Shown: positions 1-64,000 of the stretch, piece by piece | Layout of the letters: each line of letters starts with the position of its first letter | Position numbering within the stretch: the first letter of the stretch is position 1 | DNA from: Chloroflexota bacterium | GTDB lineage: Bacteria > Chloroflexota > JAJPGV01 | Direction: 5' to 3' | DNA: 64,000 nucleotides | Assembly: GCA_021325635.1 (NCBI GenBank) | Contig: JAJPGV010000033.1 | Span: forward strand, 1-64,000 | Position numbers and translations under genes: made by a program | Notes under the pieces: model-generated | Databases searched by the model: none | What the model was told of the DNA's origin: nothing | What the model saw: the letters and a program-made list of their open reading frames with translations, nothing else

Positions 1-473
1 CCCAGCGCCGCGGCGCAGTCCAGGGCGATCCCGGCTTCCGAGCGGTCAGGCGGGCAGGCGACGCGCAGGTTGTGCGCAAAGCCGCGGCTGAGGTTGTTGG
101 GCCCAACCCGAATGGGGATGCCGGCCAACCAGGGGAGCATGCCAGCCGCGGGCGATCGCTCCAGGGTGATGGCTACGTCGTACCGGCCTCGACGGAGCGA
201 GGCGACACGCGGCTCGATCGTGCCACTCAGGTCGGGATTCCCCTCGATGGCCGGACGGGCATAGGCGCTGGTGGCGTAGTCGATGCGAGCCAAGGGGTAG
301 CGCCGGCGGATGGCGTCGACCATGGGCGTGCTGGAAAGCACGTCGCCCAGGCAGCAGCGCCGCAGGATCACAATGCTGGGATTGGGTGGTGGCACCGTGT
401 CCTGGCGGGAGGCCAGGCGGCCGGTGACGGCGCCCAGCACACGGCAGATCGCGGTGATCAGCTCTTCCCGCAC
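1..473 (-). CDS. Glycosyltransferase family 9 (heptosyltransferase-like), truncated by window edge
   Basis: Reading the minus strand leftwards gives an open frame that leaves the window at base 1, so only the N-terminal part is present. About 35 residues in, the segment IVILRRCCLGDVLSSTPMVD, followed by a Y-P-x-A-x-I-D-Y strand and later RVGPN, matches the N-terminal Rossmann half of ADP-heptose:LPS-type GT9 enzymes, which move an activated sugar onto a glycolipid or envelope polymer. The start is uncertain. An in-frame ATG lies at 512, but GTG at 473 is preceded by TACGCT and a 6-nt spacer, the leaderless pattern seen elsewhere in this window. It diverges from the next gene. The family call is firm, the sugar is unknown, and LPS should not be assumed. 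Confidence 0.72.
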   Translation of the reverse strand, partial: MREELITAICRVLGAVTGRLASRQDTVPPPNPSIVILRRCCLGDVLSSTPMVDAIRRRYPLARIDYATSAYARPAIEGNPDLSGTIEPRVASLRRGRYDVAITLERSPAAGMLPWLAGIPIRVGPNNLSRGFAHNLRVACPPDRSEAGIALDCAAAL

Positions 474-488
474 GTGTAGAGCGTACTC

Positions 489-1241
489 GTGAATCTGGTT
501 ACCCTTCGACATATGCATCGCTTCCGCGTGACGTTCGCCAAGGGGCTGGAGGTCCGCTACGTCTCGCACCTCGACCTCATGCGCACCTGGGAGCGGATTC
601 TGCGCCGCGCCGCAGTCCGCCTGGCGCACTCACAGGGCTTCAATCCCCGGCCTCGCCTGGTCTTCGCGGCTCCGCTGCCGCTCGGAACGACCAGCGAGGC
701 GGAGATCGTGGATGTCGACGTCGAAGACGATCTATCGGCGGCTGGCTTCGGCCAGCGCCTGCGTCCGGCTCTGCCGCCGGGAATCCAGGTCTCGTCAATC
801 GTGGAGGTCGGTTTGAGCCAGCCGGCGGTGATGGCTCAGATCCTCAGCTCGGACTACCTGGTGACCGTGCAAGCGCCGGGGCCGGCAGCCGAGGCGGAGG
901 CGCGAATCGCAGCCTTCGCTGACAGCCAGACGGTGCCCTATGAGCGCCTGCGCAAGGGCAAGAGCAAGCCCGCGGACATGCGGCCGGTCGTACTCGACCT
1001 TCGGCTCGATAGCCTCCAAGCTGGCATGGCTATCCTGTTCATGCGGCTGCGCATGGACCGCGAGGGGATGAGCGTTCGACCCGAAGAGGTGGTGCGGGCG
1101 CTCCATCCCGAGTGGATGGTGCTGAAGGTGCATCGCACGGCGCTGGCGCTCAGGCCGGAAGCGCCCGGACCGGCGGCGCCGGTCGCGGAGGAGGATCGTG
1201 CCCGCGAGCGGGTCCCGATAGGTGCTTCGCATGTCGCTTGA
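489..1241 (+). CDS. TIGR03936/DUF2344 family protein (radical-SAM-associated)
   Basis: A 250-residue protein whose N-terminus (RFRVTFAKGLEVRYVSHLDL, then RAAVRLAHSQGFNPRPRL) matches the DUF2344 family. In many bacteria this domain is fused to, or encoded beside, a B12-binding radical SAM protein near the RNase E/G and ribosomal protein L21/L27 genes. Here it stands alone, with no radical SAM gene adjacent in the window. GTG 489 is taken as the start; ATG 513 (MHRFRV) also fits the family and neither has a ribosome-binding site. The last 11 bases overlap argF, which suggests translational coupling. The biochemical function of the family is not established. Confidence 0.75.
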   Translation: MNLVTLRHMHRFRVTFAKGLEVRYVSHLDLMRTWERILRRAAVRLAHSQGFNPRPRLVFAAPLPLGTTSEAEIVDVDVEDDLSAAGFGQRLRPALPPGIQVSSIVEVGLSQPAVMAQILSSDYLVTVQAPGPAAEAEARIAAFADSQTVPYERLRKGKSKPADMRPVVLDLRLDSLQAGMAILFMRLRMDREGMSVRPEEVVRALHPEWMVLKVHRTALALRPEAPGPAAPVAEEDRARERVPIGASHVA

Positions 1242-2148
1242 GGCCAGGGACTTCCTATCTATCAATGACCTGAGCGCGGCGGAGCTCATCGAGCTGCTGG
1301 ATCTGGCTGACCGGCTGAAAAGGGGGGAGGCGAGCTCGGCGCTGGCCGGCAAGTCGGTTGCGCTGCTGTTCGAGCATCCATCACTGCGGACGCGCCTGAC
1401 CTTCGACCTGGCCGTCCAGCAGCTGGGGGGCTATTCCGTGTACATGGCTCCCAGCGAGGTCAGCCTGGGGGAGCGCGAGGCGGTGCCCGACGTGGCTCGC
1501 AACCTCGAACGCTGGGTGCAGTGCATCGTGGCCAGGGTGCGCTATCACTCGTCCCTGGTCGAGCTGGCCCAGGCGACGGCGGTGCCGGTGGTGAACGCGC
1601 TGAGCGATCGCGAGCATCCCTGCCAGGTGCTGGCCGACCTGCAGACCATGCGCGAGCATCTGGGCGATCTCCGCGGCCGGACGCTGCTGTACTGCGGGGA
1701 CGGGAACAACATGTGCCACTCGCTGCTGCTGGCCGGCGCCAAGCTGGGGATGAGCGTGTGGGTGGCTACACCGCCGGCCTTTCAACCTCGGCCTGAGTTC
1801 GTCACACTGGCACGCCGCGAAGCCGAGCGTACCGGAGCCAGCATCCGCGTCGAACGCGACCCGCAGGCGCTGGTGGCGGACGCCGACGCGCTCTACACCG
1901 ACGTGTGGGCCAGCATGGGCCAGGAAAGCGAGAAGGAGCAGCGGCGCCGCACCTTCCTGCCCTATCAGCTCAATCAGCAGCTGGTGGCCCGTGCCCATCC
2001 TGGGGCTTTGGTCATGCACTGCCTGCCGGCCCATCGGGGCGACGAGATTACGGACGAGGCTATCGACGGCCCCCAGTCTGTCGTCTTCGACCAGGCCGAG
2101 AACCGGCTCCACGCCCAGAAGGCTCTGCTGGCGCTGCTCCTGGGCTAA
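1231..2148 (+). CDS. argF: Ornithine carbamoyltransferase
   Basis: Transfers the carbamoyl group from carbamoyl phosphate to ornithine to give citrulline in arginine synthesis; cytoplasmic. The 305-residue length is normal. The carbamoyl-phosphate loop reads HPSLRTR (residues 49-55; a variant of the usual S-T-R-T-R), followed by HPCQVLADLQT, the D-G-N-N-M-C-H-S ornithine region, VWASMGQE and the catalytic MHCLPAHRG motif near the C-terminus. ATG 1231 is chosen because the protein then begins at the normal point; it overlaps the end of the preceding gene. argH lies 24 kb away in this window, so arginine genes are dispersed. The convergent YfhO gene ends 24 bases downstream. Confidence 0.95.
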   Translation: MSLEARDFLSINDLSAAELIELLDLADRLKRGEASSALAGKSVALLFEHPSLRTRLTFDLAVQQLGGYSVYMAPSEVSLGEREAVPDVARNLERWVQCIVARVRYHSSLVELAQATAVPVVNALSDREHPCQVLADLQTMREHLGDLRGRTLLYCGDGNNMCHSLLLAGAKLGMSVWVATPPAFQPRPEFVTLARREAERTGASIRVERDPQALVADADALYTDVWASMGQESEKEQRRRTFLPYQLNQQLVARAHPGALVMHCLPAHRGDEITDEAIDGPQSVVFDQAENRLHAQKALLALLLG

Positions 2149-2171
2149 GGCACCGACGGGCCGCGATGGGC

Positions 2172-5033
2172 CTACGCTTTGCGGCGATCGAGCAGCGCCG
2201 TGACGAGCAGCGCTGCCAGGCAGGCGAACACGGAGGCCAGGGAGAGGGCCATGCCCAGCTGCATGCTGCCCGGCTTGAACCGGAACTCGACGCGGTGCCG
2301 TCCGGCTGGGACACGCACGGCCTGGAACAGGACGTCCGCCGCGAGCGGATGCTGCGGCTGGCCGTCGACGGTCACCTGCCAGCCGGGATAGTAGCTCTGC
2401 GACAGCAGCAAGAAGCCGTCGGCGTCGGACTGCGTGGTGAAGGCCATGTCTTCGGGTGCGAAGGCGTCCACCGTGACGCGGTCCGCGGATGCGGGCGGCG
2501 TGCTTTCGGACCATGAGGCTGGGACCGCGAACGGCTGGCTGGGCAGCAGCCGCCGCAGCTTGCTCACAATGCGGCCCAGCAGCGAGGTGCTGGGTGGTGG
2601 CTGAGGATTGACCTCGACAGTGGCCGTCGAGGCGGGATCGAAGTCACCGGAGCCCATGATGCCGGCAGCCTCTTCGGGGCTCCGGACAATCCGGCCGTCG
2701 TGGACCATGAACGCCGGCCCCATGGCAGCGGGGTTCTGGTAGATCTTCACGTCGCCGCTGTACACTCGCGGCCACTCCGGGCCGTCCACCATCAGGGGTG
2801 AATAGGCCGTGCCTGCACCGTCGTCGATGAGGGCCAGGCCGTTGACGTACAGGTCGGCGTTGGCGGTTACGGTGACCGTGAGCGAGCGTACGTCGATCGG
2901 CGCGTCCAGCCTCGCGATGGTGAGATGCGTCGGCGGCAGGCTGGGATCGGGCAGCGTCCCGAAGTCCGGCCCGGCGGCGGATATGGCCACGGAGCGGCTG
3001 TTGCCCTGGCCGTCGCTCAGCGTCACGCCGCCCACCGGCTCATCGGCAGCCAGAGGGACGACGCCGCGCGCCGCGCTGACGATGCCGATGGAAGTTGCCC
3101 TCACGGGATTGTTGAGCTGGAGCGAGACCTTCGATACGTGCGGCGCTAGGTGAACGAACGAGGATAGGTCGTAGCGCACCCCGTTGGCGGCCTTGTCGCC
3201 GATGGCGTCCATGATCACGTAGCGCACGTTGGCCAGGCTCAGCAAGGCTTGGTTGGGCAGCCATTTGAGAACGAACCGGATTCGGTCGTCGGGAGCGCTC
3301 GGTACCCCGGTGAGGAGATCCTTGAAGATGACGTAGCGGCTCAGCGGCAGGAGGCCGCCGTCGTAGCCGTCGAGCGTGGCCAGCCCTTCCGCCATGGGGG
3401 TGTTGGGCTCCAGGATCTGCCGGAGCTTGTAGTCACGCAGGTAGTCCAGAATGTCCGCTTCGCTCAGCTCGTGACCGAACTGCTGCCGCACCTGGGCTTC
3501 GATGCCCGGCGCGTACTCGTCACGGGCTACGCTGAGGATCCGGAAGGGCTGGTCCTGCTTCTGCAGGAAGGACGGCGTGTCCACCGGGGTGGTGAACACC
3601 TGACTGGGGGTGGGGTGATTGTAGTCAAGGCTCTGGCCGCCCAGCCAGAGCTCGACCAGCACGAGGCCAATGGCCGCGGCGCCAAAGCCGGCTGAGGCTC
3701 GTCGCTGGCGGCGCTCGTACTCGCCCAACCGCTCCCGCCACCCGCTAGGCGGTGGACCGAATACGCGGATAGCGCTGAAGACCAGAACGAGGCTGGCCAG
3801 GCCAAAGAGGGTCCAGGTGACGATCGTCGATCGTGGCGGCAGCACTTGCGTGTGGGCGCCGGCGGCGGCGAGGGCGGCGGCAAGCACCAGCAGCAGCGAC
3901 AGCGGCCGCCAGTTGCGCTTGGGTCCGGCGGCCAACAGTGCGTTGAGGCCCAGCCCTGCCAGCACGGCCAGGCTGAAGCTGGACACCAGCAGCCAGCGCG
4001 CTGGGACACGGAACAGGTTGAGTCCGGGCAGATAGCGGAACAGGAAGGGATAGGCCGGCTCCTGCGGGCCGAGGGCCAGCACCAGAGCGGCGACCGCCAG
4101 GAGGCTGAAGAAGAGTGTGTGGCGCTGGCGCGCATAGAGCAGCGCTGCCGCCGCCAGCACGAGTCCGGCTACGCTGACGTAGCCCAGGAACTCCGAGTTG
4201 CCCGGCACGGTCACCAGGTCACGGTTCCAGAACGGTGGCAGGATAGCGTTGAGCAGCAGCGTGCCTTTCAGCGAGCCGTTGGCTGCCTCGGCGTAGGTGA
4301 GACCGTTGCCGCGAATGCCCCACGAGTTCATCTCCGCCGTGGGGACCAGCTGCGCCGCCGACAGCCCGGTTCCGATGGCCAGCAGCGCGCCGGCCACGAT
4401 CAGGTTCATGGGAATAGCCGACAGCCCTCGCCGCCTGGCGCTCAGCAGCGTGGTGAACACCGCGTACAGCAGCAGCGTCACCAGCATGAAGTACGACTCC
4501 TGGGTATGTCCGGCCAGGAACTGCAGGGCAATGACCAGCGCTCCCAGTGGGATGTAGGTGAGACGCCGTCCCGAGACGGCCTTGTCCCAGCACAGCAGCA
4601 GGGCGGGCAGCCAGATGGCTGCGCTGAGCTGGTTCAGGTGATCCAGCTGGCCGCCCAGGAACCCGCCCAGGGCGAAGATGACGGCGCTCAACAGCGCGCC
4701 CGCGCGGCCCACTCGCAGCGATTGCCGGGCGAACAGGTAGGTGAAGAGTCCGCCCAGGAAGACGTGCAGCAGCAGCGACCAGTTGTAGGCCGCCGGCTCG
4801 CTCAGGACGTAGAACAGGGCGGTTGGCGGGTACAGCAGTGAGCTCTGGATATTGGCCAGGAAGGGCGCGCCGCCGAAGATGTCGGGATTCCACAGCGGCA
4901 AACGGCCGTGCTCGACGGCTTGGCGCGCATAGACGCGATAGGGAAAGAAGTAATCGAGGATGTCCAGCCCCGCCAGCGTGCGGTCCATGAGCAGCTTCCA
5001 GAAGAAGCCGGCGACCAGTCCGGCAAGGACCAA
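2172..5033 (-). CDS. YfhO-family polytopic membrane protein (GT-C-like)
   Basis: A very long (about 950 residues) membrane protein. After an N-terminal hydrophobic segment it shows FPYRVYARQAVEHGRLPLWN and IFGGAPFLANIQSSLLYPP, typical of YfhO proteins, which resemble GT-C glycosyltransferases such as dolichyl-phosphate-mannose protein mannosyltransferases. About ten hydrophobic segments follow in the first 450 residues, then a long extracytoplasmic region and a final C-terminal hydrophobic helix before DRRKA. It lies 132 bases downstream of a dolichol-phosphate-sugar-synthase-like glycosyltransferase on the same strand, so a lipid-linked sugar made by that enzyme and used here is a reasonable inference. 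The start is unclear: there is no in-frame ATG or GTG after the upstream gene, and TTG 5033 is the only standard codon. Confidence 0.82.
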   Translation of the reverse strand: MVLAGLVAGFFWKLLMDRTLAGLDILDYFFPYRVYARQAVEHGRLPLWNPDIFGGAPFLANIQSSLLYPPTALFYVLSEPAAYNWSLLLHVFLGGLFTYLFARQSLRVGRAGALLSAVIFALGGFLGGQLDHLNQLSAAIWLPALLLCWDKAVSGRRLTYIPLGALVIALQFLAGHTQESYFMLVTLLLYAVFTTLLSARRRGLSAIPMNLIVAGALLAIGTGLSAAQLVPTAEMNSWGIRGNGLTYAEAANGSLKGTLLLNAILPPFWNRDLVTVPGNSEFLGYVSVAGLVLAAAALLYARQRHTLFFSLLAVAALVLALGPQEPAYPFLFRYLPGLNLFRVPARWLLVSSFSLAVLAGLGLNALLAAGPKRNWRPLSLLLVLAAALAAAGAHTQVLPPRSTIVTWTLFGLASLVLVFSAIRVFGPPPSGWRERLGEYERRQRRASAGFGAAAIGLVLVELWLGGQSLDYNHPTPSQVFTTPVDTPSFLQKQDQPFRILSVARDEYAPGIEAQVRQQFGHELSEADILDYLRDYKLRQILEPNTPMAEGLATLDGYDGGLLPLSRYVIFKDLLTGVPSAPDDRIRFVLKWLPNQALLSLANVRYVIMDAIGDKAANGVRYDLSSFVHLAPHVSKVSLQLNNPVRATSIGIVSAARGVVPLAADEPVGGVTLSDGQGNSRSVAISAAGPDFGTLPDPSLPPTHLTIARLDAPIDVRSLTVTVTANADLYVNGLALIDDGAGTAYSPLMVDGPEWPRVYSGDVKIYQNPAAMGPAFMVHDGRIVRSPEEAAGIMGSGDFDPASTATVEVNPQPPPSTSLLGRIVSKLRRLLPSQPFAVPASWSESTPPASADRVTVDAFAPEDMAFTTQSDADGFLLLSQSYYPGWQVTVDGQPQHPLAADVLFQAVRVPAGRHRVEFRFKPGSMQLGMALSLASVFACLAALLVTALLDRRKA

Positions 5034-5165
5034 CGGTACCCACAGGCCGTGATCGGCCAGCCACGACCCTACTGAGGCGGGACTGCGGGCGGTTGGCGAC
5101 CTCCCTATGCTGGCTGCGCTGTCGGAGCTGTTGGTGGGCTCTAGGCTAGGGCCGGACGTGGCCGG

Positions 5166-5855
5166 TCAATCCATGAACCGGTATTTGGCCAGCGTCTTGA
5201 AGGCCTCCCAGCCATCCTGCCAGGTGATCTTCTTGCCCTCGCTGTATTCCCGGCTCATGTAGCTGATTGGCACTTCGTAGATGTGGATGCCGCGCTTGAG
5301 GATCTTGGCCGTCACTTCCGGCTCGAAGTCGAAGCGCTGGCACTTGAGATCGATCTCGCGAAGCACATCCATGCCGAACAGCTTGTAACAGGTCTCCATG
5401 TCCGTGAGGTTGGTGTTGTAAATGACGTTGGTCAGCCAGGTGAGGAGCTTGTTGCCGACCGTGGTCCAGTAATAGCCGGTACGATGTCCGCCCAGGAAGC
5501 GCGAACCATAGACGACCCTGGCCCGTCCTTTGAGGAACGGTTCCAGCAGGTTGTGAAATTCCTCGGGCTCGTACTCCAGGTCGGCGTCCTGGATCACCAG
5601 CGCATCGCCGGTTGCTTTAGAGATGCCATAACGGACCGCCGTCCCTTTGCCGCGGTTGCGGTCCATGTAGTAGATAACGGTGTTCTGGAGGGAGGGCTCC
5701 AGTTCCTTGAGGATGTCCCGCGTGCCGTCGGTCGACCCATCATCGACGATGATCAGCTCTTTGTCGATCTGCACCGACTGGACCTTATCGATGATCTGAC
5801 GAATAGTCGGCCGCTCGTTGTACACGGGCATGACCACCGACAGCTTGAGACTCAT
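5166..5855 (-). CDS. Glycosyltransferase family 2, dolichyl-/polyprenyl-phosphate sugar synthase-like
   Basis: A 229-residue soluble GT2 enzyme. It opens with LSVVMPVYNERPTIRQII, carries IIVDDGSTDGTRDIL, a QDADLEYEP metal-binding segment and GSRFLGGHR, then TDMETCYKLF, all typical of DPM1-like enzymes that load a sugar from a nucleotide onto a polyprenyl phosphate. There is no C-terminal membrane anchor of the GtrB type. ATG 5855 begins the normal MSLKLSVVMP start; a TTG nine bases upstream is also in frame. A TATAAT box lies at 5868-5873 on the same strand, so the leader would be only a few bases. YfhO follows downstream and is the likely user of the lipid-linked sugar. Confidence 0.88.
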   Translation of the reverse strand: MSLKLSVVMPVYNERPTIRQIIDKVQSVQIDKELIIVDDGSTDGTRDILKELEPSLQNTVIYYMDRNRGKGTAVRYGISKATGDALVIQDADLEYEPEEFHNLLEPFLKGRARVVYGSRFLGGHRTGYYWTTVGNKLLTWLTNVIYNTNLTDMETCYKLFGMDVLREIDLKCQRFDFEPEVTAKILKRGIHIYEVPISYMSREYSEGKKITWQDGWEAFKTLAKYRFMD

Positions 5856-5867
5856 TACCCGCAAGCG

Positions 5868-5873
5868 ATTATA
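5868..5873 (-). promoter_or_regulatory. -10 box (TATAAT) of the GT2 gene
   Basis: TATAAT read on the minus strand, with 12 nt between it and ATG 5855 and 3 nt to the alternative TTG. No convincing -35 element is seen. The predicted 5' leader is a few nucleotides at most. Confidence 0.5.
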
Positions 5874-5905
5874 CGGCTAAGGGATCGTGATTGCGAGATC
5901 GTTCG

Positions 5906-5930
5906 CCTTTCGGCCCGTATTCCCGAAAGG
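5906..5930. terminator. Inverted repeat between rpmB and the GT2 gene
   Basis: CCTTTCGG (5906-5913) and CCGAAAGG (5923-5930) form a perfect 8-bp stem with a 9-nt loop in the 134-base gap downstream of rpmB. There is no T-run, so this may be a weak or Rho-assisted terminator rather than a classic intrinsic one. Confidence 0.35.
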
Positions 5931-6006
5931 GATCCTTGTCGAGGCCGGATCGGGATCCCTTGCTCGACGCTCGGATGGGCGGCCTCGCGGTTGGGCGATT
6001 GCGCCC

Positions 6007-6225
6007 TTAGCGGGTCTTGGCGACCTTCTGGGCGGTGCGCAGACAGCGGGTGCAGACGTTGATCTGCAGCGACCGGCCGTCGATGCTGACCGTGTGGCGT
6101 TGGATGTTGGGGCGCCACATGCGCTTGGTGCGTGGCGCGCGCATAGCCCAGCCACCACCGTGCTGGTGCTGAATGTTCTGTCCGAACTGCGGCCGTTTAC
6201 CGCAGATGTCACATCTTCCGCTCAA
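6007..6225 (-). CDS. rpmB: 50S ribosomal protein L28
   Basis: A 72-residue basic ribosomal protein beginning MSGRCDICGKRPQFGQNIQH, with WRPNIQRHTVSIDGR in the middle and NVCTRCLRTAQKV at the end. Cys5/Cys8 and the second C-x-x-C pair form the zinc-binding version of L28 found in many Gram-positive and Chloroflexota-type bacteria. It starts with TTG. It is divergent from the fakA-like gene, an adjacency conserved in Firmicutes and related groups. Confidence 0.95.
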   Translation of the reverse strand: MSGRCDICGKRPQFGQNIQHQHGGGWAMRAPRTKRMWRPNIQRHTVSIDGRSLQINVCTRCLRTAQKVAKTR

Positions 6226-6327
6226 TTTCGCCTGGTCCTTCTGCTATCATGCGCCGGACTGCGAGCCACCCGCCACCACACCCGCTGCCGGGAGTGCATT
6301 TCGCAGGGGAGAGGGCCGCTAACGACG

Positions 6328-7965
6328 TTGAAGGGTAGCACACGCCGCCCGCGCCTGCCAGCAGAAACCGCCCGCCAGCTTCTCGACATGGTCGAGAGCG
6401 GCCGCCGCTGCGTTGCGGATGAGCTGGCCGTCATCAATGGGCTGAACGTGTTCCCCGTGCCCGACGGCGATACCGGCACAAACATGCTGGCCACGCTCGA
6501 TGAGGCGCTGGCCGAGGCTCGCGAGGCCAGCAGCCCGGCCGAGGCTGCTCGAGGGCTGGCCGCCGGAGCGATGATGGGATCGCGCGGCAATTCCGGCGTC
6601 ATCCTGGCCCAGGTATTCCAGGCGCTCAGCGAGACGGTGGATCGGTGGCCAGATGAGACGGCCGAGGCTGGCCTGCAGGCCAACCACTTGGCGGCGACGG
6701 TCATTCGGGCGCGCGAGCTGGCCTACGGCGCCGTCAGCAATCCCATCGAAGGCACCATGCTGTCGGTGCTGTCGGCCTTAGCCCAAGCAGCCGCGCAGGA
6801 TGCGTCTGTCGCACCGAGCGCACTGCTGGGGCAGCTGCTTGGCGTGGCCGAGGCGGCGGTAGCGCGGACGCCGGAGCAGCTGCCCATTCTGGCCGAGGCC
6901 GGGGTGATCGATTCGGGTGGCTATGGCCTGTTGCAGATGCTGCGGGGGTGGTACGTCAGTCTGCGCGGCCAGGCCGCCCCGCGGCTTGGACCCCTGCTGG
7001 GCATCGAGCGAGTGCGCGAGCTCACGGCGGCGGGCCAGGGCCGGCCAGCGGAGCTGCTCCCCCATGCGACCGGCGGCTACGGCTACTGCGTGACCCTGCT
7101 GGTGGAAGCGGACGCGGAGCACGAGCCGGCCGTCCGGCAGCGGCTGTCGGACGTTGGCAGCTCCGTGCTGGTCAGCGCCGCCGCCGGCCGCATCAAGCTG
7201 CACGCGCACGTTCCCGACCCGCGGGTGGTGGAGAAGCTGGCGGCGCAGCTGGGATCGCTGCTGAGCTCCGAGATCTCGAACATCGATGAGCAGATGGGCT
7301 TGGTGCCTGCCGGCTCGCTGCCGATTGTCGCCGTGACGCTTGGCGCCGGCCTCGAGCGAGTCTTCCGGGGACTGGGCGCGGCGGTGGTGCAAGGCGGGCC
7401 GGGCCGGAATCCCAGCACCAGGGATCTGGCCACGGCTGCCCGCGACCGGCTCACAGATGCCGACGACGCGGCGATCTTCCTGCTGCCGAACAACGGCAAC
7501 GTGCTGGCAGCCGCCCGGCAGGCGGCCGCTGCCGAGCCGCGCCTCCTGGTGGTGCCCGCCACGAACGTCGCGCAAGGTGTGGCGGCGGTGCTGGCGTATG
7601 AAGCCGGCGCGACCTCCGACTCAAACTTGAAGCGCATGACTGGCGCCTGCGGAGCGGTAACGTACGTCGAGCTCGTGGAAGCGGTGCGATCGGCTCGCAT
7701 CGGCGGCGTGCCGGTCGAGCCGGGCGACGTGATGGTCATGCTCGACGGCAGCCTTGTGGGCGTTGGTGAGGCTGGGCTGTCGGCGCTGATCGAGCGCCTG
7801 CGCGCCGGCTCGTTCGAGCTTGTCACCATCTACTGGGGCAGTGGTGGATCGCGCGAGGGCGCCGCGGAGCTACGGGCCCGGCTGGCCGGGGCTCTGCCGG
7901 GACTGGAAGTCGAGGCAGTAGAAGGAAATCAGCCGTACGCGCGCTATCTCCTGTCTTTGGAATGA
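6328..7965 (+). CDS. DAK2/DegV-type kinase (FakA/YloV-like)
   Basis: A 545-residue protein of the family whose studied member, FakA, phosphorylates fatty acids bound to a FakB (DegV) partner. The N-terminal DAK2 domain shows NVFPVPDGDTGTNM (residues about 40-53), MMGSRGNSGVILAQ and NPIEGTMLSV, the nucleotide and metal-binding segments. The middle and C-terminal parts (GYGYCVTLL, FLLPNNGNVLAAARQA, MLDGSLVGVG) match the rest of FakA. No ATG or GTG fits the family N-terminus; TTG 6328, 13 bases after GGGGAGAGGG, gives the expected length. The frame stays open further upstream but that part is antisense to rpmB. The common Asp23/YloU gene is absent here, and recG follows, as in many genomes. No FakB gene is in the window. 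Confidence 0.85.
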   Translation: MKGSTRRPRLPAETARQLLDMVESGRRCVADELAVINGLNVFPVPDGDTGTNMLATLDEALAEAREASSPAEAARGLAAGAMMGSRGNSGVILAQVFQALSETVDRWPDETAEAGLQANHLAATVIRARELAYGAVSNPIEGTMLSVLSALAQAAAQDASVAPSALLGQLLGVAEAAVARTPEQLPILAEAGVIDSGGYGLLQMLRGWYVSLRGQAAPRLGPLLGIERVRELTAAGQGRPAELLPHATGGYGYCVTLLVEADAEHEPAVRQRLSDVGSSVLVSAAAGRIKLHAHVPDPRVVEKLAAQLGSLLSSEISNIDEQMGLVPAGSLPIVAVTLGAGLERVFRGLGAAVVQGGPGRNPSTRDLATAARDRLTDADDAAIFLLPNNGNVLAAARQAAAAEPRLLVVPATNVAQGVAAVLAYEAGATSDSNLKRMTGACGAVTYVELVEAVRSARIGGVPVEPGDVMVMLDGSLVGVGEAGLSALIERLRAGSFELVTIYWGSGGSREGAAELRARLAGALPGLEVEAVEGNQPYARYLLSLE

Positions 7966-7990
7966 GGCTGCGAGCAGACAGTCGAGCTGA

Positions 7991-10510
7991 ATGAGCGTTC
8001 TCGAAACTGCCCGGCGTATCCTGCTCCTGGAGCAGCGCGATGGCCTGCGCGACCGTACCGTGATCGGCGGCCTGGACGAATTCCTGGAGCAGGCCCGCAA
8101 GGTTGCCCTGCCCACACTGGCTGAGTCCGACTCACGCCAGGTGAGCGCCGTCTTCGCCCCCCTTCAGGGCTACAGCCAGGCCTCCATGCGCGAGCGCAAG
8201 GCCATGATCGAGCACGCGCTTGACGCCCTGGGCCATGCCTTGGTGGAGCAGCGTGGGAACGCGGTTTCGCGCGGCGAGGGGCCGGGGATTGAGGGCCGGG
8301 GGCCGGAAGGGCCGCGACGTGTGGCCGGGGCCGAGGCGATCGGCGCGGCGCCCCGGCGGGCTCCTCGCGCCCGCTCGTCATCGTCGTCGAAGGCGTCCTC
8401 AGCCCCGACATCCAGCCCCCGACCCTCAACCCCCGGCGCTCGCGATGCCGTCCGCCTCGACCTGCCCATCGAGCGTGTGCCTGGCGTGACGGCGGCGGTC
8501 GCGCCGCGGCTGCGCAAGCTGGGCATCTCACTGGCGGGCGACCTGTTGACCATGTACCCCTTCAGGCACATGGATCGCAGCTCCATGACCCCGATCGCCG
8601 GCGTGGCGCCTGGCGAAGACGTGACGGTCATGGGCACGATCTGGCAGATCGGCAGCGAGCGCCGCCGGGGCGGGATGACCACCACCACCGCGCTGGTCAC
8701 CGACCAGTCGGGCACTCTGACAGCCACCTGGTTCAACCAGCCCTACCTTGCCAAGACCCTGCGCCAGCATGCCGAGGTCGTGCTCAGCGGGAGGGTCGAG
8801 CTGTTCCGCGGCAAGCCCCAGCTTCGCGCTCCGGATTGGGAGCTCATCACTGAGGACGATCTGCTGCATACGGGTCGGATGGTGCCCGTGTACCACCTGA
8901 CCGAGGGGCTCAACCAGCGCAGCCTGCGGCGGCTGATGAAGCGCGCCGTCGATACCTACGCCCCGCTGCTGGAAGACTTCCTGCCGGAGGACGTTCGCCG
9001 GATCGCCAATCTCATGGGTCTGTCCGAGGCGACGGCCCAGTACCACTTCCCCGATAGCGCGAGCGCGTTGGAGCAGGCTCGCCGGCGGCTGGCCTTCGAC
9101 GAGCTCTTTCTGATCGAGCTCAACGTGCTGCAGCGGCGCCGCCAATGGCAGGAGAGCCAGCCAGGTATCGCGCTGGGCACCGCGCCGGACTGGCTGGAAG
9201 AGGTGCGGCGACTCTTGCCGTTCGAGCTGACGGCCGCGCAGCAAAAGGTTCTCGACGACGTGCTGGCGGACATGGCCAGCGGACGTCCCATGAACCGCCT
9301 CGTGCAGGGCGACGTCGGCTCGGGCAAGACGGTCGTAGCGGCGCTGGCCATGCTGGTGGCCGCCCGCGCCGGCTACCAGGCGGTGCTGATGGCGCCGACC
9401 GAGATCCTGGCCGAGCAGCACTGCAGATCCATCGGCGGGCTGCTGGACCAGGTTGCCGGCGGGCTGTTCCAGGCGCCGCGGGTGGGGTTGTTGACCGGCA
9501 GCGTCAAGGGTGCGAAGCGCAAAGAGGTGCTCGATGGCATCCAGGCAGGCAGCATCTCCGTGGCGGTGGGCACCCAGGCGCTCATCCAGGAAGGGGTGGC
9601 CTTCAACAACCTGGGGCTGGCAGTGGTGGACGAGCAGCACCGCTTCGGCGTGGAGCAGCGCCAAAGCCTGCGTCAGAAGGGTTTCAATCCGCACCTGTTG
9701 GTCATGACCGCCACCCCGATCCCGAGGACGCTGGGTCTTACCCTATACGGCGACCTGGACATCTCGATCATCGACGAGATGCCGCCCGGCCGTCAGCCGG
9801 TGCGCACCAAGTGGTTCGGGCCGGAAGAGCGAGCGCGAGCCTACGATTTCATTCGCAGGCAGGTCACGGAGGGACGGCAGGCCTTCGTGATCTGCCCGCT
9901 CATCGAAGAGTCCGAGAAGGTGGAGGTGCGCGCAGCCACGGCTGAGTACGAACGGCTGCGGCGCATCGTGTTCCCTCAGTTCACGCTGGGGCTGCTGCAC
10001 GGCAAGCTCAAGAACCGGGAAAAGGACGAGGTCATGCAGCTCTTTGCTCGCAATGAGGTCCAGATCCTGGTCTCCACCTCCGTCGTCGAGGTTGGGATCG
10101 ACGTCCCCAATGCCACGGTCATGGCCATCGAAGGCGCCGAGCGCTTTGGATTGGCCCAGCTGCACCAGTTTCGTGGGCGCGTTGGGCGGGGCCAGCACCA
10201 GTCGTACTGCGTGCTCTTGAGCGATTCGCCTGCCGCCGAGCTCAATCCTCGGCTGCGCGCCATTGAGGAGACCCACAGCGGCTTCCGGCTGGCGGAGATC
10301 GATCTGGAGCTGAGGGGCCCCGGCGAGCTGTTCGGCAAGCGCCAGAGCGGGCTGCTGGAGCTCAAGGTTGCGCGTCTGACCGACATCGAGCTGATTGAGG
10401 AGACGCGCCGGGTGGCCAGCGGCCTCATCGACCGCGATCCTTCGTTGGGCTCCTATCCTCTTCTGCAATCCCGGCTGGATACGTTGTGGAAGGACGCCGA
10501 GGTCTCGTGA
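7991..10510 (+). CDS. recG: ATP-dependent DNA helicase RecG
   Basis: Branch-migration and fork-regression helicase. At 839 residues it is longer than typical RecG. An N-terminal helical segment (about 1-90) is followed by a low-complexity Gly/Pro/Arg/Ser linker (about 92-150), then the wedge/OB domain (RVPGVTAAVAPRLRKLGI onwards) and the helicase domains: GDVGSGKT Walker A near residue 440, DEQHRFGVEQRQ Walker B near 546, MTATPIPRTL, and VVEVGIDVPNATVM with QFRGRVGRG at the C-terminus. The added N-terminal region resembles that of plant, cyanobacterial and Chloroflexota RecG. The linker DNA contains inverted GC-rich repeat sequence (see findings). It follows the fakA-like gene by 25 bases and precedes rsmD. 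Confidence 0.95.
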   Translation: MSVLETARRILLLEQRDGLRDRTVIGGLDEFLEQARKVALPTLAESDSRQVSAVFAPLQGYSQASMRERKAMIEHALDALGHALVEQRGNAVSRGEGPGIEGRGPEGPRRVAGAEAIGAAPRRAPRARSSSSSKASSAPTSSPRPSTPGARDAVRLDLPIERVPGVTAAVAPRLRKLGISLAGDLLTMYPFRHMDRSSMTPIAGVAPGEDVTVMGTIWQIGSERRRGGMTTTTALVTDQSGTLTATWFNQPYLAKTLRQHAEVVLSGRVELFRGKPQLRAPDWELITEDDLLHTGRMVPVYHLTEGLNQRSLRRLMKRAVDTYAPLLEDFLPEDVRRIANLMGLSEATAQYHFPDSASALEQARRRLAFDELFLIELNVLQRRRQWQESQPGIALGTAPDWLEEVRRLLPFELTAAQQKVLDDVLADMASGRPMNRLVQGDVGSGKTVVAALAMLVAARAGYQAVLMAPTEILAEQHCRSIGGLLDQVAGGLFQAPRVGLLTGSVKGAKRKEVLDGIQAGSISVAVGTQALIQEGVAFNNLGLAVVDEQHRFGVEQRQSLRQKGFNPHLLVMTATPIPRTLGLTLYGDLDISIIDEMPPGRQPVRTKWFGPEERARAYDFIRRQVTEGRQAFVICPLIEESEKVEVRAATAEYERLRRIVFPQFTLGLLHGKLKNREKDEVMQLFARNEVQILVSTSVVEVGIDVPNATVMAIEGAERFGLAQLHQFRGRVGRGQHQSYCVLLSDSPAAELNPRLRAIEETHSGFRLAEIDLELRGPGELFGKRQSGLLELKVARLTDIELIEETRRVASGLIDRDPSLGSYPLLQSRLDTLWKDAEVS

Positions 10511-10537
10511 CCGATTTGCGCGGGTTGATGGGCGGGC

Positions 10538-11161
10538 ATGCGAGTTATCGGCGGTAGCGCCAAGGGCCGGCCGCTCAAGGGTCCTCGGCCCGCCAAGTCT
10601 GGCCCCGCGCACATACGGCCGACGTCCGATAAGGTGCGCGGTGCGCTGTTCGACCTGATCGTCGGGCACGTGGAAGGTGCCCGCGTGCTCGACCTCTATG
10701 CCGGCACGGGCGCGCTGGCTATCGAAGCGTTGAGTCGCGGGGCGGCCAGCGCCGATCTGGTGGAGAGCGATCGCGACGCACGGCGAATCATTGCCGCCAA
10801 TCTCGAGCAGCTGGGCTTTGCCGATCGCGCGCGGGTGTGGCCACTGACGGTCGAACGGGCGCTGGCCCAGCTGTCCGGCCAGTATGATGTAATCCTTGCC
10901 GACCCGCCGTATGCCGACTCGATTGCAAGCTCGCTGCTGTCGAATCTTTGCGCGCATGGCCTGCTTGGGCCCGCCACTCTGGTGGCCGTCGAACACGCCA
11001 GCCGCTTCCCTCTGCCGGACGAGGTGAGCGAGCTGCACCTGTATAAACGCCGCCGCTACGGAGATACCACCCTGTCCATTTACGAACGCCAGAACACTGC
11101 TCACCAGGCGCTCTGTGAGAAGAGCCGAGACACCGATGCCAGCCAGGAATCAGCGTCGTGA
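10538..11161 (+). CDS. rsmD: 16S rRNA (guanine(966)-N2)-methyltransferase
   Basis: Methylates G966 of 16S rRNA in the small subunit. The 207-residue protein begins MRVIGGSAKGRPLKGP, carries RPTSDKVRGALFD, the SAM loop LDLYAGTGALAIEALSRGA and the catalytic DPPY motif in ILADPPYADSI. The last 20 residues, after the final YERQN, look like a dispensable tail. The stop overlaps the GTG of coaD by 4 bases (GTGA), a usual sign of translational coupling in this conserved rsmD-coaD pair. Confidence 0.93.
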   Translation: MRVIGGSAKGRPLKGPRPAKSGPAHIRPTSDKVRGALFDLIVGHVEGARVLDLYAGTGALAIEALSRGAASADLVESDRDARRIIAANLEQLGFADRARVWPLTVERALAQLSGQYDVILADPPYADSIASSLLSNLCAHGLLGPATLVAVEHASRFPLPDEVSELHLYKRRRYGDTTLSIYERQNTAHQALCEKSRDTDASQESAS

Positions 11162-11640
11162 AACGTCTAGCCGTCTATCCGGGCACGTTCGATCCGTTTA
11201 CCAATGGCCATCTCGATATTGCTCGGCGCGCGGCGTTGCTGTTCGACGAAGTCATCGTTGCTGTATATGCCAAGTCGAGCAAGAACATCATCTTCTCGGC
11301 GAACGAACGGACGGAGATGATTCGTGAAGCGCTGTCGGAGCTGCCGAACGTACGAACCGAGACGTTCGATGGGCTGGTGGTCGAGTATCTCAAGAACGTC
11401 GGCGCCAAGATCATCGTCCGTGGGCTTCGCGCGGTGTCAGACTTCGAATATGAGTTCCAAATGGCTCACATGAACCGCCAGCTGTGGCCCGAGGCCGAAG
11501 TGGTTTGCCTGATTACCTCGAAGAGCTACAGCTTCGTCAGCGCCACGCTCATCCGCGAGATTGCCTCACTGGGCGCGGATCTCGATGCGCTCGTGCCGCC
11601 CAACGTGGCCGTGGCCCTGAGAAAGAAGTTCGGCGCCTGA
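11158..11640 (+). CDS. coaD: Phosphopantetheine adenylyltransferase
   Basis: Makes dephospho-CoA from ATP and 4'-phosphopantetheine, the penultimate step of CoA synthesis. The 160 residues include YPGTFDPFTNGHLDI with the T/HxGH nucleotidyltransferase motif, the RGLRAVSDFEYEFQMA substrate region, and SYSFVSATLIREIA, the second catalytic signature. The GTG start overlaps the rsmD stop, and the stop codon shares one base with the next start (TGATG). Confidence 0.96.
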   Translation: MKRLAVYPGTFDPFTNGHLDIARRAALLFDEVIVAVYAKSSKNIIFSANERTEMIREALSELPNVRTETFDGLVVEYLKNVGAKIIVRGLRAVSDFEYEFQMAHMNRQLWPEAEVVCLITSKSYSFVSATLIREIASLGADLDALVPPNVAVALRKKFGA

Positions 11641-12125
11641 TGGACATCCTGTACCTGGTCGACCGCATCGAAGCCATCCTGCGCTCCGGTCAGAAGATGC
11701 CGTTCTCTTCGAAGGTGGTCATCGACGAGCACGAGACGATGGACGTGCTCGACCAGATGCGAGTCGTGATCCCGGAGGAGATCAAGACCGCCCGGCGACT
11801 GAACCAGGATCGCGAGCGCATCACGCAGCAGGCGGAGTCGGAAGCCGAGCGCATCATGAACCAGGCGCGCGAGCAGGCCGCCGAAATGGTGCAGGAGCAT
11901 GAGGTGCTGCGAGCGGCCGAGCAGCGAGCCGAGGACATCCTGGCGCGCGCCGATGCGCAGGCCGAGGAGATCCGTGCCGGCGCAGACCAGTACGCGCTGG
12001 AGGTGCTTCGCGCCCTGGAGGCGCACATGCACAAGACCATGGACACCGTCCGGGGCGGCATCAGCACGCTCGAGGACTCCATCCGCCACGCCCAAGAAGA
12101 CGCTCAGGGTGCAAACGGCGCCTGA
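11640..12125 (+). CDS. Coiled-coil protein, ATP synthase subunit b/DivIVA-like
   Basis: A 161-residue acidic, almost wholly helical protein. From about residue 45 to 150 it is rich in E, A, R and Q with heptad periodicity (for example QQAESEAERIMNQAREQAAE), which predicts a long coiled coil and resembles V/F-type ATP synthase stalk subunits. There is no membrane segment, so it is not an authentic F0 b subunit. The start ATG shares a base with the coaD stop, suggesting coupled translation. Small coiled-coil proteins at this place after coaD are seen in Chloroflexota-type genomes, but I know of no assigned function. A role as a scaffold or cell-division helper is speculation. Confidence 0.7.
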   Translation: MDILYLVDRIEAILRSGQKMPFSSKVVIDEHETMDVLDQMRVVIPEEIKTARRLNQDRERITQQAESEAERIMNQAREQAAEMVQEHEVLRAAEQRAEDILARADAQAEEIRAGADQYALEVLRALEAHMHKTMDTVRGGISTLEDSIRHAQEDAQGANGA

Positions 12126-12175
12126 TCGCGTCCCCGGCTCATCCCCGCTCTCTTGGTAACATCGAGGTAGACGCT

Positions 12176-12256
12176 ATGTCCACCCTGCGCGACCGCACGG
12201 ATTTGAGCCTTGGCCCTCAGACGCGGGCCCTTCTTCGCCAGCTCCAGAGCCGCTAG
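12176..12256 (+). CDS. Possible 26-residue small ORF upstream of pdtaS
   Basis: An ATG at 12176 opens a frame encoding a short Arg/Leu-rich peptide beginning MSTLRDRTDLSLG and ending LLRQLQSR, in the 227-base gap before pdtaS. There is no clear ribosome-binding site. It could be a leader peptide or chance. The rest of this gap shows nothing else that I recognise. Confidence 0.2.
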   Translation: MSTLRDRTDLSLGPQTRALLRQLQSR

Positions 12257-12352
12257 TCGCGTCGTGTCGAAATGTGCGGCCCGTAGGGCCGGCGCGGTCC
12301 ACCGTCCCTTGTGCCAGGCTCACAGCCGGAGTCCGGGCAGGGTGACGCTGTC

Positions 12353-13795
12353 ATGAACAGGCTGCTGGTCGATTGCCCGGACCTCTCGCCGGCTGAAGCG
12401 GAGGCCCTGCAGATCATGGCGCGCAGCCTGCCGGTCGTGGCCGATCTGAGCCGCGCCGACGCGCTCGTCTACTGCCGGGCCCAGCAGGACGAGCTGGTCA
12501 TCGTCCATGAGGCCAAGCCGTGGTCGGTCTCGGCCGTGCACTCCGAGCCCATGGTCGGCAAGCGCTCAACCCATCATGAAGAGCCGGTGGTGTTCAAAGC
12601 CTTCGATCGGCAGCGCTACGCGCAGGGCTTCCGTCCCGGCATGATCATGGGAGCGAGCACGACCCAGGACGTGTTCCCCTTCTTTCACCAGAACCGGATG
12701 ATCGCGGCGGTCAGCTTCGAGACGAACGAGACGGTGCGCAACCGCCATCGGCGGCGCAGCCCGGTGATTCTCAAGAGCATCTCCGTGCTCCAGAGCATGC
12801 TGCTGCACAACCGTTTGGATCTGTCCGGACTGTCGCGGACGAGCGAGCGGGACGGCCTGCTGGTGGTCGATCCTCAAGGCCACATCCAATATCTCAGCGG
12901 CACGGCCGAGAGTCTGTACCAGAAGCTAGGCTTCCGCGCCAACCTCTTGAAGCGCAAGCTGGACGAGCTGGGCACCAATGAAGCGGCCTTCTTGGGCGTC
13001 ATGCAGACGCGGCAGGCGTGCGAATTCGAGACCCGCGAGCAGGACTTCTTCTGGATCCGCAAAGGCGTCCCGCTGTTCGACGAGCGCGACCAGCTGCGAG
13101 GGGTCATCCTGGGCGTGACCGACGTGACGGAGCAGCGTCAGAAGGAGCACGAGCTGCGCATCAAGTCGGCCATGCTGCAGGAAGTGCACCATCGCGTCAA
13201 GAACAACCTGCAGACTATCGCCGCGCTGCTGCGCATGCAGGCTCGACGCGTGCCTGAAGGCCTGGGCAGGGATGCGCTGATCGAAAGCGTGAATCGCATT
13301 CTCAGCGTGGCGGTGGTGCACGAGTTCCTGTCGCACGACGAGTCCTCCGAGATCAACATCAAGGAGGTCAGTCAGAGCATTTTGAAGGAAGTCACGGCGG
13401 GAACGCTTGGGCCCGACAAGCAGCTGCGCATCGTGCTCAATGGCCCGAGCCTGCTGCTGCCGGCCCAGCAGGCCACGTCCTGCGCGCTGATCATCAACGA
13501 GCTGCTGCAGAACGCCGTCGAGCACGGCTACACCAACAGGGATCAGGGTACGATCGAAATCAATCTCAATGACTCGGTCGACGAGACCGTGATTGAGATC
13601 ATCGACGACGGAGAGGGCTTCCCTGCAGGCTTCGATCTCGAGCGCGACGCCAACCTGGGTCTGCAGATAGTGCAGACGCTGGTCAAGGAAGACTTGCATG
13701 GGCGCCTCACCTTTCGTAATGGGCAGGGCGTGCACGCCACGCTGGCGTTCCCACACAAGACCGCCACCGAAAGGAAGAGTGATGGCGCAAGTTAG
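12353..13795 (+). CDS. pdtaS: PdtaS-type sensor histidine kinase (HisKA_2)
   Basis: A soluble 480-residue sensor kinase. Residues about 1-140 form the GAF-like H_kinase_N domain (HEAKPWSVSAVHSEPMVGKR and VFKAFDRQRYAQGF segments), about 160-265 a PAS domain, then a HisKA_2 dimerisation domain with EVHHRVKNNLQTIAALLRMQ (phosphoacceptor His near 279-280) and a HATPase domain with LLQNAVEHGY and DDGEGFPAGF. This is the architecture of PdtaS, which phosphorylates the ANTAR regulator PdtaR. ATG 12353 gives the normal start. The 3' end overlaps the start of the cognate regulator by 14 bases, so the pair is translationally coupled. No membrane segment is seen, so the signal is cytoplasmic. Confidence 0.9.
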   Translation: MNRLLVDCPDLSPAEAEALQIMARSLPVVADLSRADALVYCRAQQDELVIVHEAKPWSVSAVHSEPMVGKRSTHHEEPVVFKAFDRQRYAQGFRPGMIMGASTTQDVFPFFHQNRMIAAVSFETNETVRNRHRRRSPVILKSISVLQSMLLHNRLDLSGLSRTSERDGLLVVDPQGHIQYLSGTAESLYQKLGFRANLLKRKLDELGTNEAAFLGVMQTRQACEFETREQDFFWIRKGVPLFDERDQLRGVILGVTDVTEQRQKEHELRIKSAMLQEVHHRVKNNLQTIAALLRMQARRVPEGLGRDALIESVNRILSVAVVHEFLSHDESSEINIKEVSQSILKEVTAGTLGPDKQLRIVLNGPSLLLPAQQATSCALIINELLQNAVEHGYTNRDQGTIEINLNDSVDETVIEIIDDGEGFPAGFDLERDANLGLQIVQTLVKEDLHGRLTFRNGQGVHATLAFPHKTATERKSDGAS

Positions 13796-14357
13796 GGTGG
13801 TAATAGCCGACGACGAGTCGGTCATTCGCATGGACCTCAAGGAGATGCTCACAGGGCTCGGCTACCTGGTCGTAGGCGAAGCCGGCGACGGGCAAAGCGC
13901 CCTGAACCTGGCCCGTGAGCTCAAGCCCGACCTGGTCATCATGGATATCAAGATGCCGGGTCTGGATGGAATCCAGGCAGCGAGCGTGCTGACGGAAGAG
14001 CGCATCGCGCCGGTTCTGCTGCTGACCGCGTTCAGCCAGACCGAGCTCATCGAGGGGGCTAAGGGGGCCGGCGTCGTGGGCTACATCGTGAAGCCGTTTC
14101 GCGATACCGAGCTGGTCCCCGCCATTGAGGTTGCGCTGGCCCGCTTTCGGGAGTTCCGTGAGCTGGAGCAGGAGATCGGCGACCTGCGCGAAACGCTCGA
14201 AACGCGCAAAGTCATCGAGCGGGCCAAGGGCATTCTGATGGACGGCCAGGGCTTGAAGGAGGCGGAGGCGTTCCGCAAGATCCAGAAGCTCTCGATGAAC
14301 TCGCGCAAGTCGATGCGAGAGATCGCCGAGGCTATAGTTCTGACGCAGCAGATCTGA
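13782..14357 (+). CDS. pdtaR: ANTAR-domain response regulator (PdtaR-like)
   Basis: A 191-residue two-domain regulator. The receiver domain (about 1-120) has the acidic pair in VVIADDESVIRMD, phosphoacceptor Asp55 in IIMDIKMPGLDG, a switch Thr in LLLTAFSQ and Lys in IVKPFRD. The C-terminal ANTAR domain (about 130-188: RKVIERAKGILMDGQGL, then MNSRKSMREIAEAIV) binds paired hexaloop RNA hairpins and blocks transcription terminators. ATG 13782 lies inside the kinase gene end. glnA follows 2 bases after its stop, which points to a nitrogen-related regulon. Confidence 0.93.
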   Translation: MAQVRVVIADDESVIRMDLKEMLTGLGYLVVGEAGDGQSALNLARELKPDLVIMDIKMPGLDGIQAASVLTEERIAPVLLLTAFSQTELIEGAKGAGVVGYIVKPFRDTELVPAIEVALARFREFRELEQEIGDLRETLETRKVIERAKGILMDGQGLKEAEAFRKIQKLSMNSRKSMREIAEAIVLTQQI

Positions 14358-14359
14358 CT

Positions 14360-15709
14360 ATGGCCGCCCCATCCGTTTCCCCCCAGTCTGTTCTCGAGCG
14401 CGTGCGCAAGGAGCGCGTCCGCTTCGTCAACCTGCAGTTCACGGACGTTCTTGGCGTGGTCAAGAGCGTGACGATTCCAGCCGCTCAGCTGGAGGATTGC
14501 CTGACCCACGGCAAGTGGTTCGACGGCTCGTCGATCGAGGGCTTCGCCCGCATCGCCGAGAGCGACATGTACCTCATGCCCGATCTGTCCACGTTCGCCG
14601 TGATTCCCTGGGAGAAGGGCGAGAACACGACGGCGCGCGTGATCTGCGACGTGTTCACGCCCGATGGCCAGCCCTTCGAGGGCGATCCCCGCCGCGTCCT
14701 TGCGCGCAACCTGGAAGAGCTGGCCAAGCTGGGCTGGGGCCTGCACACCGGGCCGGAATTGGAGTTCTTCCTGCTGCAGCGCGATGAGAAGGGCGTGGAG
14801 CTGCCGCTGCCGCACGATCGCGGCGGCTATTTCGACCTGTCGACCGACCTGGCCATGAACGTCCGCAAAGAGATGGTCAATGCCCTCGAGGAGGTCGGCA
14901 TCGAGGTCGAGACCAGCCATCACGAAGTGGCCATCGGCCAGCATGAGATCGACTTCCAGTACGACGACGCCTTCAAGACCGCCGACAACTGCGTGACCTT
15001 CAAGTACACGCTCAAGGCCATCGCGCTGCTGCACGACCTGCACGCGACGTTCATGCCCAAGCCAATCTTTGGCATCAACGGCTCGGGCATGCATACCCAT
15101 TTGAGCCTGTACGACCTCAAGACCGGCGACAACCTGTTCGTCGACTCCGCCGACGAGTACGGCCTGTCGACACTGGCTCGCCAGTTCATCGCCGGCCTGC
15201 TGGCCCACGCCCGCGGCATGTGCGCGCTGCTGGCCCCGCTGGTGAACTCCTACAAGCGGCTGGTGCCTGGCTATGAAGCGCCGGTGTACATCAGCTGGGC
15301 GCGCGTGAACCGTTCGGCGCTCATCCGCGTCCCGCAGATCTCACCCGGCCGGCCGGATTCCACGCGCATCGAGCTGCGCTGTCCGGACGCCAGCTGCAAT
15401 CCGTACCTGGCGTTCTCGGTCATGCTCGCGGCCGGCCTGGATGGCATCAAGAACGAGCTCTCTCCGCCGCCGCCGGTAGAGGAGAACCTGTACCATTTCG
15501 ACGAGTTCCAGCGCGCTCAGCGCAACGTCGGCACGCTGCCGGCGTTCCTGGGAGAAGCGCTGGATGAGCTGGAGCGTGACCACGTCATCCGTCAGGCGTT
15601 AGGCGACCACGTTTACGATCGCTTCCTCGAAGCCAAGCGCGCCGAGTGGAACGAGTACCGCCTCCAGATCAGCCAGTGGGAGCTGGACCGCTACCTGCCC
15701 ATCTTCTAG
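14360..15709 (+). CDS. glnA: Glutamine synthetase, type I
   Basis: Condenses glutamate and ammonia with ATP to give glutamine. The 449-residue length fits the shorter GSI-alpha class. Visible signatures are WFDGSSIEGFARIAESDMYL near residue 55, the metal/substrate region HHEVAIGQHEIDFQYDDA, NGSGMHTHLSL, and the glutamate-binding SPGRPDSTRIELRCPD. Near the C-terminus VEENLYHFDE keeps a Tyr at the adenylylation position, but the surrounding sequence is not that of GSI-beta. It is immediately downstream of pdtaR, so it is probably co-transcribed with the kinase-regulator pair. Confidence 0.96.
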   Translation: MAAPSVSPQSVLERVRKERVRFVNLQFTDVLGVVKSVTIPAAQLEDCLTHGKWFDGSSIEGFARIAESDMYLMPDLSTFAVIPWEKGENTTARVICDVFTPDGQPFEGDPRRVLARNLEELAKLGWGLHTGPELEFFLLQRDEKGVELPLPHDRGGYFDLSTDLAMNVRKEMVNALEEVGIEVETSHHEVAIGQHEIDFQYDDAFKTADNCVTFKYTLKAIALLHDLHATFMPKPIFGINGSGMHTHLSLYDLKTGDNLFVDSADEYGLSTLARQFIAGLLAHARGMCALLAPLVNSYKRLVPGYEAPVYISWARVNRSALIRVPQISPGRPDSTRIELRCPDASCNPYLAFSVMLAAGLDGIKNELSPPPPVEENLYHFDEFQRAQRNVGTLPAFLGEALDELERDHVIRQALGDHVYDRFLEAKRAEWNEYRLQISQWELDRYLPIF

Positions 15710-15730
15710 CTCGCCGAGTCCTGGAGGTCG

Positions 15731-17266
15731 CTAGTTCCGTTCGAGGAACAGCGGCGCCAGGAGGTTGTCCGCGGGCACGTAGTCATCCGTCAGCAGGACT
15801 GAATTCGTCTGCCGCAGCCAGTCCTCCATGTCTGACTCGGACATGATGTGGGTCATCGACGAGCCTCCAGGGCCCTGACCGCGCACCTGCTGCAGGCGGC
15901 GTTGATCGAGCGGGGACTTGGATGCGGCCACCACGTAGGTGTTCTGCGCCGGCGTGTGGAAGCTGTCGGACCCGGACATCACGTAGACGTGTGGGAAGAC
16001 GCTCTGCAGCGTTCGAACGATCGACGGGATGAAGCGGCCGCCCTCCATCTTGTCGATGATCATCGACAGGTAGAAGCCGTCCGGGGTCATGAGATCGCTG
16101 AGCTGCCGATCGAACTCCTGCGTGGTGAGGTGGTAGGGCACCGACAGGTCGTTGAAGGCGTCGCCCAGGATGAGCTCGAACTTCTTATCGGACTGCAGCT
16201 CGCGAATGCCGGTGCGCGCATCTTCGTTGATGGTCCTTACCGGGGCCGTAGGGCTGAGGCCCATGTACTGATAGTCGATCTGCGTCACGCCGGGATCGAT
16301 CTCGATCACCACGTCGTTGGCCTTGGGATACAAGCGCTCGATGTAGCGCGGAGTGGTGTAGCCGCCGCCACCCAGCTGCAAGACGTTGAAGTCCGGCTTC
16401 TGCGTGGCTACGTAGTCCATCATCTCCCCGTATATCTGCTCGTAGGGGTAGTGCAGATAGGTCGGGTCATTGAGATCGCTGAAGCTGTGGATCAGGTGAT
16501 CCAGAATGAGCTCCTCGACGACGCGTCCATCCTGCTCGGTCGGAACCACGCGAATGCAGTAGTAGTTCGTCTCACGGGTGCAGCCGCTGTCGAAGGCGTT
16601 GAGACGGATGCCCTCGCCCAGGACGGCCAGCGTCAGGATGGCAATGCCGCTCACACTGACCATGGCTTCAGCGCGGCCCTCGGTCAAGAGCCCACCGAAC
16701 GCCAGTGCCAGCAGCAGCAGGGCCACGCCCACACCCACGACGATCGAACGGGTTCCGAAGTTGGCGATCAGGACGAAGCCGGTGAGGAATGTGCTGAGGA
16801 TGCTGCCGCAGGTCGAAACCGCGTACAAGCGGCCCACAACGCCACCGGTGTGCATCAGATCCTTCAGCGATAGCCGAATGACCACCGGGGTGGTCATGCT
16901 GACCACGAATGCGGGTGGGAAGAAGATCGCCGCCGTCATGACCACGATCTTGGCCACGAGGGAGAAGTCCGGGGGATAGGTGACGTCGGTCATGATGCGG
17001 ATGAGCGGCAGCACCGCCAGACTGATGATTCCACCCAGGGCCAGGATGACGCCGAGGGTGCGCCGCCCGGGCCAGCGGTCGGCGACCACCCCGCCGGTGT
17101 AGTTCCCGAGCGAGATGCCGGCCAGGACGACGCCGATGACGCTCGTCCAGGTGTACAGCGATACACCCACTACCGGCGCGATGATGCGCCCGGCCACGAT
17201 CTCGAGGATGAGCGTGCAGCCGCTGGCGATGAACACGACGGTATAGGCCCACAAGTTCCTTGGCAT
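15731..17266 (-). CDS. Membrane protein with C-terminal spermidine-synthase-like domain
   Basis: An approximately 511-residue protein with two halves. Residues about 1-210 hold seven or so transmembrane helices (SGCTLILEIVAGRIIAPVVG at the start, with GxxLGN and GRRTLG loop motifs resembling transporters). The C-terminal half is a Rossmann methyltransferase-like fold related to polyamine aminopropyltransferases: LQLGGGGYTTPRYIERLYP, IEIDPGVTQ, NEDARTGIRE and LILGDAFNDLSVPYHL. The family is common but no substrate is established; active polyamine synthesis should not be assumed. ATG 17266 starts after the dinB stop and is preceded by CATAAT with a 7-nt spacer, suggesting a leaderless transcript. 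It converges with glnA. Confidence 0.85.
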   Translation of the reverse strand: MPRNLWAYTVVFIASGCTLILEIVAGRIIAPVVGVSLYTWTSVIGVVLAGISLGNYTGGVVADRWPGRRTLGVILALGGIISLAVLPLIRIMTDVTYPPDFSLVAKIVVMTAAIFFPPAFVVSMTTPVVIRLSLKDLMHTGGVVGRLYAVSTCGSILSTFLTGFVLIANFGTRSIVVGVGVALLLLALAFGGLLTEGRAEAMVSVSGIAILTLAVLGEGIRLNAFDSGCTRETNYYCIRVVPTEQDGRVVEELILDHLIHSFSDLNDPTYLHYPYEQIYGEMMDYVATQKPDFNVLQLGGGGYTTPRYIERLYPKANDVVIEIDPGVTQIDYQYMGLSPTAPVRTINEDARTGIRELQSDKKFELILGDAFNDLSVPYHLTTQEFDRQLSDLMTPDGFYLSMIIDKMEGGRFIPSIVRTLQSVFPHVYVMSGSDSFHTPAQNTYVVAASKSPLDQRRLQQVRGQGPGGSSMTHIMSESDMEDWLRQTNSVLLTDDYVPADNLLAPLFLERN

Positions 17267-17273
17267 GCGCGGA

Positions 17274-17279
17274 ATTATG
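17274..17279 (-). promoter_or_regulatory. -10 box (CATAAT), leaderless-type, for the SpeE-like gene
   Basis: CATAAT on the minus strand ends 7 nt before ATG 17266, and no ribosome-binding site lies between. It sits between the dinB stop and this start. Confidence 0.45.
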
Positions 17280-17294
17280 GACGACGCCGGGAAT

Positions 17295-18479
17295 CTATTC
17301 CGATAGGTCCTCGCGGCGCCAGTCGCGCTGCTCGATCTCTTCGGTCGGGCCAACGGTAAGCGCCTGCCAGCCAAACTTGTCGCGAATGCGGTCCAGGCTG
17401 GCGGTTATCGCGGCCTGCTTGGAGGGCGGCTCATCGAACAGCCCAAGCTGCTGGCTGCCTCGGCTGAAGTTGCTGACGCCTGCACCGAGCAGGCGGACCT
17501 TGCGCTTCCTGTCGTAGGCCTGGCGAAAGAGCTGCAGGATCTCGCCGACGATCTCATCTTCGAGCACAGTGGGCCGGGGCAGGCTGTGGCTGCGGGTCAT
17601 GGTCTCGAAGTTCTCGTAGCGCAGCTTCAGGTTGACGGTACGGCAGCAGAGTCCGTGGTCGCGCATGCTCTTGGCCGAGTGCTGGGCCAGGTTTCTCAGC
17701 ACCAGCTCCAGCCGCCCGACGTCGTCCAGGTCGCGATCGAACGTCGTCTCGCGGCTGATGCTTTTGGGATCGCCTGGCGGCGACACTGGCCTTTGGTCGA
17801 TGCCGTGGGCGAACTCCCACAGCTGGAATCCGAGCTTGCCCAGGCGCCGCAGCAGCTCCTCGATGGGCAGCGCTGCCAGGTCGCCGATGGTTCGCAGCCC
17901 CAACGGCGCGAGGCGCTCCTCCGCGGATGGCCCCAGTCCGGGCAGCCGGCGCAGCGGCAGCGGCGCCAGGAAGCTCGCCTCCTGGCCGGGCGGGACCTCC
18001 GTGAAGCCGCGTGGCTTGTGCAGGTCCGAGGCCACCTTGGCCACCACTTTGGAGGTGGCGATGCCGATGGACACGTCCAGGCTGGTTGCCGACTTCACTT
18101 CAGCCTGAATGCATCGAGCCACCTGCGCGGCCGGTCCCTGGCCGCACTCGGTTCCGGTCAGATCCAGGAAGGCTTCGTCTAGCGACATCGGCTCGACCAG
18201 CGGGGTGTGGCTGCGGTAGATGTCGAAGACCTGCTTGGAGTAACGGCCGTACACCTCGAAGTGCGGAGGCACGAAGATACCGTGGGGGCACAGCTGCACG
18301 GCCGTGGACAGCGGCATGGCCGAATGCACGCCAAAGGCCCGCGCTTCATAGGAGGCGGCCGAGACAACGCCCCGCTTTCGTGGATCCCCGCCAACGATGA
18401 CGGCTTTGCCGGCCAGCTCCGGGTTCAGGACCTGCTCGACGGAGGCGTAGAAGGCGTCGAGGTCGCAGTGCAGGATCAC
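17295..18479 (-). CDS. dinB: DNA polymerase IV (Y-family, error-prone)
   Basis: Translesion polymerase. The 394-residue protein starts at GTG 18479 with MILHCDLDAFYASVEQ (catalytic Asp), then GGDPRKRGVVSAASYEARAF, and the second catalytic block VEPMSLDEAFLDLT. The thumb and little-finger domains follow (LPGLGPSAEERLAPLG, then SISRETTFDRDL). The C-terminal tail LGLFDEP resembles a beta-clamp-binding motif (Q-L-x-L-F type, in SQQLGLFDEP). The start lies 11 bases after the stop of the upstream ThDP enzyme on the same strand, so the two are probably co-transcribed. I see no LexA-type operator. Confidence 0.94.
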   Translation of the reverse strand: MILHCDLDAFYASVEQVLNPELAGKAVIVGGDPRKRGVVSAASYEARAFGVHSAMPLSTAVQLCPHGIFVPPHFEVYGRYSKQVFDIYRSHTPLVEPMSLDEAFLDLTGTECGQGPAAQVARCIQAEVKSATSLDVSIGIATSKVVAKVASDLHKPRGFTEVPPGQEASFLAPLPLRRLPGLGPSAEERLAPLGLRTIGDLAALPIEELLRRLGKLGFQLWEFAHGIDQRPVSPPGDPKSISRETTFDRDLDDVGRLELVLRNLAQHSAKSMRDHGLCCRTVNLKLRYENFETMTRSHSLPRPTVLEDEIVGEILQLFRQAYDRKRKVRLLGAGVSNFSRGSQQLGLFDEPPSKQAAITASLDRIRDKFGWQALTVGPTEEIEQRDWRREDLSE

Positions 18480-18489
18480 CGCGCCGCTC

Positions 18490-20163
18490 TCATCCCACGT
18501 CGAGCGCGGCCTGTCCCGTGGGCGGCCGGTACCAGCCCATGTCGATGGGCACTTCGATGAGGGTGGCTCGGTCGGCCCGCGAGGCTGCTCGAAGCGCGGA
18601 CGATAGATCCTCATACGTCGGGCAGCGCCTGCCGTTCAAGCCAAGATCCTGCGCCAGGCCGGCGTAGTCGACAGGACCGAAGTCGACGGCGTGAATTGGC
18701 AGGGCGTCGCGCTCCTGCTTGAGCTTGATCAGGCTGAGCGACTGGTCGACCAGGACGACCAGCGTCAGGGGGAGACCTAACCGCGCCACAGTCTCCAGCT
18801 CCCCGGCGTACATCAGCAGTCCGCCGTCGCCGAGGATGGCAGCCACGTGTCGATCCGGCAGCTCCAGCTTGGCGGCCACGGCGGCCGGTATGGCGTAGCC
18901 CATCGACGATAGGCCGTTGCTTGTCAGAAAGGTCTTGGGAGCCAGGGTTTGCCACTGCTGGCAGGCCTGGAGCTTGTGCGAGCCCACGTCACAGGTCAAG
19001 ATCCCGTCCGCCGGGAGCGTTTCCCGCAGTGCCTTGAGGACAGTCTGCGGGCTCATGCTGCCGGTGTCGGCCTGAAAGGTGCCGGCAGACCAACCGAGGT
19101 GGATGCCGGCCGCCAGCCGGCGGCGGTGGCCCTCGACGTCGAGCCAGGCTGGCTTGGGACGACAGCGAGCAGTCAGGCGGTCGAGGGCGAGTGGGGACTG
19201 GGCCACCTCGAAGATGGGCTGGAAGGTTCGGCGGCGTTCAGGCACCCCGGTGATGCTCAGCGCGGGCGGCTTGGTTGGCCACGGCGTGATGAAGTCCACG
19301 CCGTCGACTCCGGCCATGATCGCCAGGTCGCTCGACTGCAGCAGGCTGTCAATGGCCGGCTGGCCGAAGGCGCCGAACGTGCCGGCGAACAGGGCATGAT
19401 CTTCAGGCAGCGAGCCCTTGGCCTGAGGCGTCACCAGCAGCGGGGCGTTGATCCGTTCGGCCAGCTCCCGGAGCTGGCGCTCGACGCTGTACTGGACGAC
19501 CTGGATGCCCGCCACGATCACCGGCCGCTGGCTGGCGTCGACGGTCATCGCGGCCCGCTCGAAGGGATCGCGCTCGTCGCCGAAGCGGATGCTCGAGCTG
19601 GCGCGCCAGCGGTTGCCGGCGCGCTCGACGTGGCGCTCGGCCATGGCCGGGTCCGCCACCGTTAGCCGCAGCTCTTCGTTGGCCACCGTCAGATACACCG
19701 GCCCCGGTTGGCCGACCGGCGTTGTCCCGGTGGCGACGTCGAACAATCTGGTCAGCAGGTCCAGCGCATTTTCGGCCGACAGCTCGCCCGCGAATCGGGT
19801 AATCGGCGCGAACAGCTCCACCAGGTCAAGCTGCTGGTGGGTGTTGCGGGGCTTGAACGCATCGGAATGGTCGCCTGAGAAGGCCAGCAGCGGGGCGCGA
19901 TCGAGAAAGGCATTGGCGACGCCGCTTACGAGGTTGCTGGCGCCGGGGCCCAGGGTCGAGAAGCACACCCCGGGAAGGTCGGTGAGCCAGCCGGTAGCCT
20001 CGGCCATCATCGCGGCCTGACCTTCGTGGTGCGTGAGGATCACGTCCACTCCGGCCGCGCGCAAACCCTCCACCAGGGCCAGGACTTCACCTCCCGGCAG
20101 GCCAAAGGCACGCTTGACCCCGGCTGCTTTGAGGTACCGCGCGACGAACGTGGCGGCCTCCAC
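18490..20163 (-). CDS. Thiamine-diphosphate-dependent enzyme, acetolactate synthase-like
   Basis: A 557-residue enzyme of the acetohydroxyacid synthase / benzoylformate decarboxylase superfamily. The N-terminal Pyr domain has [20 protein letters not shown] and the cofactor-activating Glu in [14 protein letters not shown]. The central domain carries a [12 protein letters not shown] segment. The C-terminal PP domain shows [19 protein letters not shown] and the ThDP motif beginning [15 protein letters not shown] and ending VVLVDQS (Asp-Gln where many members have Asn-Asn). It is not next to ilvN or ilvC, so a catabolic or novel decarboxylase/ligase role is as likely as branched-chain synthesis. 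GTG 20163 is preceded by TATACT and 6 nt. dinB follows 11 bases downstream. Confidence 0.82.
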
Positions 20164-20169
20164 GAGGCC

Positions 20170-20175
20170 AGTATA
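20170..20175 (-). promoter_or_regulatory. -10 box (TATACT), leaderless-type, for the ThDP enzyme gene
   Basis: TATACT on the minus strand ends exactly 6 nt before GTG 20163. It mirrors the infA -10 box 8 bp away on the other strand. No -35 consensus is visible. Confidence 0.6.
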
Positions 20176-20183
20176 GGCCCGGT

Positions 20184-20189
20184 TATACT
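20184..20189 (+). promoter_or_regulatory. -10 box (TATACT), leaderless-type, for infA
   Basis: TATACT ends exactly 6 nt before GTG 20196, with no room for a ribosome-binding site between the predicted transcription start and the start codon. Confidence 0.6.
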
Positions 20190-20195
20190 CGGCTG

Positions 20196-20468
20196 GTGCA
20201 GCGAGGCAGAAGGCCGTCCAGGCGTCAGCGCGGCGAGAAGCAGCAGTCTGACGTCAAGAACGCCATCGAAGTGGATGGCGTCATCAAGGAGGCTCTGTCG
20301 AACGGCTTCTACAACGTGGAGATCGCCAACGGGCACGTCGTCCTGGCCCGTCTCGCCGGCAAGATGACCCAGGGCCACATCCGCGTCCAGCCCATGGACA
20401 AGGTGCGGGTTCAGCTGTCGGTCTATGACCTGACTCGCGGCCGCATCGTCTGGCGTTTTCGCGACTAA
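20196..20468 (+). CDS. infA: Translation initiation factor IF-1
   Basis: A small OB-fold factor that binds the ribosomal A site during initiation. Residues about 22-88 carry the family sequence: [37 protein letters not shown] and [15 protein letters not shown]. The 90-residue length exceeds the usual 72 because of an Arg/Gln-rich N-terminal extension ([17 protein letters not shown]). No alternative ATG, GTG or TTG lies at the usual start, and GTG 20196 fits the leaderless promoter pattern, so the extension seems real. Unusually, no ribosomal-protein, secY, adk or map genes are adjacent. Confidence 0.92.
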
Positions 20469-20635
20469 CGCCTGATTCGCCGGTCGCGCTGGGGCAGGCG
20501 GAGAACACCTTACGTGGGGCCGAGCTGGCCCGCCGGAGCGCGCTGGCCGTACGCCTGGCGCTGATACCGCTGGCCGTCTTCGGCCTTATTACCGCGCTCG
20601 ACTTCCTCGCGTCGAGCGGCGCCTGGAATCGCGCT

Positions 20636-21259
20636 GTGAGCGTCTGGCTGCAGGGCCCCGAGCTGCTGCCGCTGACCGTCATCGGGTTCCTGACCGACTG
20701 GCTGTTTTCGGGCAAGATCCTCGTGCCGCTGGCGCTGCTGGGCGTAGCGCTGCTTGCCTGGCAACGACGCTGGTCGCTGGCCGCCTCGCTGCTCGTCTTT
20801 TTCCCGCTGGTGGCGGCCGGCGCGGGTTTGAAGTACGTCCTGCCCACGCCGGCGGCGGCCACGTTCCTCAAGGTACGGGTGTTGTTCGTCAGCTCATTCG
20901 GCGGGCCGCAGTTCCTTGCCAACGGCTATCCAAGCGGGCACGCCGCTCGAACCGCCTTCGCCCTGGGCTGGCTGGTGCTGGCGTTCGCTCCGAGCCCCGG
21001 CCGCCTTCGCGCGGCCGTCTTCGCCATCGTGCTCACCTGCTGCGTGGGCTGGACGCGAATCTACGTGGGCGACCACACCCTGCTGGAGATTCTCGGCGGG
21101 CTGGCGTTGGCTCTCGTGTTCCTGATTCCCGCCGCTATCCTGCAGACTGTACGTCCAGGCGGCTCGCGGGGGCCAACCGAGCGTCTACCAGGCGGCCTGC
21201 AGGATGGCCAGGAAGGAGTCGGCCTTCAGGGAGGCGCCCCCAACCAGGGCGCCGTCTAG
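20636..21259 (+). CDS. PAP2-superfamily membrane phosphatase-like protein
   Basis: A hydrophobic protein with the PAP2 signatures NGYPSGHAARTAFALG and GWTRIYVGDHTLLEILGG, as in lipid phosphatases such as undecaprenyl-pyrophosphate or phosphatidic acid phosphatases; these act at the outer face of the membrane. GTG 20636 is the first standard start, but the same frame is open from 20429 and encodes another clear transmembrane segment (LALIPLAVFGLITALDFL), so the true protein is probably longer and may use a rare start such as CTG 20489. The last ~30 residues are Gly/Arg/Pro-rich and overlap the 3' end of tpiA on the other strand by 75 bases, which suggests a recently lost stop. Confidence 0.72.
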   Translation: MSVWLQGPELLPLTVIGFLTDWLFSGKILVPLALLGVALLAWQRRWSLAASLLVFFPLVAAGAGLKYVLPTPAAATFLKVRVLFVSSFGGPQFLANGYPSGHAARTAFALGWLVLAFAPSPGRLRAAVFAIVLTCCVGWTRIYVGDHTLLEILGGLALALVFLIPAAILQTVRPGGSRGPTERLPGGLQDGQEGVGLQGGAPNQGAV

Positions 21260-21937
21260 CTCTTCCCGCTCGAGGAGCCCGGCGGCGTTGTCGGGCGTCA
21301 CGCTGCCCCCGTACAGGATGCGCACCCGCCCCGACACGTCGGAGGGCAGCAGCGTGCGGATGAAACGATGGATCTCCTCGGCCTGGTCGGGCGTCGCGAC
21401 CTGGCCGGTGCCAATAGCCCAAACCGGCTCGTAGGCGATCAGCAGCCCGCCCAGCTCCGCGGGCGACAGGTCTGCCAGGCTAACGGCGATCTGCTCCTCG
21501 ATGATCCGCTGGGTCTGACCCTCGGAGCGCTCCGGCCAGGTCTCGCCCACGCACACGATGGGAATCAAGCCTCGCTCCAGGGCCAGCCGCGTCTTTTGGT
21601 TGACGGCCTGGCTGCTCTCGCCCATCCGCCGGCGGCGCTCGGAGTGTCCGAGGATCACGTAGCGGCAGCCGACGTCGAGCAGCATCAGGGGGGAAATCTC
21701 GCCGGTGAAGGCGCCTTTGTCCTGCTGGTACATATTCTGCGCGCCCAGCGCGATGGAGCTGCCGGCAAGCGTGGTCGCCACCGTGGATAGGGCCGTAAAC
21801 GGCGGGCAGACGACGACGTCCGCGGGCGGACGCGCCGGGACCGCCATACGGACGTCATTCGCGAGCGTGCGTGCCTCGGCCAGGGTGCCATTCATCTTCC
21901 AATTTCCGGCAACCAGCCGTCTTCGAGCGTGGGCCAC
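21185..21937 (-). CDS. tpiA: Triosephosphate isomerase
   Basis: Interconverts dihydroxyacetone phosphate and glyceraldehyde 3-phosphate in glycolysis. The 250-residue TIM barrel has the catalytic Lys in LVAGNWKMNG, catalytic His in VILGHSERRRRMGE, and catalytic Glu in LLIAYEPVWAIGTGQVA, then ILYGGSVTPDNAA for phosphate binding. The frame continues upstream to 21970, but GTG 21937 gives the usual N-terminus and is preceded by TATTAT with a 6-nt spacer. It is divergent from hemA, and no other glycolytic genes are adjacent. Confidence 0.96.
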   Translation of the reverse strand: MAHARRRLVAGNWKMNGTLAEARTLANDVRMAVPARPPADVVVCPPFTALSTVATTLAGSSIALGAQNMYQQDKGAFTGEISPLMLLDVGCRYVILGHSERRRRMGESSQAVNQKTRLALERGLIPIVCVGETWPERSEGQTQRIIEEQIAVSLADLSPAELGGLLIAYEPVWAIGTGQVATPDQAEEIHRFIRTLLPSDVSGRVRILYGGSVTPDNAAGLLEREELDGALVGGASLKADSFLAILQAAW

Positions 21938-21942
21938 GAACC

Positions 21943-21949
21943 TATAATA
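21943..21949. promoter_or_regulatory. Shared divergent -10 (TATAATA) for tpiA and hemA
   Basis: The heptamer TATAATA reads TATTAT on the minus strand, exactly 6 nt before the tpiA GTG at 21937. On the plus strand it reads TATAAT, 9 nt before an ATG at 21958 that opens a 22-codon leader ORF running into the hemA start. A single AT-rich core therefore appears to serve both directions. Confidence 0.55.
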
Positions 21950-21957
21950 GGGGTCGA

Positions 21958-22026
21958 ATGGCTCTCGCACAGGCGCCGCGCCTTGTCCGCGGAGTCCAAA
22001 CCATCCCGGTCGTCCCGTGCCCGTAG
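21958..22026 (+). CDS. Possible 22-residue leader ORF overlapping the hemA start
   Basis: ATG 21958 to TAG 22024-22026 encodes MALAQAPRLVRGVQTIPVVP plus two residues, and its stop lies 5 bases inside hemA (GTG 22017). Its position 9 nt after a TATAAT box and its overlap with hemA fit a translation-coupled upstream ORF, but conservation cannot be judged here. Confidence 0.3.
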   Translation: MALAQAPRLVRGVQTIPVVPCP

Positions 22027-23270
22027 CGCTCTTCGGGCTGAGCTACAAGACGGCGCCGCTCGACCTGCGAGAAGCCGTTTCATTCGACTCGGATGCACTT
22101 CTCCGCGGGCTGCCGGGGCTTACCTGCGATCCCTCCCTGCGGGAAGCCGTGGTGCTGTCCACGTGCCATCGGACAGAGATCTACGTCGAGCTGACCGATC
22201 AAATAGCGGCGAAAGAGCACGCCATGTCCTGGCTGGCGGATCAGCGGGGCATGTCGAGACGGGCCTTCGGCAGCCACGTGTATCACCGCTTCGAGCGGGA
22301 GGCGGTCGAGCACCTGTTCCGGGTCGTTGCCGGACTGGACTCGATGGTCGTTGGCGAGGCGCAGATCCTCGGGCAGGTGCGGGAGGCGTTCAAGATCGCC
22401 GGCCGCGCGGGGACGGTGCGAACCCGGCTGGACGCGACGTTCCGGCGTGCGCTCAAGGTCGGCAAGCGGGCGCGAACCGAGACCGGCATCAACAGCAACT
22501 CCATTTCCATTGGCACCATCGCCGCCGACCTGGCCCGGCAGGCCCTGGGCACGCTCGAAGGTCGCAGCGTGCTGGTCATCGGCGCCGGCGAGATGAGCGA
22601 GCTGGCGACACGCCACCTCGTGCGCAACGGCGCGTCGGAGATCGTCGTGGCCAACCGCTCTCTCAAGCGGGGCGAGAAGCTGGCCGCCATGGCCGGCGTC
22701 CGCGCCGCCCCTCTGGGTCGGGTTCCCGAGCTCATCATGGCGGCCGACATCGTCATCACCTCCACCGGCTCCGGATCCCCGCTGATTTCGGCGGATACGC
22801 TAGCCGCTCGCAAGAACCCGCTGGTCATCATCGACCTGGGTTTGCCGCGCGACGTCGAGCCGGCCGTGGCCGAATTTCCGAACGTCAAGCTCTACAACGT
22901 GGATCAGCTCGACGAGGCGCTGGCCGACCGCCAGCAGAGCCAGGCCGAGGACGTGCAGCGGGTCGAAGCGATCATCGCCGAGGAGCTGCTCGACTGGGAC
23001 CGCTGGCACGCCTCCCTGGGCGTCGTGCCCACGATCAGCGAGATCACCGAGCGCGCCGACGAGATGCGACTCGCGGAAACTGCCAAGACCATGGCAAGGC
23101 TCAGCCATCTGTCGGAGCGAGATCGGCGTGAAGTAGCGGCTTTGGCTCAGGCGGTTCAGCGCAAGCTGCTCCATGGGCCCATCGAACGTCTCAAGGATGA
23201 AGCCCTGTCAGAGGGCTACCTCGAGATGGCTCGCGATCTGTTCGGGCTCGAAGACCAGACCGAGGCCTGA
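22017..23270 (+). CDS. hemA: Glutamyl-tRNA reductase
   Basis: First committed step of the C5 haem pathway: reduces glutamyl-tRNA to glutamate-1-semialdehyde with NADPH. The 417-residue protein has the catalytic Cys50 in VVLSTCHRTEIYVE, the signature HLFRVVAGLDSMVVGEAQIL, GQVREAFKIAGRAGT, and the NADPH-binding VLVIGAGEMSELATRHLV. The dimerisation domain is at the C-terminus. It starts at GTG 22017, which overlaps a short upstream ORF. It heads a plus-strand run containing hemB and hemL, the second and adjacent steps of the pathway. Confidence 0.96.
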   Translation: MPVALFGLSYKTAPLDLREAVSFDSDALLRGLPGLTCDPSLREAVVLSTCHRTEIYVELTDQIAAKEHAMSWLADQRGMSRRAFGSHVYHRFEREAVEHLFRVVAGLDSMVVGEAQILGQVREAFKIAGRAGTVRTRLDATFRRALKVGKRARTETGINSNSISIGTIAADLARQALGTLEGRSVLVIGAGEMSELATRHLVRNGASEIVVANRSLKRGEKLAAMAGVRAAPLGRVPELIMAADIVITSTGSGSPLISADTLAARKNPLVIIDLGLPRDVEPAVAEFPNVKLYNVDQLDEALADRQQSQAEDVQRVEAIIAEELLDWDRWHASLGVVPTISEITERADEMRLAETAKTMARLSHLSERDRREVAALAQAVQRKLLHGPIERLKDEALSEGYLEMARDLFGLEDQTEA

Positions 23271-23297
23271 GGCGGCGCCGGCTCGGACGGCCGTTGC

Positions 23298-23303
23298 TAT
23301 AGT
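23298..23303 (+). promoter_or_regulatory. -10-like box (TATAGT) before hemB
   Basis: TATAGT in the 56-base gap between hemA and hemB. The predicted leader of about 17 nt contains AGGAG (23315-23319), 7 nt before GTG 23327, so this gene appears to have a normal short leader in contrast to several neighbours. Confidence 0.4.
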
Positions 23304-23326
23304 TTTCGTTCGATGAGGAGCCCGGC

Positions 23327-24376
23327 GTGATCAGCCACCGGCCCACGGTGCCTCCCCAAACGCCTGGATCATTCGCTGAGCAGGCTGCGCCGGCGTCGTT
23401 CCCCTCGCTGCGCATGCGACGGCTGCGCACCAGCCCGACAATGCGCCGCATGGTTCAGGAGACGCGGCTCTCGCCCGACGATTTGATACTGCCGCTGTTC
23501 GTCGACCATCACGCCGGCGGCGAAGCATCGATTCAATCGATGCCGGGCGTCATGCGCTTGTCGGTGGAACGGGCGGTCGAAGAGGCGGCCTCCGCGGCGG
23601 CGCTCGGCATTCCAGCGGTGCTGCTGTTCGGCCTGCCCGAATCGAAGGACGCCGCGGGCAGCGGCGCCTACGATTCGGACGGTATCGTGCAGCGGGCGGC
23701 GCGGGCGATCAAGGCGGCCTGTCCGGAGCTCGTGCTCATCACCGACGTTTGCCTGTGCGAGTACACCTCGCATGGGCACTGCGGTGTGCTGCGAGACAGC
23801 GGCGTCGACAACGACCGCACGCTGGAGCTGCTGGCCGCCACCGCCGTCTCTCAGGCCGAGGCGGGGGCCGACGTCGTTGCTCCATCAGACATGATGGACG
23901 GACGCGTCGGTGCTATCCGGCGCGCGCTGGATGCGGCCGGCTACCAGGACCGCTCCATTCTGGCGTACTCCGCGAAGTTTGCCTCCGGCTTCTACGGCCC
24001 CTTCCGTGAGGCCGCGGAATCCGCTCCCCAGTTTGGTGACCGGCGCACGTACCAGATGGACCCTCCCAACGCACGGGAAGCCCTGCGCGAGATTGCGCTC
24101 GACGTGCAGGAGGGCGCGGACATGGTGATGGTCAAGCCCGCGCTCGCTTATCTCGACCTGGTTGCTCGCGCGCGAGCGGCGTTCGACCTGCCGCTGGCGG
24201 CTTACAACGTCTCCGGAGAATTCGCCATGGTCAAGGCGGCGGCAGCCAACGGCTGGATCGATGAGAAGCGGGTAGTTGCCGAGATCCTGACCGGTATCAA
24301 ACGCGCCGGGGCAGACCTCATCATCACGTATCACGCGAAAGACGCAGCCGCGTGGCTGCGAGAAGGAAGTTTTTGA
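23327..24376 (+). CDS. hemB: Porphobilinogen synthase (delta-aminolevulinic acid dehydratase)
   Basis: Condenses two 5-aminolevulinate molecules to porphobilinogen. The 349-residue barrel carries the Cys-rich zinc site [16 protein letters not shown], the first active-site Lys in [17 protein letters not shown] and the Schiff-base Lys in [14 protein letters not shown]. The N-terminal ~30 residues before [12 protein letters not shown] are a non-conserved extension. GTG 23327 follows AGGAG. The stop overlaps the TTG start of the cyclophilin gene by four bases. Confidence 0.96.
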
Positions 24377-25161
24377 GCACTCCAACAACACCCACCTCCA
24401 CACCCCCGTCCGACACCTCTCGACCCGGCGGTCCGCGGCGCGCGCGCAAGGCCCCGCCGGAGCGCAAGCACCCGCTGCGAAAGCCCAAAGGAATCATCTA
24501 TTCCGGGTTGACCCTTGGCCTGGCGGTGCTGTTCGTGGTGACGCTGCTGCAGGCCTGCGCCTCCAACGGCACGCCCGCGGCCGCGCCCCCATCCCAGCCT
24601 CCGACGCCCAGCGCCCAGCCGACCGCGGGCGCATCCGCCAGCGCCGGGACTTCTGCCGCCGCCTCGGCAGCGGCCAGCGCCGCTGCGCGCAAGACCTATT
24701 CGGCTCCGCCGCCGATGACCATCGACGTGAACAAGAAATACACGGCGACCATCCAGACCGAGAAGGGCGACATTGTGCTCACGCTCGATCCGCAGATGGC
24801 GCCGCAGACCGTCAACAACTTCGTGACGCTGGCCAAGGACGGCTTCTACGACGGCCTGGTGATTTTCAGGGTGGAACCGAATTTCGTGATCCAGACCGGC
24901 GACCCGAACAACAACAGCAGCGGCGGTCCGGGCTACAAGTTCAATGACGAGCTGCCGCCCAAGGGCCAGTACACCGAGGGCTGCGTGGCTATGGCCAACT
25001 CCGGCCCGAACACCAACGGCAGCCAGTTCTTCATCTGCACGGCCGACGACACGGCGAAGCTCCAGCCGCTGTACAACCTGTTCGGCTATGTGAGCCAGGG
25101 AATGGACGTGGTGAAGCGGATTGCCAAGGGCGACCACATGCTCAAGGTGACGATCAGCTGA
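24373..25161 (+). CDS. Membrane-anchored cyclophilin-type peptidyl-prolyl isomerase
   Basis: A 262-residue protein. A Pro/Thr/Arg-rich cytoplasmic N-terminus is followed by one transmembrane helix (about 41-60) ending LLQACAS, then a Pro/Ala/Ser linker and a cyclophilin domain ([48 protein letters not shown]). It should assist folding of exported proteins outside the membrane. LQAC looks like a lipobox but lies unusually far from the N-terminus, so a plain membrane anchor is more likely. TTG 24373 overlaps the hemB stop (TTGA) and follows GAAGGAAG, so it is coupled to hemB. Confidence 0.86.
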
Positions 25162-25189
25162 CCCAAGCCCACCGCCGAGCTGCTGCGGC

Positions 25190-26440
25190 GTGACTCGCTC
25201 CGAAGCGATCTTCGAGCGCTCGCGCCGCGTGCTGCCTGGGGGGGTGAACTCACCCGTTCGGGCGTTCAGGGCGGTGGGAGGCACGCCGCCCATCATCGAG
25301 CACGCCGCCGGCGCCTGCATCGGGGACGTCGACGGCAACAGCTACGTCGACTACGTCTGCTCCTGGGGAGCGCTGATCCTCGGCCACGCCCATCCGACCG
25401 TGATCGAGGCCGTCAAGCAGGCAGCGGACAAGGGCACGACGTATGGCGCGCCCACCGAGGCCGAGCTGCACCTGGCCGAACTGGTCGTGGCGGCCGTTCC
25501 CTCCATCGAGATGGTCCGTTTTGTGTCCTCGGGCACCGAGGCCACCATGAGCGCCATCCGGCTGGCTCGCGGCGCGACGGGGCGGGACAAGATCGTCAAG
25601 TTTGCGGGCGGCTATCACGGCCATGCGGACTATCTGCTGGCCTCTGCCGGATCCGGCGTGCTCACCCTTGGCCGGCCGGATAGCCCCGGCGTGCCCGCCG
25701 CCAGCGCGGCCTCGACTATCGTCCTGCCGTACAACGACCTGGCGATGGCGGAGCGCGCCTTCGCCGAGCACGCCGGCCAGATCGCCGCGGTGATCGTGGA
25801 GCCGGTGGCGGCCAACATGGGCGTTGTCCTGCCGGATGAAGGCTTTTTGGCGGGCCTGCGGTCGCTGACCAGCAAGGATGGGGCGCTGCTGATCTTCGAT
25901 GAAGTCATCACCGGCTTCCGTCTGGCGTACGGCGGCGCCCAGCAGCGCTTCGGCATGTTGCCCGACCTCACCTGTCTGGGCAAGATTGTGGGCGGGGGAT
26001 TGCCGGCCGCGGCCTATGGCGGCTCGCGAGACCTGATGTGCCAGCTGGCGCCGGAGGGGTCGATATACCAGGCCGGCACCCTGTCCGGCAATCCGGTGGC
26101 CATGGCGGCCGGGATCGCCACCCTGAGAGAGCTGAGCCGGCCGGGTTTCTACGAGCGCCTGGATGCGCTGTCGGCGAGGCTGGCGGAAGGCCTGGCGCGG
26201 CTTGGCTGCATCAACCGTATTGGCTCACTCATGACCCTCTTCTGCCAGGCGGGCCCGGTGCGCGACTACGAGGATGCGAAGCGCTCCGACACCGCCGCCT
26301 ACGCCCGCTTCTTTCAGCACATGCTGGCGCGGGGCATCTACCTCGCGCCGTCGCAGTTCGAGGCGGCGTTCGTGTCTGCCGCCCACACTGAAGAGGACGT
26401 GGATCGCACGCTGGAGGTGGCGCAAGCCTTCCAGGGCTGA
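25190..26440 (+). CDS. hemL: Glutamate-1-semialdehyde 2,1-aminomutase
   Basis: PLP enzyme that converts glutamate-1-semialdehyde to 5-aminolevulinate, between HemA and HemB. The 416 residues show LPGGVNSPVRAFRAVGGTPP, the HGHADYLL region, LIFDEVITGFRLAYGGAQQ with the PLP-pyridine Asp, and the Schiff-base Lys in LTCLGKIVGGGLPAAAYGG. GTG 25190 lies 28 bases after the cyclophilin stop. With hemA and hemB it completes glutamyl-tRNA to porphobilinogen within one plus-strand run; the later haem genes are not in this window. Confidence 0.96.
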   Translation: MTRSEAIFERSRRVLPGGVNSPVRAFRAVGGTPPIIEHAAGACIGDVDGNSYVDYVCSWGALILGHAHPTVIEAVKQAADKGTTYGAPTEAELHLAELVVAAVPSIEMVRFVSSGTEATMSAIRLARGATGRDKIVKFAGGYHGHADYLLASAGSGVLTLGRPDSPGVPAASAASTIVLPYNDLAMAERAFAEHAGQIAAVIVEPVAANMGVVLPDEGFLAGLRSLTSKDGALLIFDEVITGFRLAYGGAQQRFGMLPDLTCLGKIVGGGLPAAAYGGSRDLMCQLAPEGSIYQAGTLSGNPVAMAAGIATLRELSRPGFYERLDALSARLAEGLARLGCINRIGSLMTLFCQAGPVRDYEDAKRSDTAAYARFFQHMLARGIYLAPSQFEAAFVSAAHTEEDVDRTLEVAQAFQG

Positions 26441-26473
26441 GACGCGCCCGGATTCCCGCCCGCGTGGCGACCC

Positions 26474-26479
26474 TATACT
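26474..26479 (+). promoter_or_regulatory. -10 box (TATACT), leaderless-type, for argH
   Basis: TATACT ends exactly 6 nt before ATG 26486 in the 45-base gap after hemL. No ribosome-binding site precedes the ATG. Confidence 0.6.
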
Positions 26480-26485
26480 CCGCTC

Positions 26486-27934
26486 ATGGCCAATCCGAGC
26501 GCGTGGGGCGGGCGTTTCCGGAAGGAAACCGCGCCGCTCGCGAATCGCTTCGGAGCGTCCGTGCCGTTCGATTGGCGCCTGTACCGCTTCGACGTTGCCG
26601 GGTCGATTGCGCATTCACGCATGCTGGCCCGGGAGGGCATCATCGAGCAGTCCGTCCAGCAGGATATCGAGCAGGGGCTGCGCGCGGCACTGGTCGAGGT
26701 CGAGGCCGGTATGTTCGAGTGGCGTCTCGACCGGGAAGACGTGCACATGAACCTCGAAGCCGCGCTGGGTGAGGCCGGCCAGAGCCTGCATACGGGGCGC
26801 AGCCGCAATGACCAGGTGGCGCTGGATCTGCGCCTGTTCGCGCGGGAGGAGACGCTGCGCTTGTGCGACTTGACGCTCGATCTTCAGAGCACGCTGGTCG
26901 AGCGCGCCGCCGAGCACGTCGACGACCTGCTGCCTGGCTACACGCACCTGCAGCGCGCCCAGCCGGTATCACTGGCCCACCACCTCCTGGCCTACGTCGA
27001 GATGCTGCAGCGGGACGTTGAGCGTCAGCTCGACGCCTTCCGGCGCATCAACGTCCTGCCGCTTGGATCTGGCGCACTGGCCGGGGTGCCGTATCCGCTG
27101 GATCGTCAATTCGTGGCGGACCAGCTCGGCTTTGCCGCGTTGTCCGCGAACAGCATCGACGCCGTCGCCGATCGCGACTTCGTGGTGGAGCTGCTGGCGA
27201 ATGCAGCTCTTTGCGGCGTGCACCTGTCGCGGCTCGGAGAGGAGCTGGTGCTGTGGTCCTCAGCAGAGTTCGGCTATGTCGAGATGGATGACGCCTGGTC
27301 CACAGGCAGCAGCATCATGCCCCAGAAGAAGAATCCAGACTTCGCCGAGCTGGTTCGCGGCAAGAGCGGTCGCCTGGTAGGTGACTTGATGGGCATGCTG
27401 ACAGTGCTGAAGGGACTTTCGCTGGCCTACAACAAGGACCTGCAGGAGGACAAGGAGGCACTGTTCGATGCCGTGGATACGCTGGCCGATTGCCTGGCCG
27501 TCGCGCGTGAAATGCTGGCCTCGCTGACCTTCAACATCGATCGAATGGCGGCCGCGGCAGCGCTCGACTACACCACGGCGACCGATTTGGCCGATTACCT
27601 GGTGCGCAAAGGGGTGCCCTTTCGCACGGCGCACCGGATTGTCGGCGAGCTCGTGGCGGCCTGTGTGGCGCAGGGCCGGCAGCTGGGTGAAGTCCGCCTG
27701 GAAGATCTGCGGGCCCACTCCGATCTCTTCGAGGCCGACGCGCTGCAGGCCGTGGCCGCGTCCGCCTCGGCCGAGGCGCGCAACGTGCCCGGTGGGACCG
27801 CTCCGCCGCGCGTCCGGGAAGCCGTAGTGCAGGCGCGAAGCCGCCTGGCGCAAACGCGCGATCGAGTAGCCGCCCTGCGCGGCGTCACTCGCGCCGTCGA
27901 CCGTTTACTGGAGCTGGCTCAGCCAGGCGATTAG
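26486..27934 (+). CDS. argH: Argininosuccinate lyase
   Basis: Last step of arginine synthesis, splitting argininosuccinate into arginine and fumarate. The 482 residues begin with WGGRFRKETAPLANRF, then EDVHMNLEAALGEAGQSLHT, GRSRNDQVALDLRLFARE, GYTHLQRAQPVSLAHHLLAY, and the fumarase-superfamily signature GSSIMPQKKNPDFAELVRGK with the catalytic Ser. argG and argJ/argB are not nearby. A strong leaderless-type -10 box suggests argH has its own promoter despite sitting close behind hemL. Confidence 0.97.
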   Translation: MANPSAWGGRFRKETAPLANRFGASVPFDWRLYRFDVAGSIAHSRMLAREGIIEQSVQQDIEQGLRAALVEVEAGMFEWRLDREDVHMNLEAALGEAGQSLHTGRSRNDQVALDLRLFAREETLRLCDLTLDLQSTLVERAAEHVDDLLPGYTHLQRAQPVSLAHHLLAYVEMLQRDVERQLDAFRRINVLPLGSGALAGVPYPLDRQFVADQLGFAALSANSIDAVADRDFVVELLANAALCGVHLSRLGEELVLWSSAEFGYVEMDDAWSTGSSIMPQKKNPDFAELVRGKSGRLVGDLMGMLTVLKGLSLAYNKDLQEDKEALFDAVDTLADCLAVAREMLASLTFNIDRMAAAAALDYTTATDLADYLVRKGVPFRTAHRIVGELVAACVAQGRQLGEVRLEDLRAHSDLFEADALQAVAASASAEARNVPGGTAPPRVREAVVQARSRLAQTRDRVAALRGVTRAVDRLLELAQPGD

Positions 27935-27981
27935 GTAGCCGAAACAGCCTGTCGGTCGTGCCGCGAGGAGCCAGCGTCGGC

Positions 27982-27987
27982 TATAAT
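27982..27987 (+). promoter_or_regulatory. -10 box (TATAAT) for the mreB operon
   Basis: TATAAT followed by a leader of roughly 63 nt that ends with AAGGAG (28045-28050), 6 nt before TTG 28057. This is the clearest leadered promoter in the window. Confidence 0.55.
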
Positions 27988-28056
27988 CGCGCACGAATCT
28001 CGGGATGAGGCCGGTCCCCGCGGCTTTCCTCCTTGTAGCCACCTAAGGAGCATCGT

Positions 28057-29092
<1,036 letters not shown>

Positions 29093-29118
<26 letters not shown>

Positions 29119-29953
29119 GCTTCTCGATCCGCTTCAGCTTGGCCGGGCAGCGCTGTGGTTGGGCATGCTGGCCACGCTCAGCATTGCGCTGATCGCTCTC
29201 GATCAGACAAGCAAGCTGCAGTCCGTGGAAGACCTTGCCGGCAGGCTTTTCGTGCCTGTTCAGACCACGCTCACGAACAGGACCAACCCGCTGTTCGACT
29301 TCTGGAGCACGCTGACCGAAATCAATCAGCTGCGCGATGACAACTCGCGACTTCGACAGCAGGTGGCGGACCTGCAGCTGCAAAACACGCAGCTGAGCCG
29401 AGCGGAGGCTGAGAATGAGACGATGCGAGCCCAGCTGAAATATGCGCAGGCCAGCCCGCAGTTCACACTGCTGCCATCCACGGTGGTGGGCAAAGACCTG
29501 CATGGCCTGAACGACTACATCGAGATCGATCGCGGCTCGTTCGATGGGCTGCAGCCGCAGATGACCGTGGTGAGTCCCGATGGCTATCTGGTAGGCCGCA
29601 TCCTGAACCTGACCGAGCATCGCGCCCGTGTGCTGATCATTACCAACCCGAGCAGCTCTGTGGCCGCCATGATCCAGGACCAGAGCGGCCTGGCCGAGGA
29701 CGTGGTGGACGGCAAGATCCACGGGCGGTTGGTCATGAACAACATTCCGCAGAGCGCCAAGGTGGCGATGCACCAGGACGTCTACACCAGCGGGCTGGGC
29801 GGCAATTTCCCCAAGGGCATCAAGATTGGCCAGGTGGCGACGCTGAGGACGAGCGACGTGCAGCTCTTCCAGCAGGCGGAGATTGCCCCGTACGTCGATT
29901 TCAGCCGGCTGTCGGCCGTCGAGGTGATCACCAACAACGTACCCTCCCACTGA
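29093..29953 (+). CDS. mreC: Rod-shape-determining protein MreC
   Basis: A 286-residue bitopic protein that links MreB to PBP2. An N-terminal transmembrane helix (about 20-45) is followed by a coiled coil ([20 protein letters not shown] onwards to about 115) and a beta-rich MreC domain ([20 protein letters not shown], then [20 protein letters not shown]). It overlaps mreB by 26 bases, so translation is coupled. Confidence 0.94.
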
Positions 29954-30038
29954 TGACCGCCGGGACCATGCTCTTACGGCTGCCGGCGTCCTGCGTCGCG
30001 AGTCTCCATACAAGAGCGTTTAGGGCCTGGGTAGAGAC

Positions 30039-30542
30039 GTGCGCTTCGTCGTGGCAGGGCTGATCCTCCTTCTGGAGGCGGCGCTGCAGGTGAGCGTGTT
30101 CTCCCGCATGTCGCTGGGAGGGGCGGCGCCGCAGCTTGTGCTCCTCACGGTCGTTGCCTGGAGCCTGGTTCGGGGGCCAGTGGAAGGAGTGGTGTGGGGG
30201 TTTGCCGGGGGGCTGCTGTACGATCTGGCGAGTGGCGGTCCGGTCGGCGTCTCGGCCCTGGGCATGGTGGCGGTTGGGGCTGTGGCCGGGCTCCTGGGTG
30301 GTCGCCTGTTCGGCACCAATCCGCTGCTGCCCATGCTGGCCGTGTTTGCGGCGAGTATCGTGTACTTCGTGATCAACGGCTTCCTGCTGGCGACCCTGCA
30401 CTACCCCACGGATTGGCGCGGCGTGGTGCTCGACGTGGCGCTGCCCACCGGGCTGGCCAATGGCGCGTTGAGCCTCGTCGTGTATCCAATCGCCACCTTC
30501 ATCGCTTTACGTATCAATAAAGAAGCTCGTGTGGAGATCTAG
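30039..30542 (+). CDS. mreD: Rod-shape-determining protein MreD
   Basis: A 167-residue integral membrane protein with about five helices (FVVAGLILLLEAALQVSVF first), PQLVLLTVVAWSLVRGPVEG and the family's GFAGGLLYDLASGGPVGVSA. It is a partner of MreC in the elongation complex. It starts at GTG 30039, 85 bases after mreC. Confidence 0.88.
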   Translation: MRFVVAGLILLLEAALQVSVFSRMSLGGAAPQLVLLTVVAWSLVRGPVEGVVWGFAGGLLYDLASGGPVGVSALGMVAVGAVAGLLGGRLFGTNPLLPMLAVFAASIVYFVINGFLLATLHYPTDWRGVVLDVALPTGLANGALSLVVYPIATFIALRINKEARVEI

Positions 30543-30604
30543 GAGCGTGACAGGCTCTCTCTCCTGCGGCGCGGGTGTGGCGCAGCTCCAATGGCGGGGC
30601 CTGC

Positions 30605-32815
30605 ATGCCTAGCGCCTTCGATCCGCTGTCCTCACTCTCGAAATCGGAGCACGAGGGCATCGAGCGCGAGCAGCGCAAGCTGTCGCGCAGACTCATGGGC
30701 TTCCGCGTCGTGGTCCTGGTCGCTTTCGCGGTCCTGGCGGTGAGGCTGTGGGACATGCAGATCGTCAACAGCGACAGCTATCTCAGCAAAGCCGTCCAGA
30801 ACCGCGTGCGCGAACGGACCGTGCCGGCCCTGCGAGGCGTCATCTACGACCGCAACCACACGCAACTCGTCTCCAACTCACCGAGCTTTGACGTAGCGAT
30901 CGACGTCGAGGACCTCCCGGGAAGGGAGCAGGACCGAGTCGTGCGTTTGCTGGCCCAACTGCTGCAGGCCGATCCGGCGGACATCAACGCGAAGGTCAAC
31001 CAGCAGCGCAGCACTGAGCCGGGGGTGCCCATCACCGTCGCCAGCAGCATTCCCTGGGAGACGGTCCTGGCCATCAAGGAGGACCACGTCGACCTTCCGG
31101 GCGTGATTCCGGTGCAGTCGACCGTGCGCGATTACACCTTCGGCCCGCTGCTCTCCAGCGTTCTCGGCTATGTTGGGCCGGTCACTCAAGACGAGTATCC
31201 CGATCTCAAGTCGGAGGGCTACCTGAGAGACGACAAGATCGGACGAGCCGGAGTGGAGCTGACGTACGAGGACGATCTGCGCGGCACCCATGGTCTCCAG
31301 CACGTCGAGGTCGACGCCGGCGGCCGGGAGATCCAGGTGCTCGACGAGGTGCCGCCGCAGCCCGGCCGCAGTCTGCAGCTGACCATCGATCAGGCTTTCC
31401 AGAAGGATGTCAACTCCTACCTGCGCTGGGGCCTCGATCGGGCGCATTGTTACCAGGCAAACCCGGATGAGAAGGTCTTCACGGCGAACTGCCCGGCTGA
31501 AGTGAAGGCGGCCATGGCCCGCGCCCCAATCGACGGCGGCCACGGGGATGAAGGCGCCGCCATCGTGATGGACGTCCATACCGGCGAGATCCTGGCGCTG
31601 GCGGCATTCCCGCAGTACGACGACAACGTCTTCAGCGGCCGCGCCGTTGATCAGCCCAAGGCCGCGGCGGTTCTCACGAGCCATGACAACCCGCTGATCG
31701 ACCGCGCGCTCTCAGCTTCGGCTCCAGGGTCTACCTTCAAGCAGATCACCTCGGCGGGCGCGCTCGAAGACCACGTGGTGAGCCCTACCACCGGTATTTC
31801 GGTTGGGCCGGTATGGGGTGGTGGTATCGACTTCCGCAACTGGGAGGCGCGCGGCTATTCCAACATGACGGTCGTGGACGCCATCGCCCAATCGAACGAC
31901 ATTTGGATGGCCACCGTGGTGGCCGGCAGCGGCAGCGTTCGTGGGATGGGCATCGATCGCCTAACCTCGTGGGCGCAGCAGTTCGGTCTCACGGCGCAGC
32001 TGGGCATCGACCTGCCGTTCGAGCAGAGGGGTTTCATGCCGACCACCGCATGGAAGGCGGCCAACTTCGACCAGCCCGATCAAAAGGTGTGGTACACGGC
32101 GGACTCGCTGTTCGCGGCGATCGGCCAGGGCTTCGACACGGCAACGCCCCTGCAGATGCTGGACGTCACGGCAGCCGTTGCCAACGGCGGGAACGTGATG
32201 GTCCCCCACGTCGTGAAGTCCGTGCTGGATTCGAACGGGAACGTGGTGAGGAGCGTCGAACCGCAGGTGAAAAATCATGTGCCGGTCGAGCCGCAGTACC
32301 TGGAGGTGGTGCGCCAGGGGATGCGTAAAGGCGTCTACACGGGATCGTCGTACAAGGCCGACCTGCGCGACCTACGTATCGCCGGCAAGACGGGCACGGC
32401 CGAGTTCGTGGTAAATGGTCCCGACGGCAAGCCGCTGCGCGACAAGCACGGCTTCCTGCCGACGAACGCCTGGTGGGTTGGCTTCGCACCCTACGACAAT
32501 CCCCAGATCGCGGTCGTGGTGTGGGTGCACGACGCGGGTGAAGGCGCCGACTTCGCCGCGCCGGTGGGCCGCAAGATCCTGGCGCGCTACTTCCACGTAT
32601 CGGACGTTAGGCGCGCCTACGGCTGTGATACGCCGCAAACCGCCGGCTTCTGCAGCGCAACCTTTGGTACGGGCTGGACGAACGTCAATCAGATGTATTA
32701 CGCGGATCAGCACGAGGACGCTTCGGACGCCCACGATCCCCAATTCCCGCTTCCAGCGGAGATGCAGGTGTCGCAGGAGGCTCGGCCTACCCCGAGCGCC
32801 TCACCTAAGCGATGA
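30605..32815 (+). CDS. mrdA: Penicillin-binding protein 2 (elongation transpeptidase)
   Basis: Class B PBP for lateral wall growth, 736 residues. An N-terminal membrane helix (about 35-55), then a pedestal domain with RVRERTVPALRGVIYDRN, and a transpeptidase domain with the nucleophile motif S376-T-F-K379, the S-x-D-type second motif in AIAQSNDIWM, and AGKTGTAEF. Residues near 670-700 contain a Cys pair (AYGCDTPQTAGFCS) in the C-terminal extension that is not standard. ATG 30605 is preferred to an upstream GTG. The stop overlaps rodA by 4 bases (ATGA), coupling it to its partner glycosyltransferase. Confidence 0.95.
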   Translation: MPSAFDPLSSLSKSEHEGIEREQRKLSRRLMGFRVVVLVAFAVLAVRLWDMQIVNSDSYLSKAVQNRVRERTVPALRGVIYDRNHTQLVSNSPSFDVAIDVEDLPGREQDRVVRLLAQLLQADPADINAKVNQQRSTEPGVPITVASSIPWETVLAIKEDHVDLPGVIPVQSTVRDYTFGPLLSSVLGYVGPVTQDEYPDLKSEGYLRDDKIGRAGVELTYEDDLRGTHGLQHVEVDAGGREIQVLDEVPPQPGRSLQLTIDQAFQKDVNSYLRWGLDRAHCYQANPDEKVFTANCPAEVKAAMARAPIDGGHGDEGAAIVMDVHTGEILALAAFPQYDDNVFSGRAVDQPKAAAVLTSHDNPLIDRALSASAPGSTFKQITSAGALEDHVVSPTTGISVGPVWGGGIDFRNWEARGYSNMTVVDAIAQSNDIWMATVVAGSGSVRGMGIDRLTSWAQQFGLTAQLGIDLPFEQRGFMPTTAWKAANFDQPDQKVWYTADSLFAAIGQGFDTATPLQMLDVTAAVANGGNVMVPHVVKSVLDSNGNVVRSVEPQVKNHVPVEPQYLEVVRQGMRKGVYTGSSYKADLRDLRIAGKTGTAEFVVNGPDGKPLRDKHGFLPTNAWWVGFAPYDNPQIAVVVWVHDAGEGADFAAPVGRKILARYFHVSDVRRAYGCDTPQTAGFCSATFGTGWTNVNQMYYADQHEDASDAHDPQFPLPAEMQVSQEARPTPSASPKR

Positions 32816-33948
32816 TCGAGAAGCGCTGGAATCCGTGGCGGCACTTCGACTATGTGCTGCTGGCGACCGCGCTCCTGCTCACCGTCGTGGGCATCCTGAT
32901 GGTGTACAGCGCCACGCTGGCGGACAGTCCTAAGGACGAGCCGTTCTTCAGTACCTTTTCCGGCCACCAGGCGGTCTTCGCGGCGATCGGGCTGGTCCTG
33001 CTGGTTGTGGCCACGCTGGTCGACTTCCGCTACGTACGCTCGCTGGGCTATCCGATCTACGTCCTCAACCTGCTGCTGCTGCTCGCCGTGGCCGTCATCG
33101 GCCATCAGTCGAACGGCGCCCAGCGGTGGATCGACGTGGGCTTCTTCCGCTTCCAGCCGTCGGAGCTGGCCAAGCTGCTGCTCATCGTGACGCTGGCGAA
33201 GTTCTTCGCCGACCATCAGGATCGCGTGCAGCGCTTCGGCACGGTCGCCCTGTCCCTGGCGCTGATTGCGGTGCCGATCGTGCTGGTTTTCCTGCAGCCG
33301 GACTTCGGTACCGCCATGGTGATGCTCGCCATCTGGCTGGGTATGGCGGTGATGGCGGGCGTTCGCGTGTCGCACCTGGGCCTGCTGGCCGGTGGCCTGG
33401 CGCTCTGCGGCCCCATCGTGTGGCAGTTCATGAAGGAGTACCAGCGCAACCGGCTCTTGATTTTCCTGAACCCGGAGTCCGACCCCTCGGGTGAGGGCTA
33501 CAACATGATCCAGTCACGCATCAGTGTCGGGTCAGGAGGATGGCTGGGCCAGGGCTTCGGCCATGGCACCCAAAGCCAGCTGGACTTCCTCAAAGTCCAG
33601 CACACCGACTTCATCTTCGCCGTGCTGGGTGAGGAGCTCGGTTTCCTCGGGGCGCTGGCGCTGTTCCTGCTGTTCATCGTGCTGCTGTTCCGAATGGTGC
33701 GCGCCGCCTCGATGCAGAAGGAGGTGTTTGGCCGCACCTTCGCCGCGGGAGCGGTCAGCATGGTCCTGTTCCAGGTCTTCGTCAACGTTGGCATGACGAT
33801 CGGCCTCACGCCGGTGACCGGCATCCCACTTCCGTTTATCAGCTACGGCGCCAGCAACCTGCTCACGACGCTCATGGCGTTCGGGCTTCTGCAAAGCTTG
33901 CTGACGCGCAGCCAGAAGACCGCCTGGGACGGCTATGCCAGTGGGTGA
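32812..33948 (+). CDS. rodA: RodA-type peptidoglycan glycosyltransferase (SEDS)
   Basis: Polymerises lipid II during elongation with PBP2. The 378-residue protein has about ten membrane helices and SEDS signatures: GAQRWIDVGFFRFQPSELAK, LQPDFGTAMVML, NMIQSRISVGSGGWLGQGFG, DFIFAVLGEELGF, and TGIPLPFISYGASNLLTTLM at the end. The start overlaps the PBP2 stop. It is the last gene of the shape operon. Confidence 0.96.
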   Translation: MIEKRWNPWRHFDYVLLATALLLTVVGILMVYSATLADSPKDEPFFSTFSGHQAVFAAIGLVLLVVATLVDFRYVRSLGYPIYVLNLLLLLAVAVIGHQSNGAQRWIDVGFFRFQPSELAKLLLIVTLAKFFADHQDRVQRFGTVALSLALIAVPIVLVFLQPDFGTAMVMLAIWLGMAVMAGVRVSHLGLLAGGLALCGPIVWQFMKEYQRNRLLIFLNPESDPSGEGYNMIQSRISVGSGGWLGQGFGHGTQSQLDFLKVQHTDFIFAVLGEELGFLGALALFLLFIVLLFRMVRAASMQKEVFGRTFAAGAVSMVLFQVFVNVGMTIGLTPVTGIPLPFISYGASNLLTTLMAFGLLQSLLTRSQKTAWDGYASG

Positions 33949-34019
33949 CCACCCCGCGGCTTAGTACTTTGGTGCGGCGCGGGAGGCTAGCCAAGGTCGC
34001 TGGCTAGACTGAACCCAGG

Positions 34020-34067
34020 ATGAGCACCCCCCACGGCACCGGTCGAGGACGGGATCGCCGGCAGTGA
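34020..34067 (+). CDS. Possible 15-residue leader ORF before the HxlR gene
   Basis: ATG 34020 opens MSTPHGTGRGRDRRQ, stopping with a TGA that overlaps the GTG start (34064) of the HxlR regulator (GTGA). A TAGACT box lies at 34005-34010, 9 nt upstream. It may be a coupled upstream ORF or simply the leader. Confidence 0.25.
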   Translation: MSTPHGTGRGRDRRQ

Positions 34068-34411
34068 GCGCGCCTAGCCTGGACCTCGCCCCTCCGCCCG
34101 TCGAGGCACGAGTGGAGGAGGATTGTCCGGTGGCGCGTACGGCAGCGGTTATCGGCAGCAAGTGGACGTTGCTGATCATCCGAGACCTGGTGACCGGCAC
34201 GAAGCGCTTCAACGAGCTGGAAAAATCGCTGACGGGCATCAGCGCCAAGACGTTGTCGGAACGCCTCCGCAGCCTGGATCAGGAGGGCATCCTGACCCGG
34301 CGTGCGTTCGCCGAGATCCCGCCCCGCGTGGAGTACTCACTCACCGAGAAGGGCCGAGCCCTGGTGACGCTGATCGAAAGCATGCGCGAATACGGACAGC
34401 GCTGGCTGTAG
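34064..34411 (+). CDS. HxlR-family winged-helix transcriptional regulator
   Basis: A 115-residue regulator. VEEDCPVARTAAVIGSKWTL followed by LIIRDLVTGTKRFNELEKSL and GISAKTLSERLRSLDQEGIL is the typical HxlR helix-turn-helix, with the wing RRAFAEIPPRVEYSLTEKG. The conserved Cys in DCPV is present, which in some HxlR proteins senses aldehydes or redox state. GTG 34064 is used. No divergent target gene is adjacent; the gene is followed by the heptamer repeat tract. Confidence 0.92.
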   Translation: MSAPSLDLAPPPVEARVEEDCPVARTAAVIGSKWTLLIIRDLVTGTKRFNELEKSLTGISAKTLSERLRSLDQEGILTRRAFAEIPPRVEYSLTEKGRALVTLIESMREYGQRWL

Positions 34412-34843
34412 AAGGCGCAAGGCGCGAGGCGTCAGCGCGAGGCGCGAGGCGCGAGGCGCGAGGCCGATCGAGAGCTGCGGCGTGCTGAACGGCCACGGTG
34501 AACGCGTAACAGGGGCGGGGCGCAAGGCCCCGCGCTACTCTGCCCAGCGCCCAGCGCCCAGCGCCCAGCGCCTCACGCCTCGCGCCCAGCGCCTCACGCC
34601 TCGCGCCCAGCGCCTAACGCCTTGCGCCTTGCGCCTAACGCCTTGCGCCTTGCGCCCAGCGCCCAGCGCCTCACGCCTCGCGCCCAGCGCCTCGCGCCCA
34701 GCGCCTCACGCCTCGCGCCTTGCGCCTTGCGCCTTGCGCCTTGCGCCTTGCGCCTTGCGCCTTGCGCCTTGCGCCTTGCGCCTTGCGCCTAACGCCTTGC
34801 GCCTAACGCCTTGCGCCTCGCGCCTAACGCCTTTGCGCGAGAA
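34412..34843. repeat. Heptanucleotide tandem-repeat tract with inverted arms
   Basis: Between hxlR and trpS. From about 34543 to 34835 the DNA is an almost uninterrupted run of 7-bp units of the form NNRCGCC (CAGCGCC, TCACGCC, TCGCGCC, TAACGCC, TTGCGCC), around 40 copies, with a homogeneous block of TTGCGCC near 34710-34790. The left arm, 34415-34463, holds the same units in the opposite orientation (GGCGCGA, GGCGCAA). The ~80-bp centre contains a perfect 7-bp stem (34515-34521 with 34527-34533, GCGGGGC/GCCCCGC). The arms could pair to make a long hairpin or cruciform. A + strand frame is open through it, but this follows from the periodic base composition and is not evidence of a protein. 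Confidence 0.92.
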
Positions 34844-34853
34844 TTAGCGGCGA

Positions 34854-35858
34854 ATGTCCACACCCACTCACTCCGGCAAGAAGCGCGTCTTCAGCGGCAT
34901 CCAGCCTAGCGGGGAGATGCACCTGGGCAACTACCTGGGCGCCATCAAGAACTGGGTCGATGCTCAATACGACAACGACAACATCTTCTGCATCGTCGAT
35001 CTGCACGCCATCACCGTGCCGCAGGATCCCCAGACGCTGCATCGTCGCAGCCGAGACCTGGCCAAGATCTACCTGGCCGCTGGCCTGGACCCAAGCCGCA
35101 CGGCCATCTTCATCCAATCGCACGTCAAAGAGCACGCCGAGATGGCCTGGCTGTTCAACTGCATTACGCCCATGGGCTGGGCCAACCGCATGACGCAGTT
35201 CAAGGAGAAGCAGGCCGAGATCAAGGAGCGCTCCAGTGTAGGGTTGCTGGCCTATCCCATGCTGATGGCAGCGGACATCCTGCTGTACCAGGCTGATGGG
35301 GTGCCCGTGGGGGAGGATCAGCGCCAGCACATCGAGCTCACCAGGGATATCGCCCAGAAGTTCAATCACGACTACGGCCCCGTGTTGAAGGTGCCTGAAG
35401 CGTGGATCCGCAGCGAGGGGGCGCGCATCATGTCGCTGCAGGACCCCACCAAGAAGATGAGCAAGAGCGATCCGGCGGGCTGCATACTGCTGCTCGACCC
35501 GCCGGACGTGCTGCGCAGCCGCATCATGAAAGCGGTCACGGACAGCGGCCGGGAGGTACGTTTCGACGAGTCGCGCCCGGGACTGCTCAATCTGCTGACG
35601 ATCTATCAGCTCCTCTCCCCGCCAGGCACGACACGACAGGACGTCGAACGCCACTTCGAGGGGCAGGGCTATGGTGCACTCAAGAAGGAGCTGGCGGAGC
35701 TGGTGGTCGAGGGCCTCGGCCCGCTCCAACGCCATTTTGCTGAGCTCTCGAAGGACGAAGGCCATATCGAAGATCTCCTGAAGAACGGGGCCGATCGGGT
35801 GCGTCCTATCGCACAGCAGACCATGGCCGCGGCCGCCGCGGCCATGGGTCTGGGCTAG
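34854..35858 (+). CDS. trpS: Tryptophan--tRNA ligase
   Basis: Class I aminoacyl-tRNA synthetase, 334 residues. FSGIQPSGEMHLGNYLGAIK contains the HIGH-equivalent (HLGN), VDLHAITVPQDP and MAADILLYQADGVPVGEDQR follow, and the KMSKS loop is DPTKKMSKSDP. ATG 34854 begins just after the repeat tract with no obvious ribosome-binding site; the tract is therefore the immediate upstream region of an essential gene. Confidence 0.96.
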   Translation: MSTPTHSGKKRVFSGIQPSGEMHLGNYLGAIKNWVDAQYDNDNIFCIVDLHAITVPQDPQTLHRRSRDLAKIYLAAGLDPSRTAIFIQSHVKEHAEMAWLFNCITPMGWANRMTQFKEKQAEIKERSSVGLLAYPMLMAADILLYQADGVPVGEDQRQHIELTRDIAQKFNHDYGPVLKVPEAWIRSEGARIMSLQDPTKKMSKSDPAGCILLLDPPDVLRSRIMKAVTDSGREVRFDESRPGLLNLLTIYQLLSPPGTTRQDVERHFEGQGYGALKKELAELVVEGLGPLQRHFAELSKDEGHIEDLLKNGADRVRPIAQQTMAAAAAAMGLG

Positions 35859-35864
35859 CGTGCC

Positions 35865-35870
35865 TATACT
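35865..35870 (+). promoter_or_regulatory. -10 box (TATACT), leaderless-type, for the C39-like lipoprotein gene
   Basis: TATACT ends 7 nt before ATG 35878, immediately after the trpS stop. No ribosome-binding site is present. Confidence 0.55.
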
Positions 35871-35877
35871 CCGCAGC

Positions 35878-36978
35878 ATGAGGCTCCCTCGGCCTGGGGA
35901 TGCGGCGCTTCTCCTCCTGCCGGCCTTGGTGCTTGTCGCATGCGGCCAGGCGGTGCTGCCGGCCGAGCCGGTGAGCCAATCAGCGACCTCGGTTCAGAGC
36001 GTCAATGGCGCTGCTCCCACGAGCGCGCCGGCCAGCGCGGTCGCCACTGCTTCCGTTTCCACCAGCGCGCCGGCGAGCGCGGCCGCCAGCCCTTCGGCTT
36101 CCATCAGAGCGCCGGCCAATGCCAGCGCCGCGTCACCGGCTCCTGTTTCCTCGGCCGCTAGCGTTCCGGCCGCGCCGGCGCCCGTGCCGGTTCAGCCAAG
36201 CCCATTGGCAGCCGTCCCATCAGCGGCCGGCGCCGCGCTCCCACCCAATCCGCCGGCAAAGCGCATCGGACCGCTGGTGTTCATTTCGCAGACGTTGAAC
36301 AATTGCGGGCCGGCCTCCGTCGCCGAAGTGCTCGACTTCTTGGGGCTGCATCGCACCCAGGCGCAGGTGGCCCAGGTGCTCAGGCCCAACCTGCCGGCCT
36401 ATGGCATGTCGCTGGCCGGTGTGCCGTTCTATGCCGAGTCCCTCGGTATGCGAACAGTGGAGGGCGTAGGCGCCAGCGACACACTGGTCAAGACCTTCGT
36501 AGCAAACGGGTTGCCGGTCATCGTCTCGGACCTGGTCAGCCGCCAGGAGCCTATCCGGCACTTCCGCCCGATCGACGGGTACGACGACGGCGCAGGGTAC
36601 TTCATTGGCAGCGACCCTTACCTCGGCCCGAACCACCGCATCTCCTATGCGGACTTCGACGACCTGTGGCAAATCTCCGGCGGCCGCTTCGTGGTCCTGT
36701 ATCCACCCGACCGACAGCCGCTGGTGGACGCGATCATGGCGAGCTACGACCGGGCGAGCGCCTATCAGCAGGCGTTGGCCAAGGCCGAGCTGCGGGCCGC
36801 TCAGCAGCCCCGCCTGGCCTGGAGCTGGATGGACCTGGCCGATTCGCAGATCGAGCTGGGACAGCTGTCCGCCGCTTCCCGCTCGGTCCAGCAGGCAGCA
36901 CAGCTGGGCCTGCCGTTCGAGTCCCACTGGCTGCAGCTGAAGCTGCAGCGCGCCACGTCCGGCACGGCGGCGGCCTGA
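35878..36978 (+). CDS. Lipoprotein with C39-like peptidase domain
   Basis: A 366-residue exported lipoprotein. The signal peptide ends with a lipobox (LVAC, Cys about residue 22). Residues about 30-130 are a low-complexity Ala/Ser/Pro linker. A papain-like C39-type domain follows: SQTLNNCGPASVAEVLDFLG gives the nucleophile Cys, RHFRPIDGYDDGAGYFIGSDP the His and Asp region. The C-terminal ~90 residues form helices that look like a degenerate TPR pair (LAWSWMDLADSQIELGQLSA). It probably cleaves or binds peptides at the cell surface; a non-catalytic role is possible. It has its own leaderless-type promoter. Confidence 0.8.
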   Translation: MRLPRPGDAALLLLPALVLVACGQAVLPAEPVSQSATSVQSVNGAAPTSAPASAVATASVSTSAPASAAASPSASIRAPANASAASPAPVSSAASVPAAPAPVPVQPSPLAAVPSAAGAALPPNPPAKRIGPLVFISQTLNNCGPASVAEVLDFLGLHRTQAQVAQVLRPNLPAYGMSLAGVPFYAESLGMRTVEGVGASDTLVKTFVANGLPVIVSDLVSRQEPIRHFRPIDGYDDGAGYFIGSDPYLGPNHRISYADFDDLWQISGGRFVVLYPPDRQPLVDAIMASYDRASAYQQALAKAELRAAQQPRLAWSWMDLADSQIELGQLSAASRSVQQAAQLGLPFESHWLQLKLQRATSGTAAA

Positions 36979-37001
36979 GAGCGCGGCCCAGGAACAGCGA
37001 A

Positions 37002-37019
37002 GGCCGGCGTAAGCCGGCC
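37002..37019. terminator. Hairpin between convergent genes (C39-like lipoprotein and lhr)
   Basis: GGCCGGC (37002-37008) and GCCGGCC (37013-37019) form a perfect 7-bp stem closed by the tetraloop GTAA (GNRA type). It lies in the 72-base gap between two converging genes and reads the same on both strands, as expected of a bidirectional terminator, although no T-run follows. Confidence 0.5.
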
Positions 37020-37050
37020 CCGATCGAGGACCCCCGATCCGAGGAAAAGT

Positions 37051-40000
37051 TTACAGCCGCGAGGGCCGGAGGACCATGCGCTGCGGGTCGGCGTCGAAGC
37101 CCAGCGCCTCGAGCTCCGGCCGCACCTCGGATTTCGTGACCGGCTGACCGTCCCAGGTCTCAACTTCGATCTTCCGCAGGCGTCGAACCCGGACCGGCGC
37201 GTCCAGGAGGTGGGTGAGCAGTGGCAATGCCTGGCGCGCCCCCTCTTCCAATGGACGCAGGTCTCGGCCCTGGCCTTCGACGGCCAGGACCGGGTGCCCG
37301 GCCACGAGCGCGACGTAGTTCGTGGACAGCCGGGTAACGCGCTGATTGCCGTCATGGGCCAGCAGGACTCCATAGGGGTTGGCTGGGTCGGTAGCGTTGA
37401 GCAGCAGGCGCGTGTCGCGGGGCTGTCGCAGGCGCTCCACCGCTTCGGGCAGCGCGAACTGCGCGCCGGACAGGCCCTTGACGAAGTATCCGCGCCTGAC
37501 CTGTCCCAGCGCTTCCAGCCGTTTGAGGGCCTGGTATACGGCCGCCCAGCCGACCGGCCCCTCCTCGGCCATGGCCATCTCCCGCGCGACCACGCCGTAG
37601 CGCCGCAGCAGCTGGCGGGCGTAGGCTTCGGTCTGTTCCTCGACCGAGGCCGGATCCCCGGCAGTGAACAGCGACCAGCGCCCCTGGCCTGCCGGAAGCC
37701 CCGGCCGGCGAAAGTCGCGGCGATACGACCAGTGTCGAGGGCGGGTCCCTCCGGGAATGAGGCTTGGGGAGCCGGCGGCGTTAGGTGCTTGGCTGCCCGC
37801 TGCCGGCTCTCGCTGAGGACGCCTCGGCGAGCGGACGGGGTCGAAGGTATCGTTGGTGGCTTCACCGGCCCAAACCAGCTCCCACAGGGCGTCGTACACG
37901 GCGGGCAGGCCGAGCTGGGTGCCGCGCGCCACATCCTGCATGAACGAGGCGCCGTGCTGGCGCAGCCAGTCGGCCACCTTGCGCCCGGGCGCGCCAACGG
38001 ATCGGGGAAGGCCCTCGGCGGGCAGGAGCAGCTGCACGTCGTCGCGGAAGTAGAAAGCGATCTTGCCTTTGCCGCCACCCGGCGAGGTGCTGCCCAGCCA
38101 GACGACTTCGCCGGCGGCGCACAGCTGGTCGAGCCAGGACGGCTGGTAGCCGTCCAAGCGCCGGCTCAAGACGTCCGGCTCCCACACTTCCATGGGCAGG
38201 GCAACGCCCTGAAGCTGCTCGATCACCTGCCTCAGGCCGGCGACCTTCGAGCGCCGCGGCTCCAGGCTCACTCCCTGCCAGTCGGCCAAGAAGGCGGCGA
38301 ACTGCGCCCCGTCCCGCGGCTCGATCTGCTCGCGCAGGATGGCCAGACTGTGGCGGTGCAGCTGCCGCAAGTTCTCGATCAGGCACCATTCCTCACCGCT
38401 CTGGCCCGGCACGAAATCTCCTCGCGCCACGACCTGTTGGCGATGCAGCTCCTCCAGCTCCGGCAGCGGATCGAAGCCGTAACGGCCCTGTACCTGCTCC
38501 ACCCGAAACGGCCCGTGATTGGCCGCGAACCGGCGCAGGAGATCGAGACGCGCGGCGGTGCCGGGTGCCGGGTGCTGCGTGACGAGGGGATCGACAGGAG
38601 CGAGATGGGGATCGCTTGCAAGCCGCACGGCATCGCGGAACGAAGTGGCGTACTCGGCCGGGATAACGCGAGCCTGGTCTGCGGCAGCAGGCAGGGCCGC
38701 GCTCGGCGCACTCGGCACTCGGCCCTCGGCACTCGGCCCTCGGCCACCCGCCGCCAGCCCCCGGCCCTCAGCACTCGGCCCTCGACCGTCAGCCCTCGGC
38801 CCTCGGCCCTCGGCCCTCGGCACTCGCACGGCCTGTCCGCTGTCGAGCAGCTGGTGCAGGGCGGGTGCGTAATCGCCTTCGAAACGCGCCGCGATCTCCG
38901 GCTCGGTGAGGTCGACGAGTCGCAGAAGGAGCTCCATGAGCTCATCGGCCGATTCGGCCCTCCAGCCCGGCAGGGTGCGCTGCAGCCGCCCCTCGAGCTG
39001 GGCAATGGCAGCCGGCTCGAGCAGGTCGCGCACTGCGTCGTCGTCCAGAACGTCGGCCAGGAGGTCGCGGTTCAGCGACAGCATGGCGCTCTTCCGCTCG
39101 GCCCGAGGAGCATCCGTGCCGTACATGAAGGCCATGATGAAGCTGAACAGGATCTCGGCGGCGAAGGGTGAGGCGAAGGGCGTATCGACCTGCACCACCT
39201 CGACCTCTCCGACCTCGATCTCGCTGAGGATCTGCCGCAGGTGCGGCACGTCGAGCACGTCCTGGAGGCATTCGCGATAGGTTTCGATGACGATAGGGAA
39301 CGACTCGTAACGGCGAGCGACCTGCAGCAGATCGGCCGCCTTGATGCGCTGCAGCCATAGCGGCGAGCGCCGGTCGGGCCGCTGTCGCGGCAGCAGCAGC
39401 GCTCGCGCCGCGGCTTGGCGGAAGATGGTGCCGAACATGGCCGAGGCGCCGACCTCGGAGACAATCAGGTCCTCGACCGTGTCCGAATCTATCTGGCGGA
39501 GCAGGTCGATGGGCGGCTGCGCGTCGGCGGGGAAGCGGAAGACGATGCCGTCGTCGGTGTAGAGCTGCTCCACCTCCATCGCTGTGGTCTGGCGCAAGCG
39601 CGCCGCCAGGGCAAACGCCAGCGCTCCGTTCACGCGTCCGCCCAAGGGCGAATGGATCACTACACGCGGCTCGCCCAGCTCGTCGCTGAAGCGCTCCACG
39701 ACCAGCCGTCGCCTCGTGGCTAGCTGGCCGGCGGCCTCGATCTGCCCGCGCAGGAACTCCACCAGGTTCTGCGCCGCTACGTCATCCAGGGCGTATTCCG
39801 AGCACAGCACGTCCACTACCGCCGGGCCCTCGCCCTTGGCCAGCCGCTGCTCCATCTCAGCCAGGAAGCAGCCCATGCTCTCGCCCAGCTCGAAGGGGCG
39901 GCCCAGACCCTCGCCATGCCAGAAGGGGATGCGCGCCGCCCCCGGCGGAGCGGGCGATACCAGCACGCGATCGTGGCCGATAGCATCGATGCGCCAGTTG

Positions 40001-41631
40001 CTGTTGCCCAGCGTGAACGACTGGCCCACGCGCGACTCGTAGACCATCTCCTCGTCAAGCTCGCCGAGCTTCAGGTTGCTCTCGGACAGGTAGACGCCGA
40101 AGTAGCCGCGGTCGGGGATGGTTCCCCCATTGATGATGGCCAGCATGCGGCTGCCCTCGCGGGCCCGCACGAGGTCGTTCTGGCGATCCCAGGCGATGCG
40201 CGGCCTCAGCTCGCCGAACTCGTGCGACGGATAGCGCCCCGAAAGCATCTCCAGCACGCTGTCCAGCGCGGAACGAGTGAGATCCCGAAAGGGGTAGGCG
40301 CGTTTCACGATGTCGAACAGCTCGGGAACGGCCCACTCGCGCTCGCAGCTCATGGCGCACACCTGCTGGGCCAGGACGTCGAGGCAGTTGCGTGGCACGC
40401 GCGTCTCTTCCACCTCGCCCTGCTCCATCTCGCGTGACACGATAGCCGCTTCGAGCACGTCCGAGCGATGTGTCGGCAGCACTCGCCCCACGGCAATCTC
40501 GTCCAGCCGGTGGCCGGCACGGCCGACCCGCTGCAATCCGCGCGAGACGGCCTTCGGAGACCCGATCTGCAGCACCAGGTCGATGCTGCCCATGTCGATG
40601 CCGAGCTCCAGGCTGGAGGTGGCCACGATGGCCGGCAGCCTGCCTGCCTTCAGCAGCTCCTCAACCTCCAGCCGTTTCTCCTTGGACATGCTGCCGTGGT
40701 GGGCCCGGGCGATCTCTTCGCCTGCCAGATCGTTGAGGTTGGCGGTGACGCGCTCGGCCACGCCGCGGTTGTTCACGAAGATCAAGGTCGACCGCGGCCG
40801 TGGCTCTGCCTTCAGGTAGTCCAGGATCTTGGCGTAGATGCCGTTCCAGGCGGAGTGGTCCGGCAGCTCATCGAACGTCTTCACCGGGGAGACGACCTTG
40901 AGGTCGAGCGGCTTCCTTCGTCCGGCGTCGACGACGTTGACCTCGCGCCCGGTTCCGCCAAGGAAGCTGGCGATCTCGCTCAGCGGCCGCTGCGTCGCCG
41001 ATAGGCCAATGCGCACGAAAGCATCCGTCGAGCCCATTTGGCTGGCACCCGCTTCCGTGCCCTTCACCAACGCTTCCAACCGTTCGATGGACAGGGCGAG
41101 GTGCACCCCGCGCTTGGTGCCGGCGACGGCGTGAATCTCATCGAGGATCACGTAGCGGACGGTGCGCAGCATGTTCCTGGCCCGCTGCGAAGTGAGCAGC
41201 AGGTACAGCGATTCGGGCGTGGTGATCAGCACCTGTGGCGGGCGGCGCAGCATGCCGGCCCGACCCGCTGCCGCCGTGTCCCCCGTTCGCACGGCTGCAC
41301 CAATGTGGGGCAGTGCGAGGCCCAGCTCTGCGGCCTTGGCGCTGATGCCTTCCAGCGGCTGCTCCAGATTCTTCTCGACATCGTAGTTCAGCGCCTTGAG
41401 GGGGGACACGTACAGCACCTGCACCCCGTCGGCTGGATGCTGGTAGAGCTGATTGAGACACCACAGGAAGGCCGCCAGCGTTTTCCCGGAGCCTGTGGGC
41501 GCCAGGATCAGGGTGTGCTTCCCGGCGGCGATGGAGGGCCACCCCAGCGCCTGCGGCGGGCTCGGACGGCCGAACTGCTGTTGGAACCAGCCGCGTACGG
41601 CGGGATGGAACAGCTCCAGTGGGTCGGTCAT
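37051..41631 (-). CDS. lhr: Large ATP-dependent helicase Lhr
   Basis: A 1526-residue superfamily 2 helicase. Walker A is APTGSGKT (45-52), then LYVSPLKALNYDVEKNL, the DEIH box in YVILDEIHAVAGTKRGVHLA, SATQRPL, ATSSLELGIDMGSIDLVLQI and RGLQRVGRAGHR, followed by the winged-helix and Lhr beta-barrel regions and a long C-terminal domain of the Lhr type. Residues about 934-977 are an Arg/Gly/Pro/Ala heptapeptide repeat encoded by a 7-bp tandem repeat (see findings), inserted between conserved parts. Lhr proteins act in DNA repair or stress. ATG 41631 is preceded by TACAAT and 6 nt. Long open frames on the opposite strand are shadows. Confidence 0.93.
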   Translation of the reverse strand: MTDPLELFHPAVRGWFQQQFGRPSPPQALGWPSIAAGKHTLILAPTGSGKTLAAFLWCLNQLYQHPADGVQVLYVSPLKALNYDVEKNLEQPLEGISAKAAELGLALPHIGAAVRTGDTAAAGRAGMLRRPPQVLITTPESLYLLLTSQRARNMLRTVRYVILDEIHAVAGTKRGVHLALSIERLEALVKGTEAGASQMGSTDAFVRIGLSATQRPLSEIASFLGGTGREVNVVDAGRRKPLDLKVVSPVKTFDELPDHSAWNGIYAKILDYLKAEPRPRSTLIFVNNRGVAERVTANLNDLAGEEIARAHHGSMSKEKRLEVEELLKAGRLPAIVATSSLELGIDMGSIDLVLQIGSPKAVSRGLQRVGRAGHRLDEIAVGRVLPTHRSDVLEAAIVSREMEQGEVEETRVPRNCLDVLAQQVCAMSCEREWAVPELFDIVKRAYPFRDLTRSALDSVLEMLSGRYPSHEFGELRPRIAWDRQNDLVRAREGSRMLAIINGGTIPDRGYFGVYLSESNLKLGELDEEMVYESRVGQSFTLGNSNWRIDAIGHDRVLVSPAPPGAARIPFWHGEGLGRPFELGESMGCFLAEMEQRLAKGEGPAVVDVLCSEYALDDVAAQNLVEFLRGQIEAAGQLATRRRLVVERFSDELGEPRVVIHSPLGGRVNGALAFALAARLRQTTAMEVEQLYTDDGIVFRFPADAQPPIDLLRQIDSDTVEDLIVSEVGASAMFGTIFRQAAARALLLPRQRPDRRSPLWLQRIKAADLLQVARRYESFPIVIETYRECLQDVLDVPHLRQILSEIEVGEVEVVQVDTPFASPFAAEILFSFIMAFMYGTDAPRAERKSAMLSLNRDLLADVLDDDAVRDLLEPAAIAQLEGRLQRTLPGWRAESADELMELLLRLVDLTEPEIAARFEGDYAPALHQLLDSGQAVRVPRAEGRGPRADGRGPSAEGRGLAAGGRGPSAEGRVPSAPSAALPAAADQARVIPAEYATSFRDAVRLASDPHLAPVDPLVTQHPAPGTAARLDLLRRFAANHGPFRVEQVQGRYGFDPLPELEELHRQQVVARGDFVPGQSGEEWCLIENLRQLHRHSLAILREQIEPRDGAQFAAFLADWQGVSLEPRRSKVAGLRQVIEQLQGVALPMEVWEPDVLSRRLDGYQPSWLDQLCAAGEVVWLGSTSPGGGKGKIAFYFRDDVQLLLPAEGLPRSVGAPGRKVADWLRQHGASFMQDVARGTQLGLPAVYDALWELVWAGEATNDTFDPVRSPRRPQREPAAGSQAPNAAGSPSLIPGGTRPRHWSYRRDFRRPGLPAGQGRWSLFTAGDPASVEEQTEAYARQLLRRYGVVAREMAMAEEGPVGWAAVYQALKRLEALGQVRRGYFVKGLSGAQFALPEAVERLRQPRDTRLLLNATDPANPYGVLLAHDGNQRVTRLSTNYVALVAGHPVLAVEGQGRDLRPLEEGARQALPLLTHLLDAPVRVRRLRKIEVETWDGQPVTKSEVRPELEALGFDADPQRMVLRPSRL
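38701..38829. repeat. In-frame heptanucleotide repeat inside lhr
   Basis: Tandem 7-bp units of the CTCGGCC/CTCGGCA type over about 129 bases within lhr. As 21 bp equals seven codons, it translates as a degenerate heptapeptide of the form (A/D)EGRGPS/R. The periodicity is the same as in the tract at 34.5 kb, with a different unit. Confidence 0.85.
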
Positions 41632-41637
41632 TGCTGG

Positions 41638-41643
41638 ATTGTA
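41638..41643 (-). promoter_or_regulatory. -10 box (TACAAT), leaderless-type, for lhr
   Basis: TACAAT on the minus strand ends exactly 6 nt before ATG 41631. No ribosome-binding site. Confidence 0.55.
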
Positions 41644-41709
41644 GGAAGGGCACTGCCACCTGATCAAGTGAGCAGTGGTCGGGGACGACGGACGGAATCG
41701 CGCTCCGGG

Positions 41710-41715
41710 GACAAT
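41710..41715 (+). promoter_or_regulatory. -10-like box (GACAAT) for the thioesterase gene
   Basis: GACAAT ends 6 nt before ATG 41722; the spacing matches the other leaderless-type promoters though the first base deviates from TANNNT. Confidence 0.4.
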
Positions 41716-41721
41716 GGATGC

Positions 41722-42159
41722 ATGTCGAGGATGAGGGATAGGTTTGAGCGGATGCTGCGTGGCGAGGAGCCGACGATCGCCGTAGGCAGGCTGGTTGGCT
41801 TTCGGCTAACGGGCTTGAGCGATGGACGGGCGACATTCGAGATGGAGGTCGGGCCGCAGCATCACAACCCCATGGGTACCCTGCATGGCGGCGTTCTGTG
41901 CGACCTGGCCGACGCCGCCATGGGCGTCGCCTATTCGACCACGCTGGGCGAGGACCAGAGCTTCACTACGCTGGAGCTGAAGATCAACTTCCTGCGGCCC
42001 TTCTGGACCGGCCGGCTGCAAGCAGTGGGATGGGTGGTGAAGAGCGGGCGGACGATTGGCCTGACGGAGTGCGACGTGACTGACGATCAAGAACGCTTGG
42101 TCGCTCGGGCCACGAGCACCTGTATGACCCTTCATGGCGAGGACGCCAAGGGCCGCTAA
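41722..42159 (+). CDS. PaaI-type hotdog thioesterase
   Basis: A 145-residue hotdog-fold protein. HHNPMGTLHGGVLCDLADAA is the PaaI/YdiI signature with the active-site region, and TTLELKINFLRPFWTGRLQA the following beta sheet. It should hydrolyse acyl- or aryl-CoA esters; the substrate cannot be read from sequence. It is divergent from lhr and convergent with the class B PBP gene. Confidence 0.88.
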   Translation: MSRMRDRFERMLRGEEPTIAVGRLVGFRLTGLSDGRATFEMEVGPQHHNPMGTLHGGVLCDLADAAMGVAYSTTLGEDQSFTTLELKINFLRPFWTGRLQAVGWVVKSGRTIGLTECDVTDDQERLVARATSTCMTLHGEDAKGR

Positions 42160-42171
42160 GGAAGATCTTGC

Positions 42172-43578
42172 TCAGTCGTCGCTGGCCAGCGCGGCTTGCA
42201 GCATGGCTCTAGCCATCGGCGCCGCCTGGTCAAAGCCTTCGCCCTTGTGCTCCCGAATGACGGCCACCACGTAGCGCGGCTGATCCGCCGGGGCGAACCC
42301 AACGAACCAGGCATCGGGTGGTTGGCCGTCGCCGGTCTCAGCCGTCCCGGTCTTGCCGGCAACCTGCACGTTTGGCAGGCGGGCCTGGGTGCCGGAGCCC
42401 TGCTGGACCACGGCCACCATCATCTGCCGCAGCTCGGCGGCTACCTGGCCATCGAGCGGGGTGCCGAGATTCCCCACTTCGAAGCTGGTGATGGACTGGC
42501 TCTGCCTGGTCGCTTGCTGCGTAACGAGGTGAGGCAGCGGCATGCTGCCCCCATTGGCTACGGCCGCGGTAATCAGCGCCATCTGCAGCGGGGATACCGA
42601 CACCTGCCCCTGGCCGTAGGCGCTGTTAGCCAGCAGCACGCGCGACAGGTCCGCGCCGGCATCGGCGAGGCGGCTCGCCGCCGTGGGGAGGTCGAAGGGA
42701 ATCGGCTTGCCTATGGCGAACATATCCGCCTGCTGCTGCAGACGCTGCCAGCCGAGCTGCAGTCCCAGCTGAGCAAAGCACGGATTGCACGAGTATTGAA
42801 AGGCCTGGGTGAGGGTGGGGTCGGTGAGGCCGCGCGGGAGATTGCTGCCTCGGACGGTGAAGCCGTCGACGACGAACGTGTCGCCTGGCTGCGGGATCTT
42901 GGTGTCGGGGCGGGCGTTGCCGCCGGCCAGCGCGGCGGCGGCGGTGACGATCTTGAAGGTCGATCCCGGCGGAAACAGTCCCAGCGTTGCGCGATTGAAC
43001 AGCGGCCCTGAGGGGTCGGTTCGCAGCCGCTGCAGCTCGGCGTCGAGCTGGTTGGCGTCGAAGTAGGGCCTCGTCACCATGGCCAGGATCTCGCCATCCT
43101 GTGGCTTCATGACGATCGCTGCTCCGTTGGCGTCTCCCATGGCCTGCTCGACCGCCTGCTGCAGCTTGGCGTCGATGCTCAGGGTGAGCGTGTCGCCGAC
43201 CTTTGGGCGCTGCAGGACGAGATCAGCCAAGGCCTCAGCGAGGTCTCCGGCTGTCCCCTGGAGCTGTGTATCAAAGGTCTTTTCGATCCCATCCTGACCG
43301 AAACGCACGCTGCTGTAGCCAATCAGCGGCGAAAGGCTGGGCATGGTGTACTGGCGCTTGAAGCCGCCGGCGGACCGCACGCTTCGAGCGAGGACCGTCC
43401 CGTGGCGATCGACGATCAGGCCTCGATCGACCTGCTCCATGGCCTTGACGGCCCGGGGATTGCCGGCGCGCTGGCTCAGGTCCGGCGCGCGGACCACCTG
43501 CCAATAGGCCAGGTCCAGGCTGACCACCAGGAACGCCAGGACGACGAGGAAGGCAACCTGCTTGACCGTGCGTCCCAC
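42172..43578 (-). CDS. Class B penicillin-binding protein (PbpA/FtsI-like transpeptidase)
   Basis: A 468-residue transpeptidase, smaller than the elongasome PBP2 encoded at 30.6-32.8 kb. N-terminal membrane helix (FLVVLAFLVVSLDLAYWQVV), a short dimerisation region with RGLIVDRHGTVLARS, and a transpeptidase domain with PPGSTFKIVTAAAAL (nucleophile), the SCN motif in FQYSCNPCFAQLG and AGKTGTAE. The overall build resembles actinobacterial PbpA, which works in septation or sporulation. GTG 43578 follows GGAGG. An SDR gene lies upstream on the same strand, 55 bases away. Confidence 0.92.
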   Translation of the reverse strand: MGRTVKQVAFLVVLAFLVVSLDLAYWQVVRAPDLSQRAGNPRAVKAMEQVDRGLIVDRHGTVLARSVRSAGGFKRQYTMPSLSPLIGYSSVRFGQDGIEKTFDTQLQGTAGDLAEALADLVLQRPKVGDTLTLSIDAKLQQAVEQAMGDANGAAIVMKPQDGEILAMVTRPYFDANQLDAELQRLRTDPSGPLFNRATLGLFPPGSTFKIVTAAAALAGGNARPDTKIPQPGDTFVVDGFTVRGSNLPRGLTDPTLTQAFQYSCNPCFAQLGLQLGWQRLQQQADMFAIGKPIPFDLPTAASRLADAGADLSRVLLANSAYGQGQVSVSPLQMALITAAVANGGSMPLPHLVTQQATRQSQSITSFEVGNLGTPLDGQVAAELRQMMVAVVQQGSGTQARLPNVQVAGKTGTAETGDGQPPDAWFVGFAPADQPRYVVAVIREHKGEGFDQAAPMARAMLQAALASDD

Positions 43579-43633
43579 TCAGCCTCCGCCGGCGCTGTGG
43601 TGACTCCGATGAAGGGACGTGGCTGCGAGCAGC

Positions 43634-44413
43634 TCAGCCGGCGATCTCTTCTCCAGCATCCACGTTCACGACATTGCCACTGACCCATTGTGTTTCGGGC
43701 CGTGCCATGAGGGCGATGAAGGACGCCACGTCGACCGGTGTGGTGAGCCGGTGCGCCGGGTTGCGCTTGCGGGCCTCGGCGAAGATCGCCTCGCTGCCGG
43801 GGATGAGCCGCGATGCCGGCGTGTCGGTCACGCCGGCTCGGATGGCATTGGCGGTGATGCCGCGGGGCGCGAGCTCCACGGCCAGCTGTCGAATGTAGGC
43901 TTCCAGGCAGGCCTTGGCGGCGGATACCGCTCCGTAGCAGGCGATCGCCCGATTGGAGCCGCTGCTGGTCATGGCAAATATCCGCCCACCCTCGCCCATC
44001 AGCTTGCGCTGCACCAGGTCCTGCGTCCAGTACACCAGGCTGCTGGCCATGACGTTGAGCGTCATCTCGATCTGCGCCTGAGACAGAGAATCGTCAGGGG
44101 TTTCGCCGACCAGCGGCTTGAGCGCGCCAAAGGCGACCGAGTGCAGCAGCACGCGAACGGGCCGGCCGCCTCGCAGCCCCTCGATGGCATCCAACGTGGC
44201 GGCTCGCTTTTCGGCATCAGCCACGTTCACGTTGAAGAAGTGCGCCTCACGGCCGAGACCCTTGATCTGTCCGACAATGCGCTCCACGTTGTGCATCGTC
44301 TGCCTGCGATCCAGGTGCACCCCGAAGACGTCGAATCCCGCGTTGGCCAGCGCCAGCGACGTCGCCTCTCCAAAGCCACTGGAAGCGCCCAGCACGAGCG
44401 CCCAATCACCCAT
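43634..44413 (-). CDS. Short-chain dehydrogenase/reductase (enoyl-ACP-reductase-like)
   Basis: A 259-residue Rossmann protein. VLGASSGFGEATSLALANAG is the NAD(P) loop, LLHSVAFGALKPL resembles FabI/FabL, and the catalytic region is CYGAVSAAKACLEAYIRQLA (Y-x6-K type: Y-G-A-V-S-A-A-K). It may reduce enoyl-ACP or a ketone; FabI itself is not certain. The start ATG 44413 is preceded by TAGGAT and 6 nt. The class B PBP gene follows. Confidence 0.83.
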   Translation of the reverse strand: MGDWALVLGASSGFGEATSLALANAGFDVFGVHLDRRQTMHNVERIVGQIKGLGREAHFFNVNVADAEKRAATLDAIEGLRGGRPVRVLLHSVAFGALKPLVGETPDDSLSQAQIEMTLNVMASSLVYWTQDLVQRKLMGEGGRIFAMTSSGSNRAIACYGAVSAAKACLEAYIRQLAVELAPRGITANAIRAGVTDTPASRLIPGSEAIFAEARKRNPAHRLTTPVDVASFIALMARPETQWVSGNVVNVDAGEEIAG

Positions 44414-44419
44414 TCCGGC

Positions 44420-44425
44420 ATCCTA
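44420..44425 (-). promoter_or_regulatory. -10 box (TAGGAT), leaderless-type, for the SDR gene
   Basis: TAGGAT on the minus strand ends exactly 6 nt before ATG 44413. No ribosome-binding site. Confidence 0.5.
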
Positions 44426-44500
44426 ACACGCTACTCTGGGGGCCCCGGCTCCAGGTGACGTCTGGCAGCAACGCTATTCGGCGAGTCCGTAAGCGCCTGC

Positions 44501-44872
44501 TCAGCTGGGGCTGGCGGCGGTTGAGCGGCGGCGGGCGTCGCATTCCGGGCAGGGGCACATCGCTCGGAGGGCGCGGAACGTGTAGATGCCGGTGTGGTGG
44601 CCGTCCTTCCAGGTGGGGCTCATGCCGTAGCTGCCGACCAGCTGCAGGTCATCCAGCATGGTTTGGTCGGCGGTCAGCTCGGTGGTGAACGCCAGCTCGC
44701 CCGGGGCGCCTCCCTCGCCGGCGCATGAGGCGCAGGGACAATGCCAGCGCAGCCATTCGTACGTCAGCTCGCTGGCGTGGCCGTCGTTCCAGGTGATCGT
44801 CATGCGCCTGTTGTCGGCGTCTCCGGCGATGGAGACGGGCGTCACGCCTTCGAACGGATCTTGTCCGGGCAC
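44501..44872 (-). CDS. DUF971 (gamma-butyrobetaine-hydroxylase-like N-terminal) protein
   Basis: A 123-residue protein of the DUF971 family: ITWNDGHASELTYEWLRWHC with PCASC, then DLQLVGSYGMSPTWKDGHHT and GIYTFRALRAMCPCPECDAR. The Cys pairs suggest metal binding; related domains occur in iron-sulfur-linked proteins (ApbC/Mrp neighbours). The frame is open further upstream, but GTG 44872 gives the normal domain start and is preceded by TATAGT and 6 nt. Confidence 0.85.
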   Translation of the reverse strand: MPGQDPFEGVTPVSIAGDADNRRMTITWNDGHASELTYEWLRWHCPCASCAGEGGAPGELAFTTELTADQTMLDDLQLVGSYGMSPTWKDGHHTGIYTFRALRAMCPCPECDARRRSTAASPS

Positions 44873-44878
44873 GCTGGC

Positions 44879-44884
44879 ACTATA
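44879..44884 (-). promoter_or_regulatory. -10 box (TATAGT), leaderless-type, for the DUF971 gene
   Basis: TATAGT on the minus strand ends exactly 6 nt before GTG 44872. Confidence 0.5.
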
Positions 44885-44909
44885 ACGTGGTCTCGAATCG
44901 ACGCCGAGC

Positions 44910-45608
44910 TCAGCGCGTAGTGACGCTGAAGCTCGCGCCGTCGGGTCCCAGCGGCGACGGAACGGCTTTGACCGTCCCAAGCGGGGAGACGATAACGACC
45001 GGTCTAGGAAAGAGCTGCGCCGGGATAGCTGTGACGCCGTTGGCGATGGCCGACATCTTGGCGAAGTTGGCGCCGGTGATCCCGGCCAGCGGCAGCTGCC
45101 TGCCGCTCAGCAGCGATGGCTCTTCGACGATCCATTCCGCGGACGAATGTGATGAGGCGTAGCGGACCTGCCGCTGCACGACATTGGTGCCGTTCACAAT
45201 CGTGATCTGCCAGTAATCGAAAGCGAGCTCGTGGATGTCCACCAGGATCCATGCTCCGGGCTCGATGTCCATCACCACGTTGCGCGATGGCTCGGGGAGC
45301 ATCTCGTACCAGGCCTGATACGAGAAGAAGGGGCCCTGGTTGACCTCCTGCACGCCGGCTTGAATGAGATCGGGAGTGTCGCTGCCGCCGATGCCTACCC
45401 ACGAAGCGGCGACCCCCAGACTTTGCAGGGCCGCCGGCGTGGGCGCTTGAATGAGCGCGGTAACGCCGGTGTAGTAGGCGTTGGTGGCGACCAGGCCAGC
45501 CCAATTCGCGCTCAGGTCGGCCGCTTGGGTCGCTTGCGCTCGAGTCACCGGTGCGGCTGTTACCAGCGACAGCACCAGCATGGCGACGGCGCGCAGGATG
45601 TGCTTCAT
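44910..45608 (-). CDS. Secreted glutamic peptidase, family G1 (eqolisin-like)
   Basis: A 232-residue exported protein with an N-terminal signal peptide (MKHILRAVAMLVLSLVTAAP, cleavage near ATRAQA-type site). The mature part starts SANWAGLVATNAYYTGVTAL and has WVGIGGSDTPDLIQAGV, YQAWYEMLP and SSAEWIVEEPSL. By comparison with scytalidoglutamic peptidase, Gln83 (in LIQAGV) and Glu158 (in AEWI) would be the catalytic pair. Such enzymes work at acidic pH and are best known from fungi, with bacterial members. It is divergent from the xdhC pair. Fold assignment is from motifs only. Confidence 0.82.
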   Translation of the reverse strand: MKHILRAVAMLVLSLVTAAPVTRAQATQAADLSANWAGLVATNAYYTGVTALIQAPTPAALQSLGVAASWVGIGGSDTPDLIQAGVQEVNQGPFFSYQAWYEMLPEPSRNVVMDIEPGAWILVDIHELAFDYWQITIVNGTNVVQRQVRYASSHSSAEWIVEEPSLLSGRQLPLAGITGANFAKMSAIANGVTAIPAQLFPRPVVIVSPLGTVKAVPSPLGPDGASFSVTTR

Positions 45609-45709
45609 AGCTTCGTCGATGACTCAAACGCCAGACAGTGTTAAACGTGCCTTGCTTGCACACACTGTGCCACGCATACGCGCCAGGCCGCAATTAGCCC
45701 GCCCGACGC

Positions 45710-45715
45710 TAGAAT
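45710..45715 (+). promoter_or_regulatory. -10 box (TAGAAT), leaderless-type, for the XdhC-N gene
   Basis: TAGAAT ends exactly 6 nt before ATG 45722. No ribosome-binding site. Confidence 0.55.
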
Positions 45716-45721
45716 GCGGGC

Positions 45722-46051
45722 ATGAGCGACTTCTACAAGAAGGTCGAGGATCTCATCAAAGAGGGTGAGACGGTAGCCGTGGCGACGATCGTGCGGGCTG
45801 TCGGATCGGTGCCGCGCGAAGTGGGGGCGAAGATGCTCATACGCCGCAGCGGTGAGTTCGACGGCACGGTCGGCGGAGGCTGCGGCGAGGCGGAGGTGTT
45901 CCGCTCGGCCGTGGACGTTATCGAGACGCGCAAGCCTCAGATGGTGCACGTCGACTTGACCGACGAGATCGCCATGCGCACTGAAGCCGTCTGCGGGGGG
46001 CACATGGACATCTTCGTCGAACCCTGGTTCGTAGAAGGCGCCGAGCGCTAG
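45722..46051 (+). CDS. XdhC/CoxI N-terminal domain protein (stand-alone)
   Basis: A 109-residue protein that matches only the N-terminal domain of XdhC/CoxI molybdenum-cofactor insertion factors: ATIVRAVGSVPREVGAKMLI, then DGTVGGGCGEAEVFRSA. It ends before the Rossmann domain. A second gene with the N-terminal domain and the Rossmann domain lies downstream in the same frame. Together they may form a two-subunit factor that sulfurates or inserts Moco into a hydroxylase; no xanthine or CO dehydrogenase is in the window. Confidence 0.85.
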   Translation: MSDFYKKVEDLIKEGETVAVATIVRAVGSVPREVGAKMLIRRSGEFDGTVGGGCGEAEVFRSAVDVIETRKPQMVHVDLTDEIAMRTEAVCGGHMDIFVEPWFVEGAER

Positions 46052-46141
46052 GGTGCGGCGGGCAGCGGGCACGACCGAACTCGCCGCGGACCTGATGGGG
46101 TTGCCGGCCGCCAGCCAGCCCTCGCGCACGTTCTCTCGTTC

Positions 46142-46960
46142 GTGTTAGCGCTCACCCGAGCCATCAGCGCTGCCCTGGACGCTCGCCAGGCTGCCGCTCT
46201 CACGACGGTCGTGGCAACCAAAGGCGGGCCTGAGCTCACGGGCGCCAAGATGGTTGTGACGTCGGCCGGGGGACGCACGGGCACCCTCGGCGATGCCCGG
46301 CTGGACGAGCAGGTCCTGGAAGACCTGCGCCACGTGATGGAGACGCGCAAGGTCCAGACGAAGAGCTACGAGCTTGGTCCCGGACGAGACGTGGAGGTGT
46401 TCTTCGAGCTGTTCATGCCGCCGCCGCGCCTGGTTGTGGTAGGTGCCGGGCACATCGCGGTGCCGCTGGCGGCGATGGGCAAGCTGCTGGATTACGAAGT
46501 GGTCGTGATCGACGACCGCGCGGTGTTCGCCAATCGACAGCGTTTTCCGACGGCGGACGAGATCCTGGTCGACGATTACGAGCACGCCATCACAAACATG
46601 GAGCTGAACCCCAGCACCTTCATCGTGCTGGTGACGCGGGGCCACCGCCACGACGTGCTGTCGCTGCGCAAGGTCATTCAGAAGCCGCTGGCCTACATCG
46701 GCATGATCGGCAGCCGCCGGCGCGTGTACGCCGTGTTGAAGCTGCTGAAGGATGAAGGCGTGTCGCTGGAGCACCTGGCGAAGGTGAAGGCGCCCATCGG
46801 CATTGACATCGGCGCCCGCACGCCGGCCGAGATTGCGATCTGCATCCTGGCCGAGATCATCAACGTCTGGAACGGCGGCAGGACGGCCGGAATCTCGGAC
46901 GAAGCCCGACCCAAGTTCCTGCGGGCGCTGCAGAAAGATGAGCGCGAGCCGGAGCTGTGA
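46142..46960 (+). CDS. XdhC/CoxI family protein with Rossmann domain
   Basis: A 272-residue protein. The first ~90 residues are a divergent XdhC N-terminal domain (ALTTVVATKGGPELTGAKMV), and the rest is the XdhC_C Rossmann domain: LVVVGAGHIAVPLAAMGKLL, VVIDDRAVFANRQRFP, FIVLVTRGHRHDVLSLRKVI, IGMIGSRRRVYAVLKLLKDE and DIGARTPAEIAICILAEI. It is needed for maturation of molybdenum hydroxylases. GTG 46142 is chosen; the frame before it is continuous with the upstream XdhC-N gene apart from one TAG. Confidence 0.88.
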   Translation: MLALTRAISAALDARQAAALTTVVATKGGPELTGAKMVVTSAGGRTGTLGDARLDEQVLEDLRHVMETRKVQTKSYELGPGRDVEVFFELFMPPPRLVVVGAGHIAVPLAAMGKLLDYEVVVIDDRAVFANRQRFPTADEILVDDYEHAITNMELNPSTFIVLVTRGHRHDVLSLRKVIQKPLAYIGMIGSRRRVYAVLKLLKDEGVSLEHLAKVKAPIGIDIGARTPAEIAICILAEIINVWNGGRTAGISDEARPKFLRALQKDEREPEL

Positions 46961-46987
46961 GCTCCGCAGCGCGAGAGGAGCCGTCGT

Positions 46988-47848
46988 ATGACCACGCCGA
47001 CTGATCGCCGCCGCAAGCTGCGGGCGCTGCTGGCCTCGTCCTCGGTCTTCCCGGCCCTGGGCTGCTCGGACCCGGTGAGCGCCAGGCTGGCCGAGCACAT
47101 GGGTTTCCAGGCCATCCATGCCTCGGGCAGCGCCGCCCACCGCACCAGGGGCTATTCCGACGCCGGCATCCTAGACATGACCGAGATGGTCAGTCACCTG
47201 CGCTATCTATGCGATGCGGTGCAGATTCCAGTCATCGGGGATGCGGACACAGGCTTTGGGAACGTTGTGAACGTGGTCAGGACGGTGCGCGAGTACGAGC
47301 GCGCCGGCGCGGCGGCCGTCCACATCGAAGACCAGGTGACGCCGAAGCGGCCCGTGTACCAGGGCGGATCGGGCGAGTTCGTCACGCGGCGCGAGATGGT
47401 CGACAAGATCCGCGCGGCCGTCGATGCCCGGACGGATTCGGAGCTGGTCATCGTGGCGCGCTGCGACGTCAAAGATGCAGCCGAGCGCCGGGAACGGCTG
47501 CTGGAGTGCCTCGACAACGGCGCCGATGTGGGCTGGATCTCAGGCCGTGATGCTGATGCGCTGCGGACGCTGCGTCGGGCCTTTCAAAAGCCGTCGATGG
47601 GCGTGCTGCCCGGCGGGATGTCGTTGACGGAGTACGCCTCGGCCGGCGGCAATTGCGCGCTGATCGTCGGCGCCATGCAGGTAGCCGCGCTGGCATCTCA
47701 GATGCAGCTGCTGGAGGCGCTGAGGACCACAGGCGACCCGCGCACCTACCTCGAAACGCTGCCGACCTACCGCGATGCCTCGAGCTTCTACAGCGGCCAG
47801 GGCAATGCCGAGCTCAAGGCTATCGAAGAGCGCTTCGGCGGAGCCTGA
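46988..47848 (+). CDS. Isocitrate lyase/PEP mutase superfamily protein
   Basis: A 286-residue TIM-barrel enzyme. ASGSAAHRTRGYSDAGILDM (substrate loop), VIGDADTGFGNVVNVVRTVR with the metal-binding Asp residues, AAVHIEDQVTPKR, and IVARCD are family marks. The catalytic loop of isocitrate and 2-methylisocitrate lyases (K-(K/R)-C-G-H) is replaced by PKRPVYQGG, without Cys, so it is more like oxaloacetate decarboxylase, carboxyphosphonate or dimethylmalate-lyase-type members. ATG 46988 follows GAGAGGAG. It lies 27 bases after the XdhC gene and is probably co-transcribed. Confidence 0.85.
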   Translation: MTTPTDRRRKLRALLASSSVFPALGCSDPVSARLAEHMGFQAIHASGSAAHRTRGYSDAGILDMTEMVSHLRYLCDAVQIPVIGDADTGFGNVVNVVRTVREYERAGAAAVHIEDQVTPKRPVYQGGSGEFVTRREMVDKIRAAVDARTDSELVIVARCDVKDAAERRERLLECLDNGADVGWISGRDADALRTLRRAFQKPSMGVLPGGMSLTEYASAGGNCALIVGAMQVAALASQMQLLEALRTTGDPRTYLETLPTYRDASSFYSGQGNAELKAIEERFGGA

Positions 47849-47851
47849 CCC

Positions 47852-48889
47852 TTACCGCCTGGCCAGCTCTTCCGCCAGGCTGCCGTAGGCTTCGCGCAGG
47901 TAGCGCTCCACCCTCACCCAATCGAGCTCCACGTCGGCGCTGCGGCGGCTGGTGATGAGATCGACCGTGTCGGTCGCGCGGGCGCGGCTGACGGCCGACG
48001 AGCGCGTCGCCTCGATGGGCAAACCGAAGAGCGCGCTGTGCAGGCGGGCGAAGACGTCCTCGAGTGGTCCCTTTGCTGCCTCCGGCTGGCCCGACAGCTC
48101 GCGATGGACCATCCAGTACTCGAGCTCCAGCGCGGCGACCTGCTCGGGATCGAAGCGCAGTCCCCCGCCGTAACGGCTGGCCACGGTGTAGAAGCGGCGG
48201 ATGCCGCGGCGCACGGCATCGAGGTCGTGATCGATCGGGACCCAGGCGATCGAAGCCTTGGTGATGTGATAGGCCGCTTCGATGGCGCGCGGCCAGGGCA
48301 GATCGAATTCTTCCCTTGCCAGCCGAAGCACCAGCCAGAGCAGCCGTGGCCAGCGGCGGTCGTAATTCGCCCGCCAGCCGGCGGCTTCGAGCCATGCCAG
48401 ACGGTCGGGATGGAAGCCTGGGTGCCCCTGGGGCCGGCTCTCCAGGAGGGCGCGCAGACCGTCGCCACCCTGGCGCATGACGACGTCGTGGTTCCACGCA
48501 AACAATGGCCTGGCCAACGGTGCCAGCAGGTTCATCCATGCCTTGGTCGTCGCCACTGCCCACTCATAGCGGACCGTGGTTACGCCGCCGTCTTCCTGCA
48601 GCCGCCAGCGCCCCTCGCCTATCAGCTCGCCGGTGGATCGCCCATCCATGGCAAACGGCCGGTCAATGCGAGTTGAGGTGGTGTCGATGGTGAGCTGGTA
48701 GGGCAGCGCGCTCTTCCACACATAGCGAGTCAGCCCGCCAAGGCCATCGGCGTCCGGCGGCCGCAGCTCTACGACGCGCTCCACGCCGCGCCACCATTCG
48801 GGCCAGCGGCGCGAATCGTAGATAGCGTCGAAGACCCGGTCGATCGGAGCGCGAATCTGCCAGATCGTGAGGAAGCGATAACGTGCCAC
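47852..48889 (-). CDS. SRPBCC-domain protein with unassigned C-terminal half
   Basis: A 345-residue protein. Residues about 1-140 form a START/SRPBCC lipid-binding fold (LTIWQIRAPIDRVFDAIYDS, RRWPEWWRGVERVVEL). The C-terminal ~200 residues (WLEAAGWRANYDRRWPRLLW; IEAAYHITKASIAWVPIDHD; ALELEYWMVHRELSG) are helical and not recognised; they may be a second domain involved in lipid or glycolipid handling. GTG 48889 starts 9 bases after the M23 peptidase stop on the same strand, so the two are likely co-transcribed. It converges with the PEP-mutase-family gene, 3 bases away. Confidence 0.75.
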   Translation of the reverse strand: MARYRFLTIWQIRAPIDRVFDAIYDSRRWPEWWRGVERVVELRPPDADGLGGLTRYVWKSALPYQLTIDTTSTRIDRPFAMDGRSTGELIGEGRWRLQEDGGVTTVRYEWAVATTKAWMNLLAPLARPLFAWNHDVVMRQGGDGLRALLESRPQGHPGFHPDRLAWLEAAGWRANYDRRWPRLLWLVLRLAREEFDLPWPRAIEAAYHITKASIAWVPIDHDLDAVRRGIRRFYTVASRYGGGLRFDPEQVAALELEYWMVHRELSGQPEAAKGPLEDVFARLHSALFGLPIEATRSSAVSRARATDTVDLITSRRSADVELDWVRVERYLREAYGSLAEELARR

Positions 48890-48897
48890 GCTGCTTA

Positions 48898-50517
48898 CTA
48901 CGCGCCGAAGGCGTTCCTGGTCCATTCATCGGGATCGACGTACACGTTGTTGATGCGCATCTCCCAGTGCAAGTGCGGGCCATTGGCGAAGCCCGTATCG
49001 CCGACGTAGCCGATCAGGTCTCCCTTCTGGATGATCTGGCCTTCCTGCACGGCGATCTTGGACTGGTGATAGTACCCGCTGAACACTCCGAGGCCGTGAT
49101 CGACGATCACGGCGTTGCCGCGGACGGTCAGCGGACGGGCCAGCACGACCTTGCCGGCCGCGGCCGCGTGGATGGGCGTACCGGTCCATGCCCCCAGGTC
49201 CCGTCCCTCGTGGTAGGTGTTGGCGGGACCGCCATTGTACGACCGGAAGACGCCGAAGCCGTCGGTGAGCAGCGCAGTGACCGGGTAGATGAACGTTCCG
49301 CTCCACAGCTGCTTGGGCGTGTAGCTCAGGAAATACGGCCGCAGGAGGGCATTCTCATCGGCCACGTTGGTGCCCGACGACACTTGGTCTTGCTGCGGAG
49401 TGGTGTCGATGCGCTCGACCGGCCATTTCACCGCGGCTACCCGGAACGTGCGCGTGATCGAGCCGGAGCCATCCATGACCACGACGGTGTGGCTTACGGC
49501 GGCGGCTTGTGGATCGAATCCGAGGAATCCCAGCCAGGTGCCGTTCTGTGAAGAGAGCCGCAAGGCCGTGCCATCTACCGTGGCACTCGGGGTGTCGCCG
49601 GCCGGAGCGACGATGGCGATCTGCAAGCTTTGCCCCTGATTCACGACGGCCGGCAGGTTGACCTGGAAGGGCGGCGGCGTAACCGGGGTGCCTACCAGGG
49701 ATTCCAGGCCCACCAGCTGTCCCGCGGCGACGGGCGAAGCCGGTCGAAAGGATGCCAGCGACTGCCACGATCCGTTCGGAAAGCTCTTGTCGCGCAGGTC
49801 GTCTCCGAGAAGTCGCAGCTGGACCGGCGCGCTCGGCGTGTCCGGGTGATACTCCATGACGGCGCCCTGGAAGTACTGCCGGATGAAGCCCGGCGTGGCG
49901 GCGGCGATGTGCAGCGCGCCGGGGGCATTCGCGTCAGCTCGGGCTTCGGACTTGGGGTAGCCGAACGATCTGACCCCGCCGAGCTGCTCGAAGAAGGTCT
50001 TGAAGCCCACCGCTGTCCCGTCGACAGCGACGTCGGAGACCACGTGCCCCCAGGGACCCAGCTGGTCGCCGCCGTTCGGGTTCGAGGTGCCGGTTTCCGT
50101 TCCCTGGTCGTTGCCGTCGCCGGCGCGGTCGCCGCCAAAGTAATCCCAGGCCAAACGGCGATCGATGACGTAGGCTCCGAGATCCGCGCGCCAGTGCCAG
50201 TCCACGGCGCCGCGTTGGAAATACTGCACCAGGTTGTTGGGCTCTTCCTGCAGGATCTCGGAGGTCGGGTAGCCCCAGCGGGTCAAGCCACCGGTGGAGT
50301 TGTAGTAGTCCAGAAAGCCGGCGCTCGCCGTTTGGCCGCCAATCGTGACGGTCAGATTTTCGACGTTGTGCTTCAGCGTGCCGTCAAACGTCGCGGCGGA
50401 GACCTGCAGGGCCGTTATCCGTCCAGGTGAGCTCACCGCGGCGTGCGCCGCTGCGGGCGCCAGCAGTATTGCCACGAGGGGAAGCGAGAGGGCGAACGTT
50501 TTCATCGTGCCGGCCAT
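48898..50517 (-). CDS. Secreted M23-family metallopeptidase with GYP-type repeats
   Basis: A ~539-residue exported protein (ATG 50517, or 50505 for MKTFALSLPLVAILL). After the signal peptide there are two or three copies of a segment of the form WGYPTSEILQEE...VQYFQRGAVDWHW and FGYPKSEA...IRQYFQGAVMEYHP, a repeat common in Chloroflexota exoproteins. A beta-rich Ig-like region follows, and the C-terminal LytM/M23 domain has YHEGRDLGAWTGTPIHAA (zinc-binding His and Asp), AVIDHGLGVFSGYYH and GPHLHWEMRIN. It should cut peptidoglycan or other peptides outside the cell. The frame is open upstream over etfB/etfA on the other strand; that part is a shadow. Confidence 0.85.
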   Translation of the reverse strand: MAGTMKTFALSLPLVAILLAPAAAHAAVSSPGRITALQVSAATFDGTLKHNVENLTVTIGGQTASAGFLDYYNSTGGLTRWGYPTSEILQEEPNNLVQYFQRGAVDWHWRADLGAYVIDRRLAWDYFGGDRAGDGNDQGTETGTSNPNGGDQLGPWGHVVSDVAVDGTAVGFKTFFEQLGGVRSFGYPKSEARADANAPGALHIAAATPGFIRQYFQGAVMEYHPDTPSAPVQLRLLGDDLRDKSFPNGSWQSLASFRPASPVAAGQLVGLESLVGTPVTPPPFQVNLPAVVNQGQSLQIAIVAPAGDTPSATVDGTALRLSSQNGTWLGFLGFDPQAAAVSHTVVVMDGSGSITRTFRVAAVKWPVERIDTTPQQDQVSSGTNVADENALLRPYFLSYTPKQLWSGTFIYPVTALLTDGFGVFRSYNGGPANTYHEGRDLGAWTGTPIHAAAAGKVVLARPLTVRGNAVIVDHGLGVFSGYYHQSKIAVQEGQIIQKGDLIGYVGDTGFANGPHLHWEMRINNVYVDPDEWTRNAFGA

Positions 50518-50599
50518 AACGGGTTTAGCATGGAGTGAGTGACGGCTCTCTGGCACGGCTGTTGAGACGGATTGGCCAGGCATTTGCTTACCCGGCCGG

Positions 50600-50605
50600 T
50601 AGAAT
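50600..50605 (+). promoter_or_regulatory. -10 box (TAGAAT), near-leaderless, for etfB
   Basis: TAGAAT ends 8 nt before GTG 50614, leaving at most one or two leader bases and no ribosome-binding site. Confidence 0.5.
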
Positions 50606-50613
50606 GGTTGTTT

Positions 50614-51393
50614 GTGAATATTGCAGTCTGCGCGAAATGCGTACCCATTAGCGCGGTAACTATCGAGATCGATCCGACTACCAAGCGCGTCAAGCGAGAA
50701 GGCGTGAGCCACGAGCTGGATCCCGCGGCTGCCAGCGCCGTCGAAGAGGCGCTTCGTCTGGTGGAGGCGCATGGAGGCGAGGTCACTGTCGTGACCATGG
50801 GCATGCCCAACGCCGTGGACGAGATTCGCAAGGCCCTGGCCATGGGGGCGGAGCGAGGCGTGCTCATCTCCGATCCCGCGCTGGCCGGGTCGGACACGCT
50901 GGGGACAGCCAAAGCGCTGGCCGCGGCGATCAAGAAAGGCCAGTACGACATGGTGATCTGCGCCACCGAGAGCACCGATACATACTCCGGCCTGGTTCCC
51001 GGGCAGCTGGCGGAGCTTCTGGGCGTTGCGGCGCTGACGTTTGCCAAGAAAGTCAAGGTCGAGGGCAGCAAAGCGGTCGTTCGCCGGCAAACCGATTTCG
51101 GCTACCAGGTAGTCGAGGCCGAGCTGCCGGTGCTGATCACGGTATCCAGCGGCATCAATGAGCCGCGTTATCCATCGCTCAAAGGCATCATGGGCGCCAA
51201 GCGCAAGGAGATTGCCACGTACAGCGCCGCCGACGTCGGCCTCAGCCCTGACCAGGTGGGCGAAAGCGGCGCGCGCGAGAAGGTGCTGACGGTGGGCAAG
51301 CCGCCCACCAGGGCGCAGGGCACAGTCGTGACGGACGAAGGCGATGGCGGCGTGAAGATTGCCGACTTCCTGGCGTCGCTGAAGGTGCTCTAG
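50614..51393 (+). CDS. etfB: Electron transfer flavoprotein beta subunit
   Basis: A 259-residue subunit of the FAD/AMP electron carrier between acyl-CoA-type dehydrogenases and the respiratory chain. Begins MNIAVCAKCVPISAVTIEID, with EEALRLVEAHGGEVTVVTMG, YDMVICATESTDTYSGLVPG, and the family signature in VEAELPVLITVSSGINEPRY. Directly followed by etfA with no gap. No partner dehydrogenase is adjacent. Confidence 0.95.
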   Translation: MNIAVCAKCVPISAVTIEIDPTTKRVKREGVSHELDPAAASAVEEALRLVEAHGGEVTVVTMGMPNAVDEIRKALAMGAERGVLISDPALAGSDTLGTAKALAAAIKKGQYDMVICATESTDTYSGLVPGQLAELLGVAALTFAKKVKVEGSKAVVRRQTDFGYQVVEAELPVLITVSSGINEPRYPSLKGIMGAKRKEIATYSAADVGLSPDQVGESGAREKVLTVGKPPTRAQGTVVTDEGDGGVKIADFLASLKVL

Positions 51394-52362
51394 ATGGCCA
51401 AGCTGCTCGTTTACACAGAGGTCAGCCAGGGCAAGCTGGTCAGCATTGGGCTCGAGATCTTGAGCCGGGCGGCTCAGCTCGGCGAAGCCGAAGCCATCCT
51501 GCTCGGCTCCGCTCCCGACGACGCCGTCCAGACGCTGGGTAATTACGGCGCGAAAACGGTGTATCGCTGCGCTGATCCGATCTTCGACCAACACCTGGCT
51601 GCGCCGGCGGTCAAGGTCATCGAAGATCTGATCTCGCAGCAGAAGCCGGACGCGGTGCTGTTCGGCACGACATACGCCGGACGCGACATCGCGTCGGCCC
51701 TGAGCGCTCGCCTGGATTCAGGCGCGCTGACCGACGTGGGCGAGCTGGAGATCGAGGACGGGTCATTCGTGGCCACGATCCCGGCGCTGGGTGCCTCATA
51801 TCAGAACACTGCCACCATCACCAACGCCGGCACCAAGCTCATGCTGGTGCGCCCCAAGGCGTTCGAGGCTCGGGCGGTGGGCGGCAGCGCTCGAGTCGAG
51901 GATGTGCCGGCGCCCAGCGGCGCCGATCTGCAGCGGGTGCTGGTCACCAATTCGGTGGTGGAAAAGGCCGAGGGCCCGCAGCTGGAGGAAGCCAACGTGG
52001 TGGTCTCCGGGGGGCGTGGACTCAAGAGCGCCGAGCATTTCCAGATGGTTCGCGATCTGGCGGAGCTGATGGGTGGAGCCGTGGGCGCTACGCGGGCCAT
52101 CGTCGATGCCGGCTGGGTGCCGTACTCGCTGCAGGTAGGCCAGACGGGCAAGAGCGTGAAGCCATCGATTTATATCGCCCTGGGCATCTCGGGCGCCATT
52201 CAGCACTTGGCCGGCATGAAGGGCTCGAACACCATCATCGCCGTCAACACCGATCCCGACGCTCCGATCTTCAAGAACGCGGACTTCGGTGTCGTGGGGG
52301 ACGTCTTCAAGGTGGTGCCGCAGCTCATCGAAGAGATCAAGAAGCGCAAGGGCAGCGCCTAG
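51394..52362 (+). CDS. etfA: Electron transfer flavoprotein alpha subunit
   Basis: A 322-residue subunit that holds FAD in its C-terminal domain: [60 protein letters not shown] and [20 protein letters not shown]. The length is normal. ATG 51394 follows the etfB stop without spacing. Downstream lie an exported FMN-binding protein and an RnfD-like membrane protein. Confidence 0.96.
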
Positions 52363-52468
52363 CGTTTTCTTAGCGAACAGCAGGGGAGATTCTCAGCTCA
52401 GCTTAAGGATTGTCTGCCACACTGGCCGCATCCGACCGACCAGGCTCGGTCAACCTCGGAAGAAAGAC

Positions 52469-53056
52469 GTGGCCAAGAGAACCTCCAAAAAGCTCATCGC
52501 GCTGAGCTCCGTGGCTATTCTGTCCGTGTACGCGGCGGGCTACGCGCTCACGGCGCCGGCCGCCGCCAACATGGCCGCCGCCGCGGATGCACTGGCCAAC
52601 GCCCCCAGCCCGACGCCCGCCGCGACCCCGACGCCCACGCTCCAGCCGCAGGCCGGCAATGAGGGACAGGGTAGGCAGTTCCGCGAGCGCAACCGGGCCG
52701 GCGCAGCTGGGGCGCCCGCGGCCGCTCCCTCGCCAACTCCGTCGTCTGCCCCTGCCAGCCAGCCGGCCGCGGCCGCCGCGAGCGTCGTGCTCCTCAAGGA
52801 TGGAAGCTACGCGGGTTCCGGCATGAGCCGCCGCGGCGGGGTGAACGTAGCCGTCACCATAGCTGGCGGCAAGATCTCCACGGTCAAGATCACCGCTGTG
52901 ACCACGCATTATCCGGAGAGCCTGATCGATGGCCTTCCGACCCAGGTGGTGGCCAGGCAGAGCAGCCAGGTGAACCTGGTCAGCGGCGCAACCGAGAGCT
53001 CGCGGGCCTTTCAGCAGGCGGTCTCTCAGGCGCTTAGCCGGGCCAGGATCGCCTGA
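52469..53056 (+). CDS. Exported FMN-binding-domain protein
   Basis: A 195-residue protein. A basic N-terminus (MAKRTSKKL) and one hydrophobic helix anchor or export it. Then comes a Pro/Thr/Ala linker, and an FMN_bind domain: DGSYAGSGMSRRGGVNVAVT and NLVSGATESSRAFQQAVSQA, where S-G-A-T provides the Thr to which FMN is covalently attached in NqrC/RnfG-type proteins. GTG 52469 follows GGAAGAAAG. With the next gene, it forms a likely extracytoplasmic flavin electron-transfer pair. Confidence 0.88.
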   Translation: MAKRTSKKLIALSSVAILSVYAAGYALTAPAAANMAAAADALANAPSPTPAATPTPTLQPQAGNEGQGRQFRERNRAGAAGAPAAAPSPTPSSAPASQPAAAAASVVLLKDGSYAGSGMSRRGGVNVAVTIAGGKISTVKITAVTTHYPESLIDGLPTQVVARQSSQVNLVSGATESSRAFQQAVSQALSRARIA

Positions 53057-53068
53057 GGCGAAGCCACC

Positions 53069-53965
53069 ATGCCGTCTTCCGCCGCCGATCTTCAGCACCC
53101 GGCGCTCGTGCGCTTCTTCCGCTCCCCCAAAGGCAGCCTATTCATCATTCTGAGCCTGTTGGCGCTGCTGGCCACGCCCGTCGAGGGGAGTCGCGCCGTC
53201 GTCGGTACAGCGCTTGCCGTGCTGGCGGCGGTCGGAACCGAGACGCTGCTGTGGTGGGGACGCCCGCGGGCTGCCAGTCCGAGCGGAGCCGTGCTCACCG
53301 GCTTCATCGTGGGGCTGGTGCTGAGCCCGGCCGAGCCGCTTTACGTTCCGATGCTGGCCGCGGTTCTGGGAATCGTGTCGAAGCGCTTCGTGCGGGTATC
53401 GGGAGCGCATCTCTTCAACCCGGCCGCGGCTGGACTGCTCGCCAGCGCCGTGCTTTTCGGCAGCCAGCAAAGCTGGTGGGGCGGCCTGTCCGATCTTCCG
53501 GCGGCCGCTCTGCTCCTGCTTGTGCTGATGGGCGCCCTGCTGCTGCCGCAGGTGAACAAGTTCCCGTCCGTCCTAGCGTTCCTGGGCGTCTATTTCAGTC
53601 TGTTCAGCGCGGCCGCGGCTGGGGGCAATCCGATTGCCGTCGCCGAGATCTTCCGCCAGCCATTTCTGGGCACGGTGCTGTTCTTCGCGCTGTTCATGCT
53701 GACCGATCCGCCCACCACGCCGGCCCGCGGCAGGCAGCAGGCTTGGTTCGGAGCCGCCGTCGCTGTGGCTTCGTTCGCCTGTTACATGCTGACCTCGGGT
53801 GCCATCTACTACCTGCTTGCAGCGCTGCTGGCAGGCAATCTCTGGGAGGGCATGCGACGGTGGAGCGGAATCCGCAGCGCCCGCAAGCGTCAAGGGTCGG
53901 CAGTCGGCAGGGCGCCAAGCAGCGGTCGGGAAGACTTTGGCTACCTCGGCGTGGCCTCCGGATAA
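53069..53965 (+). CDS. RnfD/NqrB-like integral membrane protein
   Basis: A 298-residue protein with about eight transmembrane helices. VSGAHLFNPAAAGLLASAVL and FALFMLTDPPTTPARGRQQA correspond to RnfD/NqrB segments; in those proteins the Thr of the second motif region carries or lies near the covalent FMN. The remaining Rnf/Nqr subunits are missing, so this is not a full ion pump. ATG 53069 lies 12 bases after the FMN-binding gene. It is probably the membrane partner of that protein. Confidence 0.85.
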   Translation: MPSSAADLQHPALVRFFRSPKGSLFIILSLLALLATPVEGSRAVVGTALAVLAAVGTETLLWWGRPRAASPSGAVLTGFIVGLVLSPAEPLYVPMLAAVLGIVSKRFVRVSGAHLFNPAAAGLLASAVLFGSQQSWWGGLSDLPAAALLLLVLMGALLLPQVNKFPSVLAFLGVYFSLFSAAAAGGNPIAVAEIFRQPFLGTVLFFALFMLTDPPTTPARGRQQAWFGAAVAVASFACYMLTSGAIYYLLAALLAGNLWEGMRRWSGIRSARKRQGSAVGRAPSSGREDFGYLGVASG

Positions 53966-54186
53966 TGCGCTTAGCTCCCCCTTTTGGGTTGGGAAGCCAG
54001 CCAACTTGGGCGAGTATTATTCGGCCAGTCGCTCGCTTAAGTTCCGCTTCTCGGCGTCCCGGTGCTTTACTTTCGCGAGGGGGACTCGTGGAGCCGGCGC
54101 ACGTGCATAGCCGTTTTCGCCAGTATGAGCTGAAGAACGATTGCGTTACGTACAGACCTCAGCCAGGTGGCATTGCTCGGATTTGA
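53965..54186 (+). CDS. Doubtful 73-residue ORF after the RnfD-like gene
   Basis: ATG 53965 shares a base with the preceding stop (TAATG) and opens a frame beginning MRLAPPFGLGSQPTWASIIR. Composition is Arg/Ser/Pro-rich without recognisable domains. The 305-base stretch 53966-54270 otherwise shows only a few AT-rich promoter-like patches (TATTAT near 54014 and 54246). Confidence 0.2.
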   Translation: MRLAPPFGLGSQPTWASIIRPVARLSSASRRPGALLSRGGLVEPAHVHSRFRQYELKNDCVTYRPQPGGIARI

Positions 54187-54270
54187 ACGATTGGCATGAG
54201 CTGCTGGCCGCCTGGCTGCCGGCCTCACGATAATCTGCTTGCCTACTATTATTGATGCTGGACGATCTTA

Positions 54271-56721
54271 GTGGCCTCTGACGATCAGCTACTCGCCGCG
54301 GCCGTTGCGGCTCTGGACGCACCGTTGGCGATCTTGAGCGGCAAGGGTCGCATTCTCTTCGCGAACGCCGCGTGGAGCGAGCGCGATCATCAGCTACCGC
54401 TGTTCGGCACCGCGTTCCCGATTGGGGCGTCCTACATCGATTTGTGTCGGGCCGCTGTTGCACGAGTTGGTGCGGACGCACAACTGCTGGCAGAGGGGGT
54501 CGAGAGCCTAACCTCTGGCCAGCGCGACTCGTTCGTGCTGGAGTACGCCATAGAGGACGGCTCGGAGAACCGCTGGTATCAAGCTCGCCTGACCCGCTTT
54601 GGAGAAGCTTCCGAGCTGCGCATCCTCGTGACCCACTACGACGTCACAGAGCTGAAGGTGGCGGAGCATGCCCTGCAGCGTGGCGCAATGTTCGATGCGC
54701 TCACCGGGGTGCCGAACCGGATGCTGCTGCTCGACCGCGTCAACAGCGCTATTGCCGGCGCTAGACGCGAGGCACGCATGGTGGCGGTGATGATCATGGA
54801 CCTCGATCGCTTCAAAGAGGTGAATGACAACCTTGGCCATCACGCCGGCGACCTCGTCCTGCAGCAGGTCGCCCAGCGGATCACCGAGGTGCTGCGCGAT
54901 ACGGATACGCTGGGCCGGCTCGGTGGCGATGAGTTCGGCGTGCTGCTCACCGCTATCAGCCAGGCTCGGCACATCAATGCCGTGGCGGAGAAGGTCCTGG
55001 CGGTGTTCGAAGAGCCGTTCAAGATCGAGGACCACAGCGTGGATGTGGGCGCAAGCATCGGCGTTGCGATCTTCCCCGATCACGCTCAGGAGCCGGACAA
55101 TCTGCTCCGTCGTGCGGACGTGGCCATGTACAAGGCCAAGCGCGAAGGTCTTGGCTACGTCATCTACAGTCCCGACGGTGAAGACGCGCACGGGCTCGAC
55201 CGAGCAACCCTCATGCCCGGCCTGCGCCAGGCCATGGAACGGGACGAGCTGGCGCTGCGTTACCAGCCGCGGGTGTTGCTTGCGGACCATCAGCTCGTTT
55301 CCGCAGCGACCACGCTGGAGTGGGACCATCCGGAGTTCGGCTTGCTGAACGAAGAGCAGTTTTCGCCCCTGGCCGAGCGCACCGGGTTAATCAAGCCGCT
55401 CACCCACTGGACCTTGAACGCGACGCTACGGCAGAGCAGGGTGTGGCAAGAAGCCGATGACCACCTTACCGTGGCCGTGCGCCTGTCACCCCGCGTCCTT
55501 CAGGACCCACAGCTGCCGCAAGCGGTGGCGCGGCTGCTGCGAGCTTATGCCCTTCCACCGCAGTGTCTCGAAGTGGACGTAGATGCGGCCAGCCTGGCCT
55601 CCGAGCAGGTGTTCGAAACAGTCAACCGGCTGGGGGACCTCGGCGTGAAATTGTGTCTCAGCGACTTTGCCAGCGGCTATTCCGGAATGCCCTTCCTGCG
55701 GCGCCTGCCCATTCACGAGATCGCTTTGCCGCGAGCTTACGTCGCGAACCTGGGTCAGGAGGAGGAGGACGCAGCTATCGTTCGCTCCACCGTAGAGCTG
55801 GCCCACGACATGGGCGTACAGGTGCTGGCCTTCGACGTGGACACGCCCGAAGCCGAAGAGCGCCTGCGTGAGGTCGGCTGCGATCTCGTTCAAGGCGCGC
55901 GGGTCGCTCCGGCCATGTCGCTGGATGAGTTCGAGCGCTGGCGGCTCCTCGAAGGAGATCATGCCAATGAGGCTTCTCCGGTTGCCGCTCAATCGTTCAG
56001 GAAGCCGGCGGTTCGCGACGAGAGCGACGCCGGGAAGAAGCCCGCTGCCGAGCTGCTCGCGCAGATCAGCCTATTCAGCCTGCTGGATGCCAGGGACTTG
56101 AAGGAGCTGGCGGCGGTTACCCGGGTGCGTCGATGTGACGCGGGCGACGTGATCTTCCGAAAGGAGGATCCGGGCTACACCTTGTATCTCATCGTTTCCG
56201 GCGCGGTCAAGATCTCCGATCCTTCGCCGAAGGGCGGGGAAATGATCCTCGCGATCCTCCGTTCCGGCCAGTTCTTCGGCGAGCTTTCGCTCTTTGACGA
56301 CGAACCGCGCTCGGCGGATGCCATCGCGGTTGAGCCGACAGAGCTGCTGGCGCTGTCACGCGAAGACCTGCTGAAGGTTATCAATCGCCGGCCAAGTGTG
56401 ACCGTGCACCTGTTCAAGATCCTGAGCCAGCGCATTCGCGCCACCAACGAGACCCTGCGCGAGATCACCGCGCTCAGCTTGCCGGGCCGCATTGCCAAAC
56501 GGCTGCTCGACCTGTCCGATCTGCTGGGGGAGCGCCAGACGGACGGGATGCTCATTCCGCTGGTGCTGGGCCCGGAGGAGATCAGCAACATGATTGGGGC
56601 GCCAGCCGGCGAAGTTGAACGTGTGCTGGAATCGTTCCGGTTCAGCGGCCTCATCCACTGGGAAAACGAAGGGCTGCTGCTGGCCAACGAGCAGGAGCTG
56701 CAATCCATATCGCTGGGCTGA
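54271..56721 (+). CDS. PAS-GGDEF-EAL-CRP/FNR fusion regulator
   Basis: An 816-residue cytoplasmic protein with four recognisable parts. Residues about 1-125: PAS-like sensor. About 130-300: diguanylate cyclase domain with FDALTGVPNRMLLLDRV, MIMDLDRFKEVNDNLGHHAG and an intact RLGGDEFG active site near 216-222. About 315-565: EAL domain that has lost its key residues (AATTLEWDHPEFG at the EAL position, LCLSDFASGYSGMPFLRRLP instead of DDFGTGYSS), so phosphodiesterase activity is unlikely. About 590-816: cyclic-nucleotide-binding fold (LISLFSLLDARDLKELAAVT-like start, GQFFGELSLFDDEPRSADAI) and a CRP helix-turn-helix (EEISNMIGAPAGEVERVLES). It may make c-di-GMP and also act as a transcription factor. 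GTG 54271; no clear ribosome-binding site. Confidence 0.85.
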   Translation: MASDDQLLAAAVAALDAPLAILSGKGRILFANAAWSERDHQLPLFGTAFPIGASYIDLCRAAVARVGADAQLLAEGVESLTSGQRDSFVLEYAIEDGSENRWYQARLTRFGEASELRILVTHYDVTELKVAEHALQRGAMFDALTGVPNRMLLLDRVNSAIAGARREARMVAVMIMDLDRFKEVNDNLGHHAGDLVLQQVAQRITEVLRDTDTLGRLGGDEFGVLLTAISQARHINAVAEKVLAVFEEPFKIEDHSVDVGASIGVAIFPDHAQEPDNLLRRADVAMYKAKREGLGYVIYSPDGEDAHGLDRATLMPGLRQAMERDELALRYQPRVLLADHQLVSAATTLEWDHPEFGLLNEEQFSPLAERTGLIKPLTHWTLNATLRQSRVWQEADDHLTVAVRLSPRVLQDPQLPQAVARLLRAYALPPQCLEVDVDAASLASEQVFETVNRLGDLGVKLCLSDFASGYSGMPFLRRLPIHEIALPRAYVANLGQEEEDAAIVRSTVELAHDMGVQVLAFDVDTPEAEERLREVGCDLVQGARVAPAMSLDEFERWRLLEGDHANEASPVAAQSFRKPAVRDESDAGKKPAAELLAQISLFSLLDARDLKELAAVTRVRRCDAGDVIFRKEDPGYTLYLIVSGAVKISDPSPKGGEMILAILRSGQFFGELSLFDDEPRSADAIAVEPTELLALSREDLLKVINRRPSVTVHLFKILSQRIRATNETLREITALSLPGRIAKRLLDLSDLLGERQTDGMLIPLVLGPEEISNMIGAPAGEVERVLESFRFSGLIHWENEGLLLANEQELQSISLG

Positions 56722-56798
56722 GCCGGCGCCAACGCCCGCACATCCTGATAGCAAGCCCACTCACGTCCTGCGGGTAAGATTTCCCGGGGGGTTGAATC

Positions 56799-57365
56799 AT
56801 GGCTAGTATCACCGTGTCGGATAGAGAAGCCGACCTGTATCGAATTCTCCAGGTCCCGGAAGACGCGGACGGCCAGACGATCACGGCGTCGTATCGCCGG
56901 CTGATTTTCGAAAACCATCCGGACAGGAACAAGCGGTCCGATGCGACCGCTGTCACGGCACGGCTCAACAGCGCCTACAAGGTCCTGAGCGACCCGGTCG
57001 AACGCTCGCTGTACGACCAGCGGCGTGTCAGCGCCGCGCGCCAGCGCCAGGACAAGATCTCACGGGTGATCCTCGGCGCCAGCAAGCTCGTCATCTATGA
57101 GCTGCAGACGCAGAGACCGCAGCATGGCCACGTGAGCTGGCAGCCGGGAATCTGGAGCCAGATCATGCCGCACTTCCCGGAGTGTCGAGCGCGCGGTTGC
57201 TTGGTGCTGCTGTACATCGAACCCGGTACCGGCAAGCAGGTGTACCAGCACGGGGATCCTGGCGCGGTGCTCACTATCGACCCGAACCGGGGCGAGTTCA
57301 GCCGTCTCAAAGGTTGGCTCGAGCAGTGTCACGCCATGGAGGACGACCTCCGCGCAGCGAGCTGA
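56799..57365 (+). CDS. DnaJ-like J-domain protein
   Basis: A 188-residue protein. The N-terminal J domain (about 12-75) contains DLYRILQVPEDADGQTITAS, the HPD motif in ENHPDRNKRSDATAVTARLN, and the typical FxxxxEAYxxLSD-like SAYKVLSDPVERSLYDQRR. It lacks the Gly/Phe, zinc and client-binding regions of DnaJ. The C-terminal ~100 residues (GHVSWQPGIWSQIMPHFPEC, then VYQHGDPGAVLTIDPNRGEF) are unassigned. It should stimulate DnaK for a specialised client. ATG 56799 follows a G-rich leader. Confidence 0.85.
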   Translation: MASITVSDREADLYRILQVPEDADGQTITASYRRLIFENHPDRNKRSDATAVTARLNSAYKVLSDPVERSLYDQRRVSAARQRQDKISRVILGASKLVIYELQTQRPQHGHVSWQPGIWSQIMPHFPECRARGCLVLLYIEPGTGKQVYQHGDPGAVLTIDPNRGEFSRLKGWLEQCHAMEDDLRAAS

Positions 57366-57384
57366 GCGCCGCACAGTCGCTCAG
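57362..57384. terminator. Hairpin at the end of the J-domain gene
   Basis: CTGAGCG (57362-57368) and CGCTCAG (57378-57384) form a perfect 7-bp stem with a 9-nt loop, overlapping the stop codon. No T-run. A separate 12-bp palindrome, CGACAGCTGTCG, lies at 57406-57417. Besides these and a small ORF, the 318-base gap 57366-57683 shows nothing I recognise. Confidence 0.35.
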
Positions 57385-57537
57385 GGCAATCCTGCCGAAA
57401 ATCCTCGACAGCTGTCGGCGTAGGCGGCCCGCCGCTTCCTGAAACAGGCCTCAGAACAGGGTCAAGCCGGCGACTTCGACCCCCCGATCTGGCTATGCAA
57501 AACGACTCAAGTTCGACAGCGAACCGCCGACGATTAA

Positions 57538-57687
57538 ATGAGATCAGCAGAGGCTCGATCTGACGCTACTCGTGGCCTGAAAGGAAGCGTTATGCCCGGT
57601 CACCACGGAAGGACAGCAGCTGAAGCCTCGGCGAACACTGGCCGCCGCCAGCAGAAACTGGAAAAGGAGACTTTCGAAACGCGATGA
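57538..57687 (+). CDS. Possible 49-residue small ORF coupled to the first IPT gene
   Basis: ATG 57538 opens MRSAEARSDATRGLKGSVMP and continues with an Arg/Lys/Gln-rich tail, ending with TGA 57685-57687, which overlaps the ATG of the IPT gene (ATGA). The overlap suggests coupling, but there is no homology that I recognise and the ribosome-binding site is weak. Confidence 0.3.
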   Translation: MRSAEARSDATRGLKGSVMPGHHGRTAAEASANTGRRQQKLEKETFETR

Positions 57688-59498
57688 CCACTCCTGGAAA
57701 ACACCAGATGAAGGCCAGCTGGCTGGGGGCCGGCTTAGTCTTCCTTATCCTGTCCTTTCTCGGGCTGCCTTCGGCGTTCGCTGCCAACACGCTGACGATC
57801 GTCGGCGCTGCCAGCGCCACGGCTGGGAGTAGCTATTCGGTCACCGTCCGAGCGAACTACAACCCGGGTGCGCATACGGTCAGCATCAGCTCCAATGCGC
57901 AGAATTCTCCCAATGGCACGGCGCCAACTCCCGCGGTGGGGGGATCGATCGATCTCACCGGCACGTTCGCCTTTAATAGCGGCAGCGGCTTCTATGAGTC
58001 GATCACGTCCTTCACTTTCACCAAGGCGGTCAGCACCGCGATCACCGTCAATGATTCGACAGGCGGTGTCACGGGCAATTTGACCGTGCCGGTGAATGCC
58101 GGCTCCGCGAATCAGTTGGCGTTCACCCAGCAGCCCACTGACGTCAACACGCTGGTGGCCTTCTCGCCGTCGGTAGCGGTGGCGGTCTGGGACAGCGATG
58201 GCAACGTCGTCACCGGATCCAGCGCTTCGATTACCCTGGCCATCTCGCCGTCGTTCAACCCCGGAATGGGAACGCTGCAAGGGACCACTACCGTTGCTGC
58301 TTCGAGCGGCATCGCCACCTTCAATGGCGTGTCGGTCGACCAGCCCGGCACCGGCTACAAGCTGCAGGCGACGAGCAGTGGCCTGCCGACAAAGCTCAGC
58401 AGCCTGTTCAACGTCACCGGCAGCGCCGTGGCGGTCACTATCAAGAAGATCTCGCCCGCCTTTGGCCCGGCGACGGGTGGGAACAAGATCACCATTACCG
58501 GCACCGGACTGACCGGCATTACGTCGATGACCGTGGGGACGCAATCCGTGGCCTTGACGGACATCAAGGTTGTGGGCAAGGGTGGCAAGAGCATCAGCGT
58601 GTCGAACCTGCCCGCTGGGGTCGGAGCGGCTCATGTGAGCATCTCCACCGCGGCCGGGACGAACGACACCACCGACCCCGCCAGCGTGTACAGCTATGGC
58701 CCGGCCATAACCAGCATAAGCCCCAACTTCTTCACCTCGGGCAAGAAGGTCGTGATCCACGGCGGCAACTTCAAGGGGCTGACCAGCCTCAATTTCGGCA
58801 CCAGCCCGGTGACCTTCGCGGCGAGTGACATCAACAAAGCCGGCACCACGATCAGCGTCACTCCTCCTTCGGGGACAGGCGCGGTCCGGGTAAGCGCAAC
58901 CGGGCCGAACGGCTCCAATGACACAACGTCAGATGCCACCTACTTCGCCTTTGGCCCGCTCGTTACCAAGGTCAATCCCCCCGCGGGATCCTCTTCGGGT
59001 ACCGGTAAGGTGACCATCACCGGCAAGAACTTTGGCGCAAGCGCTTCGGCCCTCACCGTTTCGTTCGGGTCTGCTGTGGTGCCGGCAGCAAACGTCAGCC
59101 TGAAGGGCAGCACGCTCACCGTCTCCGCTGCGCCTGCCCAAGCCCTGGGCGACCCCGGCGTCGTCAACGTCGTGGTGACGTCGGCCACCTCGGGATCGAG
59201 CCCGTTGAACGCGGCGAGCGAGTACGCTTACGCCCCGCTGGTCACCGGTGTCTCGCCCAGCAGCGGATCGGCCGGGTCGAAGGTGAAGATCAACGGCAAG
59301 AACTTCACTGGCGCCAGTTCGGTGCTGTTCGGCGGCACGACACCCATCACGCTGAGCGCGAGCGATATCAACAAGACCGCCACGGTTATCACCGTCACCG
59401 CGCCGAGCGGCACCGCCGGAACCACAACGACGGTCACGGTCACCGGTCCTGGCGGCACGAGCGACGTGAACAGCAAATCTATCTTCACCTTCAAGTAG
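57684..59498 (+). CDS. Secreted IPT/TIG-repeat protein (first copy)
   Basis: A 604-residue exported protein. Signal peptide: MKASWLGAGLVFLILSFLGL to about SAFA. Then ~170 residues of Ser/Thr/Val-rich beta domains with an invasin-like QLAFTQQPTDVNTLVAFSPS segment, and four IPT/TIG domains starting at KKISPAFGPATGGNKITITG, TSISPNFFTSGKKVVIHG, TKVNPPAGSSSGTGKVTITG and TGVSPSSGSAGSKVKING. No catalytic motif or anchor is visible. It ends FTFK, as does the next protein, so the two appear to be paralogues. Likely role: surface or extracellular binding or scaffold. It starts an operon-like run with the S53 protease. Confidence 0.85.
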   Translation: MTTPGKHQMKASWLGAGLVFLILSFLGLPSAFAANTLTIVGAASATAGSSYSVTVRANYNPGAHTVSISSNAQNSPNGTAPTPAVGGSIDLTGTFAFNSGSGFYESITSFTFTKAVSTAITVNDSTGGVTGNLTVPVNAGSANQLAFTQQPTDVNTLVAFSPSVAVAVWDSDGNVVTGSSASITLAISPSFNPGMGTLQGTTTVAASSGIATFNGVSVDQPGTGYKLQATSSGLPTKLSSLFNVTGSAVAVTIKKISPAFGPATGGNKITITGTGLTGITSMTVGTQSVALTDIKVVGKGGKSISVSNLPAGVGAAHVSISTAAGTNDTTDPASVYSYGPAITSISPNFFTSGKKVVIHGGNFKGLTSLNFGTSPVTFAASDINKAGTTISVTPPSGTGAVRVSATGPNGSNDTTSDATYFAFGPLVTKVNPPAGSSSGTGKVTITGKNFGASASALTVSFGSAVVPAANVSLKGSTLTVSAAPAQALGDPGVVNVVVTSATSGSSPLNAASEYAYAPLVTGVSPSSGSAGSKVKINGKNFTGASSVLFGGTTPITLSASDINKTATVITVTAPSGTAGTTTTVTVTGPGGTSDVNSKSIFTFK

Positions 59499-59505
59499 GC
59501 AAGCG

Positions 59506-59564
59506 AGACTTGCCGGCAGAGGCAAGTCTGCAGGGGGCCGGCGACCGTAACTGGTCGCCGGCCC
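59506..59564 (+). terminator. Two consecutive stem-loops between the IPT genes
   Basis: AGACTTGCC and GGCAAGTCT (59506-59529, 6-nt loop) form a 9-bp stem, followed by GGGCCGGCGACC and GGTCGCCGGCCC (59535-59564), a 12-bp stem with loop GTAACT. Both arms are perfect. No T-run follows, so this could be a Rho-assisted terminator, an mRNA-stability element, or a processing site that sets relative amounts of the two IPT proteins. Confidence 0.6.
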
Positions 59565-59595
59565 TGCTCCATCACGAAAGAGGCATGGCAAGCAG

Positions 59596-61488
59596 GTGAA
59601 TTACAGGCGGGTCTCTTCCCTCGTTCGGCAGGCGTCAGGTGCGAGCCGTTTCGTGGCCAAGGCGGCAGGGGCGCGGTCCAGTCTGGCGCTGGCTTTGCTA
59701 GCTGCTTGCGCAGGCAGCCCACGGATCGCCGCCGCCGCGAACCAGCTGGCCAAATTCCAGGTGGTGGTTACGCCTGGCACGGTATCCGCCGGAACTCCGC
59801 CCACCTCTGTCGTGGTAACGGCCCAGGACAGTGGCGGCCTTACGGTGACGAACTATTCCGCCACCAACTTCCTGCTGTCTTCGACGGCCCAGCCGTCACC
59901 CAGCGGTCAATCGCCAACGCTCGGCACAGGCGTGTTTCAGAAGGGAGTCGCGACTTTTCATCCGGTCTTCTACAACGTCGAGACGGTGACCATCACCGCC
60001 CAGGACACGGCATCCGCGGCGACCGGAAGCGCTACGCTGGTGGTCACGCCGGCGGCGGCGGCGGCGCTGCAGTTCATTGCGCAGCCGGGCGAGACCGTCG
60101 AGCAGGTTGGCATCGTGCCGCCAGTGCAGGTGGCCATCCAGGACATCTACCAGAACGTGGAAGTATCGGGCGCAGGCGCGACGCTGCCAGTTACGGTGTC
60201 GCTGGACCCCTCCAGCCCTCCGGGGGGCGTCCTCCACGGCACGCTCACCCAGAATGCCGTCGCCGGGGTCGCGACGTTCAACGACCTATCGATCACCCAA
60301 CCCGGCGCGAGCTATGTGCTCGACGCGTCCAGCGGGAGTGGCGCGTCCGCGCTCTCGGGGGCCTTCAGCGACCCGTTTCCCATCGACGCGACGCCAATCC
60401 CTATCACGATTACCAAGATCAGTCCCAACTTCGGGAAGCTCTCCGGAGGCAACAGAGTAACGATCAGCGGCACGGGCTTTGCCGATCTGACCAGCATCCA
60501 GTTCGGCGCGAGCACCGTCGCGGGTACCTCAACGAAGGTCAACAGGCAGGGCACCAGCGTGGTCTTGTTCGCTCCGGCGGCCGCCAGCAGCACGCCGGGG
60601 ACGGTGCACGTGCAGGTGCTCACGAGCAGCGGCGCAAGTGACGCAACCACGGCTGCCAGCGCGTACAGCTACGGGCCGGTCATCAGATCCCTGAGCTCGC
60701 CGTTCGGCCCGGCAGCCGGCGGGAACACGCTCACCATCAATGGCGCCAACTTCGCGGGCATCACTGCCATCAGCTTCGGTCCCTACGCGGCCGACATGAG
60801 CACGGTGAAGGTGGCCAGAGGCGGCACGTCGCTCAAAGTGAAGGTTCCGCAGCCCAACACGGGCACGCCTGGCGCAGTGCACATCGTGATCACGGGTACA
60901 GGCGGGAGCAGCGATCCGGCCTCGGACGCCAGCCTCTACTCTTTTGGGCCGCGGATCATGAAGATCACGCCCGCCTACGGCTCCCCGAACGGAGGCAACA
61001 AGGTAGTCATCAGCGCTAAGAACCTTGGCACCAGCTTGTCGAGTCTGTCGGTGGCTTTCGGCAGCGCCACGGTTGGTTCCTCCAGCATTACCTTCAACGC
61101 GAAGATGGGAACGCTCGCTTTCAATGCCCCCGCCCAGGCCAATGGCGATCCCGGGGTGGTCAACGTCACGGTCACCGGCCCTGGGGGAGCGAGCGGCGTA
61201 CTCGCGGCGAGCCAGTACTCCTACGCGCCTGTCGTCAATTCGGTCTCCCCGCGCGCCGGCAGCTCGGAGACGACCAAGGTCAAGATCAGTGGCAAGAACT
61301 TTTCCGGGGCCACCCAGGTGAACTTCGCGGATGCCGTTGTGCCGTTGACGTCCGGGAACGTGAACCTGCAGGGCACACTCATCACCGTCACCGCCCCGGA
61401 CCAGAATCTTGGGACGTTTGCCGTGACCGTGACTAGCCCGGTCGGGACGAGTCCTCCGACCAATGCTGCCGTCTTCACCTTCAAATAG
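59596..61488 (+). CDS. Secreted IPT/TIG-repeat protein (second copy)
   Basis: A 630-residue exported paralogue. The N-terminus has a long basic region, then a hydrophobic core (SSLALALLAACAGSPRIAAA) for export; LLAAC is a possible lipobox with Cys about residue 38. Two Ig-like segments (FQVVVTPGTVSAGTPPTSVV; LQFIAQPGETVEQVGIVPPV) precede four IPT domains starting at TKISPNFGKLSGGNRVTISG, RSLSSPFGPAAGGNTLTING, MKITPAYGSPNGGNKVVISA and NSVSPRAGSSETTKVKISG. The end is FTFK. GTG 59596. Its 3' end overlaps the start of the S53 peptidase by 26 bases. Confidence 0.85.
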   Translation: MNYRRVSSLVRQASGASRFVAKAAGARSSLALALLAACAGSPRIAAAANQLAKFQVVVTPGTVSAGTPPTSVVVTAQDSGGLTVTNYSATNFLLSSTAQPSPSGQSPTLGTGVFQKGVATFHPVFYNVETVTITAQDTASAATGSATLVVTPAAAAALQFIAQPGETVEQVGIVPPVQVAIQDIYQNVEVSGAGATLPVTVSLDPSSPPGGVLHGTLTQNAVAGVATFNDLSITQPGASYVLDASSGSGASALSGAFSDPFPIDATPIPITITKISPNFGKLSGGNRVTISGTGFADLTSIQFGASTVAGTSTKVNRQGTSVVLFAPAAASSTPGTVHVQVLTSSGASDATTAASAYSYGPVIRSLSSPFGPAAGGNTLTINGANFAGITAISFGPYAADMSTVKVARGGTSLKVKVPQPNTGTPGAVHIVITGTGGSSDPASDASLYSFGPRIMKITPAYGSPNGGNKVVISAKNLGTSLSSLSVAFGSATVGSSSITFNAKMGTLAFNAPAQANGDPGVVNVTVTGPGGASGVLAASQYSYAPVVNSVSPRAGSSETTKVKISGKNFSGATQVNFADAVVPLTSGNVNLQGTLITVTAPDQNLGTFAVTVTSPVGTSPPTNAAVFTFK

Positions 61489-64000
61489 CGCGGAGAAGGC
61501 GAGCCGGGCGTTAGGTAGCGGGTTGTCGAGACGGGCTCCGCTCGCGGGGCTGGCAGTGGTGCTGGCGTTGGCGACCTCGCCTTCGTACACGGTTGCCTCG
61601 GGCGCGCAGCTAACAGGCTCCGTCCAGCCGGCTGTGAGCCGCTCCACCGTCGCCGGCCACCATCCGGCTGGTAGTCAGCTGCCGGTGACGCTGCTTTTCC
61701 GGCCGGGCATCGGGCAATCCGACGCCCGAGCCGTGGAGCGGTTCATGGCTGCCCGCGGCTTTTCGGCGCCGCATCGCCTAGTGCATGGCGCGGGCGTGCG
61801 CTTTCGCGGGACGGTGGCGCAGGTCGAGAGCACGTTTGCCGTGGAGATCGACGATTACGTGCGGGCTGATGGCCGCATCTATCACGCCAACGCTGGCCCC
61901 ATTACCATTCCCAGCGCCATCAGCTCTTACGTCACGGGCGTGCTCGACCTTGACGATGCCCTGGAAGCTCGGCCCCTGGTGGCATTCAGCCCTCTCGGCT
62001 CGACTCCGCCCTACACGCCGGCTGAGATGGCGCATTTCTATGGAGTCGACCAGCTCAATTCGGCAGGCTTTGACGGCAGCGGGGAGAAGATTGGCATCAT
62101 CTCCTTCGCCACGTTCCGGCTTTCGGATGTGCGCACTTTCGAATCGACCTTCAACCTGCCCGCCAGCGTGGTGAAGATGACGACGGCGCCGCCACTCGTT
62201 CAGAAAGGGCCCGCCTCGGACGTCGCGGGGAGCACTGAGACCACGCTGGACGTGACCTGGTCCAGCGCGATCGCTCCAGGCGCTGAGATAGACGTTGTCC
62301 TGGCCGCCAACAGCGATTGGATTGGCGCGCTGGACACCATGATCTCCGTCTATGACCCGGACGTGATCTCCATCAGCTGGGGCAGCGGGGATGCCTGTGC
62401 GGGCAGTCCCGGCGCCGCCAGCCAGGACGCGCTCCACAACGCCATCGTGGCCATGAACGCCCGCAGGATACCCATCCTGGTGGCCAGCGGCGACACCGGT
62501 TCGCGTGAGTGCTCGCCGGCGAATACCAGCGCGGTGTCGGCCTCCTGGCCATCCACCGATCCGGCCGTGACCGCCGTCGGGGGCACGGCTATCGATCCGG
62601 ATGGGAACGGTCTGCCCAGCGTCCAGACGTCCTGGAACTGCGGTGGGGCCGGCTGCTCTCCGTCGGGCTCGGGAGGAGCCAGCGGAGGTGGATTCAGCAG
62701 CCACTTCGCCATGCCGTCTTTTCAGACGGCGATCCAGGGGTCGAACCCCGGCCTGACCGGCCCGAATCGCGGCGTACCGGACGTTGCGCTTTTAGGCGGT
62801 CCTCATGGTTACGTGCTGCGGGCTCGAGGAGCGTGGGAGTCGATTACCGGGACCAGCGCCGCCACCCCGGCCCTGGCGGGCATCATCGCCACGGCCAACC
62901 AGGCGCACGGATCGAAGCTCACCGACGCTAACGCCTTCCTGTACTCGATGGTGGGAGGAGCTCATTCGCCGGTGACGGACATCAGCGACGGCAAGTCGAA
63001 CGGCGACTACACAGCCATAGCAGGCTGGGACGCAGTGACCGGCCTGGGCGCCGTAGACGCCGTACGCCTGCTGTATGCGCTGGGAGGCTGCGGCTGCACG
63101 CTCAGCGCGCCGGTGGCCGACTTCTCGGTGGCGCCGCCGAGCATCACCAAGATCTCGCCTCGCTTTGGGAGCCCGGGAGACACGGTAACCATCTTTGGCC
63201 GCGGCCTGGCAAATCTCACCGCCGGTCAGGTGACCTTCGGAGGCGTTCCGGCCACCGGCTTGGCAGGAGCGCCAACCAGCACTCGAGCTCAGGTGACTGC
63301 GCCATCCGGGGTCGGCGGGCTGGTTCCCGTGGTGGTCAGCACGAGCGGCGGACAGACCGTGCCGGACGATGCAGCGAGGTTCAGCTTCGCGCCCGTGGTG
63401 TCACGGGTCTCCCCACCCTGGGGATCGCCAGGAGGAGGCTTCCAGGTCACGATCACGGGAGGCAATTTTGGGACGGGCACGCCGGTAGTGAATTTCGGGC
63501 CGAATAATCCTGGGAGCCAGGTCAAGGTCCTATCCTCGAAACGGCTGACGGTGACGGCGCCGCCAGGTGCAGGTGTGGTCGACGTGAGGGTGGTGTCGAG
63601 CAGCGGCCAGACCAGCGACGTTTCAGGTGTGCTTGGTAGCGACAGCTTCAGCTACGCGCCCGTCGTTCGGCGCATCTCGCCTGGGTCCGGCCCGGCCAGC
63701 GGGCAGAACAACGTCACCATCACCGGCGCGAACTTCGGAACCAGCACCCCCAATGTGGCCTTCGGGACCTCGCCGGCGTCCGGAGTCAAGCTCCGATCGT
63801 CAACGGTGCTGACCGCCACGGCTCCGCCCGGCAGTGGCGTAGTTCAGGTGAGGGTGACCGCTGGCGGGCAGAGCAGTGACACCGGCGGGATCTTCGGCAG
63901 CAGCGCATACGCCTACCTGCCGGTCATCACGGGCATCAGTCCCTCCAGCGGGCCGGCTGGCGGCATCAATCACAAGACCAGCCAGCCGGTGACGGTGACG
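61463..64000 (+). CDS. S53 (sedolisin/kumamolisin-like) peptidase with C-terminal IPT repeats, truncated by window edge
   Basis: An open frame from ATG 61463 to the window end (846 residues, incomplete). It has an export signal (RRAPLAGLAVVLALATSPSY), an S53 pro-domain (LPVTLLFRPGIGQSDARAVE onwards to about residue 180), and a catalytic domain: Glu259 and Asp263 in GSTETTLDVTW, oxyanion Asp344 in LVASGDTGSRE, and nucleophile Ser465 in ITGTSAATPALAG. After about residue 555 there are IPT domains (TKISPRFGSPGDTVTIFGR, SRVSPPWGSPGGGFQVTIT, RRISPGSGPASGQNNVTITG, TGISPSSGPAGG). Sedolisins work at acidic pH. The 26-base overlap with the preceding gene implies coupled translation. Confidence 0.88.
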   Translation, partial: MLPSSPSNSAEKASRALGSGLSRRAPLAGLAVVLALATSPSYTVASGAQLTGSVQPAVSRSTVAGHHPAGSQLPVTLLFRPGIGQSDARAVERFMAARGFSAPHRLVHGAGVRFRGTVAQVESTFAVEIDDYVRADGRIYHANAGPITIPSAISSYVTGVLDLDDALEARPLVAFSPLGSTPPYTPAEMAHFYGVDQLNSAGFDGSGEKIGIISFATFRLSDVRTFESTFNLPASVVKMTTAPPLVQKGPASDVAGSTETTLDVTWSSAIAPGAEIDVVLAANSDWIGALDTMISVYDPDVISISWGSGDACAGSPGAASQDALHNAIVAMNARRIPILVASGDTGSRECSPANTSAVSASWPSTDPAVTAVGGTAIDPDGNGLPSVQTSWNCGGAGCSPSGSGGASGGGFSSHFAMPSFQTAIQGSNPGLTGPNRGVPDVALLGGPHGYVLRARGAWESITGTSAATPALAGIIATANQAHGSKLTDANAFLYSMVGGAHSPVTDISDGKSNGDYTAIAGWDAVTGLGAVDAVRLLYALGGCGCTLSAPVADFSVAPPSITKISPRFGSPGDTVTIFGRGLANLTAGQVTFGGVPATGLAGAPTSTRAQVTAPSGVGGLVPVVVSTSGGQTVPDDAARFSFAPVVSRVSPPWGSPGGGFQVTITGGNFGTGTPVVNFGPNNPGSQVKVLSSKRLTVTAPPGAGVVDVRVVSSSGQTSDVSGVLGSDSFSYAPVVRRISPGSGPASGQNNVTITGANFGTSTPNVAFGTSPASGVKLRSSTVLTATAPPGSGVVQVRVTAGGQSSDTGGIFGSSAYAYLPVITGISPSSGPAGGINHKTSQPVTVT

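Follow-up and report, generated by a model that had tools for sequence, protein, structure and literature searches.

A single bacterial gene was found to encode, in one chain of 816 residues, a PAS-like sensor, a GGDEF domain, a degenerate EAL domain and a CRP module. The gene begins with GTG and occupies positions 54271–56721 on the forward strand of the 64,000-nucleotide stretch of DNA that was analysed (the window), which comes from one genome in draft assembly. The reading favoured here, held with about even confidence on the strength of the residues kept and lost, is that the protein is a diguanylate cyclase controlled by a cyclic mononucleotide, which it senses with a captured CRP module no longer able to read DNA. 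Should this be correct, two messenger systems would be brought together in one molecule, with a cAMP-type input tuning a c-di-GMP output, and a transcription factor would have been captured as a sensor while losing its DNA-reading surface. The protein makes a clear test case, as the predictions of pocket binding and of HTH nonbinding both fall on one molecule.

One gene in one reading frame

Pfam searches, scored in bits against the Pfam cut-offs, gave the domain order from the N- to the C-terminus as PAS_4-like, GGDEF, EAL, cNMP_binding and a weak HTH_Crp_2, and no internal stop interrupts the frame at 54271–56721. The EAL domain and the CRP module are separated by a disordered linker (residues 564–586, 55960–56028 on the forward strand; pLDDT < 50), and this linker is coding in frame 0, the frame common to both flanks, where it codes best. 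Frame 0 is the sole stop-free frame across 55771–56270. Its codon-usage score over the linker is +8.0 vs −1.8 and −18.1 in the other frames, and it is best in 255 of 265 sliding windows, with a codon table that was trained in part on the flanks of the fusion gene. The position-specific GC keeps an unchanged rhythm all along the gene. The PAS-GGDEF-EAL-CRP fusion is thereby confirmed as real and read in one continuous frame, as the initial annotation had proposed. The frameshift joining two genes that it had named as a way to be wrong was rejected on codon usage and the distribution of stops through the linker.

An assembly artefact of this kind, with an indel in the linker joining two separate genes, is thus highly improbable. 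What speaks for it is a Shine–Dalgarno-like AAGGAG within the linker, with ATGs after it in the +1 frame (about 55953–55970; over 55953–56101 of the window the AAGGAG is followed by ATGCCAATG), which stays open to 56099, or ~46 codons; yet the coding scores favour frame 0, and the EAL gene would have to run on through a frame with poor coding signal to enter the CRP gene. The AAGGAG and its +1-frame start are possibly a relic of an earlier start, or chance.

An intact cyclase signature and a degenerate EAL domain

The N-terminal PAS-like sensor (residues 14–129, 54310–54657, forward strand) is marginal by score, as PAS_4 falls below the threshold in the whole protein and reaches 24.2 bits vs a cut-off of 23.1 with the segment scanned by itself. 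The region is of low confidence in the predicted structure, and related N-termini occur in other GGDEF-EAL proteins (loci L020, L025, L028 and L021).

Conservation along the rest of the chain was assessed with two panels drawn from the fusion's own genome and one phylum, one of 20 aligned GGDEF-EAL proteins for the N-terminal half and one of 38 aligned free-standing CRP proteins for the C-terminal part. The residues conserved at ≥90% in these panels were retained very unequally, at 41 of 44 in GGDEF, 23 of 24 in the cNMP domain, 36 of 62 in EAL and 8 of 14 in the HTH. When each relative was left out in turn, the lowest retention in EAL was 0.86, vs 0.58 for the fusion; for the HTH, one relative stood at 0.57 and the others at 0.77 or above, vs 0.54 for the fusion. 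Since GGDEF and cNMP are kept while functional residues of EAL and HTH are lost, the decay has not been uniform.

The GGDEF domain (residues 139–293, 54685–55149, forward strand; 166 bits) has its signature RLGGDEF, the GTP/Mg-site motifs and the RxxD I-site (RDTD) all intact in sequence, so that the residues expected of an active diguanylate cyclase are present, and the protein probably makes c-di-GMP. The EAL domain (residues 318–547, 55222–55911, forward strand) still scores 184 bits in spite of its lost residues. Its metal and catalytic residues are replaced (E346A, N404R, E436D, E439A, D464S, K485A and E521F, where E346 is the glutamate of the EAL motif and E521 the catalytic base of EGVE), as are R350 and D487 (R350E, D487P). 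EAL domains without the EGVE catalytic glutamate have been classed as inactive (PMC12900916). Judged by these residues, the domain looks dead for c-di-GMP hydrolysis.

Degenerate EAL domains in GGDEF-EAL tandems are also found in FimX and LapD. Sequence similarity to the fusion is weak, and the latter differs in having an intact GGDEF and in the replacement of R350, the EALxR arginine, which touches the phosphate of the ligand. With R350E and the other EAL changes, as seen in the panel alignment, the binding of c-di-GMP by the EAL domain in the manner of FimX and LapD is doubtful. The intact cyclase signature and the inactive EAL domain of the initial annotation are both borne out, the latter with more degeneration than it had described, and its suggestion that the inactive EAL serves as the c-di-GMP receptor is weakened by the loss of this arginine and several other conserved residues besides the catalytic ones.

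A CRP module with its pocket kept and most DNA-contact residues lost

The two halves of the protein were modelled separately; a joint full-length alignment of 43 rows had misplaced the CRP rows. The CRP module was predicted by AlphaFold as a complete fold (pLDDT about 88), with cNMP_binding and the winged helix in canonical order, and Foldseek matched the model best to GlxR and MtbCRP (TM up to 0.91). Sequence and fold both place these as the closest solved structures, several of them with cAMP. MtbCRP (Rv3676) and GlxR have the fold (TM about 0.9) and the cNMP pocket in common with the fusion, but each stands as a protein of its own, in which the RE(T/S)V recognition motif is retained.

The cyclic-nucleotide-binding domain (residues 620–706, 56128–56388, forward strand; 87–90 bits) has an intact phosphate cassette of the GEL...PRSA type, G670-E671-L672 and P679-R680-S681-A682, in which E671, R680 and S681 supply the Glu and Arg-Ser of the pocket of cNMP-gated enzymes. 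The T-N of the C-helix is the same as in MtbCRP, and the charge of the domain is normal for the panel. A pocket kept in this way would be expected to bind a cyclic mononucleotide, cAMP or cGMP. The genome has eight matches to class III nucleotide cyclases and six to PilZ, which makes both messengers plausible in the cell.

The state of the pocket also bears on the doubtful proposal that the CRP module is a dimerisation or scaffolding tail only, without ligand control of the cyclase. The C-helix dimerises CRP modules, as described for CRP and Bd1971 (PMC6717892), and the functions of the HTH and EAL both seem lost, as such a tail would allow. An idle pocket should, however, have drifted like the HTH, and here all but one of its conserved residues are kept, E671, R680 and S681 among them.

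The winged helix-turn-helix (residues 739–812, 56485–56706, forward strand) is folded in the model and scores only 28.9–32 bits against HTH_Crp_2 (cut-off 27), vs 67 bits in a paralog of the same genome (L006). The DNA contacts of E. coli CRP were mapped onto it via the conserved turn glycine, with a short E. coli segment whose register matches the printed Rv3676 alignment. The contact list has ten positions (PMC12531629), and the recognition logic is that of PMC11253593. Only one of the ten contacts is kept, R185 (R784 of the fusion), the changes being K166V, R169P, Q170E, S179P, R180A, E181G, T182E, K188E and H199E, so that phosphate-backbone contacts and the family-wide R180 and E181 are gone. 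R180 is found in 37 and E181 in 34 of the 38 panel proteins; the panel does not conserve K188 or H199, and the changes K188E and H199E therefore carry little weight. The charge of the surface has changed as well, with a net −7 for the winged helix vs a panel mean of +2.6 (range −2 to +6), and −2 for the recognition helix vs +1.2 (range 0 to +3). CRP-type palindromes of the classical kind are not in excess in the window (11 vs 16 expected), and a promoter and terminator scan gave nothing informative.

By this pattern of residues the module is a CRP by fold and origin, and probably not a DNA reader. Changes in the recognition helix could instead point to a new DNA specificity, which is disfavoured because the backbone contacts are lost and the surface is acidic. 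The complete CRP effector and HTH of the initial annotation thus hold for the fold, in the model and the Foldseek matches, and not for the DNA-contact residues, and of a protein that both makes the messenger and binds DNA the cyclase signature stands, while its role as a DNA-binding regulator is not supported, the contacts being changed, the winged helix strongly acidic and CRP-type sites no more frequent in the window than by chance. A free-standing CRP relative (L050, 956–1600 of G011:C252) is also without the RE recognition motif (GIEPRSIHSVL), and it may have lost its DNA-reading motif independently.

It is accordingly unlikely that the protein is a self-loading transcription factor, in which GGDEF would make c-di-GMP, the EAL or CRP pocket would sense it and the HTH would bind a re-specified DNA site. 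The complete CRP fold with its confidently modelled HTH would suit such a factor, and DNA-binding c-di-GMP enzymes do exist, such as PdeL, in which a LuxR-type HTH is joined to EAL and acts on its own promoter (PMC5052742). Against it stand the DNA contacts and the charge of the winged helix, the palindrome count for the classical site and the loss of EAL residues such as R350. We regard it as quite improbable that one chain both synthesises its second messenger and, with a CRP HTH of changed specificity, binds DNA; if it did, local c-di-GMP synthesis would be coupled to promoter control in one molecule.

In the gated-cyclase reading that we prefer, two sensory ends would control the cyclase, the PAS-like domain in front and the CRP module at the C-terminus. 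cAMP (or cGMP) from the class III cyclases would occupy the intact CRP pocket and rearrange the CRP dimer, and the change would be relayed across the linker and an inert EAL scaffold to the meeting of two GGDEF domains. Their altered pairing would change the rate of c-di-GMP synthesis, in a direction that could be up or down, and EAL and HTH would persist as folded elements with a structural or regulatory role. A CRP module at the C-terminus that controls an upstream cyclase has no structural precedent known to us.

Known systems, relatives and the genomic neighbourhood

A precedent for a CRP-like sensor on a c-di-GMP enzyme is Bd1971 of Bdellovibrio, a cAMP-gated enzyme of the cNMP-EAL type (PDB 6hq4-6hq7; PMC6717892), to whose Arg67/Ser68 and Glu58 the pocket residues kept in the fusion are equivalent. 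Bd1971 is an active phosphodiesterase driven by an N-terminal cNMP domain, whereas the fusion has an intact cyclase domain, an apparently dead EAL and, at the C-terminus, a complete CRP including the HTH; by analogy, it may work like Bd1971 with the opposite enzyme, without being a member of that kind. In Lcd1 of Leptospira (GAF-GGDEF), as far as it is described where it is cited (PMC8846402, PMC6717892), the proposed logic is alike in that cAMP tunes c-di-GMP synthesis, and the cyclase is activated by cAMP through a GAF domain rather than a CRP module (PMC8846402).

PdeL (YahA) of E. coli likewise has a domain of a c-di-GMP enzyme family and an HTH in one chain (PMC5052742), but its HTH is of the LuxR type, its DNA binding is demonstrated and its EAL is active, whereas the fusion has a CRP-type HTH without the contacts, a GGDEF domain and an EAL without the catalytic residues of a trigger phosphodiesterase. 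Clp and Bcam1349, the c-di-GMP-responsive CRP proteins named in the initial annotation, have in common with the fusion a CRP fold tied to c-di-GMP, and are, unlike the fusion, separate DNA-binding receptors without an enzyme domain.

The closest CRP relative found is the own-genome paralog (L006, G000:C53:64317-64943; 48–50% identity), whose recognition helix has retained its arginine and glutamate (ARRENVNR). A 16S search of that genome gave no match. A survey of 400 genomes of the phylum, probably Chloroflexota to judge by gene content, in which the class is represented by the fusion's genome alone, gave close CRP relatives in 64 other genomes, in frames of 223–360 aa, none of them fused among the strong matches. 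The corresponding search with the EAL part found ordinary-looking EAL proteins, again with none fused among the loci examined; both searches took in strong matches, so that a diverged fusion could be missed. A contig scan with six short patterns, sensitive to close relatives, yielded only two distant GGDEF or GGDEF-EAL matches, and no plasmid record among the best 5000 covered 80% of the protein. An ortholog of the fusion was thus not found in these searches, and the architecture was not found described in the open-access literature. The uncommonness that the initial annotation had claimed agrees with the lack of a second fused copy in the 400 genomes, at the thresholds used, or on plasmids.

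The initial annotation had also held that relatives with separate genes would undo the fusion. One distant pair of this sort exists, at 5059–8298 of G012:C23 (L030), with a GGDEF-EAL gene, 108 bases and a CRP gene on the same strand. That GGDEF-EAL gene lies beside none of the other 15 CRP matches found in the family, in about 1.5 kb around each (some contigs being shorter), and the pair looks like a local coincidence. As it is not an ortholog and other members of the family do not keep the two genes together, the pair was rejected as supporting evidence and does not refute the fusion.

The presence of the fusion in one genome only, with no ortholog found, and the occurrence of tandem GGDEF-EAL and CRP genes elsewhere would fit a recent fusion of two neighbour genes in one lineage, in which redundant EAL and HTH domains are eroding neutrally. 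We consider this improbable, given that the losses sit on functional residues while the fold residues, the reading frame and the codon bias are intact, and that the EAL domain still scores 184 bits and the model of the HTH is a confident one. With no ortholog found, the loss pattern may stem from selection or from early decay.

Elsewhere among the relatives, a CRP gene with a full HTH adjoins a frame with a second cNMP-binding domain and without an HTH (L032, 695–2138 of G003). Downstream of the fusion gene in the window, two adjoining proteins, each matching the IPT/TIG domain four times, are encoded at 57684–61488, and a short J-domain gene (56799–57365) lies between them and the fusion gene.
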